Source: Microlunatus antarcticus
Lineage (GTDB): Bacteria > Actinomycetota > Actinomycetes > Propionibacteriales > Propionibacteriaceae
Reading direction: 5' to 3'
Assembly: GCF_014193425.1 (NCBI RefSeq)
Contig: NZ_JACHZG010000001.1
Coordinates: forward strand, 248,001 to 312,000
DNA length: 64,000 bases
Shown here: one piece after another, positions 1-64,000 of the stretch
Position numbering within the stretch: the first letter of the stretch is position 1
Layout of the letters: every line of letters begins with the position of its first letter
Translations under genes and position numbers: made by a program
The notes under the pieces: model-generated
The model's input: the letters and a program-made list of their open reading frames with translations, nothing else
Told to the model about the DNA's origin: nothing
Database searches by the model: none

Positions 1-487
1 CTGGGACCAGACCCAGCTCGACCAGCTCTACGCGAACGCCCTGAGCTACGTCCACGGCCACTCCGTCGGCGGCACCAACCCCTCGCTGCTGCGCGCGACC
101 GGGGCCGGGGCGTACGTCATCGCCTACGACTGCATCTTCAACCGCGAGGTCCTGAACGGCGACGGCGACTACTTCTCCTCGCCCGAGGAGCTGGCGGCCC
201 TGCTGGAGGCCAGCGAGCGCGAGCCCGAGCAGGCGGTCGCCCTCGGGTCGTTCGCCCGCGAGGCCATCCGCCGCTACGACTGGGACGACGTCGCCCGCCG
301 CTACGAGGCGCTGTGCGCCCGGCTCGTCGCCGGTCCCCGCGCCAAGCGCCGCCCGAGCGGTCGCCGGGTCGGGACCTGGGACGAGACGGTCACCGGCTTC
401 GACGCGGCCGGTCCGGCCGTCGCCTTCCGCGAGGTCGGCGACCCGCAGCAGGCCGACCAGCACGGGCGGGCCGACGCGCGCGTCTGA
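1..487 (+). CDS. Glycosyltransferase, C-terminal part (cut by window edge)
   Basis: This is the last 161 residues of a protein that starts outside the window; the reading frame begins at base 2 and stops with TGA at 485-487. The visible part contains YVHGHSVGGTNPSLLRA followed by an acidic stretch, the pattern of the nucleotide-sugar-binding C-terminal half of GT4/DUF1972-type (rhamnosyl)transferases. After that comes an alpha-helical tail ending in a low-complexity basic segment. It would add a sugar to a growing surface glycan on the cytoplasmic face of the membrane, in keeping with the polysaccharide genes that follow. The donor and acceptor cannot be told from this fragment. Confidence 0.75.
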   Translation, partial: WDQTQLDQLYANALSYVHGHSVGGTNPSLLRATGAGAYVIAYDCIFNREVLNGDGDYFSSPEELAALLEASEREPEQAVALGSFAREAIRRYDWDDVARRYEALCARLVAGPRAKRRPSGRRVGTWDETVTGFDAAGPAVAFREVGDPQQADQHGRADARV

Positions 488-518
488 CCGACGCGCACCG
501 CCGTCCGAACCGCTCCGC

Positions 519-1655
519 CTAGGCCTCGCCCAGCACCACCGCGCGCCAGCGCTCCGCGAACTCGCGCTCGGTGAAGCGCGCCTCGTAGGTCTCCCGCGCC
601 CGTACGCCCGCAGCCGTCACCCCGGCCCGGTCGAGCCGGCGGAGCACCGCCGCGAGCGCGGCCACGTCGCCCGGCGGGAAGAGCCAGCCGTCCACCTCGG
701 GCGTGACGATGTCGACCAGCCCGCCGCCGGCGCTCGCGACGACCGGACGGGCCCGGGCGAGCGCCTCGATCGCCACCAGGCCGAAGGGCTCGGGCCGGTC
801 GGAGGGGACCACGACGACGTCGGCGGCCTCGAGGTAGGGCGACGGGTCGGGCACCTCGCCGACGACCTCGACGCTGTCCGGGTGGGCCAGTGCGGCGACG
901 AGCCCCGGGACGTCGGTGCGCTCGCCGCTGGCCGGCGGGCCGCCGAGCACGGTCAGCGTCCCCGCCACCTGCGCCGCGTCCCAGGCGGCCAGCAGGGTGC
1001 GGTGGCCCTTCCACCCGTTCCACCGGCTGGCCACGACGAAGCGCAGCCCGCCGCTCCGGCCGGCCAGCGGGACGGGCGGCCCGGGGTCGGGCGTCCCGTT
1101 CGGCACGACGACCGTGCGCCCGAGCAGGGTGGCGGGCAGCGACCCGGCGGCCGCGCTCGAGATCGCGACCAGCCGGCCGCAGGCGAGGGCCGGTCCGGTG
1201 AGGGCGGCGAGGTCGGCCCGCGTCCAGATCTCCTGCACGTGACCGAGCACCCGGGGCACGCGGGCCAGGCGGGCGACCGGGGCGGCCAGCAGGGTGGCGC
1301 TCGAGGTGCAGTAGACGGTCGAGGCGCGGACGCGGCGCAGCTCGGCGAGCAGCCGGGCCCCGCGGCCGAGGAGGCGGGCGAGCCCGGCCGGCGTCCGGTA
1401 CGCCCGGCGCAGGACCGGCACGTCGAGGTGGCGCACGGTCACGCCGCGCTGCTCGAGCACGCGGCACAGGGAGAGCTCGGGCGCAGGGTGCTCGAGGTCG
1501 GTGGGGAGCCAGACCTCCAGCCCCGGGACGCGCGGGTCGGCGCGGGCGGCCTCGACCATCTCCAGCAGCATCCGGTCGGCCCCGTAGAGCTCGTCGCTGG
1601 GGTGGACGAAGACGAGCGGACCGCGCCGCTCGGTCGGGTGCAGCGGTGCGGGCAT
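519..1655 (-). CDS. Family 4 glycosyltransferase
   Basis: A 378-residue GT-B fold glycosyltransferase. The N-terminal half has a Rossmann-like start (PLVFVHPSDELYGADRMLLE, in which GADRMLLE is the acceptor-side helix). The C-terminal half has the donor-site signature EPFGLVAIEALARARPVVAS with the two glutamates of the E-x7-E motif. It probably transfers a sugar from a nucleotide donor to the lipid-linked glycan. The ATG at 1655 is chosen because a TACTGT -10 box lies exactly 6 nt upstream, indicating a leaderless message. Longer upstream extensions in the same frame are antisense to the divergent phosphotransferase gene. It is transcribed against its neighbours on both sides. Sugar specificity is unknown. 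Confidence 0.85.
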   Translation of the reverse strand: MPAPLHPTERRGPLVFVHPSDELYGADRMLLEMVEAARADPRVPGLEVWLPTDLEHPAPELSLCRVLEQRGVTVRHLDVPVLRRAYRTPAGLARLLGRGARLLAELRRVRASTVYCTSSATLLAAPVARLARVPRVLGHVQEIWTRADLAALTGPALACGRLVAISSAAAGSLPATLLGRTVVVPNGTPDPGPPVPLAGRSGGLRFVVASRWNGWKGHRTLLAAWDAAQVAGTLTVLGGPPASGERTDVPGLVAALAHPDSVEVVGEVPDPSPYLEAADVVVVPSDRPEPFGLVAIEALARARPVVASAGGGLVDIVTPEVDGWLFPPGDVAALAAVLRRLDRAGVTAAGVRARETYEARFTEREFAERWRAVVLGEA

Positions 1656-1661
1656 GGGCGC

Positions 1662-1667
1662 ACAGTA
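1662..1667 (-). promoter_or_regulatory. -10 box TACTGT for the GT4 gene
   Basis: A TANNNT hexamer ends 6 nt before the ATG at 1655, the spacing of a leaderless transcript. It faces the TAAACT box of the divergent gene, so 1656-1697 is a compact bidirectional promoter. Confidence 0.6.
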
Positions 1668-1683
1668 GTGGCGCCTCCCGGGA

Positions 1684-1689
1684 TAAACT
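1684..1689 (+). promoter_or_regulatory. -10 box TAAACT for the phosphotransferase gene
   Basis: This near-consensus hexamer ends 8 nt before the ATG at 1698, so transcription would start at or next to the start codon. No Shine-Dalgarno sequence is visible. Confidence 0.55.
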
Positions 1690-1697
1690 CCGCCCCG

Positions 1698-2498
1698 ATG
1701 CCCAGCGACAGCACGACGGACACGCGACCGGGGTTCCGTGACGCGATGACCCGGCTGCGCGGTGCGCAGAAGAGCGCGCGCGGCGGACCGCCGTACTCGA
1801 TCTTCGTCAACCGCCCGATGGGACGGGTGCTGGCCGCGCTGGCCTTCCGGGCCGGGCTGACCCCGAACCAGGTCACCGCGCTCAGCGCCGTGGCCACGTT
1901 CGTGGGCGTCGGTCTCCTCGCGGCCGCACCGGCCTCGTACGTCACGGGCGTCGCCGTCTGCCTGCTGCTCGTCCTGGGCTACGCGCTGGACTCCGCCGAC
2001 GGCCAGCTCGCCCGGCTGCGTGGTGGCGGCAGCCTGCAGGGGGAGTGGTTGGACCACACGGTGGACTCGCTCAAGGTGGTCGTCGTCCACCTGGCCGTGC
2101 TCGTCACCTTCTACCTCCACCTCGACCTCGCGATCGGGTGGCTGCTCGTGCCGCTCGCCTTCGCCGTGGCGTCGAGCGTGCACTTCTTCGGCATGATCCT
2201 GGTCGACCTGCTGGGCCGGGCCACGCGGGCCGAGCTGGCCCTGGCGGCCCCGCTCAAGACCGCCCCGGGTGCGTCGACCGCGCTGCTCAAGCTGCCCACC
2301 GACTACGGCGTCTTCTGCCTGGCCACCGTGCTGCTGGGCGCGCACACCCTGTTCCTCGGCGTCTACACGCTGCTGGCCGCGGCGACCGTCGGCTACACGC
2401 TGCTCGTCGTGGCCAAGTGGCGGCGCGACGTGATCGCCCTCGACGTCCTCCGGACCGGGGCCCGCACGAATGCGGCGCCCGAGGGTCACCGCCGGTAG
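1698..2498 (+). CDS. CDP-alcohol phosphatidyltransferase family protein
   Basis: A 266-residue polytopic membrane enzyme. It carries the complete family signature D-x2-D-G-x2-A-R-x8-G-x3-D-x3-D, running from DSADGQLARL to LDHTVD, which binds the metals and the CDP-linked substrate. About five or six hydrophobic segments follow. The family moves a phospho-alcohol from a CDP-activated donor to a second alcohol. Here the acceptor is unknown, but the next gene encodes a cytidylyltransferase and the rest of the locus makes a glycan. Transfer of an alditol- or inositol-phosphate for glycan or lipid decoration is therefore a reasonable inference. A housekeeping phospholipid role is possible but less favoured by context. 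Confidence 0.85.
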   Translation: MPSDSTTDTRPGFRDAMTRLRGAQKSARGGPPYSIFVNRPMGRVLAALAFRAGLTPNQVTALSAVATFVGVGLLAAAPASYVTGVAVCLLLVLGYALDSADGQLARLRGGGSLQGEWLDHTVDSLKVVVVHLAVLVTFYLHLDLAIGWLLVPLAFAVASSVHFFGMILVDLLGRATRAELALAAPLKTAPGASTALLKLPTDYGVFCLATVLLGAHTLFLGVYTLLAAATVGYTLLVVAKWRRDVIALDVLRTGARTNAAPEGHRR

Positions 2499-2501
2499 CG
2501 T
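2496..2501 (+). promoter_or_regulatory. -10 box TAGCGT, decides the start at 2509
   Basis: TAGCGT overlaps the stop codon of the upstream gene and ends 7 nt before GTG 2509. It favours 2509 over the in-frame ATG at 2470 or GTG at 2500, and suggests the gene can be transcribed independently of its neighbour. Confidence 0.45.
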
Positions 2502-2508
2502 GACGCCC

Positions 2509-3297
2509 GTGGACGTCGGACGACTGACCGGTGCGTTCGACCTGCTGACGGTCGCGCAGCTCGACGTGATCGAGCAGGCGCGCGGTCGCTGCGACCGGCT
2601 CGTGGCCCGCGTGCGCACCGACGAGCAGGTGCTCCGCATCGAGGGCCTGGCGCCGGTGATGCCCCTGGACGAGCGCGTCAGCCTGGTGGCTGCGCTGCGC
2701 GTCGTGGACGACGTGGACGTGGCGGCCGACGACCACCTCGTGGGCCGGACCGAGCGCGGGCTCGCGTACGACTTCGCCGACGCGTCCTCGCCGGCCGAGG
2801 GCGAGGTGCTCCGCCCCCGTCCCGACGGCCCCGTCCTGCCCGCCGTGCCCGACTTCCTCGTCCGCACCGACGCGACGGACCCGGGGACGCGTACGGGCTA
2901 CGTGCCCGGCGGGTGGGACATGTTCCACATCGGCCACCTCCGGATCCTCGAGCGCGCCCGCGCCCAGTGCGACCGCCTGGTCGTCGGCGTCGTCACCGAC
3001 GAGGCGCTCGTCGCGGCCAAGGGCCGGCCGCCGATGGTGCCGTTCGCCGCGCGCGCGGCCGTGGTCGCCGCCGTCGGCCTGGTCGACGAGGTCGTGGCCG
3101 ACGCGTCGTCGAACAAGCTGCTCGCCTGGGAGCGGGTCGGCTTCGACGTCCTGTTCAAGGGCGACGACTGGCGCGGGACCGCCAAGGGCGACCGGCTGGA
3201 GACCGAGATGGCCCAGGTCGGGGTCGAGCTGCGCTACTTCCCGTACACCCCGCACACGTCCAGCACCGCCCTCCGCTCCGTTCTCGACGCCCGCTAG
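2509..3297 (+). CDS. Two-domain cytidylyltransferase-like protein, N-terminal domain degenerate
   Basis: A 262-residue protein made of two nucleotidyltransferase (TagD/GCT-like) domains. The second (about residue 130 on) looks active: YVPGGWDMFHIGH carries the H-x-G-H motif at residues 140-143, FKGDDWRG matches the GDDW block, and TPHTSSTALR replaces the usual RTEGIST loop. The first (residues 3-100, GRLTGAFDLLTVAQ) keeps the strand order, but HxGH has become TVAQ and the GDDW block is gone, so it should be inactive. The active half would make a CDP- or ADP-alditol from an alcohol phosphate and CTP or ATP. It follows a CDP-alcohol phosphotransferase, so a two-step activation and transfer pathway is inferred. 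Confidence 0.8.
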   Translation: MDVGRLTGAFDLLTVAQLDVIEQARGRCDRLVARVRTDEQVLRIEGLAPVMPLDERVSLVAALRVVDDVDVAADDHLVGRTERGLAYDFADASSPAEGEVLRPRPDGPVLPAVPDFLVRTDATDPGTRTGYVPGGWDMFHIGHLRILERARAQCDRLVVGVVTDEALVAAKGRPPMVPFAARAAVVAAVGLVDEVVADASSNKLLAWERVGFDVLFKGDDWRGTAKGDRLETEMAQVGVELRYFPYTPHTSSTALRSVLDAR

Positions 3298-3306
3298 GCC
3301 CGCCCC

Positions 3307-4257
3307 GTGAGCGCGCGTGTCGTCGTCGGCGTCCCGACCTACCGGCGGCCCGAGGACCTCGCGGCCCTGCTGCCGCTGCTGCTTGCCCAGGCCGACGAGC
3401 TCGCCGACCGACGCCTCGACGTGCTGGTGGTCGACAACGACCCGGCCGCCTCGGCGCGCGCCGTGGTGGCGGCGACCGCGGACGACCGGGTCCACTACAC
3501 CGTGCAGGCGGTGCCCGGCATCGCCGCGGTGCGCAACCGGATCCTCGACGGGGCGGCGGGCGACCTCGGCGCCGACCTGGTGGCGATGATCGACGACGAC
3601 GAACGTCCCGAGCCCGGCTGGCTCGCCGCGCTCGTGGGCACGTGGGAGCGCACCGGTGCTGCCCTCGTCGCCGGGCGGGTCGTCCCCGAGTTCAGCGGTC
3701 CGCTCGACCCCTGGGTCGCCGCCGGCCGGTTCCACACCCGGCGCAACCTGACGACCGGGGCGCCCCTCACCGTGGCCGCGGCCGGCAACCTGCTCCTCGA
3801 CCTGGGTCAGGTGCGCGACCTCGGGCAGCGCTTCGACGAATCCGTCGGGCTCGCCGGCGGCGAGGACACCCTCTTCAGCCGCGAGCTGCACGCGAAGGGC
3901 GCCTCGATGGTCTGGTGCGCCGAGTCGGTCGCGGTCGACCGCGTCCCGCCGGACCGGATGACGCGACGGTGGGTGCTGGAGCGGGCGATGAGCCACGGCG
4001 ACGCCTGGGTGCGGGTCGGTCTCCGGCTGGCGCCCGGGCCGGCCGGCCGGGCGACGTTCCGGGTGCGTTCCGTCCTCGGCGGTACGGCCCGGGTGGTCCT
4101 CGGCGGCGCCCGCGCGGCGGCGGGGGAGGTGCTGCGGCGCCCGGTCGACCAGGCCCGCGGACGCCGCGCCGCGATGCGCGGCGTCGGGATGGTGCGGGGC
4201 GCGTGGGGGCTGCACCACGTCGAGTACGCCCGGCCGGAGCACGAGGTCCCGCGGTGA
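3307..4257 (+). CDS. Family 2 glycosyltransferase
   Basis: A 316-residue GT-A glycosyltransferase starting at GTG 3307, 9 bp after the preceding stop. VVVGVPTYRRPEDLAALL is the nucleotide-binding strand, VDNDP the first acidic loop, and DDDERP (Asp96-98) the metal-binding DXD region. A GGEDTLFSRELH segment sits where the catalytic base usually lies. There is no transmembrane helix, so it acts at the inner face of the membrane. It is clearly paralogous to the GT2 at 14735-15688, with the same RNR, FDE and RMTRxWV blocks. It is co-transcribed with the deacetylase, with which it overlaps by 4 bp. Confidence 0.88.
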   Translation: MSARVVVGVPTYRRPEDLAALLPLLLAQADELADRRLDVLVVDNDPAASARAVVAATADDRVHYTVQAVPGIAAVRNRILDGAAGDLGADLVAMIDDDERPEPGWLAALVGTWERTGAALVAGRVVPEFSGPLDPWVAAGRFHTRRNLTTGAPLTVAAAGNLLLDLGQVRDLGQRFDESVGLAGGEDTLFSRELHAKGASMVWCAESVAVDRVPPDRMTRRWVLERAMSHGDAWVRVGLRLAPGPAGRATFRVRSVLGGTARVVLGGARAAAGEVLRRPVDQARGRRAAMRGVGMVRGAWGLHHVEYARPEHEVPR

Positions 4258-5021
4258 CGGCGCGGAGCGGGCTGCCCGCCGCGCTCAAGCGGACGCTGCG
4301 CCGGGCGGCCGCACCCCTCGGGTCGGTCGAGGCCGTCCGGACCGCGGCGCCGGAGATCGTGCTGACCTTCGACGACGGACCCGACCCCGTCGGGACGCCG
4401 GCCGTCCTGGACGCCCTCGCGGCGCACGGCGCGACCGCCACGTTCTTCGTGCTGATGACCCGGGTCCGTCGGCACCCCGAGCTGCTCGCCCGGGTGCGGC
4501 GCGAGGGCCACGAGATCGGCCTGCACGGCGTCGACCACCAGCGGCTGACCCGGTTCTCCGGCGCCGAGGTCCGGGCCCGGACGGCGGCGGCCCGGGCCGA
4601 GCTCGAGGCGCTGACGGGGGAGCCGCTCCGCTGGTTCCGCCCGCCGTACGGCGCCCAGATCCCGGCGACCTGGCTGGCGGTGCGGCGGACGGGCCTGATG
4701 CCGGTGCTGTGGGGTCCGACCACCTGGGACTGGCGCGACCTGCCCCAGGACGACCGGGTCGCCAAGGCGCTCCAGGGGGCGCGGGCGGGCGCCGTCGTGC
4801 TCGGCCACGACGCCTTCGCCGGGGCGTCGGACGGGGCCGGGGGCAGCGCGGAGGACGGCTCCGACGACGGGGGTCAGAGCCTCGTCGAGCCCGACGTGGA
4901 CCGCTTCGACCTCGTGGACCGGGTGCTCACGGCGTACGGCGAGGTCGGCCTGCGCGGGCGCTCGCTCGGCGACGCCCTCGTCCAGGGCCGGGTCGTCCGG
5001 GCCGCCCGCTTCCGCGCGTGA
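4254..5021 (+). CDS. Polysaccharide deacetylase (NodB/CE4 family)
   Basis: A 255-residue carbohydrate esterase family 4 protein. TFDDGPD (from residue 38) supplies the catalytic base and a metal-binding Asp; HGVDH supplies the two metal-binding histidines; RWFRPPYG is motif 3; and LGHD near the C-terminus is the last active-site block. It would remove N- or O-acetyl groups from a glycan or its lipid-linked precursor. No signal peptide or membrane anchor is evident, which is unusual for a surface-acting CE4 enzyme and favours action on a cytoplasmic intermediate. The GTG start overlaps the previous stop (GTGA), indicating translational coupling to the GT2. An Asp/Gly/Ser-rich loop lies near residues 190-205. 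Confidence 0.85.
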   Translation: MTARSGLPAALKRTLRRAAAPLGSVEAVRTAAPEIVLTFDDGPDPVGTPAVLDALAAHGATATFFVLMTRVRRHPELLARVRREGHEIGLHGVDHQRLTRFSGAEVRARTAAARAELEALTGEPLRWFRPPYGAQIPATWLAVRRTGLMPVLWGPTTWDWRDLPQDDRVAKALQGARAGAVVLGHDAFAGASDGAGGSAEDGSDDGGQSLVEPDVDRFDLVDRVLTAYGEVGLRGRSLGDALVQGRVVRAARFRA

Positions 5022-5024
5022 GTT

Positions 5025-5041
5025 CGCTCACGGCCTGAGCG
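5025..5041. repeat. Short inverted repeat, upstream copy of the duplication
   Basis: CGCTCA and TGAGCG flank a 5-nt loop just after the deacetylase stop. A near-identical copy lies at 7587-7603 after the first propeller gene. It marks the left edge of the roughly 2.56-kb duplicated unit and may act as a weak terminator. Confidence 0.45.
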
Positions 5042-5174
5042 GCACCCGACCTTCTTGCGGGGAGCGCACGGGGCCTGGTGTGGACAGCGGCCGTGTCCGA
5101 TTCGTAACCTCGCGACATCGCCGGGGCGGGTCTTCCGCCGGCGCAACAGCACGTCCTGCGGGGGAACCGACGTC

Positions 5175-7583
5175 ATGACCCATGTTTTCGCCGCGCCTCG
5201 GCGCGCCGCCATCCTGTCGCTGACGCTCGCCCTGGCGGGGGTCAGCCTCCTCGGCGCGACCGGGCTGCCGACGGCGGAGGCGGCCGCGCCCCCCGCCGTG
5301 GTGCAGCCGGACGCCTCGTCGGGCGTGACGGCCGACGTGCTGCCGACGACCCAGATCAACGCCGGCGGCTACGTGCAGGACCAGGCCATCGTCGGGGACG
5401 CCGTCTACGCCGGAGGGTCCTTCTCCTCGGCGCGACCGGCCGGCGCCGCGGCGGGCACCAGCGAGAGCCGACGCACGAACCTGCTCGCGTACTCGATCAG
5501 CACGGGTGCCCTCAAGTCGTTCGCGCCCAGCCTCAACGGCATCGTCCGCGTCACCGCGCTGTCCCCGGACAAGAAGCGCCTCTACGTCGGCGGCGAGTTC
5601 ACGACGGTCAACGGCGCGACGCGCAACCGGCTCGTCGCCTTCGACACCGGCACCGGCGCGGTCGTCGGCAGCTTCAACGTCAACCTCGGCGGGCCCGTCT
5701 ACGCCATCGCCGCCACGAGCAGCACCGTGTACGTGGGCGGGCAGTTCACGCAGGCCAACGGCGTCAACCGCGGCCGCTTCGCCGCCTTCCGGGCGTCAGA
5801 CGGCGGTCTGCTCAGCGCCTGGGCGCCCAAGTCGGGCGACTACCAGGCCGTGCGGGCCCTGCTCGTCGCCCCCGGCGGGAACGTCATCGCCGGCGGCCAG
5901 TTCGCGACGGTCGGCACCCTCTCGTCCTCGACCCTGACGTCCGCGCCGGGCTCGGTCTCGCTCGACCCGACCACCGGGGCCGCCAAGACCTGGGCGGTCA
6001 ACAAGGTCGTCAAGCAGTACGGCACCGACGGCGGCGTCCTGTCGCTGAAGACCGACGGCACCACCGTGTACGGCGCCGGCTTCTGGTTCGGCGGCACGCA
6101 GTCCAACTTCGAGGGCGCGTGGGCGGTCAACCCCTCCGACGGCTCGATCAAGTGGCTCGCGGACTGCCACGGCGACACGTACGACACCACGGTCGCCAAC
6201 GGCGTGGTCTACGCGGCGAGCCACCAGCACGACTGCTCCAACCTGGGCTCGTTCCCGCAGCAGCGCCCGACGCAGGTCGAGTGGCGCGCGAACGCGTTCA
6301 CCGCGGCCGCCAAGGGCGACCTCCTGCCGAACTCGCTGTCGCCGACCAAGTTCAAGGACTACTCGGCCTACGACTCCCCGGCCGTCGTCAACTGGTTCCC
6401 GCAGTTCGCGCAGGGCCCGAGCAGCGGCTACTACTCCGGCCAGCCGACGCTGACGATCGAGAGCACCAGCGACTACGTGGTCGTCGGCGGCCAGTTCCCG
6501 ACGGTGAACGGCAAGGCCCAGCAAGGTCTGGTCCGCTTCGCCCGCGGGTCCGTCGCGCCGAAGAAGGTCGGCCCGCGCGTCTACTTCTCCGACCCGGGCA
6601 GCGCCTCCACCTCCGTCGGCTCCCCGACGGTGAAGGTCGTGGGCGGCAACACCGTCCGCGTCACCGCCGCCCCCTGGGACCGCGACGACGCCGTGCTGGC
6701 GAAGGTCGAGCTGTTCCGCAACGGCTCGGTGGTGAAGACGTACACCAACCTGACGGCGCCGTGGTGGCAGACCACCGTGGCCTACACCGACTCCAGCGTC
6801 TCGGCGGGGACGAAGTACACCTACTACCTCCGGATGACCGATGCCGACGGCAACGTCGTCAGCAGCGGTTCCGCGAGCGCCGTGCCGAGCGGGACCTCGA
6901 TCTCGAGCTCGACGTACTCCAACCAGGTCCGCAGCGACGGCGCCAAGAACTACTGGCGCCTGGACGACCCGTCCTCAGGTTCCGCCGTCACCGACTGGGC
7001 CGGTTCGACCGACCTCGTCCGGGCGTCGGGCCTGGGTCTCGGGGCGGCCGGCGCGATCGGTTCCGACAAGGCCGCGTCGGTGAACGGGACGGTCAACGCC
7101 TCCGCGGCGTCGAGCACCGGTTTCGTCCGGGCGCCGCAGGTCTTCAGCGTGGAGGGCTGGTTCAAGACGACGTCGACGACCGGCGGGGCCGTGGTCGGGT
7201 TCGGCGACGTCCCGACCGGGAGCAGCTACCGCCACGACCGGCAGATCTCGCTGAGCTCGTCGGGCAAGGTCGTGTTCCACGTCGACAACGGCGCGGTCCG
7301 GACGGTCACCAGCCCGAAGGCGTACAACAACGGCGCCTGGCACCACGCCGTGGCGACCCTGTCGGGCTCGGGCATGGTGCTCTACGTCGACGGGGCGAAG
7401 GTCGCGTCCAGCACCTCGGTCACCTCGGCCCGCAACTACGGCGGCTTCTGGCGGATCGGGGCGGACAAGCTCCCGGGCACCGCCACCGGCTACCTGGGCG
7501 GCTACGTCGACGACGTGGCGGTCTACCCGACCGCGTTGACCGCGACCCAGGTGAAGGACCACTACACCGACTCCGGTCGGTGA
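5175..7583 (+). CDS. Secreted beta-propeller protein with LamG domain (copy 1)
   Basis: An 802-residue exported protein. Residues 1-36 form a signal peptide (Arg-Arg, hydrophobic core, AEAAA cleavage region). The body repeats a propeller-blade signature: VYAGGSF, LYVGGEF, VYVGGQF, VIAGGQF and VVVGGQF, roughly every 45-60 residues. A fibronectin/Ig-like segment follows (about 470-570). A LamG/concanavalin domain then runs from YWRLDDPSSG to VDDVAVYPTALT at the C-terminus. Two cysteines in DCHGDTYD and HDCSN probably pair. There is no sorting signal or anchor, so it is released or held by glycan binding. An adhesin or matrix role is inferred from the carbohydrate-binding folds and the polysaccharide locus. 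ATG 5175 begins the signal peptide. Confidence 0.8.
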   Translation: MTHVFAAPRRAAILSLTLALAGVSLLGATGLPTAEAAAPPAVVQPDASSGVTADVLPTTQINAGGYVQDQAIVGDAVYAGGSFSSARPAGAAAGTSESRRTNLLAYSISTGALKSFAPSLNGIVRVTALSPDKKRLYVGGEFTTVNGATRNRLVAFDTGTGAVVGSFNVNLGGPVYAIAATSSTVYVGGQFTQANGVNRGRFAAFRASDGGLLSAWAPKSGDYQAVRALLVAPGGNVIAGGQFATVGTLSSSTLTSAPGSVSLDPTTGAAKTWAVNKVVKQYGTDGGVLSLKTDGTTVYGAGFWFGGTQSNFEGAWAVNPSDGSIKWLADCHGDTYDTTVANGVVYAASHQHDCSNLGSFPQQRPTQVEWRANAFTAAAKGDLLPNSLSPTKFKDYSAYDSPAVVNWFPQFAQGPSSGYYSGQPTLTIESTSDYVVVGGQFPTVNGKAQQGLVRFARGSVAPKKVGPRVYFSDPGSASTSVGSPTVKVVGGNTVRVTAAPWDRDDAVLAKVELFRNGSVVKTYTNLTAPWWQTTVAYTDSSVSAGTKYTYYLRMTDADGNVVSSGSASAVPSGTSISSSTYSNQVRSDGAKNYWRLDDPSSGSAVTDWAGSTDLVRASGLGLGAAGAIGSDKAASVNGTVNASAASSTGFVRAPQVFSVEGWFKTTSTTGGAVVGFGDVPTGSSYRHDRQISLSSSGKVVFHVDNGAVRTVTSPKAYNNGAWHHAVATLSGSGMVLYVDGAKVASSTSVTSARNYGGFWRIGADKLPGTATGYLGGYVDDVAVYPTALTATQVKDHYTDSGR

Positions 7584-7730
7584 CCTCGCTCACGACCTGA
7601 GCGTGGCGCCCGGCTCCTTCTCGCGAGGAGTCGGGCGAAGTCCGCACGCGACGTCTGAGAACCCCCTTATACTCCTACGCGGGGCCGGGGGATACAGCGC
7701 CCCACTCATTCTTCTGTCGGGGGACCTCGC
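7584..7730. other. Spacer between the tandem propeller genes
   Basis: This 147-bp spacer is the counterpart of 5022-5174. It contains the second CGCTCA/TGAGCG hairpin (7587-7603), a TATACT hexamer at 7668-7673 that could be a -10 box, and a GGGGGA stretch just before the GTG start, like the one before the first gene. No coding potential was seen. Confidence 0.5.
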
Positions 7731-10700
7731 GTGACTTCTCATTCTCTGCTGCCTCGGCGTGCGGTGTCGTTGCCGCTCGCGCTGGCGCTGGCGCTCGTCA
7801 GCCTGCTGGGTGCGTTCGGCCTGCCGGCCGCGGCCGCTGCCGCTCCGCCCGCGGCCGTCCAGCCGGACAGCTCCTCGGGTGTCACGTCCGACGTCCTCCC
7901 GACCACCCAGATCGCCGCCGGCGACTACGTCCAGGACCAGGCCATCGTGGGCGACACGGTGTACGCCGGCGGCTCGATCACCTCGGCCCGCCCCGCCGGT
8001 GCCGCCGCAGGCACGAGCGAGTCCGCCCGCACCAACCTCCTGTCCTACTCGATCAGCAGCGGCGCGCTGGGCAGCTTCGCGCCGGCCGTGAACGGCATCG
8101 TGCGGGTCCTCGAGCTGTCGCCGGACAAGTCGCGCCTCTACGTCGGCGGAGAGTTCACGACGGTGGACGGCGCGACGCACAACCGTCTCGTGGCCTTCAA
8201 CACCGCCACGGGTCAGGTCGACCCGACCTTCGCGGTCAACCTCGGCGGGCCGGTCTACGCCATCTCCGCCACGAGCAGCACCGTCTACGTGGGCGGGCAG
8301 TTCACGCAGGCCAACGGCGTCAACCGCGGCCGCTTCGCCGCGTTCCGCGCGTCCGACGGCGGTCTGCTCACCGCCTGGGTCCCGAAGGTGGGCGACGGCC
8401 AGGCCGTGCGGGCGCTCCTCGTCGCCCCCGGCGGCAGCGTGATCGCCGGCGGGCAGTTCGCCACCATCGGCAGCCTCTCGAACTCGACGCTGGTCACGGC
8501 GCCCGGGTCGGTCTCCCTCGACCCCACCACCGGGGTCACGAAGACCTGGGCCGTGAACAAGGTCATCAAGCAGTACGGGGCCAACGGCGGCGTCCTGTCG
8601 TTGAAGACCGACGGCACCACCGTGTTCGGCGCGGGCTTCTGGTTCGGCGGCACGGACTCCAACTTCGAGGGGGCCTGGGCGGTCACGCCCGACGACGGCT
8701 CCATCAAGTGGCTCGCCGACTGCCACGGCGACACGTACGACACCACGATCGCCAACGGCGTGGTCTACGCCGCGAGCCACCAGCACGACTGCTCCAACAT
8801 CGGCTCGTTCCCGCAGCAGCGCCCGACGCAGGTCGAGTGGCGCGCCAACGCGTTCACCGCCGACGCCAAGGGCGACGTGCTCCCGAACTCGTTCTCGCCG
8901 ACCAAGTTCAAGGACTACTCGACCTACCAGGCCCCGGCCGTCATCAACTGGTTCCCCCAGTTCGCCCAGGGCCCGACGAGCGGCTACTACTCCGGCCAGC
9001 CGACCCTGACGATCGAGAGCACCAGCGACTACGTGGTCGTCGGCGGCCAGTTCCCGACGGTGAACGGCAAGGCCCAGCAGGGCCTCGTCCGCTTCGGCCG
9101 TCCGGGCCTCGCGCCGGGCACCGACGGCCCGCGGGTCTACTTCTCCGACCCCGGCAGCGCCAACACCTCGGTCGGCACCCCCAGCGTCAAGGTCGTCGGG
9201 GGCAACACCGTCCGCGTGACCGCCGCGCCCTGGGACCGGGACGACCTGGTGCTGAGCAAGGTCGACCTGCTCCGCAACAACGTCGTGGTCAAGACCTACA
9301 ACGACCTCACCGCGCCCTGGTGGCAGACGACGGTGGCCTACACCGACACCGACATCACGGCCGGCACGACGTACAGCTACAAGCTGCGGATGACCGACGC
9401 GCACGGCAACACCACGACGAGCAACGCGGGATCCGTCACGCCGAGCGGCACGAACCTGGCCGACTCGACCTACTCCGACCAGGTCAAGGCCGACGGCGCC
9501 GCGAACTACTGGCGCCTCGACGACCCGTCGTCCGGCACCTCGATCACCGACTGGGCGGGTTCGACGGACCTCACCCGCGCCTCCGGTCTCGGGCTGGGTG
9601 TCGCAGGGGCCATCGGCTCCGACACCGGCGCTTCGGTCAACGCGACGGTCAGCGCCTCGGCGGCGTCGAACAACGGCTTCGTCCGCGCGCCGAACACCTT
9701 CAGCGTCGAGGCGTGGTTCAAGACGACCTCGACCTCGGGCGGGCAGGTCGTGGGCTTCGGCGACGTGCCGACCGGCAGCAGCTACCGCCACGACCGGCAG
9801 GTCTACCTGAACGCGGCGGGCAACCTCGTCTACTACCTCGACCAGGCCGGCACCTCGCGGTCGATCACGAGTCCCAAGAAGTACAACGACGGCGCGTGGC
9901 ACCACGTGGTCGCGACGCTCTCGTCGGGCTCGGGCATGGTGCTCTACGCCGACGGGGCGAAGTCCGCCTCGTGGTCCTCGATCACCTCGGGCCGGGCGTA
10001 CGGCGGGTTCTGGCGAGTCGGGGCTGACCTGCTCCCGGGCACCACGGCCACCACCTCGAAGTACCTGAGCGGCTCGATCGACGACGTCGCCGTCTACCCG
10101 ACCGCGCTGAGCGGGACGCAGGTCAAGGACCACTACAACGACTCGGGCCGGACGGCGGCGGTCGCGCCGACGGCGGCCTTCACGATGTCGTGCGACTCGC
10201 TGGCGTGCAGCTACGACGCCAGCCCGTCCACGCCGGACATCAGCAACGCGAAGACCGCGGCGGCCACTGCCGCCGCGGTCTCCGCGGCTCCGGCCGACGG
10301 CCCCACGCCGACGATCGCCGGCTACGCCTGGAGCTTCGGCGACGGCAGCTCGGCCACGAGCATGAAGGCGGACCACACGTACCGGTCGGCGGGCACCTTC
10401 GACGTCACGCTGACCGTGACCAACAGCGCCGGGAACGTGTCGTCGGCGGTCCAGACCGTGGACGCCGTCGGCAACTCGGTGCCGGTGGCGGTCTTCACCA
10501 GCAAGGCCAAGGGGAAGAAGCTGACGTTCGACGGCAGCAAGGCCGTCGACTACGACGGCAAGATCAAGAAGTACAAGTGGTACTTCGGGGACGGGTCGAC
10601 CAGCACCAAGGCGAAGACCAGCCACACCTACAAAGGGACCGGCTCCTACTTCGTCAAGCTAGCGGTCACCGACGACGACGGCGCGACCGGCTGGACCTCG

Positions 10701-11345
10701 ACGACCCTCCTGACCGGGGGGTCGTCGCTTGCGTCTGACGCCTTTCAGCGCAAGGCCGACGGGTGGGGCAAGGCCGACAAGGGCGGCGCCTGGACCACCG
10801 ACGGCGACGCCGCCTTCTCCACCGACGGCCAGCAGGGCGTGCTGAGCCTGGGCGGGGCCGGCGAGGGCGGGACCGCGAGTCTCGCCCGCGTGTCCTCCAC
10901 CAAGGCCAACGTCGTCGGCGACGTGTCGATCGACAAGACGGGGTCGAAGGACGGGACCACGGCCGCGTACGTGCTTCGCCAGCGGGGCAGCGCCGACTAC
11001 CGCGCCAAGCTCGTCTTCGTCGAGGACGGCAAGCTGTTCCTCGTCGTCAGCCGTGTGGTCGACGGCAAGGAGAAGGTGATCAAGACGGTGAAGCCGAAGA
11101 CGACGTACGAGCCCGGCGACATCCTCCGTCTCCGCGCGACCATCAGCAGCGCGAAGAACGCCACGATCAAGGCGACGGTGTGGAACGCGGGCACCAAGGA
11201 GCCGAGCGCCCAGCTCTCCGTGAAGGACAGCACGAAGGCGCTCAACAAGGCCGGCTCGGTCGGCGTCTGGGGCTACCAGGCGCAGGCTGCGACCAACGCG
11301 CCCGTGCAGCTGGACTTCGACAACCTCCTCGTCACCGCGAGCTGA
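7731..11345 (+). CDS. Secreted beta-propeller, LamG and PKD protein (copy 2)
   Basis: A 1,204-residue exported paralogue of the preceding gene, starting at GTG 7731 before a classic signal peptide (hydrophobic LALALVSLLGAFGL, then AAAAA). The first 800 or so residues match copy 1 block by block: propeller blades, Ig-like region and LamG domain. It then adds two PKD domains (YAWSFGDGSS and YKWYFGDGST, each with an HTY block), the first carrying an Ala-rich insertion of about 30 residues. A lysine-rich beta-sandwich of about 200 residues ends in LDFDNLLVTAS. PKD domains usually act as spacers or binding modules in secreted carbohydrate-active proteins. An extracellular structural or binding role is inferred. 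The extra 400 residues make this copy longer than its partner. Confidence 0.82.
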   Translation: MTSHSLLPRRAVSLPLALALALVSLLGAFGLPAAAAAAPPAAVQPDSSSGVTSDVLPTTQIAAGDYVQDQAIVGDTVYAGGSITSARPAGAAAGTSESARTNLLSYSISSGALGSFAPAVNGIVRVLELSPDKSRLYVGGEFTTVDGATHNRLVAFNTATGQVDPTFAVNLGGPVYAISATSSTVYVGGQFTQANGVNRGRFAAFRASDGGLLTAWVPKVGDGQAVRALLVAPGGSVIAGGQFATIGSLSNSTLVTAPGSVSLDPTTGVTKTWAVNKVIKQYGANGGVLSLKTDGTTVFGAGFWFGGTDSNFEGAWAVTPDDGSIKWLADCHGDTYDTTIANGVVYAASHQHDCSNIGSFPQQRPTQVEWRANAFTADAKGDVLPNSFSPTKFKDYSTYQAPAVINWFPQFAQGPTSGYYSGQPTLTIESTSDYVVVGGQFPTVNGKAQQGLVRFGRPGLAPGTDGPRVYFSDPGSANTSVGTPSVKVVGGNTVRVTAAPWDRDDLVLSKVDLLRNNVVVKTYNDLTAPWWQTTVAYTDTDITAGTTYSYKLRMTDAHGNTTTSNAGSVTPSGTNLADSTYSDQVKADGAANYWRLDDPSSGTSITDWAGSTDLTRASGLGLGVAGAIGSDTGASVNATVSASAASNNGFVRAPNTFSVEAWFKTTSTSGGQVVGFGDVPTGSSYRHDRQVYLNAAGNLVYYLDQAGTSRSITSPKKYNDGAWHHVVATLSSGSGMVLYADGAKSASWSSITSGRAYGGFWRVGADLLPGTTATTSKYLSGSIDDVAVYPTALSGTQVKDHYNDSGRTAAVAPTAAFTMSCDSLACSYDASPSTPDISNAKTAAATAAAVSAAPADGPTPTIAGYAWSFGDGSSATSMKADHTYRSAGTFDVTLTVTNSAGNVSSAVQTVDAVGNSVPVAVFTSKAKGKKLTFDGSKAVDYDGKIKKYKWYFGDGSTSTKAKTSHTYKGTGSYFVKLAVTDDDGATGWTSTTLLTGGSSLASDAFQRKADGWGKADKGGAWTTDGDAAFSTDGQQGVLSLGGAGEGGTASLARVSSTKANVVGDVSIDKTGSKDGTTAAYVLRQRGSADYRAKLVFVEDGKLFLVVSRVVDGKEKVIKTVKPKTTYEPGDILRLRATISSAKNATIKATVWNAGTKEPSAQLSVKDSTKALNKAGSVGVWGYQAQAATNAPVQLDFDNLLVTAS

Positions 11346-11350
11346 CGACC

Positions 11351-12007
11351 TTGCCGCGCACCCGACCCCCCGTCCCGCTCCGCCTCGCCGGCCTCGTCGC
11401 CGGCTCGGCCGTGCTGCTCGTCGGCTGCTCGGACCCGGCACCCCGCCCGGCCCTGCCCGCGCCGTCGGCGTCGGCCCCGAGCGCCTCGGCCCCCGCGGCC
11501 ACCCCCACGGCCGCGTCGTCCTCCGCCGCCCCGACGTCGGCACCCTCGAGCGCCACGCCCGCCCCGGCCCCCACCGCGACCGGCGACGGGACCGTCGAGC
11601 CCAACCGGCCCGTCGAGACCGCCCCGCCGAAGAGGCTGGACGAGTCGACGAAGACCGCCGGCGCCGAGGTCTCGCTGGTCTCCGTGCGGTCGACGGACAT
11701 CAAGGCCAGCGGCCCGAGCGACAGCTCCGGACCCGGCGTGCTGCTCCGGCTCGAGGTGGTCAACACGACCGGCAAGCGCCTCGACACGAGCTTCGTGCAG
11801 GTCAACGTGACGAACGACGCCGGCGACCCCGGGACTCTCGTCTCCGGCTCGCCGACCGATCCCCTGACCGGTTCGCTCAAGGCCGGCGCGAAGGCGCAGG
11901 CCACGTACGCGTTCCTGCTGGGCGACGCCGGCTCCGCCCCGGTGACCGTGTCGGTGTACGTGACGTCGGGCCAGCCCGTGGTGACGTTCCGTGGTCGCGC
12001 CTCCTAG
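11351..12007 (+). CDS. Lipoprotein with Ig-like (DUF4352-like) domain
   Basis: A 218-residue putative lipoprotein. A TTG start five bases after the propeller stop precedes an Arg-rich n-region, a hydrophobic core and the lipobox LVGC. Next comes an Ala/Pro/Ser/Thr linker of about 75 residues, typical of a cell-wall spacer, and then a domain of about 120 residues beginning at EVSLVSVRSTD with alternating strands like DUF4352. It would sit on the outer face of the membrane with its domain in the wall. Position suggests a role in display or export of the propeller proteins or the glycan, but no activity can be assigned. Confidence 0.7.
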   Translation: MPRTRPPVPLRLAGLVAGSAVLLVGCSDPAPRPALPAPSASAPSASAPAATPTAASSSAAPTSAPSSATPAPAPTATGDGTVEPNRPVETAPPKRLDESTKTAGAEVSLVSVRSTDIKASGPSDSSGPGVLLRLEVVNTTGKRLDTSFVQVNVTNDAGDPGTLVSGSPTDPLTGSLKAGAKAQATYAFLLGDAGSAPVTVSVYVTSGQPVVTFRGRAS

Positions 12008-13274
12008 CCGGACGGCGGGCTGGACCCACGACCGCGCGAGCGTCCTCTTCCTCCTCGTCGGGCTCTGGGCGATCGTGCCCAAGATCCTCCAGACGCTCAC
12101 CGCGGCCAAGTACCGCGTCCGCGTCGACCAGGCCGCCCCGCCGCCGAGCGCGGTCACGGTCCTCGCGACCGACCTGCTGACGCTGGCGCTGCTCGGCTAC
12201 TGCCTCCTCGTCGTCCTCGACGCGCTGCGCAGCAACGTCCGCCGTGACCTCCTGGGCCCGGTCCTGCTGCTCGCGCCGTGGGCGTGGGTGGAGGTGCGCG
12301 GCTTCACCCTCGACGCCGCGTCCGGCGTCTCGGACCTGGTCTACCCGGCCGTCGTCGTGGCGGTCTGGCTCGTCCGGCCCGGCCTGCGGCACCTCCGGCT
12401 GCTCGGCTACCTCGCCGCCGCGGTCGCCCTCGTCTCGATCGTCATCGGCGTCGGCTTCCCCGACCAGGGGGTCTTCCGCTCGGTCGACGGCAGCGCCATC
12501 AACGAGGAGAAGGCGATCCTGCCCTTCGGGGTCCTGGTCGGCGTCTTCACCCACGGCAACACCCTCGGGCAGTACCTGCTGATGGGGCTGCCGCTGATCG
12601 CGCTCGTGCCGCGGCGCGGGCTGCGCGCGGTGCTGCTCGCGGTCACCGCGGGTGCCCTCCTGTGGAGTGCGGCCCGGTCCACCATCGCCGGGGCGGTCGC
12701 GCTCGCCCTCGTCGTGGCCGTCCTGTCGCTGCTGCCCCCCGGACGTCGGTCGGTGCCGTACCGGCTCGTGCTGGGCGGGGCGTTCGCGCTCGTCGCCGTG
12801 CTGCCCTTCGTCACCCGCGCCCCGCTCGCCTTCACGGGCCGCGGGGCGATCTGGAGCAACAGCCTGGGCTACTGGCGCGAGCACCCGTGGGTCGGCAACG
12901 GGTCGGACTTCTACACGCGGATCGCCCGGACCACCGCCGACCTCGGCGGCACCGTCTACCACGGTCACAACGAGACCGTGCAGCTGCTGGTGACCGGCGG
13001 GGTGGTGCTCGTCGTCCTGGTCGGGCTCCTGCTGGTCGCCGTGATCCGCCGGGCGACGGACGAGCGCACGGGCGGCACGATCGGCCTCGCCATCCTCCTC
13101 GCCCTCGCGGGCGCGTCGCTGCTCGAGGTGTCGCTGCTCTTCGACGACAGCGGCGCCTTCGACCCGGTCCTGCTGCTCCCGCTCGCGACCCTGCTCGTCG
13201 GCGAGCCGCTGGGCGAGGCCGCTCGAGCGCCGCGGGCCGTCGAGCATCGCCTGCCCGCCCTCGCGCGTGGTTGA
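11991..13274 (+). CDS. O-antigen ligase/polymerase family membrane protein
   Basis: A 427-residue integral membrane protein with about ten to eleven hydrophobic segments. A large periplasmic-type loop contains GYWREHPWVGNGSDFY and then YHGHNETVQLLVTGG, which matches the Wzy_C/WaaL region carrying the conserved histidine. The family joins or polymerises lipid-linked glycan units outside the membrane. GTG 11991 lies inside the lipoprotein gene (17-bp overlap) and gives a first hydrophobic segment near residue 18. It precedes the flippase with an 8-bp overlap, so polymerase and flippase are coupled. Ligase versus polymerase cannot be decided from sequence alone. Confidence 0.8.
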   Translation: MVAPPSRTAGWTHDRASVLFLLVGLWAIVPKILQTLTAAKYRVRVDQAAPPPSAVTVLATDLLTLALLGYCLLVVLDALRSNVRRDLLGPVLLLAPWAWVEVRGFTLDAASGVSDLVYPAVVVAVWLVRPGLRHLRLLGYLAAAVALVSIVIGVGFPDQGVFRSVDGSAINEEKAILPFGVLVGVFTHGNTLGQYLLMGLPLIALVPRRGLRAVLLAVTAGALLWSAARSTIAGAVALALVVAVLSLLPPGRRSVPYRLVLGGAFALVAVLPFVTRAPLAFTGRGAIWSNSLGYWREHPWVGNGSDFYTRIARTTADLGGTVYHGHNETVQLLVTGGVVLVVLVGLLLVAVIRRATDERTGGTIGLAILLALAGASLLEVSLLFDDSGAFDPVLLLPLATLLVGEPLGEAARAPRAVEHRLPALARG

Positions 13275-14721
13275 CCTCGGCCGCGCGGCGGCCCGGGGGA
13301 CGGCGTTCACGCTCGTCGCCCAGAGCGGCCGCTTCGCCCTGCAGATCGGCTCGCTGGTCGTGCTCGCGCGGCTGCTCTCGCCGGAGGCGTTCGGCCTCGT
13401 GGCGATGGCGACCAGCGTCCTCGGCGTCGCCGAGCTGATCCGCGACTTCGGCCTCTCCTCGGCGGCGATCCAGGCGAAGGAGCTGAGCGACGCCGAGCGG
13501 ACGAACCTCTTCTGGGTCAACGTCGGCATCGGCACCACCTGCGCGGTCCTCGCGCTCGTCCTCGCCCGCCCGATCGCGTCGCTCTACGGCGACCCGCGGG
13601 TCGCCGGCGTCGTCGTCGCGCTCGCGGGCCTGCTGGTCGTCAGCGGCGTGACCACCCAGTTCCGCGCGGAGCTCAGCCGCGACCTGCGCTTCGTCGCGCT
13701 CGGTGTCGTCGAGCTCTCGGCGCAGGCGGCCGGGGTGGCGGTGGCCATCTCCAGCGCCGTGCTCGGGGCCGGCTACTGGTCGATCGTCGCGCAGCAGGGC
13801 ACCGTCGTGCTGGTCACCTGCGTGCTCTGCGTCGTCTTCTGCGGGTGGCGCCCGGGGCGCCCTCGTCGCGACACCTCCGTGCGGAAGTTCGTCCGCTTCG
13901 GCAGCCACGTCCTCGGCACCCAGGTGCTCGGCTACGCGACGAACAACGTCGACAACGTCGGCATCGGCGCGGTGTGGGGCGCCGGTCCGCTCGGGGTCTA
14001 CAGCCGGGCGTACCAGCTGCTCATGGTGCCCATCAACCAGATCAACGACCCCATGAGCCGGGTTGTGCTGCCCGTGCTCTCCCGGGTGCAGGACGACGGG
14101 CCCACGCTCCAGCGCTACGTCGAGAAGGCGCAACGCGTCGGCACGTACGGGCTGGGGCCGCTCTTCGCGGTGGCCGCGGGCGTGGCCGCCCCGCTCGTCG
14201 CGCTGCTGTTCGGACCGCAGTGGACCGCCGTCGTTCCCGTGTTCGTCGCGCTGGCCGTCGGGGGCGTGTTCCGCGGGGTGGGGCTGGTCACGTACTGGGG
14301 CTTCCTCGCCCGCGGTCGCGCCGACCGGCAGCTGCGGATGTACCTGGTCACCCGCCCGCTGATGATCGGGATGATCCTGGCCGGCCTTCCGTGGGGACCC
14401 GTCGGGGTCGCGGCGGGGCACTCGGCCGCGTTCGCCGTCTACTGGATCGTCGCCCTGCTCTACATGGGCAAGGTCACCGGTCTCGACAGCCGCCGGCTCC
14501 TGCGTCAGGCCCTGGTCGCCCTCGCGGTCCTCAGCCTCCCCGTCGGCGGGCTGGCCTACCTCGGCACGCGCCTCGTCGACGGCACGGTTCCGCAGCTGCT
14601 GCTCGGCGGGGGCCTGGCGCTCGCCTGGGTGGGGCTGCTCCTGCTCGTGCTGCCGTCCCAGCGCGCCGAGCTGGCCGCGGCCCGGGGGCTGCTGCGGCGC
14701 CAGCGCGTCCCGGCGGCCTGA
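13267..14721 (+). CDS. Polysaccharide flippase, Wzx/MOP family
   Basis: A 484-residue multispan protein starting at GTG 13267. The opening reads AARGTAFTLVAQSGRFALQI, then VVLARLLSPEAFGLVAMA, both characteristic of the WzxC/RfbX branch of the MOP exporter superfamily. About 12-14 hydrophobic segments are spread over the whole length. The family flips undecaprenyl-linked oligosaccharides from the cytoplasmic to the outer leaflet. The gene overlaps the ligase/polymerase gene and ends the rightward run that began at 1698. It is separated by 13 bp from the convergent GT2. Confidence 0.87.
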   Translation: MVDLGRAAARGTAFTLVAQSGRFALQIGSLVVLARLLSPEAFGLVAMATSVLGVAELIRDFGLSSAAIQAKELSDAERTNLFWVNVGIGTTCAVLALVLARPIASLYGDPRVAGVVVALAGLLVVSGVTTQFRAELSRDLRFVALGVVELSAQAAGVAVAISSAVLGAGYWSIVAQQGTVVLVTCVLCVVFCGWRPGRPRRDTSVRKFVRFGSHVLGTQVLGYATNNVDNVGIGAVWGAGPLGVYSRAYQLLMVPINQINDPMSRVVLPVLSRVQDDGPTLQRYVEKAQRVGTYGLGPLFAVAAGVAAPLVALLFGPQWTAVVPVFVALAVGGVFRGVGLVTYWGFLARGRADRQLRMYLVTRPLMIGMILAGLPWGPVGVAAGHSAAFAVYWIVALLYMGKVTGLDSRRLLRQALVALAVLSLPVGGLAYLGTRLVDGTVPQLLLGGGLALAWVGLLLLVLPSQRAELAAARGLLRRQRVPAA

Positions 14722-14734
14722 CGGCTGCGTCCGG

Positions 14735-15688
14735 CTACGGGGCCTTGGGCCGGCCGTACTCCACGCTGACCACGCCGAGGGCGCCGCCGACGACGCCGAC
14801 CGCGGTCGACACCTGGCAGGACCCGAGGGCGCGGCGCCTGACGTCCCCGCTCGCGACGCCGCGGAGCTGGTTGGCCACGCCGGTCGCGCCGCGGACGGCA
14901 CCCCGGGCCACGAGCTCGAGCCGCTCGGCCAGCCGCCGGGGCCCGGAGTCGCTCAGGGCGAGGGCGACCCGGCTCCAGTCGTTCCCGGTGCGGTAGGACC
15001 GGCGCCGCACCCAGGCCCGGGTCATCCGGTCGACGGAGTGGAAGTCCAGGACCTCCGCCTCGTCGCACCAGCGGATCTCGCCGCCCGCGGCCACGATCGC
15101 GTGGGTGAGCATCGTGTCGCTGCCGCCCGTGAGGCCGAAGGCTTCGTCGAACTCCAGCCCGTACGCCCGCAGCTGCGCCAGGTCGAGCAGCAGGTTGGCG
15201 CTGCTGGCCCCGCCGAGCAGGGTCCCGGTGGTCCGGACGGTCCGGTCGAAGACCCCGGAGCCGGCCACCCAGGCGTCGGGCTCGCCCGCCTCGAAGCGCG
15301 GCACGGCCGGGCCGCTGACCGCCGCGGGGCGCCAGCGCAGCCACGCCGCGACCATCCGGCCGAGCCACCCCGGGGTGGGCAGGCCGTCGTCGTCGACGAA
15401 GACCAGCAGGTTGGCGTCGCCGGCCTCGGCCAGGGCCCGGTTGCGGGCCGCCGCGATGCCCGGCCGCGGCTCGTGGACGTAGCGGACACTGCTTCCGGCG
15501 AACGCCTCGACCTGCTCCCGGGCGCCCCCGGCGGGGTCGTTGTCGACCACGACCACCGTCGCCGCGCCGGCCAGGCCCCGGACCTGGTCCACGAGCTCGG
15601 GCAGCAGCCGGGCCAGGGCGGCGGGCCGCCGGAACGTGGCGACGCCGACGACGACGGTGGGCTGCGACGTCTGCTCGGGTTCCGCCAC
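14735..15688 (-). CDS. Family 2 glycosyltransferase (paralogue of the 3307 gene)
   Basis: A 317-residue GT-A enzyme. VVVGVATFRRPAALARLL opens the fold, VDNDP follows, DDD at 99-101 is the metal site, and GGSDTMLTHAI sits at the position of GGEDTLFSREL in the 3307 protein. It ends in VSVEYGRPKAP, matching HVEYARPEHEV of its paralogue, so the two arose by duplication and then moved apart. GTG 15688 is preceded by TAATCT at 15697-15702; an upstream in-frame ATG would run into the region before the kinase gene. It is transcribed away from the BY-kinase and towards the flippase. Confidence 0.86.
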   Translation of the reverse strand: MAEPEQTSQPTVVVGVATFRRPAALARLLPELVDQVRGLAGAATVVVVDNDPAGGAREQVEAFAGSSVRYVHEPRPGIAAARNRALAEAGDANLLVFVDDDGLPTPGWLGRMVAAWLRWRPAAVSGPAVPRFEAGEPDAWVAGSGVFDRTVRTTGTLLGGASSANLLLDLAQLRAYGLEFDEAFGLTGGSDTMLTHAIVAAGGEIRWCDEAEVLDFHSVDRMTRAWVRRRSYRTGNDWSRVALALSDSGPRRLAERLELVARGAVRGATGVANQLRGVASGDVRRRALGSCQVSTAVGVVGGALGVVSVEYGRPKAP

Positions 15689-15696
15689 GGACAGGA

Positions 15697-15702
15697 AGAT
15701 TA
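15697..15702 (-). promoter_or_regulatory. -10 box TAATCT for the GT2 gene
   Basis: This hexamer lies 8 nt before GTG 15688 on the reverse strand, again consistent with a leaderless or nearly leaderless message. Confidence 0.45.
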
Positions 15703-15837
15703 CCGGTCCGCCCGAGGTGGGTGTGGGATCATTCAGGGCGTCAGCGGGCTGCCCGGGATCGTTGGCGGCCCGGCACCGACGCCGCACCAGGCCCGCCCGG
15801 GGCACGTCTTCGGACCCCGAGAGACAAGGAACGCCGC

Positions 15838-17193
15838 GTGGAGCTGCGTGGATACCTGCACGCGCTGCGGCTGCGCTGGTGGCTCGTCGCCGGTCTGGCG
15901 GTGCTCGGCGCCGTGCTCGGCCTCGCGGCCTACCTGCTGACCCCGGCGGTCTACGCCAGCACGGTCACGTTCTACGTCAGCGTCCCGCCCACGGGCGGCG
16001 GCAGCTCCGCGACGTCGACCCAGTACGCGCAGGCGAAGGTCAGCTCCTACGTCTCCCTCGTCCGCAGCGAGGAGGTCGCCCGCCGGGTGGTCGCCGACCA
16101 GAAGCTGACGGCCTCGCCGTCCTCGGTCGCCTCGACGATCACGGCCAGCGCGCAGCTGAACACCACGCTGCTGACCGTGACCGTGCAGACCGGCTCCCCG
16201 GAACGTTCCGCCACGATCGCGCGCGGCGTCGCCGACACGTTCGGTCCGCTGGTGGACGAGCTCGACAACGCGGGCCGCCCGGCGCAGGTCATCGGCGTCG
16301 ACGTCGTGTCCGGCCCGACCGTCGCCTCCTCCCCGGTCAGCCCGGACCTGAAGAAGTTCTTCGCGCTCGGGCTCCTGGCCGGGCTCGTCCTCGGGGCGCT
16401 GCTCGCCGTGCTTCGCGACCTGCTCGACGTGACGGTCCGTTCGTCGACCACGGCGGCCGAGGTCGTCGGCGCACCGACGCTGGCCGTGGTGGACGAGGAC
16501 CGGGACGACCGGGGGAGAGCCGAGTCGGTCCGCCAGCTCCGGACGAACCTGGCCTTCCTGCGGGCCGCAGGCGCCCCCACCTCCGGTGCCGAGGTGGTCG
16601 TCGTGACGTCCGCGCTCGGCGGCGAGGGCAAGACGACCACCGCGCTCGACCTGGCCCGCTCCTTCGCCGAGACCGGGGAGCGCGTGCTCCTCGTCGAGGC
16701 CGACCTGCGCCGCCCGACGCTCGCGCCGACCCTCCACCTCGAGCCCGGTCCGGGGCTGTCGGACGTGCTGGCCGGGCAGGCCGAGGTGGCCGCCGCCGTA
16801 CGCCCCGGTGGTGCGGAGGGCCTCTCCGTGCTGCCGGCCGGGACGGTGCCGCCCAACCCGGCGGAGCTGCTCGGCTCGGCCCGGATGGCCGACACGATGG
16901 GCGGGCTGCGGTCCACGTACGACAAGGTCCTGCTCGACGCGGCCCCGCTGCTGCCCGTGACGGACGCGGCGGTCTGCTCGGCCGTCGCCGACGGCGTGCT
17001 GCTGGTCGTGCGCTGGGGTCGGACGAGCCGCAGCGAGGTGGCCGAGGCCGTGGTCATGCTCGAGCAGGTGCACGCCACCGTGCTGGGCAGCGTGCTGAAC
17101 GGGCGCCGCCTCACCCGGTCGGAGCGCCGGCGCTACTCCTCGGACCCCTCCGCCTTCTCCTGGTCGCCGACCACGCCCGAGCACGCGGGCTGA
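15838..17193 (+). CDS. Chain-length regulator fused to BY-kinase (Wzz-CpsD type)
   Basis: A 451-residue fusion. Residues 1-35 and about 172-192 are the two membrane helices of the Wzz/CapA domain. The cytoplasmic kinase follows with Walker A (GGEGKTTT, 261-268), Walker A' (VLLVEADLRRP, 284-293) and Walker B (VLLDAAPLLPVTDA, Asp367). BY-kinases set polymer length by cycles of autophosphorylation. Two oddities stand out: the first acidic residue of the A' motif is Glu rather than the more common Asp, and the C-terminus has a single Tyr (RRYSSD) instead of a Tyr cluster. The convergent gene encodes the matching phosphatase. GTG 15838 starts directly before the first membrane helix. Confidence 0.87.
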   Translation: MELRGYLHALRLRWWLVAGLAVLGAVLGLAAYLLTPAVYASTVTFYVSVPPTGGGSSATSTQYAQAKVSSYVSLVRSEEVARRVVADQKLTASPSSVASTITASAQLNTTLLTVTVQTGSPERSATIARGVADTFGPLVDELDNAGRPAQVIGVDVVSGPTVASSPVSPDLKKFFALGLLAGLVLGALLAVLRDLLDVTVRSSTTAAEVVGAPTLAVVDEDRDDRGRAESVRQLRTNLAFLRAAGAPTSGAEVVVVTSALGGEGKTTTALDLARSFAETGERVLLVEADLRRPTLAPTLHLEPGPGLSDVLAGQAEVAAAVRPGGAEGLSVLPAGTVPPNPAELLGSARMADTMGGLRSTYDKVLLDAAPLLPVTDAAVCSAVADGVLLVVRWGRTSRSEVAEAVVMLEQVHATVLGSVLNGRRLTRSERRRYSSDPSAFSWSPTTPEHAG

Positions 17194-17203
17194 GCCGGTC
17201 GGC

Positions 17204-17779
17204 TCAGCGGCCGACGAACGGCACCAGCGCGGCCTCGACGCGACGCCGGCACCGCCGGAAGTGCCGCAGGCTCCGGCCCATGGGGTCGGGCAGGTCCCGT
17301 TCGCGGTGGTCGGGGTGCCGCTCGCGGCCGGCCGTCGCCCGGCCCAGGAGCGCGGGCACGGTCGGTTCCGACGGGCCGGTCGCCGGGGCCGCCTGCAGCC
17401 AGGCCGAGAAGTCCAGCAGCGTGAAGGTCCGCCCGGCCGCCTCGGGCGACAGGGCGACGACCTCCTCCCGCTGCTCGGCGGCCGCGGTGAGGACCAGGTC
17501 GGAGGCGTCGACCAGCGCCGGGTCCAGCCGGGTGGCGCCCCAGCCCGTCGCGTCGACCCCGTGCTCGGCGAGGGCCCGGACGACGTACGGGTGGGCGGGC
17601 ATCCCCGGCTGGGCGTGCGTCCCCGCGGACGACACGAGCAGGCCGGCGGCGCCGCCGGAGGAGTCCAGCGCGTCGCGCAGGAGCAGCTCCATCATCGGTG
17701 AGCGGCAGTGGTTGGCGTAGCAGACGAAGAGGATCCGAGCAGCGTTCTCAGGCTGCTCTGGGGAGCGTTCGTCGACCAC
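17204..17779 (-). CDS. Low-molecular-weight protein-tyrosine phosphatase
   Basis: A 191-residue LMW-PTP. RILFVCYANHCRSPMM contains the C-x5-R-S P-loop (nucleophile Cys20, Arg26), SSAGTHAQPG is the conserved SAGT block, and DLPDPMG near the end provides the general-acid Asp. It would dephosphorylate the BY-kinase encoded convergently 10 bp away, or an EPS enzyme; that pairing is standard in capsule loci. The protein carries a basic C-terminal extension of about 25 residues (RHFRRCRRRVEAAL). GTG 17779 begins the frame; the divergent intergenic region to 17985 is relatively AT-rich and likely holds promoters for both directions. Confidence 0.88.
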   Translation of the reverse strand: MVDERSPEQPENAARILFVCYANHCRSPMMELLLRDALDSSGGAAGLLVSSAGTHAQPGMPAHPYVVRALAEHGVDATGWGATRLDPALVDASDLVLTAAAEQREEVVALSPEAAGRTFTLLDFSAWLQAAPATGPSEPTVPALLGRATAGRERHPDHRERDLPDPMGRSLRHFRRCRRRVEAALVPFVGR

Positions 17780-17985
17780 CGCGTACGCCTTCCTCTGGAC
17801 TGAGAGCCGCTCAGGCTCCTACCTCGCAACTCACAGTAATTACCGGATCAATCCTTGCGATGTCTCAGGCGAGCGTCGGACCGGACGCGGGGGATGGGGC
17901 GAGACGGTCCGCGGCCCGACGAGGGACAGCCCAGTCCTTCGCGACGCCCACCCAGCTCGGGGAACCTCGAAAGGTACTTGCTGTG
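17780..17985. promoter_or_regulatory. Divergent promoter region, phosphatase / lyase-like gene
   Basis: 206 bp with a local AT-rich pocket around 17828-17860 (CAGTAATTACCGGATCAAT), which stands out in this GC-rich sequence. TAATTA-like hexamers occur on both strands, and AAAGG at about 17970 is a candidate ribosome site for the gene at 17986. No convincing operator palindrome was found. Confidence 0.35.
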
Positions 17986-18900
17986 ATGACGCACGCCCTC
18001 ACCCGGACCAGCCTGACGCTCGCCACCGTGATCATGGCCGCGACGGCCGTGTTCGCCTCCTCCGCCACCACCGAGGTCGCCCAGGCGGCGCCCGCGCCGA
18101 CCGCGGCCACGGCAAACTCGCAGCGGACGATCATCACCGCCGACTTCGACGGCACCAAGCGGGGGGCCGTCGATCCCAAGTCGTTCAACAAGCTGGTGGG
18201 GCCGACCAACAAGAACAAGGGCGCCTTCGCCGGCATGACCTACCGGCAGGACTACCGCGGCTCCGGCAACGTCGTGCGGCACAAGCTCGAGGGCGGGAAG
18301 TTCATCGCGTCGAAGGGCGAGGGCCGCGGCAACGTCCTCATGGTCAAGCTGCCCGGCTCGTACGACTCGGCGTGCATGTCGTACGACGTCCGCTTCGCCG
18401 CCCCGTTCGACTTCTCCGCCGGCGGCAAGCTGCCGGGCTTCGTCGGGGTGGCGCCGGGCACGAAGCCCCAGACGCCCGAGGGCGGCGGCTCGACCGCGCA
18501 CGGCTGGTCGGGGCGTCTCATGTGGCTGGGCGCGAAGATGTGGAAGTTCGTCCGCGACGCGAAGCGGTCGAACATGGTCGTGACGTACCTCTACCACCCG
18601 GGCCAGAACCGCGAGTTCGGCGACAACGTCTCCTGGGGGTCGTCCTTCACCCCGGGCGTGTGGCACCACGTGCGCCAGTGCCACGTCATGAACACCGTCG
18701 GCAAGGCCGACGGGGTCCTGCAGACCTGGTTCGACGGCACGCTGGTGATGGAGTCCGACAAGGTCGTCTACCGGACCGACCCGAAGGTGCACATCACGCA
18801 CTTCGACTGGAGCGTCTTCCGCGGCGGCAACTCCGCCACCTGGGCCGGCGCGAAGAACGCCTACGTCGACCTGGACAACCTGAAGATCACCGCCGGCTGA
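17986..18900 (+). CDS. Secreted polysaccharide lyase-like protein (PL14-type fold)
   Basis: A 304-residue exported protein. Residues 1-38 are a signal peptide ending near VAQAAPAP. The mature part has SYDVRFAAPFDFSAGGKLPG, then GWSGRLMWLG, MVVTYLYHPGQN and W-H-H-V, the order seen in the beta-jelly-roll of PL14-like alginate/glucuronan lyase domains, ending in VDLDNLKITAG. In exopolysaccharide loci such proteins trim or release the polymer. Enzymatic activity is inferred from fold alone; the catalytic residues cannot be fixed without a structure-based alignment. ATG 17986 is preferred to GTG 17983 because it follows an AAAGG element at a normal distance. Confidence 0.65.
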   Translation: MTHALTRTSLTLATVIMAATAVFASSATTEVAQAAPAPTAATANSQRTIITADFDGTKRGAVDPKSFNKLVGPTNKNKGAFAGMTYRQDYRGSGNVVRHKLEGGKFIASKGEGRGNVLMVKLPGSYDSACMSYDVRFAAPFDFSAGGKLPGFVGVAPGTKPQTPEGGGSTAHGWSGRLMWLGAKMWKFVRDAKRSNMVVTYLYHPGQNREFGDNVSWGSSFTPGVWHHVRQCHVMNTVGKADGVLQTWFDGTLVMESDKVVYRTDPKVHITHFDWSVFRGGNSATWAGAKNAYVDLDNLKITAG

Positions 18901-18915
18901 CCTGCCCGGAGCCCG

Positions 18916-18940
18916 AGACCCCCGTCCTCGACGGGGGTCT
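18916..18940. terminator. Bidirectional hairpin terminator
   Basis: AGACCCCCGTC and GACGGGGGTCT form a perfect 11-bp stem with a CTC loop, followed by TTC. It lies between two convergent genes, the lyase-like gene and the sugar-phosphate transferase, and can serve both. Confidence 0.8.
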
Positions 18941-18975
18941 TCGGCGTTCCCGGGGACGCGTCTTCCGCGCCTGGG

Positions 18976-20535
18976 TCAGGCGGCGCCGACGCGGCGGAGG
19001 ACGGCGGAGAAGGTCTTCCAGAGGATCAGCAGGTCGAGAGTGAGCGACCAGTTCTCGACGTAGCGCAGGTCGAGCTGCACGGCGGCGTCGCCTTCGAGGT
19101 GCGAACGTCCGCTGACCTGCCACAGGCCGGTGAGGCCGGGGGTCACCAGCGCGCGTCGGCTCGAGTGGGCCGGCATGAGGGCCAGCTCGTGGGCGAGGTG
19201 TGGGCGAGGGCCGACGAGTGACATCGTGCCGTTGAGGACGTTCAGCAGCTGCGGCAGCTCGTCGAGGGAGAAGCTCCGCAGGAAGCGGCCGAGGCGCGTG
19301 ATCCGGGGGTCGTCGCTGAGCTTGAACAGCCCGCCCTTGCCCTGGTTGCGCTCCATCAGCGAGGCGAGCTCGTTCTCGGCGCCGATCCGCATCGAGCGGA
19401 ACTTGTACATCGTGAACTCGGCCCCGCTGCGCCCGATCCGGGTCTGGGCGAAGATCACCGGTCCGCCGTCCTGCAGCTTGATCGCCAGCGCGATGAGCAG
19501 CATCAGCGGCGAGATGACCAGGAGGCCGACGCCGGTGAGCAGGATGTCGGTCGTGCGCTTGACCGCCCGCCGCGGCCCGGTGAAGTGCGGCTCCTCGATG
19601 TGCAGGAGCGGGAAGCCGACCAGCGGTCGGATGTGCATCCGCGGCCCGGCCACCTCGACCAGCCCGGGGTCGACGAGCATCTCGACCCCGCTGCCCTCGA
19701 GGGACCAGGAGAGCTCGCGCAGGTAGGTGAAGCGCGTGGCGTCGTCGCTGGTGACCGCGACGGTGTCGCAGGCGTGCTCCTTGAGCGCGGTCCCGACGTG
19801 GCGCAGGTCGCCGAGGACGGGCACCTGCAGCCCGACGAGGCCGGCCACCTCGGCGTCCGGCACGCAGACGCCGACGACGGTCATGCCGCACTCGGACTCG
19901 TTCGCGAGCCGTTGGATGAGCTGGCTCGCGGCCGCGGCGCTGCCGGCGACGACGACGCGACGGACGAGGCGTCCGGCGCGCTGCTGGCGGTGCAGGAACT
20001 TGCGGGCCGCGAACCGTCCGCCGACGCTGAGGGCGACCGCGAACGGCGTCCCCGTGACGGCGAGCTTGAGCAGCGCGTCGCGCTCGGTCTCCAGCAGGGC
20101 GGGGACGAGCTCGGCGCTGACGGCGCCGGCCACGACCACGGCGACCCAGGCCCGGAGGACCGCGTGGACCTCGTCGGACCCGACCCCGACGGCCCGTCGC
20201 TGGTAGCCCTTCATGGCCCCGACCGCGAGCGGCCAGACCACGGCACCGATGGCGCCGAGGACGAGGATGCGGACGGCCGAGGAGGACAGCGTCTCGCTGA
20301 TGATGGAGGGGACGAGCGCGGCGGTGGCGCCGACCAGCACGTCCCAGGCCGTGAGAGCGGCGACGTAGCGCCGGGCCCAGACCCCGAAGCGGGGTCCGAC
20401 GGGCAGCGCGACGGGGGCGTGGCCCACGGGTTCGACGACTGGCGGGGTGACTCGGACCGGCTCGACGACCCGTACGGGCGTGGCGACCAGCGGCTGGCCG
20501 AGCAGGTCGAGCCCGTCGAGCTCCTGGGTGCTCAT
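18976..20535 (-). CDS. Polyprenyl glycosylphosphotransferase (initiating sugar transferase)
   Basis: A 519-residue WbaP/CpsE-type enzyme that transfers a sugar 1-phosphate to undecaprenyl phosphate, the first step of glycan assembly. After a Val/Pro-rich cytosolic leader of about 45 residues there are four hydrophobic segments, then a CoA-binding-like domain (VRRVVVAGSAAAASQLIQ). A fifth membrane segment leads into the catalytic Bac_transf domain with TMYKFRSM, SLDELPQLLNVLNGTMSLVG and RYVENWSL blocks. ATG 20535 is chosen because it starts the leader; the longer frame upstream has no further family sequence. It is convergent with the lyase-like gene and divergent from the ABC transporter genes. 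Confidence 0.9.
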   Translation of the reverse strand: MSTQELDGLDLLGQPLVATPVRVVEPVRVTPPVVEPVGHAPVALPVGPRFGVWARRYVAALTAWDVLVGATAALVPSIISETLSSSAVRILVLGAIGAVVWPLAVGAMKGYQRRAVGVGSDEVHAVLRAWVAVVVAGAVSAELVPALLETERDALLKLAVTGTPFAVALSVGGRFAARKFLHRQQRAGRLVRRVVVAGSAAAASQLIQRLANESECGMTVVGVCVPDAEVAGLVGLQVPVLGDLRHVGTALKEHACDTVAVTSDDATRFTYLRELSWSLEGSGVEMLVDPGLVEVAGPRMHIRPLVGFPLLHIEEPHFTGPRRAVKRTTDILLTGVGLLVISPLMLLIALAIKLQDGGPVIFAQTRIGRSGAEFTMYKFRSMRIGAENELASLMERNQGKGGLFKLSDDPRITRLGRFLRSFSLDELPQLLNVLNGTMSLVGPRPHLAHELALMPAHSSRRALVTPGLTGLWQVSGRSHLEGDAAVQLDLRYVENWSLTLDLLILWKTFSAVLRRVGAA

Positions 20536-20916
20536 CGGAGCCCCTGGACGGCGTCGTCCGAGCGTGGCGCCAAGGCGCGGCCAAAGACATGTGTGGTGTA
20601 CATCGATCCCCCGTGCATTCCCCCGGACGCCCGTTCCGGGCGCCGCCGCCCCAGGTCCCGCGGTGAGCACGTCCCCTGACGCGCCTCGCAGGCGCCGGGC
20701 TCTTGAGAGCAGCCCGACGTCCCCCCTGGGAAGACGCTTTTCACCGTACCGGCGGGGATCCGGGACCGCTGGCGAACCGGGAAATTCCTCCAGGTCCGGC
20801 CTGGACCGGTCACAAGCCGGGAACAATGTCAGAACAAAGTCTTGACAGGGGTACGGCGCTGGGACACGCTAGGCCGCGTCGGCACCGCCGCCGGCCACGC
20901 TGGAAGAGGTTCGTCG
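20536..20916. other. Long divergent intergenic region
   Basis: About 380 bp without a convincing gene. The left part is the leader of the sugar-phosphate transferase and contains two GGGGGA stretches on the reverse strand. The right part has a more AT-rich segment with a 21-bp imperfect palindrome and a TTGACA hexamer (20827-20847), likely controlling the importer genes. Confidence 0.5.
20827..20847. promoter_or_regulatory. Operator-like palindrome over a TTGACA -35 box
   Basis: Arms TGTCA and TGACA enclose inner AC and GT pairs around an AAA centre (14 of 20 arm positions symmetrical). The right arm is part of a perfect sigma-70-type -35 hexamer, TTGACA (20842-20847); a weak -10, CACGCT, lies 17 nt further. 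A repressor bound here would block the importer promoter. The regulator is not encoded next to it. Confidence 0.5.
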
Positions 20917-21111
20917 ATGAGCCAGGAGTCCCACCGCACCGCGACCGTCACCACGGTCGCCGCGCGGGACGGCGTGGCCACCGACCGACCGCTCCTTCCC
21001 CCCGCCCCCGTGGCCGTCGTCGGCGCTGCCCGTGCACGCCTCTCTCCCCGTCCGCCCCTGGACACTCCCGGCACCCGCCGGAACCGGTTGACCGAAAGGA
21101 CTCATCGATGA
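20917..21111 (+). CDS. Small hypothetical ORF coupled to the importer
   Basis: A possible 64-residue protein. It has a good ribosome site (GGAAGAGG, 7 nt before ATG), and its stop overlaps the start of the substrate-binding-protein gene as ATGA, the arrangement of translationally coupled genes. The product is rich in Pro, Ala, Arg and Thr with no membrane helix or motif, and I recognise no family. It may instead be a leader ORF that feeds ribosomes to the next gene, or chance; the next gene also has its own AAAGGA site. Confidence 0.35.
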   Translation: MSQESHRTATVTTVAARDGVATDRPLLPPAPVAVVGAARARLSPRPPLDTPGTRRNRLTERTHR

Positions 21112-22136
21112 TTCCGCTCCGAGACGGACGACGCGGCTCGCGTCGTCCCCGCCTCGCGCGCACCCTGCTGGCCGCTGCGGCGACCACGGCGCTCGCCTTC
21201 ACCGCGGCCTGCAGCGGCGGCGGCGCGCCCCCCGCGTCGTCGGCGCCCGCCGCGGGCGGCGGCGGTGGCGGCAACAGCGGCTACACGTTCGCGATGATCA
21301 CCCACGAGACCCCGGGCGACACGTTCTGGGACCGGATCCGGGCGGGCGCCGAGCAGGCGGCCAAGGACACGGGCTCGACGCTGAACTACTCGGCCGACCC
21401 GGACGCGACCAAGCAGGCCACGCTCATCGACGCCGCGGTGAACTCCAAGGTCGACGGCATCGCCAGCACCCTGGTGACCCCGGACGCGCTGATCCCGTCG
21501 CTCAAGAAGGCGGAGGCGGCGGGCATCCCCGTCGACACGTTCAACTCGGGCCTGGACTACTACCAGCAGGCCGGCTCCATCGCGCACTTCTCCTCCGACG
21601 AGAAGCTGGCGGGCCAGCAGGCCGGCGCCAAGGCCAAGGACGCCGGGGCCACCAAGATCCTCTGCACCATCCAGCAGACCGGCTCGGTCGCGCTCGAGGA
21701 CCGGTGCGCCGGGGTCAAGGACAGCTTCCCGAACACCGAGAACCTGCAGGTCAACGGTGCCGACGACTCCGCCGTCACCTCGGCGATCCAGGCCAAGCTC
21801 AGCCAGGACAAGGACATCAACTGGGTGATCACGCTCGGTGCCACGCAGGCCCTGGACACGATCAAGGCCAAGAGCGCCGCGGGTCGGGACGACGTGAAGG
21901 TCGGCACCTTCGACCTCAACGCCGAGGCGGCCAAGGCCGTCCAGGACGGGACGCTGCAGTTCTGCATCGACCAGCAGCCGTACCTGCAGGGCTACCTGGC
22001 GATCGACCAGCTGTACCTCTACAAGAAGAACGGCAACGTCATGGGCGGCGGCAAGGCCACGCTGACCGGGCCCTCGTTCGTCGACAACACCAACGTCGCG
22101 ACGATCCTGCCCTACATCGACCAGAACACCCGCTAG
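21108..22136 (+). CDS. Sugar ABC transporter substrate-binding lipoprotein
   Basis: A 342-residue type I periplasmic-binding protein. Residues 1-35 are a lipoprotein signal (Arg-rich, hydrophobic, then TAACSGGG with Cys35 as lipid anchor), followed by a Gly/Ala/Ser linker. The body matches the ribose/xylose-type Peripla_BP_4 fold: ETPGDTFWDRIRAGAEQAAK, KVDGIASTLVTPDALIPSLK, and GTFDLNAEAAKAVQDGTLQF. It captures a sugar or polyol outside the membrane for the permease and ATPase that follow. ATG 21108 has AAAGGA 8 nt upstream. The substrate is unknown; downstream glycosidase and pentose-catabolism genes suggest a small sugar. Confidence 0.9.
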   Translation: MIPLRDGRRGSRRPRLARTLLAAAATTALAFTAACSGGGAPPASSAPAAGGGGGGNSGYTFAMITHETPGDTFWDRIRAGAEQAAKDTGSTLNYSADPDATKQATLIDAAVNSKVDGIASTLVTPDALIPSLKKAEAAGIPVDTFNSGLDYYQQAGSIAHFSSDEKLAGQQAGAKAKDAGATKILCTIQQTGSVALEDRCAGVKDSFPNTENLQVNGADDSAVTSAIQAKLSQDKDINWVITLGATQALDTIKAKSAAGRDDVKVGTFDLNAEAAKAVQDGTLQFCIDQQPYLQGYLAIDQLYLYKKNGNVMGGGKATLTGPSFVDNTNVATILPYIDQNTR

Positions 22137-22147
22137 TACCTGTGGCT

Positions 22148-22180
22148 CCGGTGGCCGGGCTCCTCGAGCCCGGCCACCGG
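22148..22180 (+). terminator. Intercistronic hairpin after the binding-protein gene
   Basis: A perfect 15-bp GC-rich stem (CCGGTGGCCGGGCTC with its complement) around a CTC loop lies 12 nt after the stop. Hairpins at this place in sugar ABC operons usually stabilise the binding-protein message and reduce read-through, giving an excess of binding protein over permease. Confidence 0.75.
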
Positions 22181-22203
22181 CCCTTCACACCTCGGAGCTG
22201 AGC

Positions 22204-23268
22204 ATGAGTCAAACCGTCAAGACCGCGCCGGCGGGTGCCCCGGCTGAAGCGTCGAACCGGGTGCAACTCGGTCTGTCCAACCGCCTGCTCGCCCGCCCCG
22301 AGATCGGGGCGCTCGTCGCGGCCGTCGTCATCTTCATCTTCTTCCTGGCCGTGGCGCCGTCGTTCCGGTCGCTGCCGTCGTTCTTCACCGTCCTCTACCA
22401 GTCCTCCACGATCGGCATCGTCGCGGTCGCGGTCGGCCTGCTGATGATCGGCGGCGAGTTCGACCTGTCGGCCGGCGTCATCACCACCACCGCGGGCCTG
22501 TTCAACGCGATGTTCTGCTACCAGCTGGGCATCAACCTCTGGGTCGGCGCGATCGTCAGCCTGCTCTTCTGCCTGTGCGTCGGCTTCTTCAACGGCTACA
22601 TGGTGATGCGGACCGGCATCCCGAGCTTCCTGATCACCCTCGGCAGCTTCTTCGTCCTCCAGGGCGCGAACCTGGGCGTCACCAAGCTCGTCACGGGTTC
22701 GGTGTCGAGCCCCAACACGACCCAGATGGACGGCTCGAGCTCGCTCCAGTTCGTCTTCGCCCACGTCTTCCAGCTCGGCCCGGTGCAGCTCAACATCACC
22801 GTCATCTGGTGGCTGGTCTTCGCGGCGCTGGCCGCCTACATCCTGCAGCGCACCCGCATCGGCAACTGGATCTACGCGGTCGGCGGCAACGCCGCGAGCG
22901 CGCGGGCGGTCGGTGTCCCGGTCACTCGGGTCAAGATCGGCTTGTTCATGACGGTGTCGTTCCTCGGCTGGTTCACCGGCATGCACTACCTCTACAACTT
23001 CAACGTGCTGCAGGCCGGCAACGGCGTGGGCAACGAGTTCCTCTACATCATCGCCGCGGTCGTGGGCGGGACGCTGATGACCGGTGGCTACGGCAACACC
23101 ATCGGTGTCGCGCTCGGCTCCTTCATCTTCGGCATGACCAGCCTCGGCATCGTCTACGCCGGGTGGGACCCCAACTGGTTCCGCGCGTTCCTCGGCGTGA
23201 TGCTGCTCCTGGCGGTCATGGTCAACCTGTACGTCAAGAAGCTCTCGACCACGCGGAAGGTGGGCTAG
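22204..23268 (+). CDS. Sugar ABC transporter permease (RbsC/XylH family)
   Basis: A 354-residue integral membrane protein with about ten hydrophobic segments. Its family blocks include VGLLMIGGEFDLSAGVITT (the conserved GGxDLSxG loop), GIPSFLITLGSF and VGGTLMTGGYGNTIGVALGS. It forms the membrane channel for the sugar delivered by the lipoprotein encoded upstream and is powered by the ATPase encoded 2 bp downstream. ATG 22204 has a GGAG ribosome site. The cytosolic N-terminus is about 35 residues long. It belongs to the same operon as its neighbours. Confidence 0.92.
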   Translation: MSQTVKTAPAGAPAEASNRVQLGLSNRLLARPEIGALVAAVVIFIFFLAVAPSFRSLPSFFTVLYQSSTIGIVAVAVGLLMIGGEFDLSAGVITTTAGLFNAMFCYQLGINLWVGAIVSLLFCLCVGFFNGYMVMRTGIPSFLITLGSFFVLQGANLGVTKLVTGSVSSPNTTQMDGSSSLQFVFAHVFQLGPVQLNITVIWWLVFAALAAYILQRTRIGNWIYAVGGNAASARAVGVPVTRVKIGLFMTVSFLGWFTGMHYLYNFNVLQAGNGVGNEFLYIIAAVVGGTLMTGGYGNTIGVALGSFIFGMTSLGIVYAGWDPNWFRAFLGVMLLLAVMVNLYVKKLSTTRKVG

Positions 23269-23270
23269 TC

Positions 23271-24086
<816 letters not shown>

Positions 24087-24108
24087 CCCGAGGAGGCGCA
24101 CCGCCCGC

Positions 24109-24114
24109 TAGCCT
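24109..24114 (+). promoter_or_regulatory. -10 box TAGCCT for the fluoride-channel pair
   Basis: This hexamer ends 7 nt before GTG 24122 and supports that start and a leaderless message separate from the ABC operon. No fluoride riboswitch (crcB motif) fits in the 35-bp gap. Confidence 0.5.
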
Positions 24115-24121
24115 GCGGGAC

Positions 24122-24553
24122 GTGTCCGAGGCCCGTCCGCCGCACCTGCAGGTGCGGCTGATGGGCCTCGTCCTCGTCGGGGGTGCGGTGGGCACCCTCG
24201 CGCGCTGGGCCGTCGGGCTCGCCGTGCCGCACGTCCTCCGCCTGCCGCTGGGCACGTTCACGGTCAACCTGGCCGGCGCCCTCGTCCTCGGCGCGCTCCT
24301 CGAGCACCTCGGGAGTCGAGGACCCGACACGGATCGGCGTCGAGCCCTCCGGCTGACGCTCGGGACCGGCTTCTGCGGGGGCTTCACCACCTACAGCGCG
24401 CTCGCCGTCGACACCGACGCCCTGCTGCGGTCCGGCCTCGTCGGGCACGCGCTCGCGTACGCCCTGGCCACCGTCGTCCTCGGGCTCCTGGCCTCGGCCC
24501 TGGGCGTCGCCCTCGCCCGTCGGCTCGCGGGCCGCCGGGGGCGTACGGCGTGA
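24122..24553 (+). CDS. crcB: Fluoride channel FluC/CrcB, first subunit
   Basis: A 143-residue protein with four hydrophobic helices. GGAVGTLARW opens the fold, FTVNLAGALVLG carries the pore Asn, and GTGFCGGFTTYSALAVD is the conserved GFxGGxTTxS block with pore-lining residues. Such proteins export toxic fluoride. It pairs with the following gene, and the two probably form a heterodimer with opposite membrane orientations. A basic extension of about 10 residues precedes the first helix if GTG 24122 is used, as the -10 box suggests. Confidence 0.9.
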   Translation: MSEARPPHLQVRLMGLVLVGGAVGTLARWAVGLAVPHVLRLPLGTFTVNLAGALVLGALLEHLGSRGPDTDRRRALRLTLGTGFCGGFTTYSALAVDTDALLRSGLVGHALAYALATVVLGLLASALGVALARRLAGRRGRTA

Positions 24554-24918
24554 CCGTCCTCCTCCTGGCCCTGGCCGGCGGGCTCGGCGCGGTCGCGCGG
24601 TTCGTCCTCGACGGGGCCGTGTCCAGCGCGCGGCCGTGGCGCTACCCGGTGGCGACCACGCTGATCAACCTGACGGGCTCGTTCCTGCTCGGGCTGCTCG
24701 CGGGGCTCGCCGCGACGGCGCTGCTGCCCGGGTCGGCGCTGCTGGTGCTCGGCACCGGCTTCCTGGGCGGCTACACGACCTTCAGCACGGCCGCGTACGA
24801 GGCGGTCCGGCTGGCCGAGCAGCGCCGCTGGGGCGCGGCGCTGCTGCACGGGGTCGGGCAGGTCGTCGCGGCGACCGCGCTGGCCGCGCTGGGCTACCTG
24901 CTGGGGTCCGCACGCTGA
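24550..24918 (+). CDS. crcB: Fluoride channel FluC/CrcB, second subunit
   Basis: A 122-residue, four-helix FluC protein: GGLGAVARFVLDG, TTLINLTGSFLLG and GTGFLGGYTTFSTAAYEA. Its GTG start overlaps the TGA of the first subunit (GTGA), indicating coupled translation in equal amounts. Two adjacent FluC genes are the usual arrangement in Actinomycetota, where each subunit has one fixed topology instead of the dual-topology homodimer seen elsewhere. Confidence 0.9.
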   Translation: MTVLLLALAGGLGAVARFVLDGAVSSARPWRYPVATTLINLTGSFLLGLLAGLAATALLPGSALLVLGTGFLGGYTTFSTAAYEAVRLAEQRRWGAALLHGVGQVVAATALAALGYLLGSAR

Positions 24919-24933
24919 CCCGGTCGTGAGAAC

Positions 24934-25257
24934 GTGGCCCACGTGACCCGCATCCAGCACACCGTCGTCTTCCGGCTCGTGCACCCGGCCGGGTCGGCGG
25001 CGGAGGCGGCGTTCCTCGAGACCGCCCGCGCGACGCTGCCGGCGATCCCCGGGGTGCGCGACTTCGCGGTCCACCGCCAGGTGAGCGCCAAGAGCGACCT
25101 CGCGTGGCAGTTCTCGATGGTGTTCGCCGACGAGGAGGCCTACGCCGCGTACGACGCCCACCCGGACCACACCGGCTTCGTCGCGTCCCGCTGGGTGCCC
25201 GAGGTGGCGTCGTTCTCCGAGTACGACTTCGTCGCCGCGGACCAGCCGGCGACCTGA
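24934..25257 (+). CDS. Dabb-domain (stress-responsive A/B barrel) protein
   Basis: A 107-residue single-domain protein with the ferredoxin-like dimeric alpha/beta barrel pattern: IQHTVVFRLVHP with the family's conserved His, then FLETARATLPAIPGVRDFAV, WQFSMVFADEEAYAAYDAHPDH and a final VPEVASFSEYDF. Family members include stress proteins, polyketide cyclases and small-molecule-modifying enzymes, so no reaction can be assigned. It lies 17 bp before the GH3 gene and is probably co-transcribed with it, which hints at a role in carbohydrate or glycoside metabolism. Starts at GTG 24934 or GTG 24943 are both possible. Confidence 0.78.
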   Translation: MAHVTRIQHTVVFRLVHPAGSAAEAAFLETARATLPAIPGVRDFAVHRQVSAKSDLAWQFSMVFADEEAYAAYDAHPDHTGFVASRWVPEVASFSEYDFVAADQPAT

Positions 25258-25274
25258 GGGAAGGACCGCACGCG

Positions 25275-27128
25275 ATGCCCGAACCCGAGCTGACGACGCT
25301 GACCGCTCCCGACGGGACGGCGTTCCGCGACCTCGACCACGACGGGGTGATGGCGCCCTTCGAGGACCCGCGCCGAACGCCGGGGGAGCGCGCCGACGAC
25401 CTCGTCGCCCGGCTGTCGCTGGCCGAGAAGATCGGGCTGTTCTTCCACGACATCATCGAGGTCGGTCCGGGCGGCGCGCTGATGGAGGGTGACGGACGGG
25501 TCGCACGTTCCTCGACGCGGGCCCGGGTGGTCGACCGGTTGATCAACCACGTCAACGTGCACGCGCTGCCGACCGCGCGGGAGTCGGCACGGTGGTCGAA
25601 CGCGCTGCAGGCGCTCGCCGCGACCACGCCGCACTCGATCCCGGTGACCGTCAGCACCGACCCCCGGCACTCGAGCACCGAGAACTCCGGCGCCGCCTTC
25701 GCCGCGGGGGCGATGTCGGCGTGGCCCGAGCCCCTCGGTCTCGCCGCGCTGCACGACGTGGAGCGGGTGCGGGAGTTCGCCGACGCCGCCCGGCAGGAGT
25801 ACCTGGCCGTCGGCATCCGCTCCGCGCTGCACCCGCAGATCGACCTCGGTACCGAGCCGCGCTGGGGCCGGCAGTTCCACACCTTCGGCAACGACAGCGC
25901 CTTCGTGGCCGACGTCGCCGCCGCGTACGTCGAGGGGTTCCAGCTCGGCCCGGACCTCGGCCCCACCTCGGTGGCAACCATGGCCAAGCACTTCCCGGGC
26001 GGCGGGCCGCAGCTCGACGGCGAGGACGCGCACTTCCCGTACGGCCGCGAGCAGGTCTACCCGGGCGGGCGGTTCGCCGACCACCTGGTCCCGTTCCGCC
26101 GGGCGATCGCCGCGGGCACCTCGGCGCTCATGCCCTACTACGGGATGCCCGTGGGGCTCGAGCTCGACGGCGTGCCGGTCGAGGAGGTCGGCTTCGGCTA
26201 CAACCGGCAGATCCTCACCGGCCTGCTCCGCGAGCAGCTCGGCTTCGACGGCGTCATCTGCACCGACTGGGGCCTCGTCACCGGCACCGTCGTGGCCGGT
26301 CGGCCGCTGCCCGCACGGGCCTGGGGGGTCGAGCACCTGAGCGAGCTGGACCGGCTGGTGAAGATCATCGACGCCGGCGCGGACCAGCTCGGCGGGGAGT
26401 CCCGGACCGACCTGCTGCTGGAGGCCGTCGAGCAGGGGCTCGTTGGCGAGCAGCGCCTCGACGCCTCCGTACGGCGCCTGCTGCTGGTCAAGCTCCGGCT
26501 GGGCCTGTTCGACGACCCGTTCGTCGACGAGGACGTGGCCGAGGAGGTCGTCGGACGTGCGGACCTCCGCGCCGCCGGCCGCCGGGCGCAGGCGGAGTCG
26601 ATGGTCCTGCTCGAGCACCGCCCGGTCGCCGGTGCGCCCGTCCTCCCGCTGCGGCCCGGGCTGAGGCTCTACGTCGAGGGGTGGCCCGAGACCGCGGCGG
26701 CCCGGCTCGGCGAGGTCGTGGGCGACCCGGCCGAGGCGGACGTGGCCGTCGTCCGGCTCGAGGCGCCGTTCGAGCCCCGCGACGACCTGTTCCTCGAGAC
26801 GTTCTTCCACCAGGGGTCGTTGGCCTACCGGCCCGGGCTCGTGGCCCGGCTGCGCCAGATCGCGCGGACGACACCCTTGATCATCGGCGCGAACCTCGAG
26901 CGCCCGGCCCTGCTGGCGGCGTTCGCCGACGTCGCGACCGTGCTCCTGACCGACGTCGGCGCGTCCGCCGAGGCGTTCGCCGACGTGCTGTCCGGGGCGG
27001 TGGCCCCGCTCGGCCGACTGCCCTTCGAGGTGCCCCGGTCGGCCGACGCCGTACGCCGCTCGCAGTCCGACGTGGCCAACGACACCGAGGACCCGCTCTA
27101 CCCGGCGGGGGCCGGGCTCAGCGTCTGA
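25275..27128 (+). CDS. Glycoside hydrolase family 3 protein
   Basis: A 617-residue beta-glycosidase of GH3. The N-terminal TIM barrel shows TLxEKIG-like LSLAEKIGLFFHD, KHFPGGGPQLDGED (substrate and Lys-His region) and GFDGVICTDWGLV, where Asp331 is the expected nucleophile. The C-terminal alpha/beta sandwich runs from about 420 to the end (MVLLEHRP, then VLLTDVGASAEAFADVLSG). There is no signal peptide, so it acts on imported glycosides, fitting the importer upstream. ATG 25275 has a GGGAAGGA site. The specific sugar is unknown; the protein is shorter than three-domain GH3 enzymes and lacks a fibronectin-III tail. Confidence 0.88.
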   Translation: MPEPELTTLTAPDGTAFRDLDHDGVMAPFEDPRRTPGERADDLVARLSLAEKIGLFFHDIIEVGPGGALMEGDGRVARSSTRARVVDRLINHVNVHALPTARESARWSNALQALAATTPHSIPVTVSTDPRHSSTENSGAAFAAGAMSAWPEPLGLAALHDVERVREFADAARQEYLAVGIRSALHPQIDLGTEPRWGRQFHTFGNDSAFVADVAAAYVEGFQLGPDLGPTSVATMAKHFPGGGPQLDGEDAHFPYGREQVYPGGRFADHLVPFRRAIAAGTSALMPYYGMPVGLELDGVPVEEVGFGYNRQILTGLLREQLGFDGVICTDWGLVTGTVVAGRPLPARAWGVEHLSELDRLVKIIDAGADQLGGESRTDLLLEAVEQGLVGEQRLDASVRRLLLVKLRLGLFDDPFVDEDVAEEVVGRADLRAAGRRAQAESMVLLEHRPVAGAPVLPLRPGLRLYVEGWPETAAARLGEVVGDPAEADVAVVRLEAPFEPRDDLFLETFFHQGSLAYRPGLVARLRQIARTTPLIIGANLERPALLAAFADVATVLLTDVGASAEAFADVLSGAVAPLGRLPFEVPRSADAVRRSQSDVANDTEDPLYPAGAGLSV

Positions 27129-27143
27129 GCGGCGGGCCGGGGC

Positions 27144-27836
27144 TCAGTAGGAGGAGTCCGGACGGCCGTCCTCGAGCAGGGCCCGGGAGCCGGAGACGCC
27201 GAGCCGGGTCGCGCCGGCCGCGATCATGCGGCGGGCGTCGTCGAGGGTGCGGACGCCGCCGGAGGCCTTGACGCCGAGGCGGCCGTCGACCGTCCGGGCC
27301 ATCAGGGCGACGGCGTGCTCGGTCGCCCCGCCGGAGGGGTGGAAGCCCGTCGAGGTCTTGACGAAGTCGGCGCCGGCCGACACCGCGGCCTGGCAGACGG
27401 CCACGATCGCCTCGTCGCTCAGCGCGGCGGACTCGATGATCACCTTGAGCACGGTGCCGGGCACGGCCGCCCGAACCGCGGCGATGTCGGCCTCGACGGC
27501 GTCGTACGCACCGGCCCGCGCGGCCCCCACGTCGATCACCATGTCGACCTCGTCGGCACCCTGGGCGACCGCGCCGGCGGCCTCCGCGGCCTTGACGGCC
27601 GAGGTGTGCTTGCCGCTCGGGAAGCCCGCGACGACGGCCACCTTGAGGTCGCTCCCGGCCGGCACCGCGAGGGGCAGCATCGACGGCGAGACGCAGACGG
27701 AGTACGTGCCCAGGGCCACGGCCTCGTCGACCAGGGCGGCGACGTCGGCCCGGGTCGCCTCGGGCTTCAGCAGGGTGTGGTCGATCAGGCGGGCGACGTC
27801 GGCGGGGCTGGGCGTGTCGTGAGTGGTGGTGCTCAT
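27144..27836 (-). CDS. deoC: Deoxyribose-phosphate aldolase
   Basis: A 230-residue class I aldolase that splits 2-deoxyribose 5-phosphate to glyceraldehyde 3-phosphate and acetaldehyde. [12 protein letters not shown] is the family start, [14 protein letters not shown] and [12 protein letters not shown] the barrel blocks, VLKVIIES an active-site strand, and [14 protein letters not shown] carries the Schiff-base Lys. It is the last gene of a leftward run after an MDR dehydrogenase, an FGGY kinase and a SorC-type regulator, which suggests that the pathway ends in a DeoC-type cleavage. Activity on a related phosphorylated sugar is possible. Confidence 0.93.
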
Positions 27837-27913
27837 CGTGGGTGCTCCTTCGTGAGGTGGGTCAGGGGTTCCGGCTGTGGTGCGCGTGCCGTGCGTGTTG
27901 TGAGTGCTGTGCG

Positions 27914-28897
27914 TCAGGGTTCCAGGGCCGACCGCGCGGCCGCCTCGTCGGTGACGAGGACCGAGCAGAGCCGGCTGGTGAGGGCGGCCCGGATGACGGG
28001 CGCCTTGGCCGGGCCCGAGGCGACGGCGATGGCCTGCGTCGCCGCGCGGAGGTCGTCGAGGCTCAGCCCGATCGTGCGGCTCTCCAGGTCGGGGTCGGCG
28101 ATCGTCCCGTCGGGGGAGAGGTAGTGCCCGAGGACGTCGCCGCAGGCCCCGGCGGCGCGGAGACGCTCCAGCTCGTCCGGCGTCACCGCCCCGCTGCGCA
28201 CGAGCACCGAGCTCGGCGACAGGGCGCCGAGGGAGAACAGCAGCGCGTCGGCGGCGCGAGCCTTGGTGAGCGTCTCCTGGACGAAGTGCTCGGTGTAGAG
28301 GGCCTCGCGGGTGCTGGCGTGCTCGACGATCGCCGGGACCGGCAGCAGGCTGGCGCGGCCGTGCCCGCTGCGGGCGATGCTCATCGCGACGTCGGCGGCC
28401 GTGGTCGGGCGCACCGAGCGGCTGATGCCCCCGTTCACCTGGATGATCTCCAGCCCGTGCGCCCAGCCGCTCGGCAGCATGGCCGCGATCTCCTGCAGCG
28501 TGTTCCCCCACGAGACGCCGAGCGTCCGGAGCCGGGGCCCGCGCGCCCGGAGGTAGCCGGCGGCCGCGCGCACGACGTGGGTGACGGTGTCCTGCTCCCG
28601 GTCCTGCGTGGGGACGACGATGCAGTCGGCCAGCCCGTAGCGCTCGGTCAGGGTCGCCTCGAGCTCGCGGCGCCGGGTCGTCGGGTGCACGACCGTGATC
28701 TGCACGATGCCCTCGGCCCGGGCCTGCTCGAGCAGCCGTCCGACCTTCCAGCGGGTGAGGTGCAGCTCGCGCCCGATGTCCTCCTGGGTGCGGTCCTGCT
28801 CCCAGTAGCGCTGCGCGACCTGGAGCAGCAGCTCACCCGGGTCGGTCGGCGCCGGCCGGTCGGCCTCCGACGTCGGGGTCGTCGGCGTCGGGCTCAC
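27914..28897 (-). CDS. SorC/DeoR-type sugar-binding transcriptional regulator
   Basis: A 327-residue regulator. A helix-turn-helix near residues 30-55 ([22 protein letters not shown]) is followed by the SorC sugar-phosphate domain: [38 protein letters not shown] and [13 protein letters not shown]. These proteins sense a phosphorylated sugar and control a linked catabolic operon. GTG 28897 overlaps the stop of the kinase gene (GTGA), so regulator and kinase are translationally coupled. The likely DNA target is the CTGCTCA-N2-TGAGCAG palindrome at 31563-31578 ahead of the operon. Confidence 0.88.
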
Positions 28898-30408
28898 CGG
28901 CGGGCCAGCCGGTCGACCGACTCGTGCATGATCGGCGTCAGCGCGGCGAGCAGCCCGACGTAGTCGTCGTACGTCTGCCGGTACACCTCGTGGTGGGCCG
29001 GGTCGGGGGTCAGCGTCCGGGTGGTGGGGGCGTACGCCGCGGCGCCCTCGTCGAGGTCGCGGACCAGTCCGGCGCCGGCCGCGCCGACCACGGCGCAGGC
29101 CCGCAGCGTGAGGTTGTCCCCGGCCACGATCTCGGCCTCGCGCCCGAGCACGTCCACGCTGATCTGCTGCCACAGCGGGTTCTTCTCGATGCCGCCGGAG
29201 AAGACGAGCCGGTCGCAGGCCACGCCGGCGCGCACGAAGGAGTCGATGACGCCCCGCGTCCCGCAGGCGACCGCCTCGATCGCGGCCCGGTAGAGCTCCT
29301 CGCGGGTCGTGCCCAGGGTGAGCCCCACGACGGCCCCCCGCAGCCGGGCGTCGCGGTAGGGCGTGCGGTTGCCCATGAACGTGTCCAGCGCCCGGATCCC
29401 GTGGGCGCCCGGGTCAACCGCCGCGGCACCGGCGACGAGGGTGGAGAGGTTCTCGCGGGCGACGCCCATCAGGTTCTCGCCCGTCCACTTCAGCACCGAG
29501 CCGCTGGTGACCTGACCGCCCTCGACCAGCCACCGCGACGTCCGGAGCGCGTGCGGGTACGGGCCCCAGACCTCGGTCGTCGTCACCGGGTCCTCGACCT
29601 CCGCGACGATCGCCGACGAGGTCCCGGAGACGAGCGAGACGACGCCGGCCGGCGAGCCGCAGGCCAGCAGCGAGACGTGGGCGTCGATCCCGCCGATGCA
29701 GACCGGGGGCTCGCCGACCACGCCGAGCTCGGCGGCGGCCGTGGCGGTGAGCGCGCCGACGACCGACCCGACCGGCAGGATCTCGTCGGGCAGCTTCGGC
29801 ACCAGGTCGGCCATGCCCAGCGCGGCGTACAGCGCGGTGGGAAAGGCACCCTCGAGGCCGTCGTAGTTGTACTTGCAGACCGCGTTCATCTGCGAGCCCA
29901 CCCAGCGGCCGGTGAGCCGGAAGGTCAGGTAGTCGACCGCCTCGACGATCCGGGCGGCCCGGTCGTACGTCTCGGGCTGGTGCTCCTTGAGCCACATCGC
30001 CTTCGGGAGCAGCCACTCCGACGCGTCCGAGCCGCCCGACCAGGCGAGGATCGGGTGCTCGGCGGCGAAGGTCGCGGTCCGGTCGGCCTGCGGCGAGGCG
30101 CGCGAGTCCATCCAGAGGATCGCGGGCCGCAGCGGTACGCCGTCGGCGTCCAGGACGGCGACGGTCGAGGCGGTGGTGGCCGAGGCGACCGCGACCACCG
30201 GTCCGGCGGCCCGGCAGGCCGGGGTGGCCAGCAGCGTGCGCGACGCGTCGACGAGCGACGCCCACCAGTCCTGCGGGTCCTGCTCCGCCCAGCCCGCACG
30301 CGGGAACGTCGTGCGGTAGGGCCGGTGGACCGACCCGAGCGCGACCCCGTCGGTGGTGAAGGCGCCTACGCGCGCGCCCTCGGTGCCGAGGTCGAGCCCG
30401 AGCAGCAT
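28894..30408 (-). CDS. FGGY-family carbohydrate kinase
   Basis: A 504-residue ASKHA-fold kinase. MLLGLDLGTEGARVGAF is the first phosphate loop, AILWMDSRA the substrate loop with catalytic-region Asp, GGIDAHVSLLACGS the second phosphate block, and LVFSGGIEKNPLWQQISVDVLG the adenosine motif. It phosphorylates a sugar or polyol made by the dehydrogenase encoded just upstream. It most resembles ribulokinase/xylulokinase-like FGGY proteins, but the substrate cannot be assigned. ATG 30408 is preferred; a GTG two codons upstream is an alternative. The gene starts 8 bp after the dehydrogenase stop. Confidence 0.9.
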   Translation of the reverse strand: MLLGLDLGTEGARVGAFTTDGVALGSVHRPYRTTFPRAGWAEQDPQDWWASLVDASRTLLATPACRAAGPVVAVASATTASTVAVLDADGVPLRPAILWMDSRASPQADRTATFAAEHPILAWSGGSDASEWLLPKAMWLKEHQPETYDRAARIVEAVDYLTFRLTGRWVGSQMNAVCKYNYDGLEGAFPTALYAALGMADLVPKLPDEILPVGSVVGALTATAAAELGVVGEPPVCIGGIDAHVSLLACGSPAGVVSLVSGTSSAIVAEVEDPVTTTEVWGPYPHALRTSRWLVEGGQVTSGSVLKWTGENLMGVARENLSTLVAGAAAVDPGAHGIRALDTFMGNRTPYRDARLRGAVVGLTLGTTREELYRAAIEAVACGTRGVIDSFVRAGVACDRLVFSGGIEKNPLWQQISVDVLGREAEIVAGDNLTLRACAVVGAAGAGLVRDLDEGAAAYAPTTRTLTPDPAHHEVYRQTYDDYVGLLAALTPIMHESVDRLARR

Positions 30409-30416
30409 GCCCACGC

Positions 30417-31463
30417 TCAGCCGGCGTTCGGGACGAAGATCACCTTGGAGGAGAACTCCGAGCGGTCGCCGAGCTTGGTCATCATCTCGGGCAGCGCCGA
30501 CAGCGGGAGCTCGTGGGTGATCATGAACTCCCACTTCAGCTCGCCGCTCGCGAGCTTGTCCGCGGCGGTCCGCCACTCGGCGCCGGGGAACGGGGCCGAG
30601 AAGGAGTTCCACGACCCGTGCAGGGTGATCTCGAGCCGCATGAAGCGGTTCCAGGTCTCCTTCGACAGCTCGACGGGGGCGTGCGGGATGCCGACGAAGA
30701 CGGCGTGCCCGAGCGGACCGGTCAGGTTGGCCGCCATGTCGGCGGTGACGGCGACGCCGGCGGACTCCAGCACGATGTCGTAGCCGGCCCCGCCCAGCGC
30801 CTGCGCCTCGGCGTGGGTCTGGACGGCGTCGGTCGCACCGGCCTCGCGGGCCATGGCCGACTTCTCCTCGGAGAGGTCGATCGTCACGATCTGGCTCGCG
30901 CCGGCGAGCTTGGCCCACTGCACGGCGAACAGGCCGATCGGACCGGCGCCGACGACGAGCACCCGGTGCCCGGTGCGCAGGCCGGTCTTCCACAGCGCGT
31001 GCAGCGCGATCGCCGCCGGGTCGAGCATGGCGGCCGCCCGCGGGTCGATGCCGGCCGGCATCTTCAGGAGGTTGCCCACCGGGGAGACGACGAACTCGGC
31101 GTACGCGCCGTCGTTGCGGCTCCCGAAGTAGTCGTAGTCCTCGCACAGGCCGAAGTCGCCGCGCAGGCAGAAGTCGCAGCGGCGGCAGGGGATCAGCGGC
31201 GGCACGGAGACCAGGTCGCCGACCTCCCAGCCGGTCACGCCCTCGCCCAGCTGCTCGACCCAGCCGGAGAACTCGTGGCCGCAGATGATCGGCATCACGT
31301 AGCCGCCGTTGCGGAGCATCCGCGGGATGTCGGAGCCGCAGACGCCGCAGGCCGCGACCTTCAGCAGCACCTCGCCCGCGCCGGGGGAGGCGACCGGCAC
31401 CTGCTCGACCCGGATGTCCCCGGGGGCGTGCATCACGGCTGCGGTCATCGTCGTCTGGGTCAT
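30417..31463 (-). CDS. Zinc-dependent MDR dehydrogenase (polyol/sugar-phosphate type)
   Basis: A 348-residue medium-chain dehydrogenase. Catalytic zinc ligands are in ACGVCGSD (Cys42) and GHE (residues 62-64). The structural zinc is held by CRRCDFCLRGDFGLC (Cys93, 96, 99, 107). The NAD(P) site is VLVVGAGPIGLFAVQWAK. It resembles galactitol-1-phosphate or sorbitol dehydrogenases. As first gene of the operon it would oxidise a polyol before phosphorylation by the kinase, or a polyol phosphate; order and regulator do not decide which. ATG 31463 follows a recognisable promoter at 31518-31547. Confidence 0.9.
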   Translation of the reverse strand: MTQTTMTAAVMHAPGDIRVEQVPVASPGAGEVLLKVAACGVCGSDIPRMLRNGGYVMPIICGHEFSGWVEQLGEGVTGWEVGDLVSVPPLIPCRRCDFCLRGDFGLCEDYDYFGSRNDGAYAEFVVSPVGNLLKMPAGIDPRAAAMLDPAAIALHALWKTGLRTGHRVLVVGAGPIGLFAVQWAKLAGASQIVTIDLSEEKSAMAREAGATDAVQTHAEAQALGGAGYDIVLESAGVAVTADMAANLTGPLGHAVFVGIPHAPVELSKETWNRFMRLEITLHGSWNSFSAPFPGAEWRTAADKLASGELKWEFMITHELPLSALPEMMTKLGDRSEFSSKVIFVPNAG

Positions 31464-31517
31464 CGGGTTCCTGTCGTCGGGCGGGAGGAGCGTCGGGCGT
31501 CGCCGCCCGGTGACCTC

Positions 31518-31547
31518 ACGCTAGGGCGTCCGCCGCCGGGTCGCCAA
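31518..31547 (-). promoter_or_regulatory. Promoter of the dehydrogenase-kinase-regulator-deoC operon
   Basis: On the reverse strand TTGGCG (31542-31547) and TAGCGT (31518-31523) are separated by 18 nt, a good housekeeping sigma-factor promoter. It leaves a leader of about 45 nt before the ATG. Confidence 0.55.
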
Positions 31548-31562
31548 CATCGGTGGACGAAC

Positions 31563-31578
31563 CTGCTCAGATGAGCAG
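31563..31578. promoter_or_regulatory. Operator-like palindrome, probable SorC-type site
   Basis: CTGCTCA and TGAGCAG are perfect 7-bp arms around GA. The site ends 16 nt upstream of the -35 box of the leftward operon and about 40 bp before the rightward hydrolase gene. Position just upstream of -35 suggests activation, or repression through a second site, by the operon's own regulator. Confidence 0.5.
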
Positions 31579-31616
31579 CGACGGTCTGCGGCCTGGCCGG
31601 GTGGAACGCTGGGCCG

Positions 31617-32480
31617 ATGGGAGAGCGGCTGGAGACGTACGGGCACGACGGGCTGACGTTCGACGTCCGCGACAGCGGTCCGGAGGGCGGTGCGGTCGTG
31701 ATCGCGCTCCACGGGTTCCCGCAGACCTCGGCCTCGTGGGGACCGGTGACGCAGCACCTGACCGCCGCGGGTGTCCGGGTGCTCGCGCCGGACCAGCGCG
31801 GCTACTCGCGCGGTGCGCGTCCGTACGCGGTCTCGGCCTACGCGCTCCGCTCGCTGGTGGGCGACGTGCTCGCGCTGGCCGACGCGGCCGGGGCGGAACG
31901 CTTCGACCTCCTCGGCCACGACTGGGGCGGAGCCGTCGCCTGGGCGGTGGCGGCCGCCCACCCCGACCGCGTGCGTACGCTCACGGTCGCCTCGACCCCG
32001 CACCCGCGCGCCCTCGTCGCCGCCATGCTCCACGGTCAGGCGCTGCGCTCCTGGTACATCGGAGCCTTCCAGCTGCCGGTCCTGCCCGAGCTGCTGCTGG
32101 GCTCCCCGCGCGTCGCGGGGCCGTTGCTCGCGCGGATGCGGACCCCCGACCCGGCCGCCGTGCTGGCGCTGCTCGCCGACCGGTCGACGGCGCGGGCCCT
32201 CCTGAACTGGTACCGCGCCGCCTGGCGACCGCTGCTCGGGCGCACCGCCACCCCGTTCCCGCGGGTCCGGGTGCCCACGACCTACGTCTGGGGTGCTCTG
32301 GACCCAGCGCTGGGGCGGTGGGCCGCCGAGCACACCGGGCTGTGCGTCGAGGCGGACTACCGCTTCGTCGTGCTGGAGGACGCCGGCCACTGGATCCCGG
32401 ACGAGCGGCCCGCGGAGCTGGCGCGCCTCGTGCTGGAGCGCCTCGGGGGCTCGGCACCCGACCCGGGCGATCTTCCCTAG
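31617..32480 (+). CDS. Alpha/beta hydrolase (epoxide hydrolase/haloalkane dehalogenase-like)
   Basis: A 287-residue alpha/beta hydrolase. HGFPQTSASW is the oxyanion-hole HGxP motif, LLGHDWGG gives an Asp nucleophile at residue 102 rather than Ser, and EDAGHWIPDERP carries the catalytic His. An Asp nucleophile within GHDWG points to epoxide hydrolases or haloalkane dehalogenases rather than esterases. No signal peptide is present, so it is cytoplasmic. It has no operon partner: it is divergent from the catabolic operon, and a separate promoter precedes the next gene. Substrate unknown. Confidence 0.85.
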   Translation: MGERLETYGHDGLTFDVRDSGPEGGAVVIALHGFPQTSASWGPVTQHLTAAGVRVLAPDQRGYSRGARPYAVSAYALRSLVGDVLALADAAGAERFDLLGHDWGGAVAWAVAAAHPDRVRTLTVASTPHPRALVAAMLHGQALRSWYIGAFQLPVLPELLLGSPRVAGPLLARMRTPDPAAVLALLADRSTARALLNWYRAAWRPLLGRTATPFPRVRVPTTYVWGALDPALGRWAAEHTGLCVEADYRFVVLEDAGHWIPDERPAELARLVLERLGGSAPDPGDLP

Positions 32481-32522
32481 TTCGACGGTTGGGAATGCGG
32501 CCCGGGCGGCGACGGCCTGACC

Positions 32523-32528
32523 TATGGT
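32523..32528 (+). promoter_or_regulatory. -10 box TATGGT for the propeller glycosidase-like gene
   Basis: This hexamer ends 6 nt before GTG 32535, supporting that start and a leaderless transcript. Confidence 0.55.
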
Positions 32529-32534
32529 GTCGCG

Positions 32535-33425
32535 GTGAGCACCCTCGTCGGCGTGGACCTGCCCCGGTACGAGGGGGCGGAGGTGGTCGTCCCGGCGCCG
32601 GGACGCGGCGCGGGGAACTGGGCCGGCGCGGCCAGCGTCGTGCTCGCCGACGGCGTCTTCTGGATGGCCTACCGCGTACGCCGTCCCCTCGACGCCGGTC
32701 GCGGGGTGAGCGTCGTGGTCTCCCGGTCCGAGGACGGGGTGCACTTCGTGCCCGTCGCCAGCGTCGACCGGGACACCTTCGCGGCGGCCTCGTTCGAGCG
32801 GCCGGTGGTCCTGCCGGTGCCCGGCGGCGGCTGGCGTCTCTACCTCAGCTGTGCGACGCCCGACTCCAAGCACTGGTGGATCGAGGCGGTGGACGCGGCC
32901 CGACCCGAGGAGCTCGCGAGCGGCCGGCGTCGGATCGTGCTGCCGGGCGACCGCCGCTGGGGGGTCAAGGACCCGGTCGTCACGGTGACCGACGGGCGCT
33001 GGGAGATGTGGGTCTGCTGCCACCCGCTGGAGCCGGCGGGGGCGGAGGACCGGATGGTCACCGCGTACGCGACGAGCGACGACGGCCTCGAGTGGGGCGT
33101 CCAGGAGACGATTCTCGAGGGTGCGCCCGGACGCTGGGACGCCCGCGGTGCGCGGGTCACGGCGGTGCTGTCGCACGAGCCGCTCCGCGTCCTCTACGAC
33201 GGCCGCGCCGACGCCGCCTCGAACTGGTTCGAGCAGACCGGCGTCGCGGAGGAGGTCGACGGGCGTCTGGTCGGCTCGCCCGAGCCCGTCGCCATGTCGC
33301 CCGACGGCGACGGCGCCCTGCGCTACGTGAGCGTGGTCGCGCTGCCCGACGGCCGTCGTCGCTTCTACTTCGAGGCTGCCCGGGCCGACGGCTCGCACGA
33401 ACTCATGACCTCCGTCTCCGACTAG
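32535..33425 (+). CDS. Five-bladed beta-propeller glycosidase-like protein
   Basis: A 296-residue cytoplasmic protein whose repeated beta-sheet blades resemble the GH43/GH32/GH130 superfamily. Seen are [52 protein letters not shown] and [19 protein letters not shown], the last carrying the K-D-P block common in this clan. It may hydrolyse or phosphorolyse a small glycoside. No signal peptide is present, and I cannot place the catalytic acids with certainty, so a non-enzymatic sugar-binding role remains open. It is convergent with the DUF559 gene. Confidence 0.65.
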
Positions 33426-33437
33426 CTCCTGCCCTCG

Positions 33438-33475
33438 ACCGGTGCACCGCCGCATCGAGCGGTGCCGGTTCCCGG
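33438..33475. terminator. Imperfect hairpin with GCGGTGCCGGTTCCCGG half-site
   Basis: ACCGG(TG)CACCGC pairs with GCGGTGCCGGT with a 2-nt bulge, between the stops of two convergent genes. The right part (33459-33475) matches 15 of 17 bases of the inverted-repeat arm at 34583-34599 on the other side of the DUF559 gene. Confidence 0.5.
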
Positions 33476-34477
33476 TCAACGGGCTCGCCCGGGCGGGATG
33501 GTGTACCGCTCGGGATCTACCCGCCAGGTCCAGCGAGCCGGACCGAGCAGCAGGCCCTCCGCGCGGGCAGCACCCATGCGCGAGACCAGACCCGGGCGGT
33601 GCCGGGCCACGTCCGCCTTGGTCGCGCGCAGCACGAGCAGACCGTTCCGCTCGAACCACTCCTCGCGCTCGTTGTCCTCACGGTGCTGCTCCGGATCGAG
33701 GTGCCCGTCGGGTCGTTCGCTGTCCCGCCAGGTGCCGCCGTCGTACTCGAGGACGAGCCCGGCGTCGCGGTCCAGCAGGTCAGGGATGCCCAGGAAGCGT
33801 CCCAGCCGGTCGTGGACGCGAGGATTGAGCAGAGGCGTCGGCACGCCGAGCCCCAGGACGTAGGTCAGCCGTAGACGGGTCTCGCCCGGTGAGCGGGCCC
33901 CGTACCGCGCGAGGGCGAGAGCGGACCGCGCCTGGCGGGAGCCGCGACGTGCACCGAGGCCGTCGGCCAGGAGTGGCAGCGCGCTCTCCTGGACGACGCC
34001 CGCCGCGAGCAGAGCGTCGAGGTCGACCACCGCCTCCTCCAGGTTCGTTGCCCATCGGGCCAGGTCGGAGGCCGTCCTGGCCGGGCTGGTCACGGGGATC
34101 CCTCCGACGTGGACGACCTCGTCATCGGCCAGCTCCTGCCGCACGTACCGCAGTCCGGGGGTCGCACGTCGGTGCAGGGCGTCGGGCACGCACAGGACGA
34201 CGGGCGCCGGACGCAGGCTGCGGTCCAGCCCGTCGAACCTCGTGGCCCCGTGCAGGTGGGCCGCGCACCAGCCGCCGAGCGCGCCGCCGACGGGCAGGTG
34301 GGCGGCCGACTCGACGAGCCGCTGGATGGTCGTCGGTGGCACGCCGACCGGTACGTACCGCCCGGGCGAGGTCCGGCGGTACCTCGGGCCGTCGAGCAGG
34401 TGCTTGCTCAGTCCCTGCTCCCGCAGGGTGCGCGAGGTGCGAGGGCGTACGACGCCGGACAGGTCGGGAGTGGCCAC
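33476..34477 (-). CDS. DUF559 / AbiEi-like nuclease-fold protein (copy A)
   Basis: A 333-residue protein of a large actinobacterial family. The N-terminal part has an AbiEi-type winged-helix-like region and a central domain (TSPARTASDLARW, SPGETRLRL). The C-terminus is a Vsr-like PD-(D/E)XK fold: IPDLL with Asp233, then LVLEYDGGTW with Glu244, and a final strand LLVLRATKADV. The fold is that of an endonuclease, but no activity is proven for this family. The GTG at 34477 is chosen because family similarity starts near ATPDLSG. The gene lies between related hairpin sequences. A second, distant copy is at 40180. Confidence 0.75.
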   Translation of the reverse strand: MATPDLSGVVRPRTSRTLREQGLSKHLLDGPRYRRTSPGRYVPVGVPPTTIQRLVESAAHLPVGGALGGWCAAHLHGATRFDGLDRSLRPAPVVLCVPDALHRRATPGLRYVRQELADDEVVHVGGIPVTSPARTASDLARWATNLEEAVVDLDALLAAGVVQESALPLLADGLGARRGSRQARSALALARYGARSPGETRLRLTYVLGLGVPTPLLNPRVHDRLGRFLGIPDLLDRDAGLVLEYDGGTWRDSERPDGHLDPEQHREDNEREEWFERNGLLVLRATKADVARHRPGLVSRMGAARAEGLLLGPARWTWRVDPERYTIPPGRAR

Positions 34478-34582
34478 GCCGAGAGGATGGTGAGGCGCGC
34501 GCGATCGTGCCGCTCGTGCACAGGCGTCAGCGACCTTCGGACCACTCCTGTGGACAGATCGAGCGGTCACGCAAGCAGCTCG

Positions 34583-34633
34583 GCGGTACCTGTTCCCGGG
34601 CGGGCGCGCTCTCAGGCCGGGAACAGGTACCGC
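34583..34633. repeat. 17-bp perfect inverted repeat upstream of DUF559 copy A
   Basis: GCGGTACCTGTTCCCGG (34583-34599) and its exact complement (34617-34633) surround a 17-nt spacer. The element lies between the sulfotransferase stop and the DUF559 start, both on the reverse strand. It could terminate the sulfotransferase message or bind a dimeric protein. The rest of 34478-34687 shows no gene. Confidence 0.75.
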
Positions 34634-34687
34634 TCAGGCGTCGGGCGTACCGCTCGCTCGAGCGAGGGGACGAGCGCGTGCCAGGGG

Positions 34688-35659
34688 TCAGGACGTGGGA
34701 GTGACCCGCTCGGTGAACGAGCCGCGGCCCTCGACGGAGCGCCAGTCGTCGAACGAGCGGCCGAGGACGTCCTCGAGCACGGCGATGTCGTCGGTGCAGC
34801 CCTCGAGCAGCTCGCCGCGCTGCTCGGGGGTCAGCTTGGGGCGCCGGTCCGGTCCGCCGAGCTGGAGGGCCCGGGTGAGGGGCTCGCTCGCGCGGCGCCA
34901 GACCTGCGGGGGTGCGTACGCCCCGGCGGCCGCACCCAGCCGGATGACCCGGCTCAGGGCCTCGGTCCGGAGACCGGGCCGGACGAACCCGCGCGAGTTG
35001 TCGGGCGGGACGGTGCCGACGAGCCCCTCCTCGATCCCCAGGAACCGGGCCACGAGGTCGAGGGTCTCGACGGGGGCGCTGACCAGCTGGAAGTAGCGCA
35101 GCACGAGCACCCGCTCGCGGTCGACGTGGGTGAAGAGGTCGGCCAGCTGCTCGCCGTAGCGCCCCATCCGGCGGTAGTGCCAGAACGGCGCCCACCCGGC
35201 CCGGACCCGCTCGTCCTCGAGGCGGCAGGCGGTGACGAAGTCGGCCTCCGGCTCCAGCCCGTCGACGTAGAGGTGCATCCAGTTCGAGTACGCCCGGTCG
35301 ACGGGGTCGCGCACGATCACGACGAGCTTCGCGTCCGGCAGCTCCTCGGCGATCCGCCGCCGCGCCGAGCGCAGGTAGAGGTAGAAGGGCGTGCTCTCCA
35401 GCCGTACGGCGTCCGCGGGAGCCGGCTCGAACAGTTCGGCGTAGTCGTCGGCCCGCCAGACCCATTCCTGCTGGCTGTGCGCGTCGCCCGGCCCGACGTA
35501 CGCCGGCGGTGGCGCGTCGGTGCACATGTAGTACTTCGGTTCCTTGACCGCCGACGCGTACACCTGCGGGTGCCGCGCGAGGGCGGCGTGCAGCGCGCTG
35601 GTCCCGGCCTTCGGCGCGCCGATGATCAGCGCGTCGGGCCTCGATTCCCTAGTGGGCAT
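34688..35659 (-). CDS. PAPS-dependent sulfotransferase
   Basis: A 323-residue sulfotransferase. IIGAPKAGTSALHAALARHP is the 5'-phosphosulfate loop, KEPKYY the conserved block after it, and VVIVRDPVDRAYSNWMH the 3'-phosphate-binding motif. RYFQLVSAPVETLDLVARFLGI is the C-terminal family block. It transfers sulfate from PAPS to a hydroxyl of a glycan, lipid or small molecule in the cytoplasm. Modification of the surface glycan made by the locus at 1-20 kb is an attractive but unproven idea, since about 14 kb separate them. ATG 35659 has TACTAT 6 nt upstream. Confidence 0.88.
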   Translation of the reverse strand: MPTRESRPDALIIGAPKAGTSALHAALARHPQVYASAVKEPKYYMCTDAPPPAYVGPGDAHSQQEWVWRADDYAELFEPAPADAVRLESTPFYLYLRSARRRIAEELPDAKLVVIVRDPVDRAYSNWMHLYVDGLEPEADFVTACRLEDERVRAGWAPFWHYRRMGRYGEQLADLFTHVDRERVLVLRYFQLVSAPVETLDLVARFLGIEEGLVGTVPPDNSRGFVRPGLRTEALSRVIRLGAAAGAYAPPQVWRRASEPLTRALQLGGPDRRPKLTPEQRGELLEGCTDDIAVLEDVLGRSFDDWRSVEGRGSFTERVTPTS

Positions 35660-35665
35660 GCCGGG

Positions 35666-35671
35666 ATAGTA
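35666..35671 (-). promoter_or_regulatory. -10 box TACTAT for the sulfotransferase gene
   Basis: On the reverse strand TACTAT is followed by six bases and the ATG at 35659, a leaderless arrangement with a near-consensus -10. Confidence 0.6.
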
Positions 35672-35757
35672 GCGAGGCCGAGGGGGACGAGATCCGTGCG
35701 CTCAGGACCTGGGAGCGCACGGACCGACCATCCGTGGGAGAAAGGCGCAGGCGTCGA

Positions 35758-36309
35758 TCAGTGCCCGGAGGCCCCGAGCGCGAAGCTCGTGCCCTCGGCG
35801 CGCTGGAAGCTCGCGTGGATCTCCTTCTCGGCCTCGTCCACGCCGGTCCACGTGGCGCCCTCGACGGACTTGCCGGGCTCGAGGTCCTTGTAGACGGTGA
35901 AGAAGTGCTCGATCTCGAGCAGCAGGTACTCGCGCACGTCGGTGATGTCGCGCAGGTGGTCGCGGCGGTGGTCCGAGGCCGGCACGCAGAGCACCTTGTC
36001 GTCACCGCCCGCCTCGTCCGTCATCCGGAACATGGCGATCGCGCGGCACTTGATCAGGCAGCCGGGGAACGTCGGCTCGGACACCATCACGAGCGCGTCG
36101 AGGGGGTCGCCGTCCTGGCCGAGCGTGCCCTCGATGAAGCCGTAGTCAGCCGGGTAGGCCGTCGAGGTGAAGAGGGTCCGGTCGAGCCGGATGCGCCCGG
36201 TCTCGTGGTCGACCTCGTACTTGTTCTTGTTCCCCTTGGGGATCTCGACCGTGACGTCGAACGTCAGGCCGCTGAGCTCGCGTACCTTCTCAGCGTTGGG
36301 TGCAGTCAT
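35758..36309 (-). CDS. ppa: Inorganic pyrophosphatase
   Basis: A 183-residue family I pyrophosphatase that hydrolyses PPi to phosphate and drives biosynthetic reactions. [20 protein letters not shown] is the substrate-binding start, [20 protein letters not shown] contains the metal-binding Asp cluster, and a C-terminal [15 protein letters not shown] follows. ATG 36309 has a strong AGGAGGT ribosome site four bases upstream, unlike most genes here, which suggests high expression. It is divergent from dacB, as is usual in this block. Confidence 0.96.
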
Positions 36310-36313
36310 GCCG

Positions 36314-36320
36314 ACCTCCT
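36314..36320 (-). promoter_or_regulatory. Strong Shine-Dalgarno AGGAGGT of ppa
   Basis: A full match to the anti-Shine-Dalgarno sequence, four nt before the ATG. It settles the start at 36309 over the in-frame ATG ten codons upstream. Confidence 0.75.
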
Positions 36321-36422
36321 TAGACTGGCCGGGCGGCACGACGCGCCGGCACCGGTGATGCCGCCCGGGGGTGCGGACGAGGCAGGCCAGACTCTAGCGT
36401 CCACGGAGGGAGTGCGACACCG

Positions 36423-37931
36423 ATGGACCTCAAGCGGATCGTCGTGGCCGTCGTCGCGCTGCTGGTGGTGGCGGGCCTGGTGCTCGGCGCGGTCAGCGGC
36501 ATCTTCGCCTCGGTGGCCCGCCAGGGTCTGGAGGCGGCCGGGCTCGAGACGCCCCGCGCGCCCAGCACCCTCCCCGCCAGCGCGCTCGACCCGTCCGCGA
36601 GCGGTACGGCGGGGGCGACCAGCCCGGCCGCGTCCGCAGCCCCCTCGACCACAGCCCCCTCGACTGCAGCCCCCTCGACCGCGGGTCCGGACGGCGCCGT
36701 CGCGCTGCCGGCCCCCGTCCTGGCCGGGACCGAGGGCCAGGGCACGGTGTCCGGCGCCGCGCTCTCCGACCGCATCCGCGGGGTGAAGGTCAAGGACTCG
36801 GGCGGCTACTCCGGCGAGGTCCGGGACATGCGGACGGGCGCGGTCGTCTTCAGCCACCGCGCCGGCAGCGGGGCCATCCCCGCCTCGACCACCAAGCTCG
36901 TCACCGCCGCCGCGGCCCTCGACCTGCTGGGCGCCGAGCACCGCTTCACCACCTCGGTGGTGGCCGCGGGCAAGGGCCGGGTCGTCCTCGTGGGCGGCGG
37001 GGACCCGTACCTGCTGGAGAAGGGGTCGAGCGACCAGCCGACCCGTGCGTCGCTGAGCACCCTGGCCCGCCGGACCGCCACCGCCCTCAAGGCCGACGGC
37101 GTGCGCAAGGTGTCCCTCGGCTACGACGCGTCCCTGTTCTCGGGGCCGGCCTGGAACCCGACCTGGCCGGGCTCGTACGGCGACGTCGCGTCGCGCGTCT
37201 CGGCGCTCTGGGTCAACGAGGGCCGGACGACGCCGGGCGGCGGCGTGCTCGGGCCGCGCGAGGGCGACCCGGCGAAGGACGCCGCGAAGGCCTTCGCCTC
37301 CCAGCTGGAGAAGCAGGGGATCGACGTCGGTGGCGTCAGCACCGCCAGGGCGGGCAAGGACGCGACCCGCCTCGCGGCCGTCTCCTCGATGACCCTCGAA
37401 CGGATCGTCGAGCACGTCCTCATGACCAGCGACAACGACGGCGCCGAGGTGCTGCTGCGCCAGGCCGGGGTCGCCGGGGGCCGCAAGGGCTCGTTCGCCG
37501 ACGGGACCGCGGTGGTCGCGGCGCGGCTGAAGGACCTGGGGGCGTGGACGTCGGGCACGCGGCTGGTCGACGGCAGCGGGCTGTCCCGCAGCACGCGGAT
37601 CCCGGCCGCGACCCTGACGAAGCTCCTGCGGGTGGCCGGCGAGGAGAGCCACCCCCAGCTGAGGCCGCTGATCACCGGGCTGCCGGTCGCCGGCGTCGAG
37701 GGCAGTCTCGCGACCCGGTTCGGCGACGACGAGAGCCTCGCCGGGCGCGGTGTCGTCCGCGGCAAGACGGGGACCCTGAGCAAGGTGCACGGCCTCGCCG
37801 GGACCATCACCACCCGCGACGGGTCGGTGCTGGCGTACGCGTTCCTGGTCAACGACCCCAAGAACGACTACAACGCCACGGTCTGGCTGCAGCGCGTCAC
37901 GGCGGCGATCAGCACCTGCGGCTGCCGCTGA
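36423..37931 (+). CDS. dacB: D-alanyl-D-alanine carboxypeptidase/endopeptidase (PBP4 type)
   Basis: A 502-residue class C penicillin-binding protein. Residues 7-30 are an uncleaved membrane anchor or signal; then comes an Ala/Ser/Thr/Pro linker of about 60 residues that includes three 5-residue repeats. The catalytic motifs are present in order: S-x-x-K in PASTTKLVT, S-D-N in MTSDNDGAE and K-T-G in VRGKTGTLS. A domain insertion lies between the first two, as in E. coli PBP4. It trims or cleaves peptidoglycan peptides outside the membrane. The gene precedes the DUF2342 and tilS genes in the conserved order. Confidence 0.93.
   Translation: MDLKRIVVAVVALLVVAGLVLGAVSGIFASVARQGLEAAGLETPRAPSTLPASALDPSASGTAGATSPAASAAPSTTAPSTAAPSTAGPDGAVALPAPVLAGTEGQGTVSGAALSDRIRGVKVKDSGGYSGEVRDMRTGAVVFSHRAGSGAIPASTTKLVTAAAALDLLGAEHRFTTSVVAAGKGRVVLVGGGDPYLLEKGSSDQPTRASLSTLARRTATALKADGVRKVSLGYDASLFSGPAWNPTWPGSYGDVASRVSALWVNEGRTTPGGGVLGPREGDPAKDAAKAFASQLEKQGIDVGGVSTARAGKDATRLAAVSSMTLERIVEHVLMTSDNDGAEVLLRQAGVAGGRKGSFADGTAVVAARLKDLGAWTSGTRLVDGSGLSRSTRIPAATLTKLLRVAGEESHPQLRPLITGLPVAGVEGSLATRFGDDESLAGRGVVRGKTGTLSKVHGLAGTITTRDGSVLAYAFLVNDPKNDYNATVWLQRVTAAISTCGCR
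36636..36680 (+). repeat. Three 15-bp in-frame repeats in dacB
   Basis: Three consecutive units of the form RCAGCCCCCTCGACY encode repeated A/T-A-P-S-T in the wall-spanning linker. Such repeats change copy number by slippage without affecting the frame. Confidence 0.7.
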
Positions 37932-37971
37932 GCGGTCGGCGGCCCGAGGCCCGGCCGGCCCGTCACGGAAC

Positions 37972-37977
37972 TACGCT
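37972..37977 (+). promoter_or_regulatory. -10 box TACGCT for the metalloprotease gene
   Basis: This hexamer ends 6 nt before the ATG at 37984, which indicates a leaderless transcript independent of dacB. Confidence 0.55.
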
Positions 37978-37983
37978 CGGGTC

Positions 37984-39069
37984 ATGTCAGCCGAAGCGCC
38001 GCCCATGGTCGACTGGGCGCTCGCCCGCAGCACCGCCACGCGCCTGGTGAAGCCGGGCCCGGCGATCTCCGCGGACGGCGCCCTCGCCACGGTGGCCGAG
38101 CTCAGGGACGCGGCGTCGCGGGCCGAGCGCTACGTCACCGAGGTGACCGGGCTGGACGCCAGCTCGGGCCATGCGCCGGTGCTGGTCGTGGACCGCGCGG
38201 GCTGGATCCAGGCCAACCTGGACGCGTTCCGGATGCTGCTGACCCCCCTGACCGACCTGGCAGCCGACAAGCTGACGTCCAGCCCGCGCGCGGTGAGCCT
38301 CGGCTCGCGGGTCACCGGGGCCGAGGTGGGCGTCCTGCTGAGCTATCTAGCGCCCAAGGTCCTCGGGCAGTTCGACCCCTTCTGGACCGGACCGGACGGC
38401 GCCCAGGGGCGGCTCCTGCTGGTCGCGCCGAACGTCGTGGAGATCGAGCGGGTGCTGCGCGTGCCGGCCAGCGACTTCCGGCTCTGGGTGTGCCTGCACG
38501 AGGAGACCCACCGCGTGCAGTTCACGGCGGTGCCGTGGCTGCGCGACCACCTGCTCGGCCTCATCGGCCGGCTGATCGCCACCGCCGACCTCGACAACGG
38601 CGTCCTCGGCCAGGTCGTGCGCGAGGCCGTCCGCCGGATCGCCGAGGGCGTCCGGACGGGCGAGGAGCTGTCGGTCGTCGACCTCGTGCAGACCCCGGCG
38701 CAGCGGGTGATCGTGGACGAGATCACCGCCGTGATGTCGCTGCTCGAGGGTCACGCCGACGTCGTGATGGACAGCGTCGGGCCCGAGGTCGTCCCGAGCG
38801 TCGCGCAGATCCGGGCGAAGTTCGACGTCCGGCGCCAGGGCCAGGGGCCCGACAAGATCATCCGGCGGCTGCTCGGCCTCGACGCCAAGATGCGGCAGTA
38901 CCGCGACGGCGCCGCCTTCTGCCGCCACGTCCTCGACGAGGTCGGGATGGACGGGCTCAACCGGGTGTGGACCTCCCCGGACACGCTGCCCAGCCGGGCC
39001 GAGATCGCCAACCCGCAGCTCTGGGTGATCCGCAACCACCCCGAGCCCGCGACCCCGCCCGCCGGCTGA
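37984..39069 (+). CDS. Zinc-dependent metalloprotease-like protein (DUF2342 family)
   Basis: A 361-residue protein of the actinobacterial family often labelled coenzyme-F420-associated or putative hydrolase. The zinc motif H-E-E-T-H lies in VCLHEETHRVQFTAVPWL, with a downstream acidic helix (LLEGHADVVMDSVGPE) that may give the third ligand. There is no signal peptide or membrane helix, so it is cytoplasmic. The family nearly always lies between dacB and tilS. Its physiological substrate is not established, and no F420 genes are present in this window. Confidence 0.85.
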   Translation: MSAEAPPMVDWALARSTATRLVKPGPAISADGALATVAELRDAASRAERYVTEVTGLDASSGHAPVLVVDRAGWIQANLDAFRMLLTPLTDLAADKLTSSPRAVSLGSRVTGAEVGVLLSYLAPKVLGQFDPFWTGPDGAQGRLLLVAPNVVEIERVLRVPASDFRLWVCLHEETHRVQFTAVPWLRDHLLGLIGRLIATADLDNGVLGQVVREAVRRIAEGVRTGEELSVVDLVQTPAQRVIVDEITAVMSLLEGHADVVMDSVGPEVVPSVAQIRAKFDVRRQGQGPDKIIRRLLGLDAKMRQYRDGAAFCRHVLDEVGMDGLNRVWTSPDTLPSRAEIANPQLWVIRNHPEPATPPAG

Positions 39070-39089
39070 CCGTCGACCGAGCTCACGCG

Positions 39090-40049
39090 TTGTCCCGGCG
39101 GGCCCTCGGTCCGGCGACCCTGGCTGTCGTCCAGGCGGTCGCGGCCGCGCTCGAGCCGGCGGACACCTCCCTGCTGGTCGCCTGCTCCGGCGGGCCGGAC
39201 TCGCTCGCCCTGGCGGCGGGCGTGGCCCACGTCGCGCGGGCGTCGGGACGGGCGTACGCGGCGGTGGTCGTCGACCACGGGCTGCAGGAGGGTTCCGCGG
39301 AGGTGGCCGACGCGGCGCGGGTCGCGTTGACCGGGCTCGGGTACGAGGACGTGACGGTGGTGCGCGGCGAGGTCGCCCGCACCTACGGCGCCGGTCCGGA
39401 GGCCGCCGCTCGGGAGGTCCGGTACGCGGCTCTGCGGTCGGAGTGCGAGGACCGCGGCGCCACGCTGCTGCTCGGCCACACCCGCGACGACCAGGCCGAG
39501 ACGGTGCTGCTGGGGCTGGCCCGGGGCTCGGGGGCGCGCTCGCTGGCCGGCATGGCCGTCCGCGGTGACGGGCGGCTCCGGCCCCTGCTCGGGCTGCCGC
39601 GCGCGACCACCGTCGCGTGCTGCGACGAGCTCGGGCTGGCGCCGTGGTCCGACCCGCACAACGCCGACCCCGCGTACGCCCGCGTCCGCGTCCGCTCGAC
39701 GGTGCTGCCGGTCCTCGAGGCCGAGCTGGGCCCGGGCGTGGCGGCCGCGCTGGCCCGTTCCGCTGAGCTGCTGCGCGCCGACGCGGACCTGCTCGACCGG
39801 CTCGCGGCCGACGCCAGGTCCGGGGCCGAGCGCGAGGGCGGCCTGGCCTGCGCGCACCTGGCCACCCTGCCCACCGCGCTGCGCACCCGGGTCCTGCGCG
39901 ACTGGCTCCGCACCCTCGGCGCCCACGACCTGACCGCCGACCACCTCGCCGCGGTCGACGCCCTGGTCACGGACTGGCACGGCCAGGGCCCGGCCCACCT
40001 GCCCGGCCTCCGCGTGGGGCGTACGGACGGCCTCCTCCGCGCACTCTGA
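39090..40049 (+). CDS. tilS: tRNA(Ile)-lysidine synthase
   Basis: A 319-residue ATP-dependent enzyme that converts C34 of the CAU-anticodon tRNA-Ile to lysidine, so that it reads AUA. The P-loop SGGPDS is at residues 33-38, VVVDHGLQEGS follows, LLLGHTRDDQAETVLLGLARGSG is the second signature, and PLLGLPRATT the third. It is shorter than the E. coli enzyme (about 430), which is normal for actinobacterial TilS lacking the C-terminal domain. The TTG at 39090 is the only plausible start before the conserved region. It is normally followed by hpt; here two genes intervene. Confidence 0.92.
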   Translation: MSRRALGPATLAVVQAVAAALEPADTSLLVACSGGPDSLALAAGVAHVARASGRAYAAVVVDHGLQEGSAEVADAARVALTGLGYEDVTVVRGEVARTYGAGPEAAAREVRYAALRSECEDRGATLLLGHTRDDQAETVLLGLARGSGARSLAGMAVRGDGRLRPLLGLPRATTVACCDELGLAPWSDPHNADPAYARVRVRSTVLPVLEAELGPGVAAALARSAELLRADADLLDRLAADARSGAEREGGLACAHLATLPTALRTRVLRDWLRTLGAHDLTADHLAAVDALVTDWHGQGPAHLPGLRVGRTDGLLRAL

Positions 40050-40062
40050 ACCCCTGCGGCGT

Positions 40063-40090
40063 CCTTGCGCCCGCAGGAACGGGCGCAAGG
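40063..40090. repeat. 28-bp hairpin repeat, copy 1 (after tilS)
   Basis: CCTTGCGCCCG, loop CAGGAA, CGGGCGCAAGG: an 11-bp perfect stem beginning 13 nt after the tilS stop codon. An identical copy at 41111-41138 follows the DUF559 gene at the same distance from its stop. It could act as a terminator for tilS. Confidence 0.85.
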
Positions 40091-40179
40091 TGACTGAGCG
40101 GGCGCAACGTCGCCGAGCTGTCCACAGATGTCATCGCGCTCGGGCTCGAGCGGCGCAGGGCGTGATCGGCTTGCTGCTC

Positions 40180-41097
40180 ATGGGGGGCATCCAGACGACG
40201 GCCGACCTGCGCTCGCAGGGAATGGGCAGCGCCGAGCGCGCCAGGAAGGTGAGGAGCGGGGAGCTGCTCCACCTGCGGCGCGGGGCCTACGTCGAGCCGG
40301 ACGCGGTCGCGGATGCGGTCGCGCGGCACCGCGCGATGGTGCACGCCACGGTTCCGTTGCTCGCCGACGGAGCCGTCGTCAGTCATGCGTCGGCCGCCGT
40401 CCTCCACGGTCTCCCGCTGCTCGACCCGCCACCGCCGCGGGTCCAGGTGACGCGCGGGGACGCACGTGCCGGGAAGAATCGCGGGGGCGTCCACCTGCAC
40501 GCCGCCGGCCTGGGCGAGGGTGACGTCGTCCTCCTCGACGGGATCGCGACGACGGCCCTCGCCCGTACGGTCGTGGACCTCGCACGGAGCAGCCGTCCGG
40601 AGAGCGCGGTGGTGACTGGAGACGCCGCCCTGGCCCGTCTCCGGAGCCGGGACGAGCTCGATCGTGCGCTCGAGAGGTCGGCCCGACGTCCGGGTGTCGG
40701 ACGAGCGCGCCACGCGGTGGGGCTGATGGACGGGCGGGCGGAGAGCGCGGGCGAGAGCCTGAGCCGCTTACTGATCCGCGATATCCGCCTGCCTGAGGGC
40801 GACCCCGAGCCGCAGCTGGAGGTCAGGGACGAGCACGGATCCGTCATCGCCCGCTGCGACTTCGGCTGGGCCGGCCCGAGGGTCGTCGCCGAGTTCGACG
40901 GCAAGATCAAGTACGGGCGGAGGCTGGCTCCGGGAGGGCGGCCGGAGCGGGCAGTGTTCGACGAGAAGGTGCGCGAGGACCTGCTGCGCGACCTGGGCTG
41001 GGAGGTCGTGCGCTGGATCTGGGCCGACCTACGACGACCGGACGTGATCGCCGAGCGCCTTCGGAGGGCCTTCGCCCGAGCAGCGGCGCGACGTTGA
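40180..41097 (+). CDS. DUF559 / AbiEi-like nuclease-fold protein (copy B)
   Basis: A 305-residue relative of the protein at 33476. The N-terminal region has an AbiEi-like start (IQTTADLRSQGMGSAERARKV, then GAYVEP) and the central TALARTVVDLARSS and SAGESLSRLLI blocks. The C-terminal PD-(D/E)XK-like fold shows CDFGW (Asp227), VVAEFDGKIKYG (Glu238, Lys242) and WEVVRWIWADL. A nuclease fold is clear but its biological role is unknown. The gene lies between identical 28-bp hairpins and interrupts the usual tilS-hpt order. GTG 40162 is an alternative start; there is no clear ribosome site. Confidence 0.72.
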   Translation: MGGIQTTADLRSQGMGSAERARKVRSGELLHLRRGAYVEPDAVADAVARHRAMVHATVPLLADGAVVSHASAAVLHGLPLLDPPPPRVQVTRGDARAGKNRGGVHLHAAGLGEGDVVLLDGIATTALARTVVDLARSSRPESAVVTGDAALARLRSRDELDRALERSARRPGVGRARHAVGLMDGRAESAGESLSRLLIRDIRLPEGDPEPQLEVRDEHGSVIARCDFGWAGPRVVAEFDGKIKYGRRLAPGGRPERAVFDEKVREDLLRDLGWEVVRWIWADLRRPDVIAERLRRAFARAAARR

Positions 41098-41110
41098 ACC
41101 CCGCCGGCCT

Positions 41111-41138
41111 CCTTGCGCCCGCAGGAACGGGCGCAAGG
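41111..41138. repeat. 28-bp hairpin repeat, copy 2 (after DUF559 gene)
   Basis: Identical to the copy at 40063-40090 and likewise placed 13 nt after a TGA stop. The two repeats remain similar for about 65 bp counted from the stop codons. It also separates the convergent DUF559 and SDR genes and could terminate both. Confidence 0.85.
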
Positions 41139-41173
41139 TGGCTGGCGGGGCGCAGAGTCGTACGAGAGAGGCC

Positions 41174-41944
41174 TCAGACCGCGGAGTAGCCCCCGTCGGC
41201 GACGAGGATCGAGCCGGTGATGAAGCTCGAGGCGTCGCTGGCCAGGAACACCACGCTCGGGGCGATCTCCTCGGGCAGGGCGGCGCGCTGCTGGGGCGCG
41301 TCCTCGATCCAGTGGCGGTAGAACTGCGGGTCGTCGACCGGCGCCATGGCCGTCTTCACGTAGCCGGGGGCGACCGCGTTGACGCGGATGCCGTATGGAG
41401 CCCACTCCACGGCGAGGGACTTCGTCAGGTGGTGGACGGCGGCCTTCGACGCGTTGTACGCGGGCTGCCACTGCGGGCGGTTGACGATCAGCCCCGACAT
41501 GCTGCCGATGTTGACGATCGAGCCCGCGCCCTGCTCGCGCATCAGCGCGCCGACGGACAGCGAGCACTTCCACAGGGCGCGGACGTTGAGGTCGAAGACG
41601 TCGGCCCACTGGCTGTCGGTCACCTCGAACGAGGGCGCGTGGTAGCAGGTGCCGGCGTTGTTCACGAGGATGTCGATGCGTCCGCCGAAGGCGTCGCGCG
41701 CCTGCTCGGTCATCGACGTGACCTGGTCGTCGTCGGTGATGTCGGCGGCGATCGTGACGAGCTCGATCCCGGCCTCGGCGGCCTCCGCGGCCGCGGCCTC
41801 GTTGGCCTCGGTGCGGCGTCCGGAGATCGCCACCCGGGCACCGGCCCGGGCCAGGCCCAGCGCGAAGGCCTGGCCGAGGCCCTGGTTGCCGCCGGTGACG
41901 AGGGCGGTCCGCCCGGTCAGGTCGAAGGGGTTGTCCGTGCTCAC
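41174..41944 (-). CDS. Short-chain dehydrogenase/reductase
   Basis: A 256-residue classical SDR. TGGNQGLG is the NAD(P)-binding loop, VNNAG the structural motif, the catalytic Ser lies in NIGSMSG and the Tyr-Lys pair in YNASK; VAPGYVKT and FITGSILVADGGY complete the fold. It resembles sugar/polyol and 3-oxoacyl reductase SDRs; the substrate cannot be assigned. GTG 41944 begins the family-like leader. It is transcribed against both tilS and hpt, so it is a probable later arrival in this otherwise co-linear block. Confidence 0.85.
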   Translation of the reverse strand: MSTDNPFDLTGRTALVTGGNQGLGQAFALGLARAGARVAISGRRTEANEAAAAEAAEAGIELVTIAADITDDDQVTSMTEQARDAFGGRIDILVNNAGTCYHAPSFEVTDSQWADVFDLNVRALWKCSLSVGALMREQGAGSIVNIGSMSGLIVNRPQWQPAYNASKAAVHHLTKSLAVEWAPYGIRVNAVAPGYVKTAMAPVDDPQFYRHWIEDAPQQRAALPEEIAPSVVFLASDASSFITGSILVADGGYSAV

Positions 41945-42065
41945 GTGGTGGCTCCTCGGTCGGGCGTCGCTGGTCCGCGGCCGCGCCGGTGACCCGGGGC
42001 GGCGGCAGGACCCCAGGATGTCCTGCCCGCCCGGCTCCTGGTGCCGGGGCCCGGCGGACCTGTGG

Positions 42066-42071
42066 CAGTCT
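42066..42071 (+). promoter_or_regulatory. Possible -10 box CAGTCT for hpt
   Basis: This weak hexamer lies exactly 6 nt before GTG 42078, the spacing seen at the clear leaderless genes in this window. Confidence 0.35.
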
Positions 42072-42077
42072 GAGCGC

Positions 42078-42629
42078 GTGGACGTCTCGGCCCTCGGCAA
42101 CGACCTGTCCCGCGTGCTGTACACCCCCGAGGAGGTGCAGGACCGGATCGCCGCTCTGGCGGCCCAGGTCGACGAGGACTACGCCGGCAAGGACGTCCTG
42201 CTCGTCGGGGTCCTGAACGGCGCGGTGATGATCATGGCCGACCTCTCGCGGGCGCTGTCGATCCACTGCCGGATGGACTGGATGGCCATCTCCTCGTACG
42301 GCTCGGGCACCAAGTCGTCGGGCGTCGTGCGGATCCTCAAGGACCTCAGCACCGACATCGCCGGGATGCACGTCCTGGTGGTCGAGGACATCGTGGACAC
42401 CGGCCTGACCCTGTCGTACCTGATCAGCAACCTGCGCTCCCGCAACCCGGCGAGCCTCGAGGTCCTGACTGCGTTCCGCAAGCCGGAGGCGCTCAAGATG
42501 CCCGTCGAGGTGCGCTACGTCGGCTTCGACATCCCCAGCGAGTTCGTCGTCGGCTACGGCCTCGACTACGACCAGCGCTACCGGAACCTCACCGGCGTGG
42601 CGACCCTCGCGCCGCACGTCTACAGCTGA
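42078..42629 (+). CDS. hpt: Hypoxanthine phosphoribosyltransferase
   Basis: A 183-residue purine salvage enzyme that makes IMP and GMP from hypoxanthine or guanine and [24 protein letters not shown] is the first block, YGSGTKSSG the flexible loop, and [14 protein letters not shown] the PRPP-binding signature with the Glu-Asp pair; [15 protein letters not shown] is the C-terminal purine-site block. It precedes ftsH, the usual actinobacterial order. GTG 42078 gives the standard family length. Confidence 0.95.
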
Positions 42630-42767
42630 CGCACGGCTGACACCGGCGCGCCCGGGCTCCGACCGGGGCCGCATACGGGGCTCTGCACTTTGCCCGGCAC
42701 CGGTAGCCTGGCGCCTTGAGGGCACGCCGTTCCTTCGGGCGTGCTGCTCCCGACTCTCAAGGCAGGT

Positions 42768-44897
<2,130 letters not shown>

Positions 44898-44940
44898 GGG
44901 CGCTGCCCACCGCCCCACCTCGCTCGGCGAGGATGGGGTG

Positions 44941-45570
44941 GTGAGCCGCCCTGACACTCCCGACCTCGCGCTCGAGGTCGACGAGAACCCGCCCGACGAA
45001 CGACCGCCGATCGACGAGCCGCGCATCGCCGCCGCCGTCCGCGAGATCCTCTTCGCCATCGGCGAGGACCCCGACCGTGACGGTCTGCAGAAGACCCCGG
45101 AACGCGTCGCCCGGGCGTACACCGAGATGTTCGCGGGGCTGCGCCAGGACCCCGCCGACGTGCTGGCCACGACCTTCGACCTCGGCCACGACGAGCTCGT
45201 GCTGGTCAAGGACATCGAGGTCTGGAGCAGCTGCGAGCACCACCTCGTCCCCTTCACCGGGGTGGCGCACATCGGCTACATCCCCAGCCGGGACGGCCGC
45301 ATCACCGGCCTGTCCAAGCTCGCTCGCCTCGTCGACGTCTACGCCAAGCGCCCGCAGGTCCAGGAGCGCATGACGACGCAGATCGCCGACGCCCTCGAGC
45401 GCTACCTCTCCCCGCGCGGCGTGATCGTCGTCATCGAGTGCGAGCACCTCTGCATGACCATGCGCGGCGTCCGCAAGCCCGGCTCCCGCACCGTCACCAG
45501 CGCCGTACGCGGCCACCTCCGCACCAGCGCCACCACCCGCGCCGAGGCGATGCACCTCATCCGCTCCTGA
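44941..45570 (+). CDS. folE: GTP cyclohydrolase I
   Basis: A 209-residue enzyme for the first step of tetrahydrofolate synthesis, GTP to dihydroneopterin triphosphate. Zinc ligands are seen in [10 protein letters not shown] and [22 protein letters not shown] and RPQVQERMT are the conserved core, and the protein ends in a helical region after SAVRG. GTG 44941 is preceded by GAGGAT at 6 nt, a weak -10. It lies 43 bp after ftsH. The rest of the folate genes follow after one inserted reverse-strand gene. Confidence 0.96.
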
Positions 45571-45896
45571 ACGCCCCTGCCCGCAACCCCCACCTGCTCC
45601 GACCGCGTCCCCTCCCTCCAAGAAACCGCTGACCCACGACATCCGGCCGGCCAGCGGAGGTGTCGGGAGTCAGCGTTTCCTGGAGGAAGAGCGGGCGTGG
45701 GGGCAGGAGGTTCTCCGTGAAGGGTGATCCTCGGGAGGCGGCGCTGAGCGTGGATGGGTCTGGCGGGAGCCCGGGCGCGACGAACCAGCAGCAAGGGGCG
45801 TACGCGACGGCGCCCGGGCGGATGGTTGCGAAGCGCCGCCTCCCGAGGAGCGCCCGGCAACTCACCTCACCCTGGACCGAGCACGCCGAGCAGAGG
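45571..45896. other. Convergent intergenic region with long hairpin
   Basis: 326 bp between folE and the metallopeptidase gene. The only structured element is the imperfect hairpin at 45615-45686; the remainder has no gene with family features. Confidence 0.6.
45615..45686. repeat. Long imperfect hairpin, dispersed family member 1
   Basis: CCTCCAAGAAACCGCTGAC pairs with GTCAGCGTTTCCTGGAGG apart from a mismatch and a bulge, and pairing continues inward. The right arm contains GTCGGGAGTCAGCGTTT (45662-45678), the exact complement of 58636-58652. It lies between convergent genes, so it may be a two-way terminator. Confidence 0.75.
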
Positions 45897-47000
45897 TCAG
45901 CCGACCTTCGAGGCCGACGCCGTCCAGGTGTTGCAGTCGGCGAAGTCGCCGGAGTCGAGGCCGCGGTCGAGCCAACCGAACTGCGACTTCGACGAACCAT
46001 GGTCCGGCTTCCGGTCGTCCGGCGGGTCCTCGTCGCCGGTGTAGCTGTGCCATGCCTTCAGCTCGCGGCGGTCCTTGGACGACACGTCCAGGTCCTTGGC
46101 CGTCGCGTGCAGGAACACGCCCTCGAAGCACTGAGCCTGGAGCTCGAGGCGCCGGCTGAGGGCGTACCCCTCCTTCTTCGAGCCGCCCTTCGACGTCGCC
46201 TTCTCGTGCGCCATCGCGTACGCGTCGAGCATCCCGGTCGTCTTCTGCAGGTGGTGACCGAACTCGTGGGCGACCAGGCCGACATAGCCGAGCCGCGCGA
46301 ACGTGTACGCCTCCCGCCCGTCGTCGACGGTGTCGGGCCAGTAGATGGTGCGCGTGCCCGAGCAGTAGTACGCCGGCGAACCGCTCTGGCCGAAGTCGCC
46401 GCAGGGGGTCTCGACCCGCTTGTGGTACGTCTGCACCTTCGGCTGCTCGAGGGTGAAGCCCTGCGCGGCGAGCGGGCCCTCGAAGACCTTCGTCAGGCAG
46501 TCGACGACGTCGGTCAGGTAGGGCTGCAGCTTCTTGTCCGCCAGCGGCGGCTTGGGCCGGCGCACCTTCAGGTCGCAGGAGACGGAGGCCTTGCCGAGGT
46601 CGACGCCGTAGAGGGCGTTGGTCTTGAGGCTGCGGTCCGGCCCGGGCGCGGGGGCCGGTTGCGTCGGCGCGGTGGGCAGCGGTGCCTGGGGAGCGGCCGT
46701 GGGTGACGTCGTGGACGCCGGCGTCACGGCGGGCGTGGGGGTCGGCGTGGCCGTGGGGGTCGGCGTGGGGCTGCCGGGAGCCGGGACCGCCCGCGGTGCG
46801 GCCGAGCGGGTGGCCGCGGGGCTGGCCGCCGTGGGCGTCGTGCCGTCCGTCCGCATCGCGAGGACGACCACCGTGGCGACGATCCCCGTGAGGACCAGCG
46901 CTGAGACGACGCCGACCGCGAAGAGCCAGCCGCGCCCTCGGCCGGGGCCCTCGCCGGACGGCGGTCCCGGGGGCGCCCAGGGGTCGGAGGGGGGCGGCAC
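45897..47000 (-). CDS. Neutral zinc metallopeptidase (YpfJ-like), membrane-anchored
   Basis: A 367-residue protein. After a Pro/Gly-rich cytosolic start, one membrane helix (about residues 25-49) anchors it, followed by a linker of about 80 residues of Thr-Pro/Ala-Pro repeats spanning the wall. The extracellular catalytic domain has the zinc motif in VAHEFGHHLQ and a downstream RRLELQAQCFEGVF block with the family's conserved Glu. Four or more cysteines (SCDL, DCLT, PCGD, YYCSG) suggest disulfides. The substrate is unknown. It is inserted on the opposite strand between folE and folP. Confidence 0.83.
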   Translation of the reverse strand: MPPPSDPWAPPGPPSGEGPGRGRGWLFAVGVVSALVLTGIVATVVVLAMRTDGTTPTAASPAATRSAAPRAVPAPGSPTPTPTATPTPTPAVTPASTTSPTAAPQAPLPTAPTQPAPAPGPDRSLKTNALYGVDLGKASVSCDLKVRRPKPPLADKKLQPYLTDVVDCLTKVFEGPLAAQGFTLEQPKVQTYHKRVETPCGDFGQSGSPAYYCSGTRTIYWPDTVDDGREAYTFARLGYVGLVAHEFGHHLQKTTGMLDAYAMAHEKATSKGGSKKEGYALSRRLELQAQCFEGVFLHATAKDLDVSSKDRRELKAWHSYTGDEDPPDDRKPDHGSSKSQFGWLDRGLDSGDFADCNTWTASASKVG

Positions 47001-47006
47001 CGCACG

Positions 47007-47012
47007 AGCATA
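47007..47012 (-). promoter_or_regulatory. -10 box TATGCT for the metallopeptidase gene
   Basis: On the reverse strand TATGCT is followed by six bases and GTG 47000. It supports this start and a leaderless transcript, divergent from folP. Confidence 0.55.
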
Positions 47013-47041
47013 AGCACCGAGGTGCCTCCCACCAGGCCGCT

Positions 47042-47047
47042 TAGGGT
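47042..47047 (+). promoter_or_regulatory. -10 box TAGGGT for the folP-folB-folK operon
   Basis: This hexamer ends 6 nt before ATG 47054 and therefore favours that start over GTG 47048. Confidence 0.55.
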
Positions 47048-47053
47048 GTGGCG

Positions 47054-47953
47054 ATGAGCTATCCCGTCGTGGCCGGGCTCCCGGCCCCGGGACGGACCCT
47101 GGTGATGGGCGTCGTGAACGTCACCCCGGACTCGTTCTCCGACGGGGGCACCTGGTTCGCGCCCGAGGCGGCGCTCGAGCACGGGCTGGCGTTGCTCGCC
47201 GAAGGCGCGGACGTCGTGGACGTCGGGGGCGAGTCGACCCGGCCCGGGGCCGAGCGGCCCGGCCTCGACGAGGAGCTGCGGCGGGTGCTGCCCACGGTCG
47301 AGGGGCTGGTGGCGGCCGGGGCGAGCGTCAGCGTCGACACGATGCGGTCCGAGGTCGCGAGCGCGGCGGTGGAGGCGGGGGCCTGCCTGGTCAACGACGT
47401 CTCCGGCGGCCGGGCCGACCCCCGCATGCTCGAGGTCGTCGCCGGGCTCGGGGTCGCGTACGTCTGCATGCACTGGCGGGGCCACGCGCGCGAGATGCAG
47501 GGGCGGGCGACGTACGACGACGTGGTCGCCGACGTGGCCCGCGAGCTGTCCGAGCAGGTGAAACTTGCCCGAACAGCGGGTGTCGGCGAGGACCGCCTGG
47601 TGGTGGACGCGGGCTTCGGCTTCGCCAAGACGGGGGACCACAGCTGGGAGCTGCTGGACCGCCTCGACGAGGTCGCCGCGCTGGGCCTGCCGCAGCTCGT
47701 CGGGGTGTCGCGCAAGTCGTTCCTGGGCAGCCTGCTCGCCGGTCCCGACGGTGCACCGCGGCCGCCGCGGGGACGGGACGACGCGACCGTCGCGCTGACC
47801 GCGCTGCTCGCCCAGCAGGGGGTGTGGGGGGTCCGGGTGCACGCCGTCCGGGCCAACCGCGACGCGGTGGAGGTCGTCCGGCGGCTGTCCACCGAGCGCG
47901 CGGACGCCCCCGCGACGTCGGATAAGGTCGCCGTGCCTGGGGAGGTGGGATGA
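47054..47953 (+). CDS. folP: Dihydropteroate synthase
   Basis: A 299-residue TIM-barrel enzyme that joins p-aminobenzoate to the pterin pyrophosphate; it is the sulfonamide target. MGVVNVTPDSFSDGG is the first family signature, DVVDVGGESTRPGA the second, VNDVSGG and CMHWRG follow, and VGVSRKSFLG carries the Lys-Ser of the pABA/sulfonamide site region. It overlaps folB by 4 bp (ATGA). The C-terminal 25 residues after RVHAVRANRDAVEVVRRL are unconserved. Confidence 0.96.
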   Translation: MSYPVVAGLPAPGRTLVMGVVNVTPDSFSDGGTWFAPEAALEHGLALLAEGADVVDVGGESTRPGAERPGLDEELRRVLPTVEGLVAAGASVSVDTMRSEVASAAVEAGACLVNDVSGGRADPRMLEVVAGLGVAYVCMHWRGHAREMQGRATYDDVVADVARELSEQVKLARTAGVGEDRLVVDAGFGFAKTGDHSWELLDRLDEVAALGLPQLVGVSRKSFLGSLLAGPDGAPRPPRGRDDATVALTALLAQQGVWGVRVHAVRANRDAVEVVRRLSTERADAPATSDKVAVPGEVG

Positions 47954-48360
47954 CGAGCGCTGCGCGCGAGGTGGCACGGGCCGCCGCACCGGTGGTCGTG
48001 CGCGACCGCGTGGTGCTCACGGGCCTGCGTGCGCGGGGACGCCACGGCGTGTTCGACCACGAGCGCGAGCAGGGTCAGCACTTCGTCGTCGACGTCGCGC
48101 TCGCCCTCGACCTCTCACCCGCCTCGACGTCGGACGACCTGAGCCGCACCGTCGACTACGGGACCCTCGCGGAGGCCGTCGTGGCCGACGTCCAGGGGGA
48201 GCCGCTGAACCTGATCGAGGCCCTCGCCGAACGCATCGCGCAGACCTGCCTGCGCCAGGCGGCGGTCACCGAGGTCGAGGTCACGGTGCACAAGCCCGAG
48301 GCGCCCATCGGGGTCGCGTTCACCGACGTGGCCGTCACGCTCACCAGGAGCCGCCCATGA
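47950..48360 (+). CDS. folB: Dihydroneopterin aldolase
   Basis: A 136-residue enzyme that converts dihydroneopterin to 6-hydroxymethyl-dihydropterin and glycolaldehyde. LTGLRARGRHGVFDHEREQGQHFVVDV contains the conserved Gly-His-Glu pterin-binding region, with ACTIVE-site-type residues again in TVDYGTLAE, LIEALAERIA and VTVHKPEAPI (catalytic Lys). A leader of about 18 residues precedes the fold. It overlaps folP and folK by 4 bp each, giving a tightly coupled three-gene run. Confidence 0.95.
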   Translation: MTSAAREVARAAAPVVVRDRVVLTGLRARGRHGVFDHEREQGQHFVVDVALALDLSPASTSDDLSRTVDYGTLAEAVVADVQGEPLNLIEALAERIAQTCLRQAAVTEVEVTVHKPEAPIGVAFTDVAVTLTRSRP

Positions 48361-48911
48361 CCAGCCCCAACCCGCACGCGATCGACACCGACACCCTCAG
48401 CGGCATGAAGCCGCTCCGCAAGGTCGTCTACTCGATCGGCTCCAACCTCGGCGACCGCCAGGGCAACCTGCAGGGCGCGGTCGACGCGCTCCGCGACACC
48501 CCGGACGTGATCGTCGTCGACGTCTCCCCGGTCTACGAGACGAGCCCGGTCGGCGGTCCCGAGGACAGCCCCGACTTCCTCAACCTCGTCGTCGTGGCCG
48601 AGACGACCCTCGAGCCCCGCACGCTCCTCGAGCGGGCGCTGGCCATCGAGGACGCGTACGGGCGCGAGCGCACGAGCCACTGGGCCCCGCGCACGCTCGA
48701 CGTCGACCTGATCATGGTGGGCGCGGCGGTCGTCGACCACGAGGACCTGCGCCTGCCGCACCCGCTCGCGCACGAGCGCGGCTTCGTGCTCGTCCCGTGG
48801 TTCGCCGTCGACCCGCAGGGCGAGGTCCCGGGGCAGGGTCCGCTCGCCGCGCTGGTGGCCGAGGTCGACGACGCCGGGATCACCCGTCGCGACGACCTGG
48901 TCATCGACTGA
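48357..48911 (+). CDS. folK: 6-hydroxymethyl-7,8-dihydropterin pyrophosphokinase
   Basis: A 184-residue kinase that transfers pyrophosphate from ATP to the pterin, making the substrate of FolP. YSIGSNLGDRQGNLQGAVDAL is the N-terminal block, YETSPVGG the substrate loop, RERTSHWAPRTLDVDLIMVG the PROSITE signature with metal-binding Asp-x-Asp, and LPHPLAHERGFVLVP the C-terminal one. The first 17 or so residues (before MKPLRKVVYS) are not conserved, so an internal ATG is a possible true start; the ATGA overlap with folB supports the longer form. Confidence 0.95.
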   Translation: MTSPNPHAIDTDTLSGMKPLRKVVYSIGSNLGDRQGNLQGAVDALRDTPDVIVVDVSPVYETSPVGGPEDSPDFLNLVVVAETTLEPRTLLERALAIEDAYGRERTSHWAPRTLDVDLIMVGAAVVDHEDLRLPHPLAHERGFVLVPWFAVDPQGEVPGQGPLAALVAEVDDAGITRRDDLVID

Positions 48912-48931
48912 CGCCGGACGTCAGACCGAGG

Positions 48932-49438
48932 ATGAGCCAGGCCCCCAGCGGCAACCAGGTCACCAGCACGCCCCGGCGGGCGCTGGCCGTCGCCGCGCTC
49001 TTCGGCGGGCTGGCGGGCTGGTTGCTGGCCGTCTCGACCGAGGCGCTCGACGTCGCCCCGCCGTCGATCCCCTGGTCGGCCCCGGTCGGGCTGCTCGTCG
49101 TCGCCGCGCTGGTCGGGGCGCTCGCCCGGTCGACGCACCAGCAGATCCAGGTCCGCCGTGAGCGGATGGAGCCGCAGCGGGCCGTCGCGTTCCTCGTGCT
49201 GGGCAAGGCGTCCGCCCTCGGGGGAGCCCTCGTGGCCGGCGGCTACCTCGGCTACGCCCTCTCCTTCGTCGGCCGGATCGAGGCCGAGGGTCCCCGCGAG
49301 CGGGTCGTCCGCTCGCTGGTGGCCGTGGTCGGCGGGGTGGGCCTCTGCGTCGCCGGGCTGCTCCTGGAACGGGCCTGCCGCGTGCCCGTCGACGAGGACG
49401 AGGAACGTGAGCGCCGGCGCCTCGAGGCCGAGGAGTGA
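48932..49438 (+). CDS. DUF3180 membrane protein
   Basis: A 168-residue protein with four hydrophobic segments (about residues 19-38, 50-68, 90-112 and 125-145) and an acidic, Arg/Glu-rich tail. The pattern matches DUF3180, a small actinobacterial family found directly after folK. QRAVAFLVLGKASALGGALVAGGYLGYAL is its best-conserved part. Function unknown. It begins 20 bp after folK and is probably co-transcribed with it. Confidence 0.82.
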   Translation: MSQAPSGNQVTSTPRRALAVAALFGGLAGWLLAVSTEALDVAPPSIPWSAPVGLLVVAALVGALARSTHQQIQVRRERMEPQRAVAFLVLGKASALGGALVAGGYLGYALSFVGRIEAEGPRERVVRSLVAVVGGVGLCVAGLLLERACRVPVDEDEERERRRLEAEE

Positions 49439-49503
49439 GGCGCGTCTCCTGCCGCGCTCAGCGGTGCTCCGCGTGGCTCCCTGGAGCGGACCGCGACCCG
49501 ACC

Positions 49504-49509
49504 TAGGGT
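49504..49509 (+). promoter_or_regulatory. -10 box TAGGGT for the coiled-coil membrane protein
   Basis: This hexamer ends 6 nt before ATG 49516; it is identical in sequence and spacing to the folP box. Confidence 0.55.
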
Positions 49510-49515
49510 CCTCCC

Positions 49516-50199
49516 ATGAGCTCTCGACCGGCCCCTTCCCGACGTCCGGGGGACGCCGCTCGGCGTGAGCCGGTCGCCCGGGCCCACCGCACCACCCAGA
49601 CCGTCCTGGTCGTCGGCAGCGTCCTCGCGCTGGCGGCCACGCTTGGCCCCGTCTGGCTCGTGCGGGCCGGGGTCGTCGTCGCCGTCGTGACCTGCATCGC
49701 CACCTGCCTGCTGGCCTGGCGCGAGCTGGCCGACGCCCGGCGTCGGCACGCGCACCGCCTGCTGGTCGCCGACCGGCGCCACGGCGACGCGCTCCGCACC
49801 GAGCGCACGCGCAACGCGGAGGTCGTCGACGCGCTCGGCGAGCGGTTGAGCAGCACTGGCATGGTCGTGGTGGGTCAGCGGGCGACCATCACCCACCTGC
49901 GCGGCGAGGTCGGGGTCCTGACCACCGAGCGCGACGCCCTCCAGGAGCAGGTCGCCGAGCGCGACGGGCTGATCGGGCTCTTCCGCGCCAGCCTGCGCGA
50001 CCAGGAGGCCGCGCTGCTCGCCGTCCGCGCCCAGCAGAGCGAGCTGGCCGCGCAGATCAGCGCCCAGGCCGACGCCGAGGTGCACGCGCTCCCGCGCCGC
50101 ACGCGTCCCGTTGACGAGCACCACGTGATCGACGCCGAGATGGCCGAGCTCGCCATGGTCCTGCCGAACTACGAGACCACCCGCCGCTTCGCTGTCTAG
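49516..50199 (+). CDS. Membrane protein with cytoplasmic coiled coil, unknown function
   Basis: I do not recognise a family with certainty. The 227-residue product has a basic N-terminus, two adjacent hydrophobic helices (about residues 28-46 and 48-68), then a long charged region. LRGEVGVLTTERDALQEQVAERDGLIGLF and LRDQEAALLAVRAQQSELAAQI show heptad-like Leu/Ala spacing of a coiled coil. The tail MAELAMVLPNYETTRRFAV is the most distinctive segment and contains a possible phosphorylatable Tyr-Glu-Thr-Thr. Similar small proteins follow folK-DUF3180 in related actinobacteria. A scaffold or cell-envelope role is a guess. Confidence 0.6.
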   Translation: MSSRPAPSRRPGDAARREPVARAHRTTQTVLVVGSVLALAATLGPVWLVRAGVVVAVVTCIATCLLAWRELADARRRHAHRLLVADRRHGDALRTERTRNAEVVDALGERLSSTGMVVVGQRATITHLRGEVGVLTTERDALQEQVAERDGLIGLFRASLRDQEAALLAVRAQQSELAAQISAQADAEVHALPRRTRPVDEHHVIDAEMAELAMVLPNYETTRRFAV

Positions 50200-50367
50200 T
50201 CTGGGCTGCCCGCTCGCGCACCGGGCGCTCGAGCGCTCCGTCTTCCTCGCTCGCGAGCACGACGGAAAAGCGTTGTCGCACTCGCTCGCTCGTCCAGACG
50301 GACCGGCGCCCGGTCCCCGACGCTCGCGGGCGTGCGTGGCTGAGAGCCTGCGTGCTCGTCGCGGTGG
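50200..50367. other. Convergent spacer rich in CGCTCG repeats
   Basis: 168 bp between two convergent genes. It contains many CGCTCG/CGAGCG words, a GCTCGCGAGC palindrome and a 17-bp near-palindrome GGACCGGCGCCCGGTCC. No gene is apparent; termination is the likely role. Confidence 0.4.
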
Positions 50368-51534
50368 TCACTTGTCGAGGTCGCCGACGACGTAGCCGAC
50401 CGAGGCGAGCGTCGCCTCGATCGCGTCGACGGGCAGGCCGACGAGCAGCGGCTCGAGGGCGGAGACGTGGTTGAACGACGGCGTCCGCAGCTTGAGTCGC
50501 CAGGGCGTCTTGTCGCCCCGCGACACCAGGAACACCCCCGACACGCCCAGCGGCGCCTCGGTCGCGACGTACGCCTCGCCCTCGGGCAGGCGGACGACCT
50601 TGCCGAGCCGGACCGCGACGTCCCCGGGCAGCGAGCCCAGCCGCTCGACGCACGCCTCGACGAGGTCGGCGGAGACCCGGAGCTCGTGCACCAGCGTCGC
50701 CAGCCGCGCGGCCGCGTCGCCGGAGGTCTCCGGGCTCGGCACCAGCAGGTCGGCGAGCTCGGCGTACGCGAGGTAGGGCCGCTGCGTCCGCAGGTCGACG
50801 TCGAGCCCGCCGGCGCGCGCGGCCGGTCCGGTGACCCCGTGCGCGGCGACGAGCTCGCGGGAGAGGACGGCCGTCCCGGTGGTCAGGTCCCGCAGGACGG
50901 GGTCGTCGAGCCAGGTCCCCAGGCGGTCGGCGACGGTGCGGACGTCGGCCAGCACCGCGCGCTCGGCGTCGAGCCAGGCGGCGTCGGCGTCGGCGGCCAG
51001 CCCTCCGACCCGGTTGACCATCGGGTGCACCCGGTTGCCGGTCAGGTGCTGCAGCTGGAGCCGCAGCACCTCGCGCAGCGCGGCGGTGGGGGAGGGGACG
51101 CCCAGCCGGAACGGCACCCAGGCGAGGAAGCCGAGGTGGCTCAGCAGCCGCGTGTGCTCGGCGAGGAGCGTGCGCAGCCAGACGGCCCGCGGCGGGACCT
51201 CGAGCCCGAGCAGCTGCTCGCAGGTCAGCGCGACCGTGAGCTCGGCGGCGTACGGCGCCTGCCAGTCGTGCCGGTCGGCCAGCATCAGGACCTGGCGGTA
51301 GTCGCGGACCTCGAACAGCTTCTCGACCCCGCGGTGCAGGGCGCCGACGACCACCGTCGCGTCGCTGACGAGGCCGTGCTCGACCCACAGCCGCAGCTCG
51401 ACGAGCCCGGTGCCGCTCGGGTGCTCGGGCCCCAGGTCCAGCAGCACCGTGCCGGTCGGGGGAGGTTCCGTGGCCGAGGTCGGCAGGACGCCCGGCCCGA
51501 GCGCGCCGACGAGGACGCGCAGGGGGGTGGGCAC
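50368..51534 (-). CDS. NuoD-like (complex I 49-kDa subunit) paralogue, quinone-site residues lost
   Basis: A 388-residue member of the NuoD/hydrogenase-large-subunit family encoded away from any nuo operon. GPEHPSGTGLVELRL (residues 35-49), ALHRGVEKLFEVRDYRQ (65-81) and VYLVS-like GVFLVSRGDKTPWRLKLRTP are the family blocks. Counting against mammalian NDUFS2, the quinone-contacting His59 is replaced by Thr42 and Tyr108 by Trp91, with unchanged spacing. The arginine methylated in complex I (Arg85) is kept as Arg68. There are no NiFe-binding cysteine pairs. It therefore is unlikely to be a normal quinone-reducing subunit. It lies 9 bp from the end of the MidA-type methyltransferase gene on the same strand. 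Its function is unknown. Confidence 0.8.
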   Translation of the reverse strand: MPTPLRVLVGALGPGVLPTSATEPPPTGTVLLDLGPEHPSGTGLVELRLWVEHGLVSDATVVVGALHRGVEKLFEVRDYRQVLMLADRHDWQAPYAAELTVALTCEQLLGLEVPPRAVWLRTLLAEHTRLLSHLGFLAWVPFRLGVPSPTAALREVLRLQLQHLTGNRVHPMVNRVGGLAADADAAWLDAERAVLADVRTVADRLGTWLDDPVLRDLTTGTAVLSRELVAAHGVTGPAARAGGLDVDLRTQRPYLAYAELADLLVPSPETSGDAAARLATLVHELRVSADLVEACVERLGSLPGDVAVRLGKVVRLPEGEAYVATEAPLGVSGVFLVSRGDKTPWRLKLRTPSFNHVSALEPLLVGLPVDAIEATLASVGYVVGDLDK

Positions 51535-51543
51535 CGGCTCAGG

Positions 51544-52533
51544 CTAGGTGGGTGAGCCCTGCAGCAGCCACCAGAGGTCGCCCCACCGGTCGAGCGCGGT
51601 CAGGGCCGCCCGTTCGCTGCGCCGGACGAGCGCGCCGAGCGCGTCCGCCGGGGCGTCCGGCACCGCGGTGAGCACCTTCGCCTGCGGACGCAGCAGCAGC
51701 GTCGCCGCCCCGGTCGCCTCGCCCGCGGCGCCCAGGGCGTCGACGGCGACGCCGGCGGTGAGGTTGACCCGGCCGTCGGGCACCGCGGCCCGCTGCCGGC
51801 CCGCCCCGTACGCGAGGAACGTCCCGTCCGCCGGTCGACTGCCGGCCTCGTGGCCGTAGTCGACGGCTAGCGCACGGCCACCACGGCGTACGGCGGACCG
51901 GACCAGTGCCGCCCAGGCGACGTCGCGGGCCCGGCCCACCTCGGCCCGCCGGCCCTCGGGCCACCAGCGCGCCAGCCACGCGCGGTCGTCGGCCGCGGGG
52001 GCCGGGCCGACGCGTTCGTGGCCGTCGTCGTCGACCTCGACCTCGCGCCAGTCGTCGGCGGAACGTTCCACGACCGCGACGGGGAGGTCGTCCAGCCACT
52101 CGTGGGCGACCAGCAGCGGCGCCGCCCCCTCGGTCCACCCGTCGGGGCCGACCACCCAGCGCCCGGTGTCGACGTCATGGTGGTCCTCGACCCAGGCCAC
52201 CCGCGGGTCGAGCCCCGGCGGTCGCGCCCGGCGGTCGACGCCGACCAGCGCGACGTCCGGCAGCCGGTGGACCAGGTGGGACAGCAGGTGGCCGTCCCCG
52301 GCACCGACGTCGACGACGACCCGCCCACCCTTCGGCACCACCCCGGCGACGGCCTCCGCGACGAGCGGCCCGACGCCGACGCCGGTGCTGAAGTGCCCGC
52401 CCGGACGCTGCGTCGACCAGAAGCCGTCGGGCCCGTACGCCGCCTCCGTCCACGCCGCGCGCCAGGAGCGCCAGGAACCTCCCGTCCGCGACCCCGGCGT
52501 CGGCGCGGGAGCGGGCGGGCGATGGAGGACCAT
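51544..52533 (-). CDS. SAM-dependent methyltransferase, MidA/NDUFAF7 family
   Basis: A 329-residue class I methyltransferase. GPDGFWSTQRPGGHFSTG is the family's N-terminal region, VVVDVGAGDGHLLSHL the SAM-binding motif I, and PLLVAHEWLDDLPVAVV the MidA-type post-I block; RALAVDYGHEA and RVNLTAGVAVDAL follow. The eukaryotic member NDUFAF7 dimethylates an arginine of the complex I subunit NDUFS2. The next gene downstream here encodes a NuoD/NDUFS2 homologue, so that protein is the obvious candidate substrate (inference). ATG 52533 is the first usable start; it is divergent from nadB with almost no spacer. Confidence 0.83.
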   Translation of the reverse strand: MVLHRPPAPAPTPGSRTGGSWRSWRAAWTEAAYGPDGFWSTQRPGGHFSTGVGVGPLVAEAVAGVVPKGGRVVVDVGAGDGHLLSHLVHRLPDVALVGVDRRARPPGLDPRVAWVEDHHDVDTGRWVVGPDGWTEGAAPLLVAHEWLDDLPVAVVERSADDWREVEVDDDGHERVGPAPAADDRAWLARWWPEGRRAEVGRARDVAWAALVRSAVRRGGRALAVDYGHEAGSRPADGTFLAYGAGRQRAAVPDGRVNLTAGVAVDALGAAGEATGAATLLLRPQAKVLTAVPDAPADALGALVRRSERAALTALDRWGDLWWLLQGSPT

Positions 52534-52539
52534 GGGTCC

Positions 52540-54312
52540 ATGCTGCCGACGACGGCCGAGCTCGACGACGAGCGCGCCGAACGTGATGTTCCGACACGGG
52601 CCGTCCCGGACGCCCCCCTCCCACCGCAGGCCGGCCCGCCGCTGCCGCGCCGCCTCGCCTCGGAGCCCCCCGGCTGGGTCCGCGAGGTCGACGTGGTCGT
52701 CGTGGGCTCCGGGGTCGCGGGCCTGACCGCCGCGCTCGAGTGCCGCGAGCGGATGGGTCGGGAAACCCGGGTCATGGTGGTCACCAAGGACGTCGTGGCC
52801 GCGGGCTCGACCCGGTGGGCGCAGGGCGGCATCGCCTCGGTCCAGGCCGAGGGCGACACGGTCGCCGAGCACGTCACCGACACCCTCGTGGCCGGGGCCG
52901 GTCTCTGCGAGCCGGCTGCGGTCGAGGTGCTCGTCAGCGAGGGCCCGGACGAGGTCGCGACGCTCGTGGAGCGTGGCACGCAGTTCGACCTGGACGCCGC
53001 CGGGCGCCTCGCCCTGACCCGCGAGGGCGGGCACCACCGCAACCGCATCGCGCACGCGGGCGGCGACGCCACGGGCGCGGAGATCGAGCGCGCCCTGGTC
53101 GCCACCGTCAAGGCCGACCCGGGCATCGAGATCGTGGAGCAGGCGCTGGTGCTCGACCTGCTGCAGGCCGTGACCGAGGACGGGGCGCCGGCCGTCGCCG
53201 GGATCACCCTGCACGTGCTCGGCGAGGGCAGCCGCCAGGGCGTCGGGGCCGTACGCGCCCGGGCCGTGGTGCTGGCGACCGGCGGCATCGGCCAGATCTA
53301 CGCCGTCACCACCAACCCGCCCGTCTCCACCGGTGACGGGGTCGCGGCGGCGCTGCGGGCCGGGGCCCGGCTGCGCGACGTCGAGTTCATCCAGTTCCAC
53401 CCGACGGTGCTGTTCCTGGGCACGGGGGCCCGCGGCCAGCTGCCGCTGGTCAGCGAGGCCGTCCGCGGCGAGGGCGGGCTGCTGGTGAACTCCGTCGGCG
53501 AGCGCTTCATGGTCGGCCAGCACGAGCTCGCCGAGCTCGCCCCCCGCGACGTCGTCGCCAAGGCGATCATGAAGGAGATGGCCCGCGAGGGGTCCGACCA
53601 CGTCTACGTCGACGGCCGGATGCTCGGCGAGGAGACCTGGCGGGTCCGCTTCCCGACGATCCTGCACAGCTGCCGGGTGGCCGGGATCGACCCCGTGACC
53701 GACCTCATCCCGGTCGCGCCGGCGGCCCACTACTTCTGCGGCGGGGTCGAGACCGACCTCGAGGGCGCCACGAACCTGGCCGGGCTCTACGCCTGCGGCG
53801 AGGTCGCCTCGTCCGGGGTCCACGGCGCCAACCGGCTGGCCTCCAACTCGCTGCTCGAGGGCCTGGTCTTCGCCGCGCGCATCGCCGGGTCCCTGGCGCG
53901 GGACCTGCCGCCGCTCCGCGAGCCGCTCGACGACGACCGGGAGGGCTGGCTCGTGGACCCGGCCGTGGTGCCGGCGCTGCAGCGGACGATGAGCCGCGAC
54001 TGCGGCGGCCTGCGGAACGCGACCGGCCTCGACCGCGCGGCGAGCAGCCTCGACCGGCTGGCCGGGCGGCGGACGACGGAGCCGGGCCTGGCCGCGTGGG
54101 AGGCGACGAACCTGCTCTGCGTGGCCGTCGCCGTGCTGTCCTCCGCTGGACGGCGGGAGGAGTCGCGCGGCGCGCACTGGCGCGACGACTTCGGCGAGCG
54201 CCGGGAGTCGTGGCAGCGCCACCTCGTGGTGCAGTCCGAGGACGGCCGGCTGGTGCACCGCCTGACGCCGGTCGGCAGCACCAGGTCACCCGAGGGAGAG
54301 GTCGACCGATGA
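52540..54312 (+). CDS. nadB: L-aspartate oxidase
   Basis: A 590-residue flavoprotein that oxidises aspartate to iminoaspartate in NAD synthesis. After a loose leader of about 50 residues, VDVVVVGSGVAGLTAALE is the FAD-binding fold. STRWAQGGIASV, EGGHHRNRIAHAGGDATG and FIQFHPTVL are the succinate-dehydrogenase-like active-site blocks. AAHYFCGGVETDLEGATNLAGLYACGE and GANRLASNSLLEGLVF are the C-terminal FAD motifs. ATG 52522 is an alternative start. It overlaps nadC by 4 bp (ATGA). Quinolinate synthase (nadA), its usual partner, is not in the window. Confidence 0.94.
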   Translation: MLPTTAELDDERAERDVPTRAVPDAPLPPQAGPPLPRRLASEPPGWVREVDVVVVGSGVAGLTAALECRERMGRETRVMVVTKDVVAAGSTRWAQGGIASVQAEGDTVAEHVTDTLVAGAGLCEPAAVEVLVSEGPDEVATLVERGTQFDLDAAGRLALTREGGHHRNRIAHAGGDATGAEIERALVATVKADPGIEIVEQALVLDLLQAVTEDGAPAVAGITLHVLGEGSRQGVGAVRARAVVLATGGIGQIYAVTTNPPVSTGDGVAAALRAGARLRDVEFIQFHPTVLFLGTGARGQLPLVSEAVRGEGGLLVNSVGERFMVGQHELAELAPRDVVAKAIMKEMAREGSDHVYVDGRMLGEETWRVRFPTILHSCRVAGIDPVTDLIPVAPAAHYFCGGVETDLEGATNLAGLYACGEVASSGVHGANRLASNSLLEGLVFAARIAGSLARDLPPLREPLDDDREGWLVDPAVVPALQRTMSRDCGGLRNATGLDRAASSLDRLAGRRTTEPGLAAWEATNLLCVAVAVLSSAGRREESRGAHWRDDFGERRESWQRHLVVQSEDGRLVHRLTPVGSTRSPEGEVDR

Positions 54313-55247
54313 CCGTACGCATCACCGACCTGGCGCAGGCCGAGGCGTACGTCGCCTCGGTCGGGCTGGACGTCTCCGCCCTCGCCGTCATCGTCGCGGA
54401 GGCGCTCGGCGAGGACCTGGGCGGTCGCGGGGTCCTGCCGACCGGCACCGGGAAGGGCGTCGACGTCACGTCGGTCGCCACCATCGCCGCCGACGCGGTC
54501 GCCACCGCCGAGCTCGTGGCCCGACGCCCGGGGGTGGTCGCCGGCCTGCCCGTGGCCGCGTACGTGCTCGCCGTCGTGCTCACGAGCGTCGTCGGGTCGC
54601 CCGGACCGTTCGTGGTCGAGGTCCTGGCCGACGAGGGGGACCGGGTCGAGACCGGCGACGTGCTCGTCCGCGTCGACGGCGGCACGCGGGCGCTTCTCAC
54701 GGCCGAGCGCGTGGCGCTGAACCTGCTGACCCTCACCTCGGGCGTGGCGACCGCCACCCGGGCCTGGGTCGACGCGCTGGAGGGCACCGGCGCGCGGGTT
54801 CGGGACACGCGGAAGACGACGCCGGGCCTGCGGATGCTGCAGAAGTACGCCGTCCGGGTCGGCGGCGGCGTCAACCACCGTCTGTCGCTCGCCGACGCGG
54901 CGCTGATCAAGGACAACCACGTCCTGGCCGCGGGCGGCGTCGTGCCGGCGTACGAGCGGGTGGTGGCCATGTTCCCGGACCTGTGGGTGCAGGTCGAGGT
55001 CACGACCCCCGAGCAGGCCGAGGCGGTCGTCGCCGCCGGTGCCACGGAGGTCCTGCTCGACAACATGAGCCTCGCCACGATGACCGAGGTCGTCACGTCG
55101 CTGAAGGGGCGTGCGCGGTTCGAGGCGAGCGGTGGTCTGACGCTGGCGTCCGCCGCTTCCGTGGCCCGTACGGGTGTCGACTTCATCGCGGTCGGGGCGA
55201 TCACGCATTCCGCGCCAATTCTCGATATTGCTATGGACCTGGTCTGA
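54309..55247 (+). CDS. nadC: Nicotinate-nucleotide pyrophosphorylase (carboxylating)
   Basis: A 312-residue quinolinate phosphoribosyltransferase making nicotinate mononucleotide from quinolinate and PRPP. RDTRKTTPGLRMLQKYAVRVGGG is the conserved substrate-binding region, NHRLSLADAALIKDNH the next, VEVTTPEQAEAVVAAG and LLDNMSLATM follow, and EASGGLTLASAASVARTGVDFIAVGA is the phosphate-binding end. Its start overlaps the nadB stop, so the two enzymes of the pathway are made together. The final stretch shows a drop in GC content towards the lsr2 promoter. Confidence 0.95.
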   Translation: MTVRITDLAQAEAYVASVGLDVSALAVIVAEALGEDLGGRGVLPTGTGKGVDVTSVATIAADAVATAELVARRPGVVAGLPVAAYVLAVVLTSVVGSPGPFVVEVLADEGDRVETGDVLVRVDGGTRALLTAERVALNLLTLTSGVATATRAWVDALEGTGARVRDTRKTTPGLRMLQKYAVRVGGGVNHRLSLADAALIKDNHVLAAGGVVPAYERVVAMFPDLWVQVEVTTPEQAEAVVAAGATEVLLDNMSLATMTEVVTSLKGRARFEASGGLTLASAASVARTGVDFIAVGAITHSAPILDIAMDLV

Positions 55248-55314
55248 AACTTTTTGCCCTCGGCTGCGCTATCGTCCTCCTGTCAGGAAATCGATGCAAA
55301 GAAAGGGGAAGACA

Positions 55315-55662
55315 ATGGCTCAGCGGGTGCAGGTGATACTCGAAGACGATTTAGACGGCTCCCAGGCCGACGAGACCGTCCTTTTCGGTCTCGACGGGGC
55401 CGAGTACGAGGTGGACCTGTCCACGGAGAATGCCCAGGGCCTGCGCGACGCCCTCGCGCAATGGGTCGCAGTGGCCCGCCGGACCGGCGGCCGACGCAAG
55501 CGGGCGACCGCTGGCGCACCGGCGCCGAGGCCCGCGGAGAACGGCAGCGGGGCGAACACCAGCGACGTCCGCGCGTGGGCCCAGGAGAACGGCTACGAGG
55601 TCTCGAGCCGCGGACGCGTGTCCGCCGAGGTCCGTGACGCGTACGACAAGGCGCACGGCTGA
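55315..55662 (+). CDS. lsr2: Lsr2 nucleoid-associated xenogeneic silencer
   Basis: A 115-residue DNA-bridging protein that binds AT-rich DNA and silences acquired genes. The N-terminal oligomerisation domain MAQRVQVILEDDLDGS leads into TVLFGLDGAEYEVDLSTENA, then a basic Gly/Arg/Lys linker, and the C-terminal DNA-binding domain with the AT-hook-like RGR in VSSRGRVSAEVRDAYDKAHG. ATG 55315 has AAAGGGGAAG upstream; an in-frame ATG seven codons earlier lacks a ribosome site. The 67-bp upstream region is AT-rich for this genome, a plausible place for autoregulation. Confidence 0.95.
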   Translation: MAQRVQVILEDDLDGSQADETVLFGLDGAEYEVDLSTENAQGLRDALAQWVAVARRTGGRRKRATAGAPAPRPAENGSGANTSDVRAWAQENGYEVSSRGRVSAEVRDAYDKAHG

Positions 55663-55976
55663 GCCGAGGCACCACCCCAGGCCCGACCGAAGTGTTGCGC
55701 CCTGGGCGAACGGCTCGTTCGTCCGGGGCGTTCCTCGTGCACGAACGGCTCGCCCGCCGGGCGTACGCGTGTCTCCGCTCCTCCTGCGTGGGGAATCGTG
55801 CGGGGCCGTCACGACGTTGTCACCAGCACGGAACGTCCGAGAGCCCCCGACGTCGGGGTGACGTGGTCCATCGGATCCACGGCCCTCGGGGTGTCTGCTC
55901 CCGCGACTAGCATGAGACGCGCTGGAGTGCAGTCGCCGACGGGCGTCCGCACCGTAGAGCGAGGAGCACCGAAAGC
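55663..55976. other. lsr2-clpC intergenic region
   Basis: 314 bp without a recognisable gene. It contains the palindrome CGAACG-GCT-CGTTCG (55707-55721), whose left half CGAACGGCTCG recurs at 55742-55752. It also has TAGCAT at 55908-55913, a candidate -10 box giving a clpC leader of about 57 nt with a GAGGAG ribosome site. I do not see a convincing HspR or ClgR operator. Confidence 0.5.
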
Positions 55977-58526
55977 ATGTTCGAGAGGTTCACCGACCGG
56001 GCGCGTCGCGTCGTCGTGCTGGCGCAAGAAGAAGCCCGCATGCTCAACCACAACTACATCGGGACCGAGCACATCCTGCTCGGCCTCATCCACGAGGGCG
56101 AGGGCGTCGCCGCAAAGGCGCTGGAGTCCCTCGGCATTTCCCTCGAGGCCGTCCGCCAGAAGGTCGAAGAGATCATCGGCCACGGCCAGCAGAGCCCCAG
56201 CGGACACATTCCGTTCACCCCCCGGGCCAAGAAGGTCCTGGAGCTGAGCCTCCGCGAGGCGCTGCAGATCAACCACAGCTACATCGGGACCGAGCACATT
56301 CTTCTCGGCCTCATCCGCGAGGGCGAGGGTGTTGCCGCGCAGGTCCTCGTCAAGCTCGGCGCCGACCTCAACCGTGTGCGCAACCAGGTCCTCCAGCTGC
56401 TCTCGGGATTCCAGGGCAAGGAGGCCGCGACGTCCGGTGCTCCCGAGCAGGGCTCGACGCCGTCGTCCTCGATGGTGCTCGACCAGTTCGGCCGCAACCT
56501 GACCCAGGCCGGGCGCGAGAACAATCTCGACCCGGTCATCGGTCGGGAGACCGAGATCGAGCGCGTGATGACCGTGCTCAGCAGACGCACCAAGAACAAC
56601 CCGGTGCTGATCGGCGAGCCCGGCGTCGGCAAGACGGCGGTCGTCGAGGGCCTGGCCCAGGCGATCGTGCGCGGCGACGTGCCCGAGACGCTGCGGGACA
56701 AGCAGATCTACACCCTCGACCTCGGCGCGCTGGTGGCCGGCAGCCGTTACCGCGGTGACTTCGAGGAGCGCCTCAAGAAGGTGCTCAAGGAGATCAAGAC
56801 CCGCGGCGACGTCGTGCTCTTCATCGACGAGATCCACACCCTCGTGGGTGCGGGTGCCGCCGAGGGCGCCATCGACGCCGCCAGCATCCTGAAGCCGATG
56901 CTGGCCCGTGGCGAGCTGCAGACCATCGGCGCCACGACGCTCGACGAGTACCGCAAGTACGTCGAGAAGGACGCCGCGCTGGAGCGCCGCTTCCAGCCGA
57001 TCCAGGTCGCCGAGCCGTCGATCGCGCACACGATCGACATCCTGCGCGGGCTGCGTGACCGCTACGAGGCGCACCACCGCGTCACCATCACCGACCAGGC
57101 CCTCGTGGCCGCGGCGCAGATGGCCGACCGGTACATCTCCGACCGGTTCCTCCCGGACAAGGCGATCGACCTGATCGACGAGGCCGGCGCCCGACTTCGG
57201 ATCCGTCGCATGACCGCACCGCCGGACCTGCGCGAGTTCGACGAGAAGGTCGCCAGCGTCCGCCTCGAGAAGGAGGCGGCGATCGACGCGCAGGACTTCG
57301 AGCGCGCCGCGGGTCTCCGCGACGACGAGAAGAAGCTGCTGTCGTCGCGCGCCGAGCGTGAGGCGCAGTGGAAGTCGGGCGACCTCGACGTGGTGGCGGA
57401 GGTGGACGAGGAGATCATCGCCGAGGTCCTCTCCACGGCCACGGGCATCCCGGTGTTCAAGCTCACCGAGGAGGAGTCGGCCCGCCTCATCCACATGGAG
57501 GACGAGCTCGGCAAGCGCTACATCGGCCAGCACGACGCCGTCCGGGCGCTCTCGCGCTCGATCCGGCGTACGCGGGCGGGTCTGAAGGACCCCAAGCGGC
57601 CGAGCGGCTCGTTCATCTTCGCCGGCCCCTCGGGCGTCGGGAAGACCGAGCTGACCAAGGCGCTGACCGAGTTCCTCTTCGGCGACGAGGACGCGCTCAT
57701 CCAGCTCGACATGAGCGAGTACTCCGAGAAGCACACCGCCTCGCGGCTGTTCGGCTCGCCTCCCGGCTACGTCGGGTACGAGGAGGGCGGCCAGCTCACC
57801 GAGAAGGTGCGGCGCAAGCCGTTCAGCGTGGTCCTCTTCGACGAGGTCGAGAAGGCCCACCCGGACATCTTCAACTCGCTGCTGCAGATCCTGGACGAAG
57901 GTCGCCTGACCGACGCCCAGGGCCGGGTGGTCGACTTCAAGAACACCGTCATCGTCATGACGACCAACCTGGGCACCCGGGACATCGCCAAGAGCGTGTC
58001 CCTGGGGTTCAGTGCCTCGACGAACGCCGAGGGGTCGTACGAGAAGATGAAGGCGAAGGTGGCGGACGAGCTCAAGCAGCACTTCCGCCCCGAGTTCCTG
58101 AACCGCGTCGACGAGATCGTCGTGTTCCGCCAGCTCACGCAGGAGGACATCGTCCGGATCGTCGACCTGATGATCGCCCAGGTCGAGCTGCGCCTGAAGG
58201 ACCGGGACATGGGCATCGAGCTCACGACCGCGGCCAAGGAGCTCGTCGGGGCCCGGGGCTACGACCCCGTGCTCGGCGCCCGTCCGCTGCGCCGCGCGAT
58301 CCAGCGCGACATCGAGGACCACCTCGCGGAGAAGATCCTCTTCTCCGAGCTCAACCCCGGGGAGATCGTCGTCGTCGACGTCGCCGACCCCGGTTCGGAG
58401 AACCCGTTCACCTTCGTCGGCCACAAGCGGGACGCTGCTCCCGACTCGCCGCCGGTGGAGTTCGACGGGATCATCGAAGAGGGGTTCGAGGGCTTCGAGG
58501 AGCCCGGCGAGGCCGCCAAGAGCTGA
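55977..58526 (+). CDS. clpC: ClpC AAA+ chaperone/protease regulatory subunit
   Basis: An 849-residue Hsp100 ATPase that unfolds substrates for the ClpP protease. [20 protein letters not shown] begins the N-domain with two Clp repeats (each with [17 protein letters not shown] blocks). The first AAA+ module has Walker A GEPGVGKT at residue 213; the middle UVR-like segment contains [15 protein letters not shown]; the second module has GPSGVGKT at residue 550 and a VGYEEGG pore loop. The acidic tail ends in [10 protein letters not shown]. It is typically essential in actinobacteria and the target of cyclomarin-type compounds. Confidence 0.97.
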
Positions 58527-58546
58527 TCCTCAGCCGCTAGACCAGC

Positions 58547-58582
58547 CGAGGCCCGGCACCGTTCCCACGGTGCCGGGCCTCG
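58547..58582 (+). terminator. clpC terminator hairpin
   Basis: CGAGGCCCGGCACCGT and its exact complement form a 16-bp stem with a TCCC loop, 20 nt after the clpC stop, followed by a pyrimidine tract ending in CTTTTC. Confidence 0.85.
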
Positions 58583-58627
58583 CTGCGTCTGCACCCGCCC
58601 CTTTTCTCGATCCACGCCCCCGGCAGA

Positions 58628-58700
58628 CGTCGAGAAAACGCTGACTCCCGACGTCGTCATCGGCGGTCTGGCGGTCCGGAGTCAGCGGTTTGTCGCGACG
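58628..58700. repeat. Long imperfect hairpin, dispersed family member 2
   Basis: CGTCGAGAAAACGCTGACTCC pairs imperfectly with GGAGTCAGCGGTTTGTCGCGACG. The left arm contains AAACGCTGACTCCCGAC (58636-58652), identical on the reverse strand to 45662-45678. Like that copy, it lies between convergent genes, beyond the dedicated clpC terminator. Confidence 0.72.
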
Positions 58701-58768
58701 AGGGGTGCTGCAGGTCAGGCTCAGGCGGTCTAGGTGATGAGCCTGGTCGCTGCGCGGGTAGGTGCGCG

Positions 58769-58966
58769 TCACCGACCCAGTCGGTCCAGTAGCTCGCGGG
58801 CGCGGTCGACCACCGCAACCGCCAGCTCGCGAAAGGCGGCATCCTCGCTCCGCGGGCGAATGTCGCCCGCCGCTGCCCCGACGTCCTTCTTCGACATGCC
58901 CTCGTCGTTCGCGGCTCGTTGGGAGTCCACGGCCGCGTCGTCGTCGCGCCGCCGGTTGGTGTCCAT
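58769..58966 (-). CDS. Small hypothetical protein
   Basis: A possible 65-residue acidic/basic protein starting at ATG 58966 and ending in a helix ELAVAVVDRARELLDRLGR with amphipathic spacing. The first 45 residues are rich in Asp, Arg and Ala and probably disordered. There is no clear ribosome site or -10 box, and codon use is a little less GC-biased than its neighbours. I do not recognise a family; it could be spurious. Confidence 0.3.
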   Translation of the reverse strand: MDTNRRRDDDAAVDSQRAANDEGMSKKDVGAAAGDIRPRSEDAAFRELAVAVVDRARELLDRLGR

Positions 58967-59149
58967 GATCGACGGTATCGCCTAGCGCTGGCGCGAGGTC
59001 CGTGCTCGACTCCCCGCCGCGGAGCGCGAAGCCGCTTCGCACCTGTGCGCTCGCGCACCTCGACACGCGGCAGGGAGGTGCGGGGACGCACAGTCACGAG
59101 GGCCGCCGCAGACCCTTCCCGGCGTCCGGCTCCGCGGCGGACCAGTGCG

Positions 59150-60037
59150 TCAGTGCCCGAACGTGTCCGAGTCCGCGAGGTCGACGTCGCCGCCGTCGAG
59201 CTCGGCGATCGTCGCCATGTCCTCGTCGGTCAGCTCGAAGGAGAAGATCCCGATGTTCTCCGCGAGGTGGGCGGGGCTGGTGGACTTCGGGATCGCGACG
59301 AGGCCCATCTGGACGTGCCAGCGCAGGATGACCTGGGTCGGGGTCATGTCCAGGCGCTCGGCGATGCCGGTGAGCCGGGCGTCCTCCCGGAGCGCGCTGC
59401 TGCTGGCCCCGAGCGGGCTCCACGACTCGGTCGCGATGCCGTACGTGTCGTCGATCTCGCGGACCTCGGGGCGGGTGGCGTACGGGCTGAGCTGCACCTG
59501 GTTGACGTCGGGGATGATCCCGGTCTCGTCGATGACGCGCTGCAGGTGGGCCGGCTTGAAGTTCGAGACGCCGATGGCCTTGAGGAGACCCTCCTCGCGG
59601 AGCGCCTCGAGCCCGCGAACCGCGTCGACGTAGCGGTCCTGGTCGGGGTTCGGCCAGTGGATGAGGAACAGGTCGAGGTAGTCGGTGCCGAGCCGCTCGA
59701 GGCTCGCCTCCAGCGCCCGCCGGACCCCGTCGACGCCGTGCCACTCCCGGTTGAGCTTGCTGGTCAGGAAGATCACCGAACGGTCGGCGCCGGAGACCCG
59801 AAGGCCTTCGCCGACGCCCTCCTCGTTGTGGTAGTTCTCGGCGGTGTCGATCAGCCGGTAGCCCGCCGCGACCGCCGTCGCCACCTGGCGCACGACCTCC
59901 TCGCCGAGGACCGGCGACGTCCCGAGACCGAGCATCGGGATCTCCGCGCCGTGCACGAGCTTGCGGGTGGGCACCGAGGGGGCCGGCGCCTTCGGCAGGT
60001 TCTCGGGGTGGGCGGTTTCGTCGGGAGTCAGGGACAC
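59150..60037 (-). CDS. Aldo/keto reductase
   Basis: A 295-residue NADPH-dependent AKR of the 2,5-diketogluconate-reductase type. The catalytic tetrad is visible: Asp and Tyr in YRLIDTAENYHNEEGVG, Lys in FLTSKLN and His in LFLIHWPN; IPKSTSPAHLAENI is the cofactor-binding signature. It reduces aldehydes or keto sugars; the substrate cannot be assigned. A leader of about 25 Pro/Ala-rich residues precedes the fold. GTG 60037 has TAGTTT six nt upstream. Confidence 0.92.
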   Translation of the reverse strand: MSLTPDETAHPENLPKAPAPSVPTRKLVHGAEIPMLGLGTSPVLGEEVVRQVATAVAAGYRLIDTAENYHNEEGVGEGLRVSGADRSVIFLTSKLNREWHGVDGVRRALEASLERLGTDYLDLFLIHWPNPDQDRYVDAVRGLEALREEGLLKAIGVSNFKPAHLQRVIDETGIIPDVNQVQLSPYATRPEVREIDDTYGIATESWSPLGASSSALREDARLTGIAERLDMTPTQVILRWHVQMGLVAIPKSTSPAHLAENIGIFSFELTDEDMATIAELDGGDVDLADSDTFGH

Positions 60038-60043
60038 GGCCTC

Positions 60044-60049
60044 AAACTA
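60044..60049 (-). promoter_or_regulatory. -10 box TAGTTT for the aldo/keto reductase gene
   Basis: On the reverse strand TAGTTT is followed by six bases and GTG 60037, the leaderless spacing. Confidence 0.5.
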
Positions 60050-60079
60050 CCGACGGCCCGCCCTGCCCCGGGAGGCGCG

Positions 60080-60958
60080 TCAACCGGGCAGGGACCAGCG
60101 CGGGTCGTCGGCGCCCGTGCGGACGGCGAGGCCGTCCGTGACGAGCGAGGCCAGCGCCCGCTCGCGCTGCACCGGTTCGAGCCAGGCGGTCGCCAGCTCG
60201 TCGTGGGCCACCGGCTCGTCGCTGCCGCGCAGCACCGCCAGCAGCGCCCCGCGGCACTGGCGGTCCGTCCCCTCGTACGACTGCCCCCGTCGCGGTGGAC
60301 CCGCCCAGGCGGGGTAGCCGGCCTGCCGCCACGCGCAGACGTCGATGACCGGGCAGACGTCGCACCGCGGCGCACGGGCCGTGCACACGACGGCGCCGAG
60401 CTCCATCGAGGCGACCGCCCAGCGGGCGGCGAGCGCCGGCTCGTCGGGCAGGAACGTCTCCGCCACGGCCACCTCGGCCCGGGTCTGCGCGGCTCCGGGG
60501 TAGGCCTCGCCCGCCGCGACCCGGCCGAGGACGCGGCGGACGTTGGTGTCGAGGACGACCGCACGTCGCCCGTACGCGAAGCTCGCCACCGCGGCCGCGG
60601 TGTAGGAGCCGACGCCGGGCAGGCTCCGCAGGTCGTCGAGGTCGTCGGGCACCCGCCCGCCGAACCGTTCCGTGATGGCGACCGCCGCCCCGTGCAGGCG
60701 CAGCGCACGACGCGGGTAGCCGAGCCGGCCCCAGGCGCGGACGGCGTCGCCCGACGGCGAGGCGGCGAGGTCACCCGGGGTCGGCCACCGCTCGAGCCAG
60801 CGCGCCCAGGGCTCGCGGACCCGCTCCACGGGGGTCTGCTGGAGCATGAACTCGCTGACCATCACCCCCCACGGCGAGGTGATGGGCCGGCGCCAGGGCA
60901 GGTCGCGCGCGTTGGCGTCGTACCAGGCCACGACCCGAGCGACGATGTGGTCCGGCAC
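60080..60958 (-). CDS. mutY: A/G-specific adenine DNA glycosylase
   Basis: A 292-residue repair enzyme that removes adenine mispaired with 8-oxoguanine. SEFMLQQTPV holds the catalytic Glu36, LPGVGSYTA (113-121) is the helix-hairpin-helix, and VVLDTNVRRVLGRV contains the catalytic Asp137. Cysteines 192, 199, 202 and 208 bind the [4Fe-4S] cluster. It is about 60 residues shorter than E. coli MutY; after the cluster only about 80 residues remain, so the C-terminal 8-oxoG-sensing domain is reduced or replaced. GTG 60958 has a TACGTT box 6 nt upstream. Confidence 0.94.
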   Translation of the reverse strand: MPDHIVARVVAWYDANARDLPWRRPITSPWGVMVSEFMLQQTPVERVREPWARWLERWPTPGDLAASPSGDAVRAWGRLGYPRRALRLHGAAVAITERFGGRVPDDLDDLRSLPGVGSYTAAAVASFAYGRRAVVLDTNVRRVLGRVAAGEAYPGAAQTRAEVAVAETFLPDEPALAARWAVASMELGAVVCTARAPRCDVCPVIDVCAWRQAGYPAWAGPPRRGQSYEGTDRQCRGALLAVLRGSDEPVAHDELATAWLEPVQRERALASLVTDGLAVRTGADDPRWSLPG

Positions 60959-60964
60959 CGGGCG

Positions 60965-60970
60965 AACGTA
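60965..60970 (-). promoter_or_regulatory. -10 box TACGTT for mutY, inside a short palindrome
   Basis: On the reverse strand TACGTT is followed by six bases and GTG 60958. It overlaps the inverted repeat CGAAC-N6-GTTCG at 60963-60978, where a bound protein would block transcription. Confidence 0.45.
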
Positions 60971-61030
60971 CCTGTTCGTGATGTTCCGTCGGGCGCGGCG
61001 AGCCTGACGGCGGGCGGCGCCCGCGCTGCT

Positions 61031-61036
61031 TAACCT
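61031..61036 (+). promoter_or_regulatory. -10 box TAACCT for the secreted-protein gene
   Basis: This hexamer ends 7 nt before ATG 61044. With the mutY box it makes 60959-61043 a divergent promoter region. Confidence 0.55.
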
Positions 61037-61043
61037 CCCCGTT

Positions 61044-61907
61044 ATGAGCAGCGTCCTGCACCCGGTCGGGCCGGAGCCACGCGAGCGCTACTGGGTCCGG
61101 CGGCTGGCCGTCCTGATCGCCGCCGTCGTCGCCATCGGGATCGTCATCGCCCTGGTCGGCAACGCGATGAGCGCCGGATCCGCGGTGCAGGCCGAGCCGG
61201 CACCGCCCTCGGTCGTCGCGCCGACCCTGCCGCCGGTCACCCCGTCCGCGAGCCCTTCCGTGGACGTGACCGCCTCCCCGACGCCCGGGAGCACGGACAC
61301 CCCGACGGCTGGCACCACCGCGAGCCCGACCCCCGGCGCGGCCACGACCAGGCCGAGCGCGTCGGCCTCGCCGACCGACGGCAGCGTCGTGACGCCCAAG
61401 CCGGGCCAGAAGACGAAGACGGAGAAGGCCACGCCGCCGACCGCGGCGGAGAAGAAGAAGGCGGAGGCCGCGGCCGAGGCCAAGAAGGCGGCGGCCAAGA
61501 AGAAGGCGAAGGCCACGGTGCTCGCCACCTGCCCGACCGACGACCTCCGTCCGACCCTGACCGGGCCGAAGAAGGTCAAGGCCAAGAAGTCCGCGACCTT
61601 CGCGGTCTCGCTGATCAACGGCTCCAGCAAGTCCTGCTACCTCAAGGTCACGAACGCGAACTACACGCTGACGATCGTGTCCGGCAAGGACAAGATCTGG
61701 TCGACCGAGGACTGCCCGGCCGCCGTGCCCGCGCAGAGCCGCAAGCTGACGTCGCAGAAGTCGCTGGACTGGAAGATCAAGTGGAACGGCCAGCGTTCCG
61801 GGGACGGGTGCAGCAAGGAGCGCGAGGCCCCCAAGGCCGGCTACTACTGGGCGATCGCCAACTTCGACGACGCCAAAGAGGTGCGCTGGCGGATCATCCT
61901 GACCTAG
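61044..61907 (+). CDS. Membrane-anchored extracytoplasmic protein, unknown function
   Basis: A 287-residue protein. One hydrophobic helix at about residues 20-42 acts as anchor or signal. It is followed by a Ser/Thr/Pro-rich linker (50-125) and a Lys/Ala-rich stretch (AAAEAKKAAAKKKAKA) that could bind anionic wall polymers. The C-terminal domain (about 165-287) starts at TCPTDDLRPTL and has four cysteines, alternating strands and a final YYWAIANFDDAKEVRWRIILT; it resembles Ig-like DUF4232-type folds. I cannot name a function. It lies between mutY and disA, convergent with the latter. Confidence 0.7.
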   Translation: MSSVLHPVGPEPRERYWVRRLAVLIAAVVAIGIVIALVGNAMSAGSAVQAEPAPPSVVAPTLPPVTPSASPSVDVTASPTPGSTDTPTAGTTASPTPGAATTRPSASASPTDGSVVTPKPGQKTKTEKATPPTAAEKKKAEAAAEAKKAAAKKKAKATVLATCPTDDLRPTLTGPKKVKAKKSATFAVSLINGSSKSCYLKVTNANYTLTIVSGKDKIWSTEDCPAAVPAQSRKLTSQKSLDWKIKWNGQRSGDGCSKEREAPKAGYYWAIANFDDAKEVRWRIILT

Positions 61908-61934
61908 GCGGTCAGGAGCACGGTCCGGTGCCGC

Positions 61935-63011
61935 TCAGTCGAGACGGTCGCTGTACGCGGCGTCGGCCAGGCGGAGCAGGCCGTCGCGGATGACCCGGGC
62001 GCGGCTCTCGCCGACCCCGTCCACGTCCTGCAGCTCGGCGATGCTCGCCCCGAAGAGGGCCTGCAGGTTGCCGAAGTGCTCGATCAGCCGGACGCCGAGG
62101 GCGGCGGGGAGCCGGCTGATCTGCGCCACCTGACGGAAGCCCCGGCTCACGACGCGGGCGTCGAGGTTGATGACGGGCCCGAAGCCGAGCGTCCGGGCCA
62201 CGACCGCGGGCTCCACCAGCTGCGGGGTGGTCAGGCGACGCAGGTGGGCCAGCGAGAAGTCGTCGTCCTCGTGCGGGCGGTAGTCCCGCTCCAGCAGGTC
62301 GGGCAGGCGGGCGAAGTCGACCGCGAGCTCGGAGAGCTGGAGGGTCAGCAGGCGCCCGTCCGTCCCGAGCTCCAGGACGTAGCTCTCGATCTCCTCCTCC
62401 AGCCGGGCCACCATCTCCAGCCGCTGCGCCACGAGGGCGACGTCGCGGATGGTGACGGCGTCCTGCACCTCCAGCGACGAGAGCCGCGCGATGACCTGGG
62501 TGAGCCGGCCGCGGTAGCGCTCGAGCGTCTGCAGCGCCTGCTCCGCCCGCGACAGGATCTGGCCCGACTGCTCGAGCAGGTAGCGCTGGTCGGCGAGGAA
62601 CAGCGAGATCGTCGCCATCGAGGCGGAGACGGTGACCACGGGCAGGCCCGACTGCCGGGCGACGCGCTCCGCCGTACGGTGCCGGGTCCCGGTCTCGGAC
62701 GTCTCGATGGAGCGGTCCGGCATCAGGTGGACGCCGGCCCGGACGATGCGCTCCCGGTCCTCGCTCAGCACGATGGCGCCGTCCATCTTGGCCAGCTCGC
62801 GCAGGGCGGTCGGGGTGAAGGGGACGTCGAGCGCGAACCCGCCGGTCGAGACCTCGGTGATGACGTCGGTGTCGCCGAGCACGATCAGCGCGCCCGTACG
62901 GCCGCGCAGGATGCGCTCCAGCCCGTCGCGCATCGGGGTGCCGGGCGCGAGCGTCCGCAGCTCGTCGAGCAGCGTCGCCCGACCCCCGCCGTCGCTCTCC
63001 GCAACCTCCAC
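61935..63011 (-). CDS. disA: DNA integrity scanning protein, diadenylate cyclase
   Basis: A 358-residue octameric enzyme that makes c-di-AMP from ATP and responds to branched DNA. The N-terminal DAC domain shows both catalytic motifs: MDGA (Asp77-Gly-Ala) and GTRHR (Arg110-His-Arg). A helical spine follows, and the C-terminal helix-hairpin-helix domain reads LIEHFGNLQALFGASIAELQDVDGVGESRARVI. It lies just downstream of radA on the same strand, its usual partner, whose product inhibits DisA in related bacteria. GTG 63011 gives the normal length; a TAAGAT box on the reverse strand at 63060-63065 could give it its own promoter. Confidence 0.96.
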   Translation of the reverse strand: MEVAESDGGGRATLLDELRTLAPGTPMRDGLERILRGRTGALIVLGDTDVITEVSTGGFALDVPFTPTALRELAKMDGAIVLSEDRERIVRAGVHLMPDRSIETSETGTRHRTAERVARQSGLPVVTVSASMATISLFLADQRYLLEQSGQILSRAEQALQTLERYRGRLTQVIARLSSLEVQDAVTIRDVALVAQRLEMVARLEEEIESYVLELGTDGRLLTLQLSELAVDFARLPDLLERDYRPHEDDDFSLAHLRRLTTPQLVEPAVVARTLGFGPVINLDARVVSRGFRQVAQISRLPAALGVRLIEHFGNLQALFGASIAELQDVDGVGESRARVIRDGLLRLADAAYSDRLD

Positions 63012-63092
63012 GGCTCGTGCTCCCGTCCCCGTCGGCCCACCCCGCAGCCGGCCGCCGTCATCTTAGGTCACTCTCAGCCGGAGTGCCCCGCC

Positions 63093-64000
63093 TCAGCGTC
63101 CGTCGACCCCGGCCGCCGACAGCGCGTGGGCGAGCGTCGGGACCTCGTGCACCCGGATGCCGGGACGCTCGGTCGTGCTGAGGCGCCGGGCGTCGACCAG
63201 GCCGCGACGGCCGGTCGTCGTCTCGGTCGGGACGAGCGCGTCGGTGAAACCCAGCCGCGCCGCCTCGGCCAGCCGCCGGTCGGTCCCCGGCACGCGGCGC
63301 AGCTCCCCGGCGAGCCCGACCTCGCCCAGGGCGAGGGTGCGCGGCGCGAGCGTCGTGTTCGTGGCCGCCGACGCGATGGCGATGGCGATCGCCAGGTCGG
63401 CGGACGGGTCGGAGACCTTGGCCCCGCCCACGGTGGAGGCGTAGACGTCGCGGCTGCCCACCGCGACGCGGCAGCGGCGCTCGAGCACGGCCAGCACCAT
63501 CGACACCCGGCCGCTGTCGAGGCCGTGGACCGTGCGCCGCGGTGCGGGCAGCACGCTCGGGACGACGAGGGCCTGCAGCTCGGCGAGCAGCGGCCGGCGG
63601 CCCTCCATCGTCACCGTGATGCAGGTGCCGGGCACCGGCTCGGCGTGCACCGAGGTGAAGAGCCCGCTCGGGTCGGTGACCTCGACGATGCCGGTCTCGG
63701 CCATCTCGAAGCAGCCGACCTCGTCGGCCGGGCCGAAGCGGTTCTTGGTGGCGCGCACCATGCGGAACCCGGAGTGCCGGTCGCCCTCGAACGCCAGCAC
63801 GACGTCGACCAGGTGCTCGAGCAGCCGCGGGCCAGCGATCGCGCCGTCCTTGGTCACGTGGCCGACGATGATCACCGCCATGCCGCGCCGCTTGGCCACG
63901 CGGACGAGCGCGGCCGTCACCTCGCGGACCTGGGTCGGCCCGCCGGGCGAGCCCTCCGCCTCCGCGGTGCCGACGGTCTGCACGGAGTCGAGCACCATCA
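63093..64000 (-). CDS. radA: DNA repair protein RadA, C-terminal part (cut by window edge)
   Basis: The last 302 or so residues of RadA, a RecA-like helicase that helps branch migration in homologous recombination. The visible part begins within the ATPase core (MVLDSVQTVG is Walker B). It contains the RadA-specific KNRFG motif in VRATKNRFGPADEVG, and continues into the Lon-type S5 domain: LDSGRVSMVLAVLERR, DVYASTVGGAKVSDPSADLAIA and GEVGLAGELRRV. The N-terminal zinc finger and Walker A lie outside the window. The gene ends 81 bp before disA. Confidence 0.95.
   Translation of the reverse strand, partial: MVLDSVQTVGTAEAEGSPGGPTQVREVTAALVRVAKRRGMAVIIVGHVTKDGAIAGPRLLEHLVDVVLAFEGDRHSGFRMVRATKNRFGPADEVGCFEMAETGIVEVTDPSGLFTSVHAEPVPGTCITVTMEGRRPLLAELQALVVPSVLPAPRRTVHGLDSGRVSMVLAVLERRCRVAVGSRDVYASTVGGAKVSDPSADLAIAIAIASAATNTTLAPRTLALGEVGLAGELRRVPGTDRRLAEAARLGFTDALVPTETTTGRRGLVDARRLSTTERPGIRVHEVPTLAHALSAAGVDGR

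Follow-up and report, generated by a model that had tools for sequence, protein, structure and literature searches.

The nuoD2-midA locus and its family assignment

Within the window, by which we mean the whole 64,000-nucleotide stretch of Microlunatus antarcticus DNA analysed here, a NuoD-like gene lies beside a gene for a MidA-family methyltransferase:

50368..51534, reverse strand: nuoD2, NuoD/49-kDa subunit of a second (Nuo2) complex I, in its apparently membrane-arm-less Microlunatus form; 388 aa, GTG start
51544..52533, reverse strand: midA, methyltransferase of the MidA/NDUFAF7 family (COG1565, PF02636); 329 aa, separated from the downstream nuoD2 by 9 nt

In profile searches the first protein matches PF00346 at 153.7 bits (cut-off 24), which makes it a member of the complex I 49-kDa/NuoD superfamily, and structure comparison of its model matches the predicted fold to 49-kDa subunits with a TM of about 0.8. 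It falls below the equivalog cut-offs for NADH-quinone oxidoreductase subunit D (244.6 vs 360 for NF004739; 223.3 vs 459 for TIGR01962) and has Thr42 and Trp91 where subunit D carries its quinone-binding His and Tyr; the CxxC nickel ligands of the [NiFe] hydrogenase large subunit are also absent. It does group apart from canonical NuoD, with Arg at site 68 and Trp at site 91, as does the NuoD2 class. As judged from sequence, this lone NuoD-like gene is nuoD2 and encodes the D subunit of Nuo2, a second complex I of actinobacteria that has no N-module. MidA scores 51.6 bits against PF02636 (cut-off 23.3) and is the only match to that profile in the genome; the family profile retrieves the structures 4f3n, 1zkd and the NDUFAF7 homologue 5ztz, and the structures nearest to the model of the window protein are 4g67, 4f3n and 5ztz.

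The original prediction saw here a MidA-NuoD gene pair, and the pair proves real and conserved: at 77/80 loci MidA occurs in the flanking sequence fetched around NuoD2 (at most 8 kb), and it is present in 16/16 genomes of the Microlunatus-type genus that carry NuoD2. The four genus genomes without NuoD2 gave no MidA match in three cases and a weak one, of 28% identity, in the fourth (G017); this 16-versus-4 co-occurrence may reflect one or a few losses only, and so counts against the explanation that we favour below. Across a phylum sample, MidA was found in 77/112 NuoD2 genomes vs 18/214 others, the absences (35 of the 112) coming from a first-look search that scored few candidates, and in which the A2 query and PF02636 each missed some found by the other.

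Residues at the quinone site, cluster N2 and MidA

Three NuoD2 codons are central to what follows:

51409..51411, reverse strand: Thr42, at the quinone-His site (NDUFS2 His59); Thr or Ala in 15/15 genus NuoD2, His in the others read
51331..51333, reverse strand: Arg68, at the NDUFS2 Arg85 site, a second-sphere position of cluster N2; proposed as the target of MidA and present in every NuoD2 read
51262..51264, reverse strand: Trp91, at the quinone-Tyr site (NDUFS2 Tyr108); Trp in every NuoD2 read

Residues were matched through phmmer alignments of NuoD2 to Thermus Nqo4 and mammalian NDUFS2, gap-free over positions 42-91, in which Thr42 stands opposite the second His of GPxHPxxHG, Arg68 opposite the Arg of mammalian HRGTEK and the Thr of Thermus HTGFEK, and Trp91 opposite the Tyr of the R-x-D-Y motif. 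The alignments confirm the earlier placing of these residues at NDUFS2 His59, Arg85 and Tyr108, and likewise the equality claimed for the intervals 59-85-108 and 42-68-91 (spacings of 26 and 23 in both). The genome's own canonical NuoD (G000:C2:86965-88380) has His, Thr and Tyr at sites 42, 68 and 91; it and NDUFS2 both keep the quinone His and Tyr, and the window protein keeps neither. Thr at site 68 and Tyr at site 91 are found in canonical actinobacterial NuoD generally.

The suspected loss of His and Tyr proved real for the His within the genus, to which it is restricted (15/15 NuoD2 read), but does not extend to relatives: position 42 is His in 79 of 81 aligned sequences, with Thr only in the window protein and its Microlunatus relative L031, and Trp91 is universal in the NuoD2 read, occurring together with Arg68 in 81/81 aligned relatives and in 106/106 NuoD2 of a wider reading. 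That Arg68 requires MidA was considered and found no support, as the Arg is retained in 7/7 NuoD2 read (L126-L131, L133) from the 35 genomes without a MidA match. It is also found in 12/12 comparison NuoDs of the same score range with no MidA match, and the 18 genomes with MidA and no NuoD2 type have an Arg-type NuoD in 7/7 read.

Two codons of midA also call for attention:

52102..52104, reverse strand: codon of MidA residue 144, His in the window protein; most relatives have Asn, and each of the 13 distinct genus MidA covering this region has His, Val or Ala
51763..51765, reverse strand: codon of MidA residue 257, Asn in the window protein; relatives with the region (74/74) and other classes (5/5) have Asp, and the 14 distinct genus MidA read all have Asn

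Asn144, part of the MidA NEWLD motif, and Asp257 are near-invariant in the MidA/NDUFAF7 family, and with both replaced in the window protein and in all genus copies read, methylation of Arg68 in the Microlunatus clade is no more than putative. MidA of this clade might then be a non-catalytic assembly chaperone of NuoD2, Arg68 being left unmethylated as in E. coli, where an Arg stands at the NuoD site without methylation (PMC3750175, in the part available); the persistence of Arg68 in other classes without detected MidA is in keeping with this. However, genus MidA rows with the region keep the three glycines of VDxGAGxG, Glu145, Leu147, Asp148 and Pro151, and those having them keep Asp225, Tyr226, Thr259 and Asp265; MidA dN/dS is 0.33-0.40, and a catalytic role for Asn144 and Asp257 is only putative, such that we regard a purely chaperoning MidA as rather unlikely. 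MidA probably serves the assembly of NuoD2.

Partners, operon history and the membrane arm

The NuoD-like protein had been described as an orphan, which it is not: a NuoB2-C2-I2 mini-operon (L113) lies at a separate locus of the same genome. It is present in the same 16/20 genus genomes as NuoD2 and MidA, with the cluster cysteines complete in 16/16 (NuoB2 4/4, NuoI2 8/8), and the window's genome thus holds NuoB, NuoC and NuoI partners with the cluster ligands of an 11-subunit complex I. The position of NuoB2-C2-I2 in G002, far from the canonical operon, we count against our favoured explanation. A residue key at cluster N2 separates the two systems, with NuoB Arg (22/22) accompanying NuoD Thr (12/12, plus L132) in the canonical set, and NuoD2 Arg (106/106) accompanying NuoB2 Thr (54/54 distinct copies) in Nuo2; on these residues, the Arg/Thr swap is one that pairs NuoD2 with NuoB2, not with canonical NuoB.

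In other classes NuoD2 sits inside a complete A-B-C-D2-H-I-J-K-L-M-N operon of 11 genes in 12/14 regions, and in one further region it is part of an operon of this kind that is truncated where the fetched sequence stops; in these 13/14 it lies between NuoC and NuoH, the operon has no E, F or G, and MidA is sometimes found at its end. No D was seen in the actinomycete Nuo2 operons read, and, going by gene order, D2 in actinomycetes is a gene that left the Nuo2 operon and stayed with MidA (77/80 loci). A tree of 61 rows splits canonical NuoD and NuoD2 with full support, and places genus NuoD2, as one fully supported group on a stem of 1.19, with actinomycete NuoD2.

The pair had been thought to exist outside a nuo operon, a premise undone by the complete operons around NuoD2 in relatives, a finding that the original prediction had itself listed as refuting. 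These operons, along with the discovery of NuoB2-C2-I2, led us to abandon the orphan/decoy interpretation. A detached methyltransferase-substrate pair, in which NuoD2 serves as decoy or scaffold and has no further Nuo partners, would suit the linked and isolated position of the two genes in the window and the uniqueness of the PF02636 match, but NuoB2-C2-I2, cluster ligands intact, co-varies in presence with NuoD2, and the N2 key fits NuoB2 and not canonical NuoB; we hold it to be very improbable. Of the options originally offered, ‘part of a non-quinone redox complex’ comes closest to the evidence.

Nuo2-type NuoH was found in 0/20 genus genomes vs 27/30 other NuoD2 genomes, an absence that, with genus genomes 83-100% complete, rests on agreement among the 20. 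G003, G005 and G017 have a NuoH-like gene that is distant and of a different type (119-141 bits); the first two of these genomes carry NuoD2. In the window's genome there is one NuoH, and antiporter-type subunits are confined to the canonical operon and a single Mrp-like place. Of the membrane subunits of an 11-subunit complex I (NuoA,H,J,K,L,M,N), Nuo2 thus has none of its own there among the kinds searched for genome-wide, namely NuoH and the antiporter-type subunits. The second complex I of the genus has apparently lost its membrane half.

The NuoB2 loop following the CC motif, which we take to line the quinone tunnel near the membrane arm, has also been rewritten in the genus. Its assignment to the tunnel derives in part from PMC3750175, in the portion seen. 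A hybrid enzyme, with NuoB2-C2-D2-I2 attached to the membrane arm of the canonical complex (NuoA,H,J-N), fed by ferredoxin and still reducing quinone, could draw on the sole membrane arm found in this genome, and hybrid Nuo/Nuo2 machinery has been proposed for S. coelicolor (PMC9239103, in excerpt). Yet the loss of the quinone His in 15/15, the Trp in place of Tyr, the rewritten loop and the long NuoD2 stem branch, as after loss of constraint, all speak against such docking, which we consider improbable.

Among the pairs computed, dN/dS values of 0.19-0.29 for NuoD2 and 0.10-0.40 for its partners show, as far as sequence can, that they are kept under purifying selection. The missing membrane arm and quinone site, with evolution faster than in relatives (stem 1.19), might otherwise suggest a functionless, decaying remnant; but dN/dS is well below 1 for NuoD2, MidA, NuoB2, NuoC2 and NuoI2 alike, the NuoB2 and NuoI2 cluster cysteines are all kept (16/16), and no stops occur inside genus NuoD2 or MidA among the matches listed, leaving decay barely credible.

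KorAB, a 2-oxoacid:ferredoxin oxidoreductase, lies within about 10 kb of NuoB2 in 16/16 genus genomes; of the other loci, 17/24 have it in the fetched region. A dependence of KorAB on Nuo2 found no support, KorAB being present in 3/3 genus genomes examined without Nuo2 (G008, G009 and G019; the fourth such genome is G017), and its proximity to NuoB2 may therefore be just old synteny.

A proposed peripheral module and its known relatives

We favour, with a probability of about 0.72, a reading in which nuoD2 and MidA belong to a Nuo2 without membrane arm or quinone site, which would survive as a NuoB2-C2-D2-I2 peripheral module. By inference this is an FeS module free of the membrane, working without quinone and served by a MidA of its own; it is predicted to carry three [4Fe-4S] clusters, N2 on NuoB2 and two on NuoI2. 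MidA would bind NuoD2 and (di)methylate Arg68, allowing NuoD2 to seat on NuoB2 around N2; reduced ferredoxin, probably made by the neighbouring KorAB, would hand electrons to NuoI2, from which they would pass to N2 and on to an acceptor other than quinone, located at the former quinone cavity or close to it. More tentatively, and at somewhat under even odds, we suggest that NuoB2-C2-D2-I2 is a soluble, MidA-matured FeS oxidoreductase whose old quinone cavity takes a new substrate that is not a quinone, and that a like shedding of the membrane arm seems to have started independently in as many as three further lineages of actinobacteria (L193, L194 and L195), which retain the quinone His.

On the usual view, complex I was assembled from a soluble hydrogenase-like module and a membrane antiporter. 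If our reading is true, this lineage is apparently reversing that history, retaining the FeS core and losing both the pump and the quinone site, and so would provide a natural test of the core alone. The linkage of MidA to an Arg-type NuoD2, with canonical NuoD carrying Thr, would also offer a bacterial setting in which to ask whether methylation of the N2 arginine serves assembly or redox tuning, through gene deletions that leave the main respiratory complex intact.

Soluble [NiFe] hydrogenase modules presumably offer a parallel, as membrane-free large, small and FeS subunits related to NuoD, NuoB and NuoI; the window NuoD2 differs from the large subunit in having two cysteines and no CxxC. 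Genus Nuo2 shares the absence of an NADH module with the known membrane-bound menaquinone reductase, for which ferredoxin/PFOR-type donors are proposed, but, unlike it, has no membrane subunits of its own. The mitochondrial NDUFS2-NDUFAF7 pair (PMC3829151, PMC8042128, PMC9006661, each in part) likewise combines an Arg at this position next to cluster N2 with a methyltransferase of the same family and fold; NDUFS2 keeps the quinone His and Tyr, whereas the window NuoD2 has neither, and, in contrast to the mitochondrial pair, the methyltransferase of the window is encoded in genetic linkage with its proposed target and is altered at two near-invariant residues.

Our literature search on a second nuo operon, or on Microlunatus nuoD, gave nothing useful among the matches listed. 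Among the closest known systems is Streptomyces nuo2 (PMC3765725, PMC8388888, PMC9239103, all in excerpt), which likewise has nuoD2 outside the nuo2 operon and no NuoE, F or G; the available parts of these accounts make no mention of a MidA neighbour, and one calls the function of Nuo2 unclear (PMC9239103). In Streptomyces-type genomes the membrane arm of Nuo2 remains, as does the quinone His, whereas the Microlunatus-type genus has lost both, and what we describe is a variation on the known Nuo2, not an isolated invention.

A second NuoD beside a MidA-family protein

The original prediction was of an orphan NuoD-like protein, lacking quinone residues, next to a MidA-family methyltransferase:

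window 50368-51534, minus strand: NuoD-like gene (P0001), PF00346 match, 9 nt beyond the MidA-family gene
window 51544-52533, minus strand: MidA-family gene (P0002), PF02636 match

P0001 scores 153.7 bits against PF00346 in a profile search and well under the cut-offs of the NCBIfam NuoD equivalogs, and P0002 (51.6 bits) is the sole member of PF02636 found by searching the window's genome, G000, in which the window covers C1:248001-312000. Alignment to NDUFS2 confirms Thr42, Arg68 and Trp91, with their predicted spacing, opposite His59, Arg85 and Tyr108. As a canonical nuo operon (G000:C2, ~74-90 kb) with its own NuoD (G000:C2:86965-88380) is present, P0001 is a second NuoD; the canonical protein has His, Thr and Tyr at the three sites, and is thus without the arginine that MidA would need. 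We refer to P0001 and its relatives as NuoD2, after Nuo2, the second actinobacterial complex I that lacks the NADH module (NuoE, F and G). An AlphaFold2 model of NuoD2 (mean pLDDT 81.8, pTM 0.87) finds its closest folds among complex I 49-kDa subunits, although its confidence is low for residues 66-73 and 89-92, which include Arg68 and Trp91; that of MidA (pLDDT 89.3) is closest to the COG1565 structures 4g67/4f3n and the MidA structure 5ztz.

Among the best 80 of 158 loci from a contig scan, all with record titles naming actinobacteria, MidA lies within the fetched flank at 77, upstream on the same strand in 76 and downstream and convergent in L078; of the other three, two lie at the edge of a contig, and the flank of L090 is without MidA. 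The linkage of the two genes is therefore borne out across relatives. The proposed loss of His and Tyr divides: of 81 aligned sequences (the window and these best 80 of 158 loci) 79 have His at site 42 and two, the window and Microlunatus flavus (L031), have Thr, while Arg68 and Trp91 are present in 81/81, such that the arginine and the Tyr-to-Trp change are family traits and only the loss of His is local. Within the genus, termed Microlunatus-type here because its genome G004 matches L031, NuoD2 is found in 16 of 20 genomes and MidA in those same 16; G017, without NuoD2, has a weak MidA match at 28% identity. Of the 15 genus sequences with the region (the window, L031 and 13 further genomes), 10 carry Ala and 5 carry Thr at site 42, and Arg68 and Trp91 are kept in 15/15; the NuoD2 of G013, a fragment without the site region, was left out, and one of L031 and L177, the same genome, was used per count.

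The arginine beside cluster N2

We take the N2-key site of NuoB to be the G-R or G-T after a VVxG-type strand. Canonical NuoB has Arg here in 22/22 copies (the window genome's own, that of L132 and 20 fetched; a 60-aa NuoB end piece in L242 is without the site), and canonical NuoD has Thr in 12/12 plus L132. In Nuo2, NuoD2 has Arg in 106/106 (77+15+14) and NuoB2 has Thr in 54/54 distinct copies (13 from other classes, 16 from the genus and 25 others); the key arginine has switched sides as a unit, which ties NuoD2 to NuoB2 despite their unlinked genes. According to PMC8042128, the arginine that is dimethylated in NDUFS2 fills the same space beside N2 as Arg83 does in the NuoB homologue from Thermus, and by this match Arg68 stands at the position methylated by NDUFAF7 in mitochondria.

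Across a phylum-wide sample, MidA is present in 95/326 genomes (union of two profile searches): 77/112 with NuoD2 at 365 bits or more against 18/214 others (Fisher p 7e-30, relatedness ignored), and 13/13 with NuoD2 of at least 600 bits. The 365-bit limit coincides with a genuine boundary: G055 (376.9 bits) has Trp91, and 19/19 sequences read at lower scores have Tyr. In the 77 genomes with both, the genes are <15 kb apart in 50, farther apart on one contig in 3 and on different contigs in 24. Seven other-class Nuo2 operons (L126-L131, L133) have an Arg-type NuoD and no MidA match in the genome; these form a naturally occurring control for the role of MidA. Separately, G298, of another class, carries a 433-bit actinomycete-type MidA (G298:C21:966023-966961), either contamination or transfer, and its only NuoD match scores below the NuoD2 range.

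Asn144 of MidA is replaced in 13/13 distinct genus copies (His 4, Val 6, Ala 3) and Asp257 is Asn in 14/14 (L031 and L177 counted once, G013 and G014 not included), against Asn in 66/74 (His 7, Thr 1) and Asp in 74/74 of relatives; these changes are evidence against taking methylation of NuoD2 for granted.

A Nuo2 module apparently without its membrane arm

The window's genome has a second NuoB-like gene (G000:C2:42498-42908), and its region L113 holds a mini-operon with genes overlapping by 4 nt:

L113:4496-4909, minus strand: NuoB2, PF01058, head of the mini-operon
L113:3918-4499, minus strand: NuoC2, PF00329
L113:3598-3921, minus strand: NuoI2, Fer4

NuoB2 occurs in the same 16/20 genus genomes as NuoD2 and MidA, adjoined by NuoC2 and NuoI2 in 16/16; G008, G009, G017 and G019 have canonical NuoB alone. 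Between nuoB2 and korAB (L113:4952-9967; G000:C2 ~42.9-48 kb) lie long proteins of secreted type, rich in repeats and by eye resembling DUF11; they are absent in the close relative G010 (L199). KorA-KorB, which we take from recognised sequence motifs to be a 2-oxoacid:ferredoxin oxidoreductase, sit within ~10 kb of NuoB2 in 16/16 genus genomes, and in 13 of these the distance is no more than 300 bp. Of 24 other loci, some cut by contig ends, 17 have KorAB in the fetched region. In Streptomyces, nuoA-C are described as syntenic with korA and korB (PMC13118837). KorAB are present also in genomes without Nuo2, so that ferredoxin as electron donor to the module is a reasonable guess and not a result.

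A genome search found one NuoH only in G000, with antiporter-type subunits in the canonical operon and at C1:983-987 kb, the latter presumably Mrp. Nuo2-type NuoH (321-347 bits) was found in 0/20 genus genomes and in 27/30 other NuoD2 genomes surveyed (a 51st entry, G362, is that of L031). The three without it, G081, G357 and G359, retain B2, C2 and I2 (L193, L194 and L195, respectively) with no intact NuoH or J-N within the region, an absence less certain in the metagenome-assembled G357 and G359, and their NuoD2 (L123, L090 and L099) keep His at site 42. At the nuoH place of the L193 stump lies a 123-aa NuoH2-like piece (L193:9929-10300; 30.6 bits), which might be a membrane arm eroding part-way or a short membrane anchor. 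A distant NuoH-like gene (119-141 bits) in G003, G005 and G017, which we take for a hydrogenase type, does not track NuoD2 in the genus (G017 is without it). G003 also has a third, distant NuoD/NuoH/NuoB set (G003:C14:71017-76457; 52.7, 118.9 and 31.7 bits), perhaps a group-4 hydrogenase cluster, with similar NuoH in G005 and G017. The open-licence literature, as far as its text was accessible, yielded no paper describing a membrane-free Nuo2 and none linking MidA to NuoD2.

The NuoB2-C2-D2-I2 module and MidA are under selection, with dN/dS (NG86) of 0.19-0.29 for NuoD2 (six pairs), 0.10-0.23 for NuoB2 (four), 0.23-0.32 for NuoC2 (two), 0.22-0.25 for NuoI2 (two) and 0.33-0.40 for MidA (three), beside 0.12 and 0.32 for canonical NuoD; in a close pair NuoD2 evolves faster than canonical NuoD. 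In 16/16 genus genomes NuoB2 keeps its four N2 cysteines and NuoI2 its eight cluster cysteines. The loop that follows the CC motif of NuoB2 has been rewritten in the genus rows displayed, and in part also in L194 and L195. Of 102 positions invariant in Nuo2 NuoD (77 loci, being the best 80 of 158 minus L031, L090 and L099, with a membrane arm verified in 16 of the 77 genomes), the genus keeps 61, with 11 scored as shifted (3 of these with the same majority residue) and 30 lost or variable. A tree of 61 proteins, made by a quick method with SH-aLRT as its only support and with several genus rows of odd composition, splits canonical NuoD (13 rows) from NuoD2 (48 rows) with full support, and unites the genus NuoD2 (15 rows) in one fully supported group; this group is placed with the actinomycete NuoD2, and its stem measures 1.19 changes per column.

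The probable ancestral operon and its split

Nineteen NuoD2 regions were fetched from the sample of 326 genomes, 14 from outside the window's class and five from within it. In 13 of the 14, NuoD2 stands between NuoC and NuoH in an operon without E, F and G, complete with 11 genes in 12 and cut by the region end in L132; canonical nuo genes adjoin the operon in 10 of these 13. MidA follows NuoN in four other-class regions (L134, L135, L136 and L139), and in the fourteenth region (L138) NuoD2 is accompanied only by a divergent MidA. Nuo2 is perhaps the only complex I of G326 (L125, L192), where canonical NuoD, NuoH and NuoB gave no match.

In the genus, NuoB2 lies 34-78 kb from canonical NuoB in 10 genomes (G016 measured by a NuoB fragment), >1 Mb away in G002, and on a different contig in five. 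A complete Nuo2 operon lies ~49 kb from canonical NuoB in the Streptomyces-type G147 and ~43 kb in Kribbella G347, and by this likeness of spacing the NuoB2-C2-I2 mini-operon looks like the stump of a complete Nuo2 operon.

The five same-class regions hold NuoD2 and MidA with no other nuo genes, and the Nuo2 operon is found elsewhere in same-class genomes with no D seen (e.g. L185: A-B-C-H-I-J-K-L-M-N). That nuoD2 lies apart from the nuo2 operon is already known for Streptomyces (PMC3765725, PMC8388888). The nuo2 of S. coelicolor is said in PMC9239103 to lack C and L; by homology, the Streptomyces-type L185 differs in having both.
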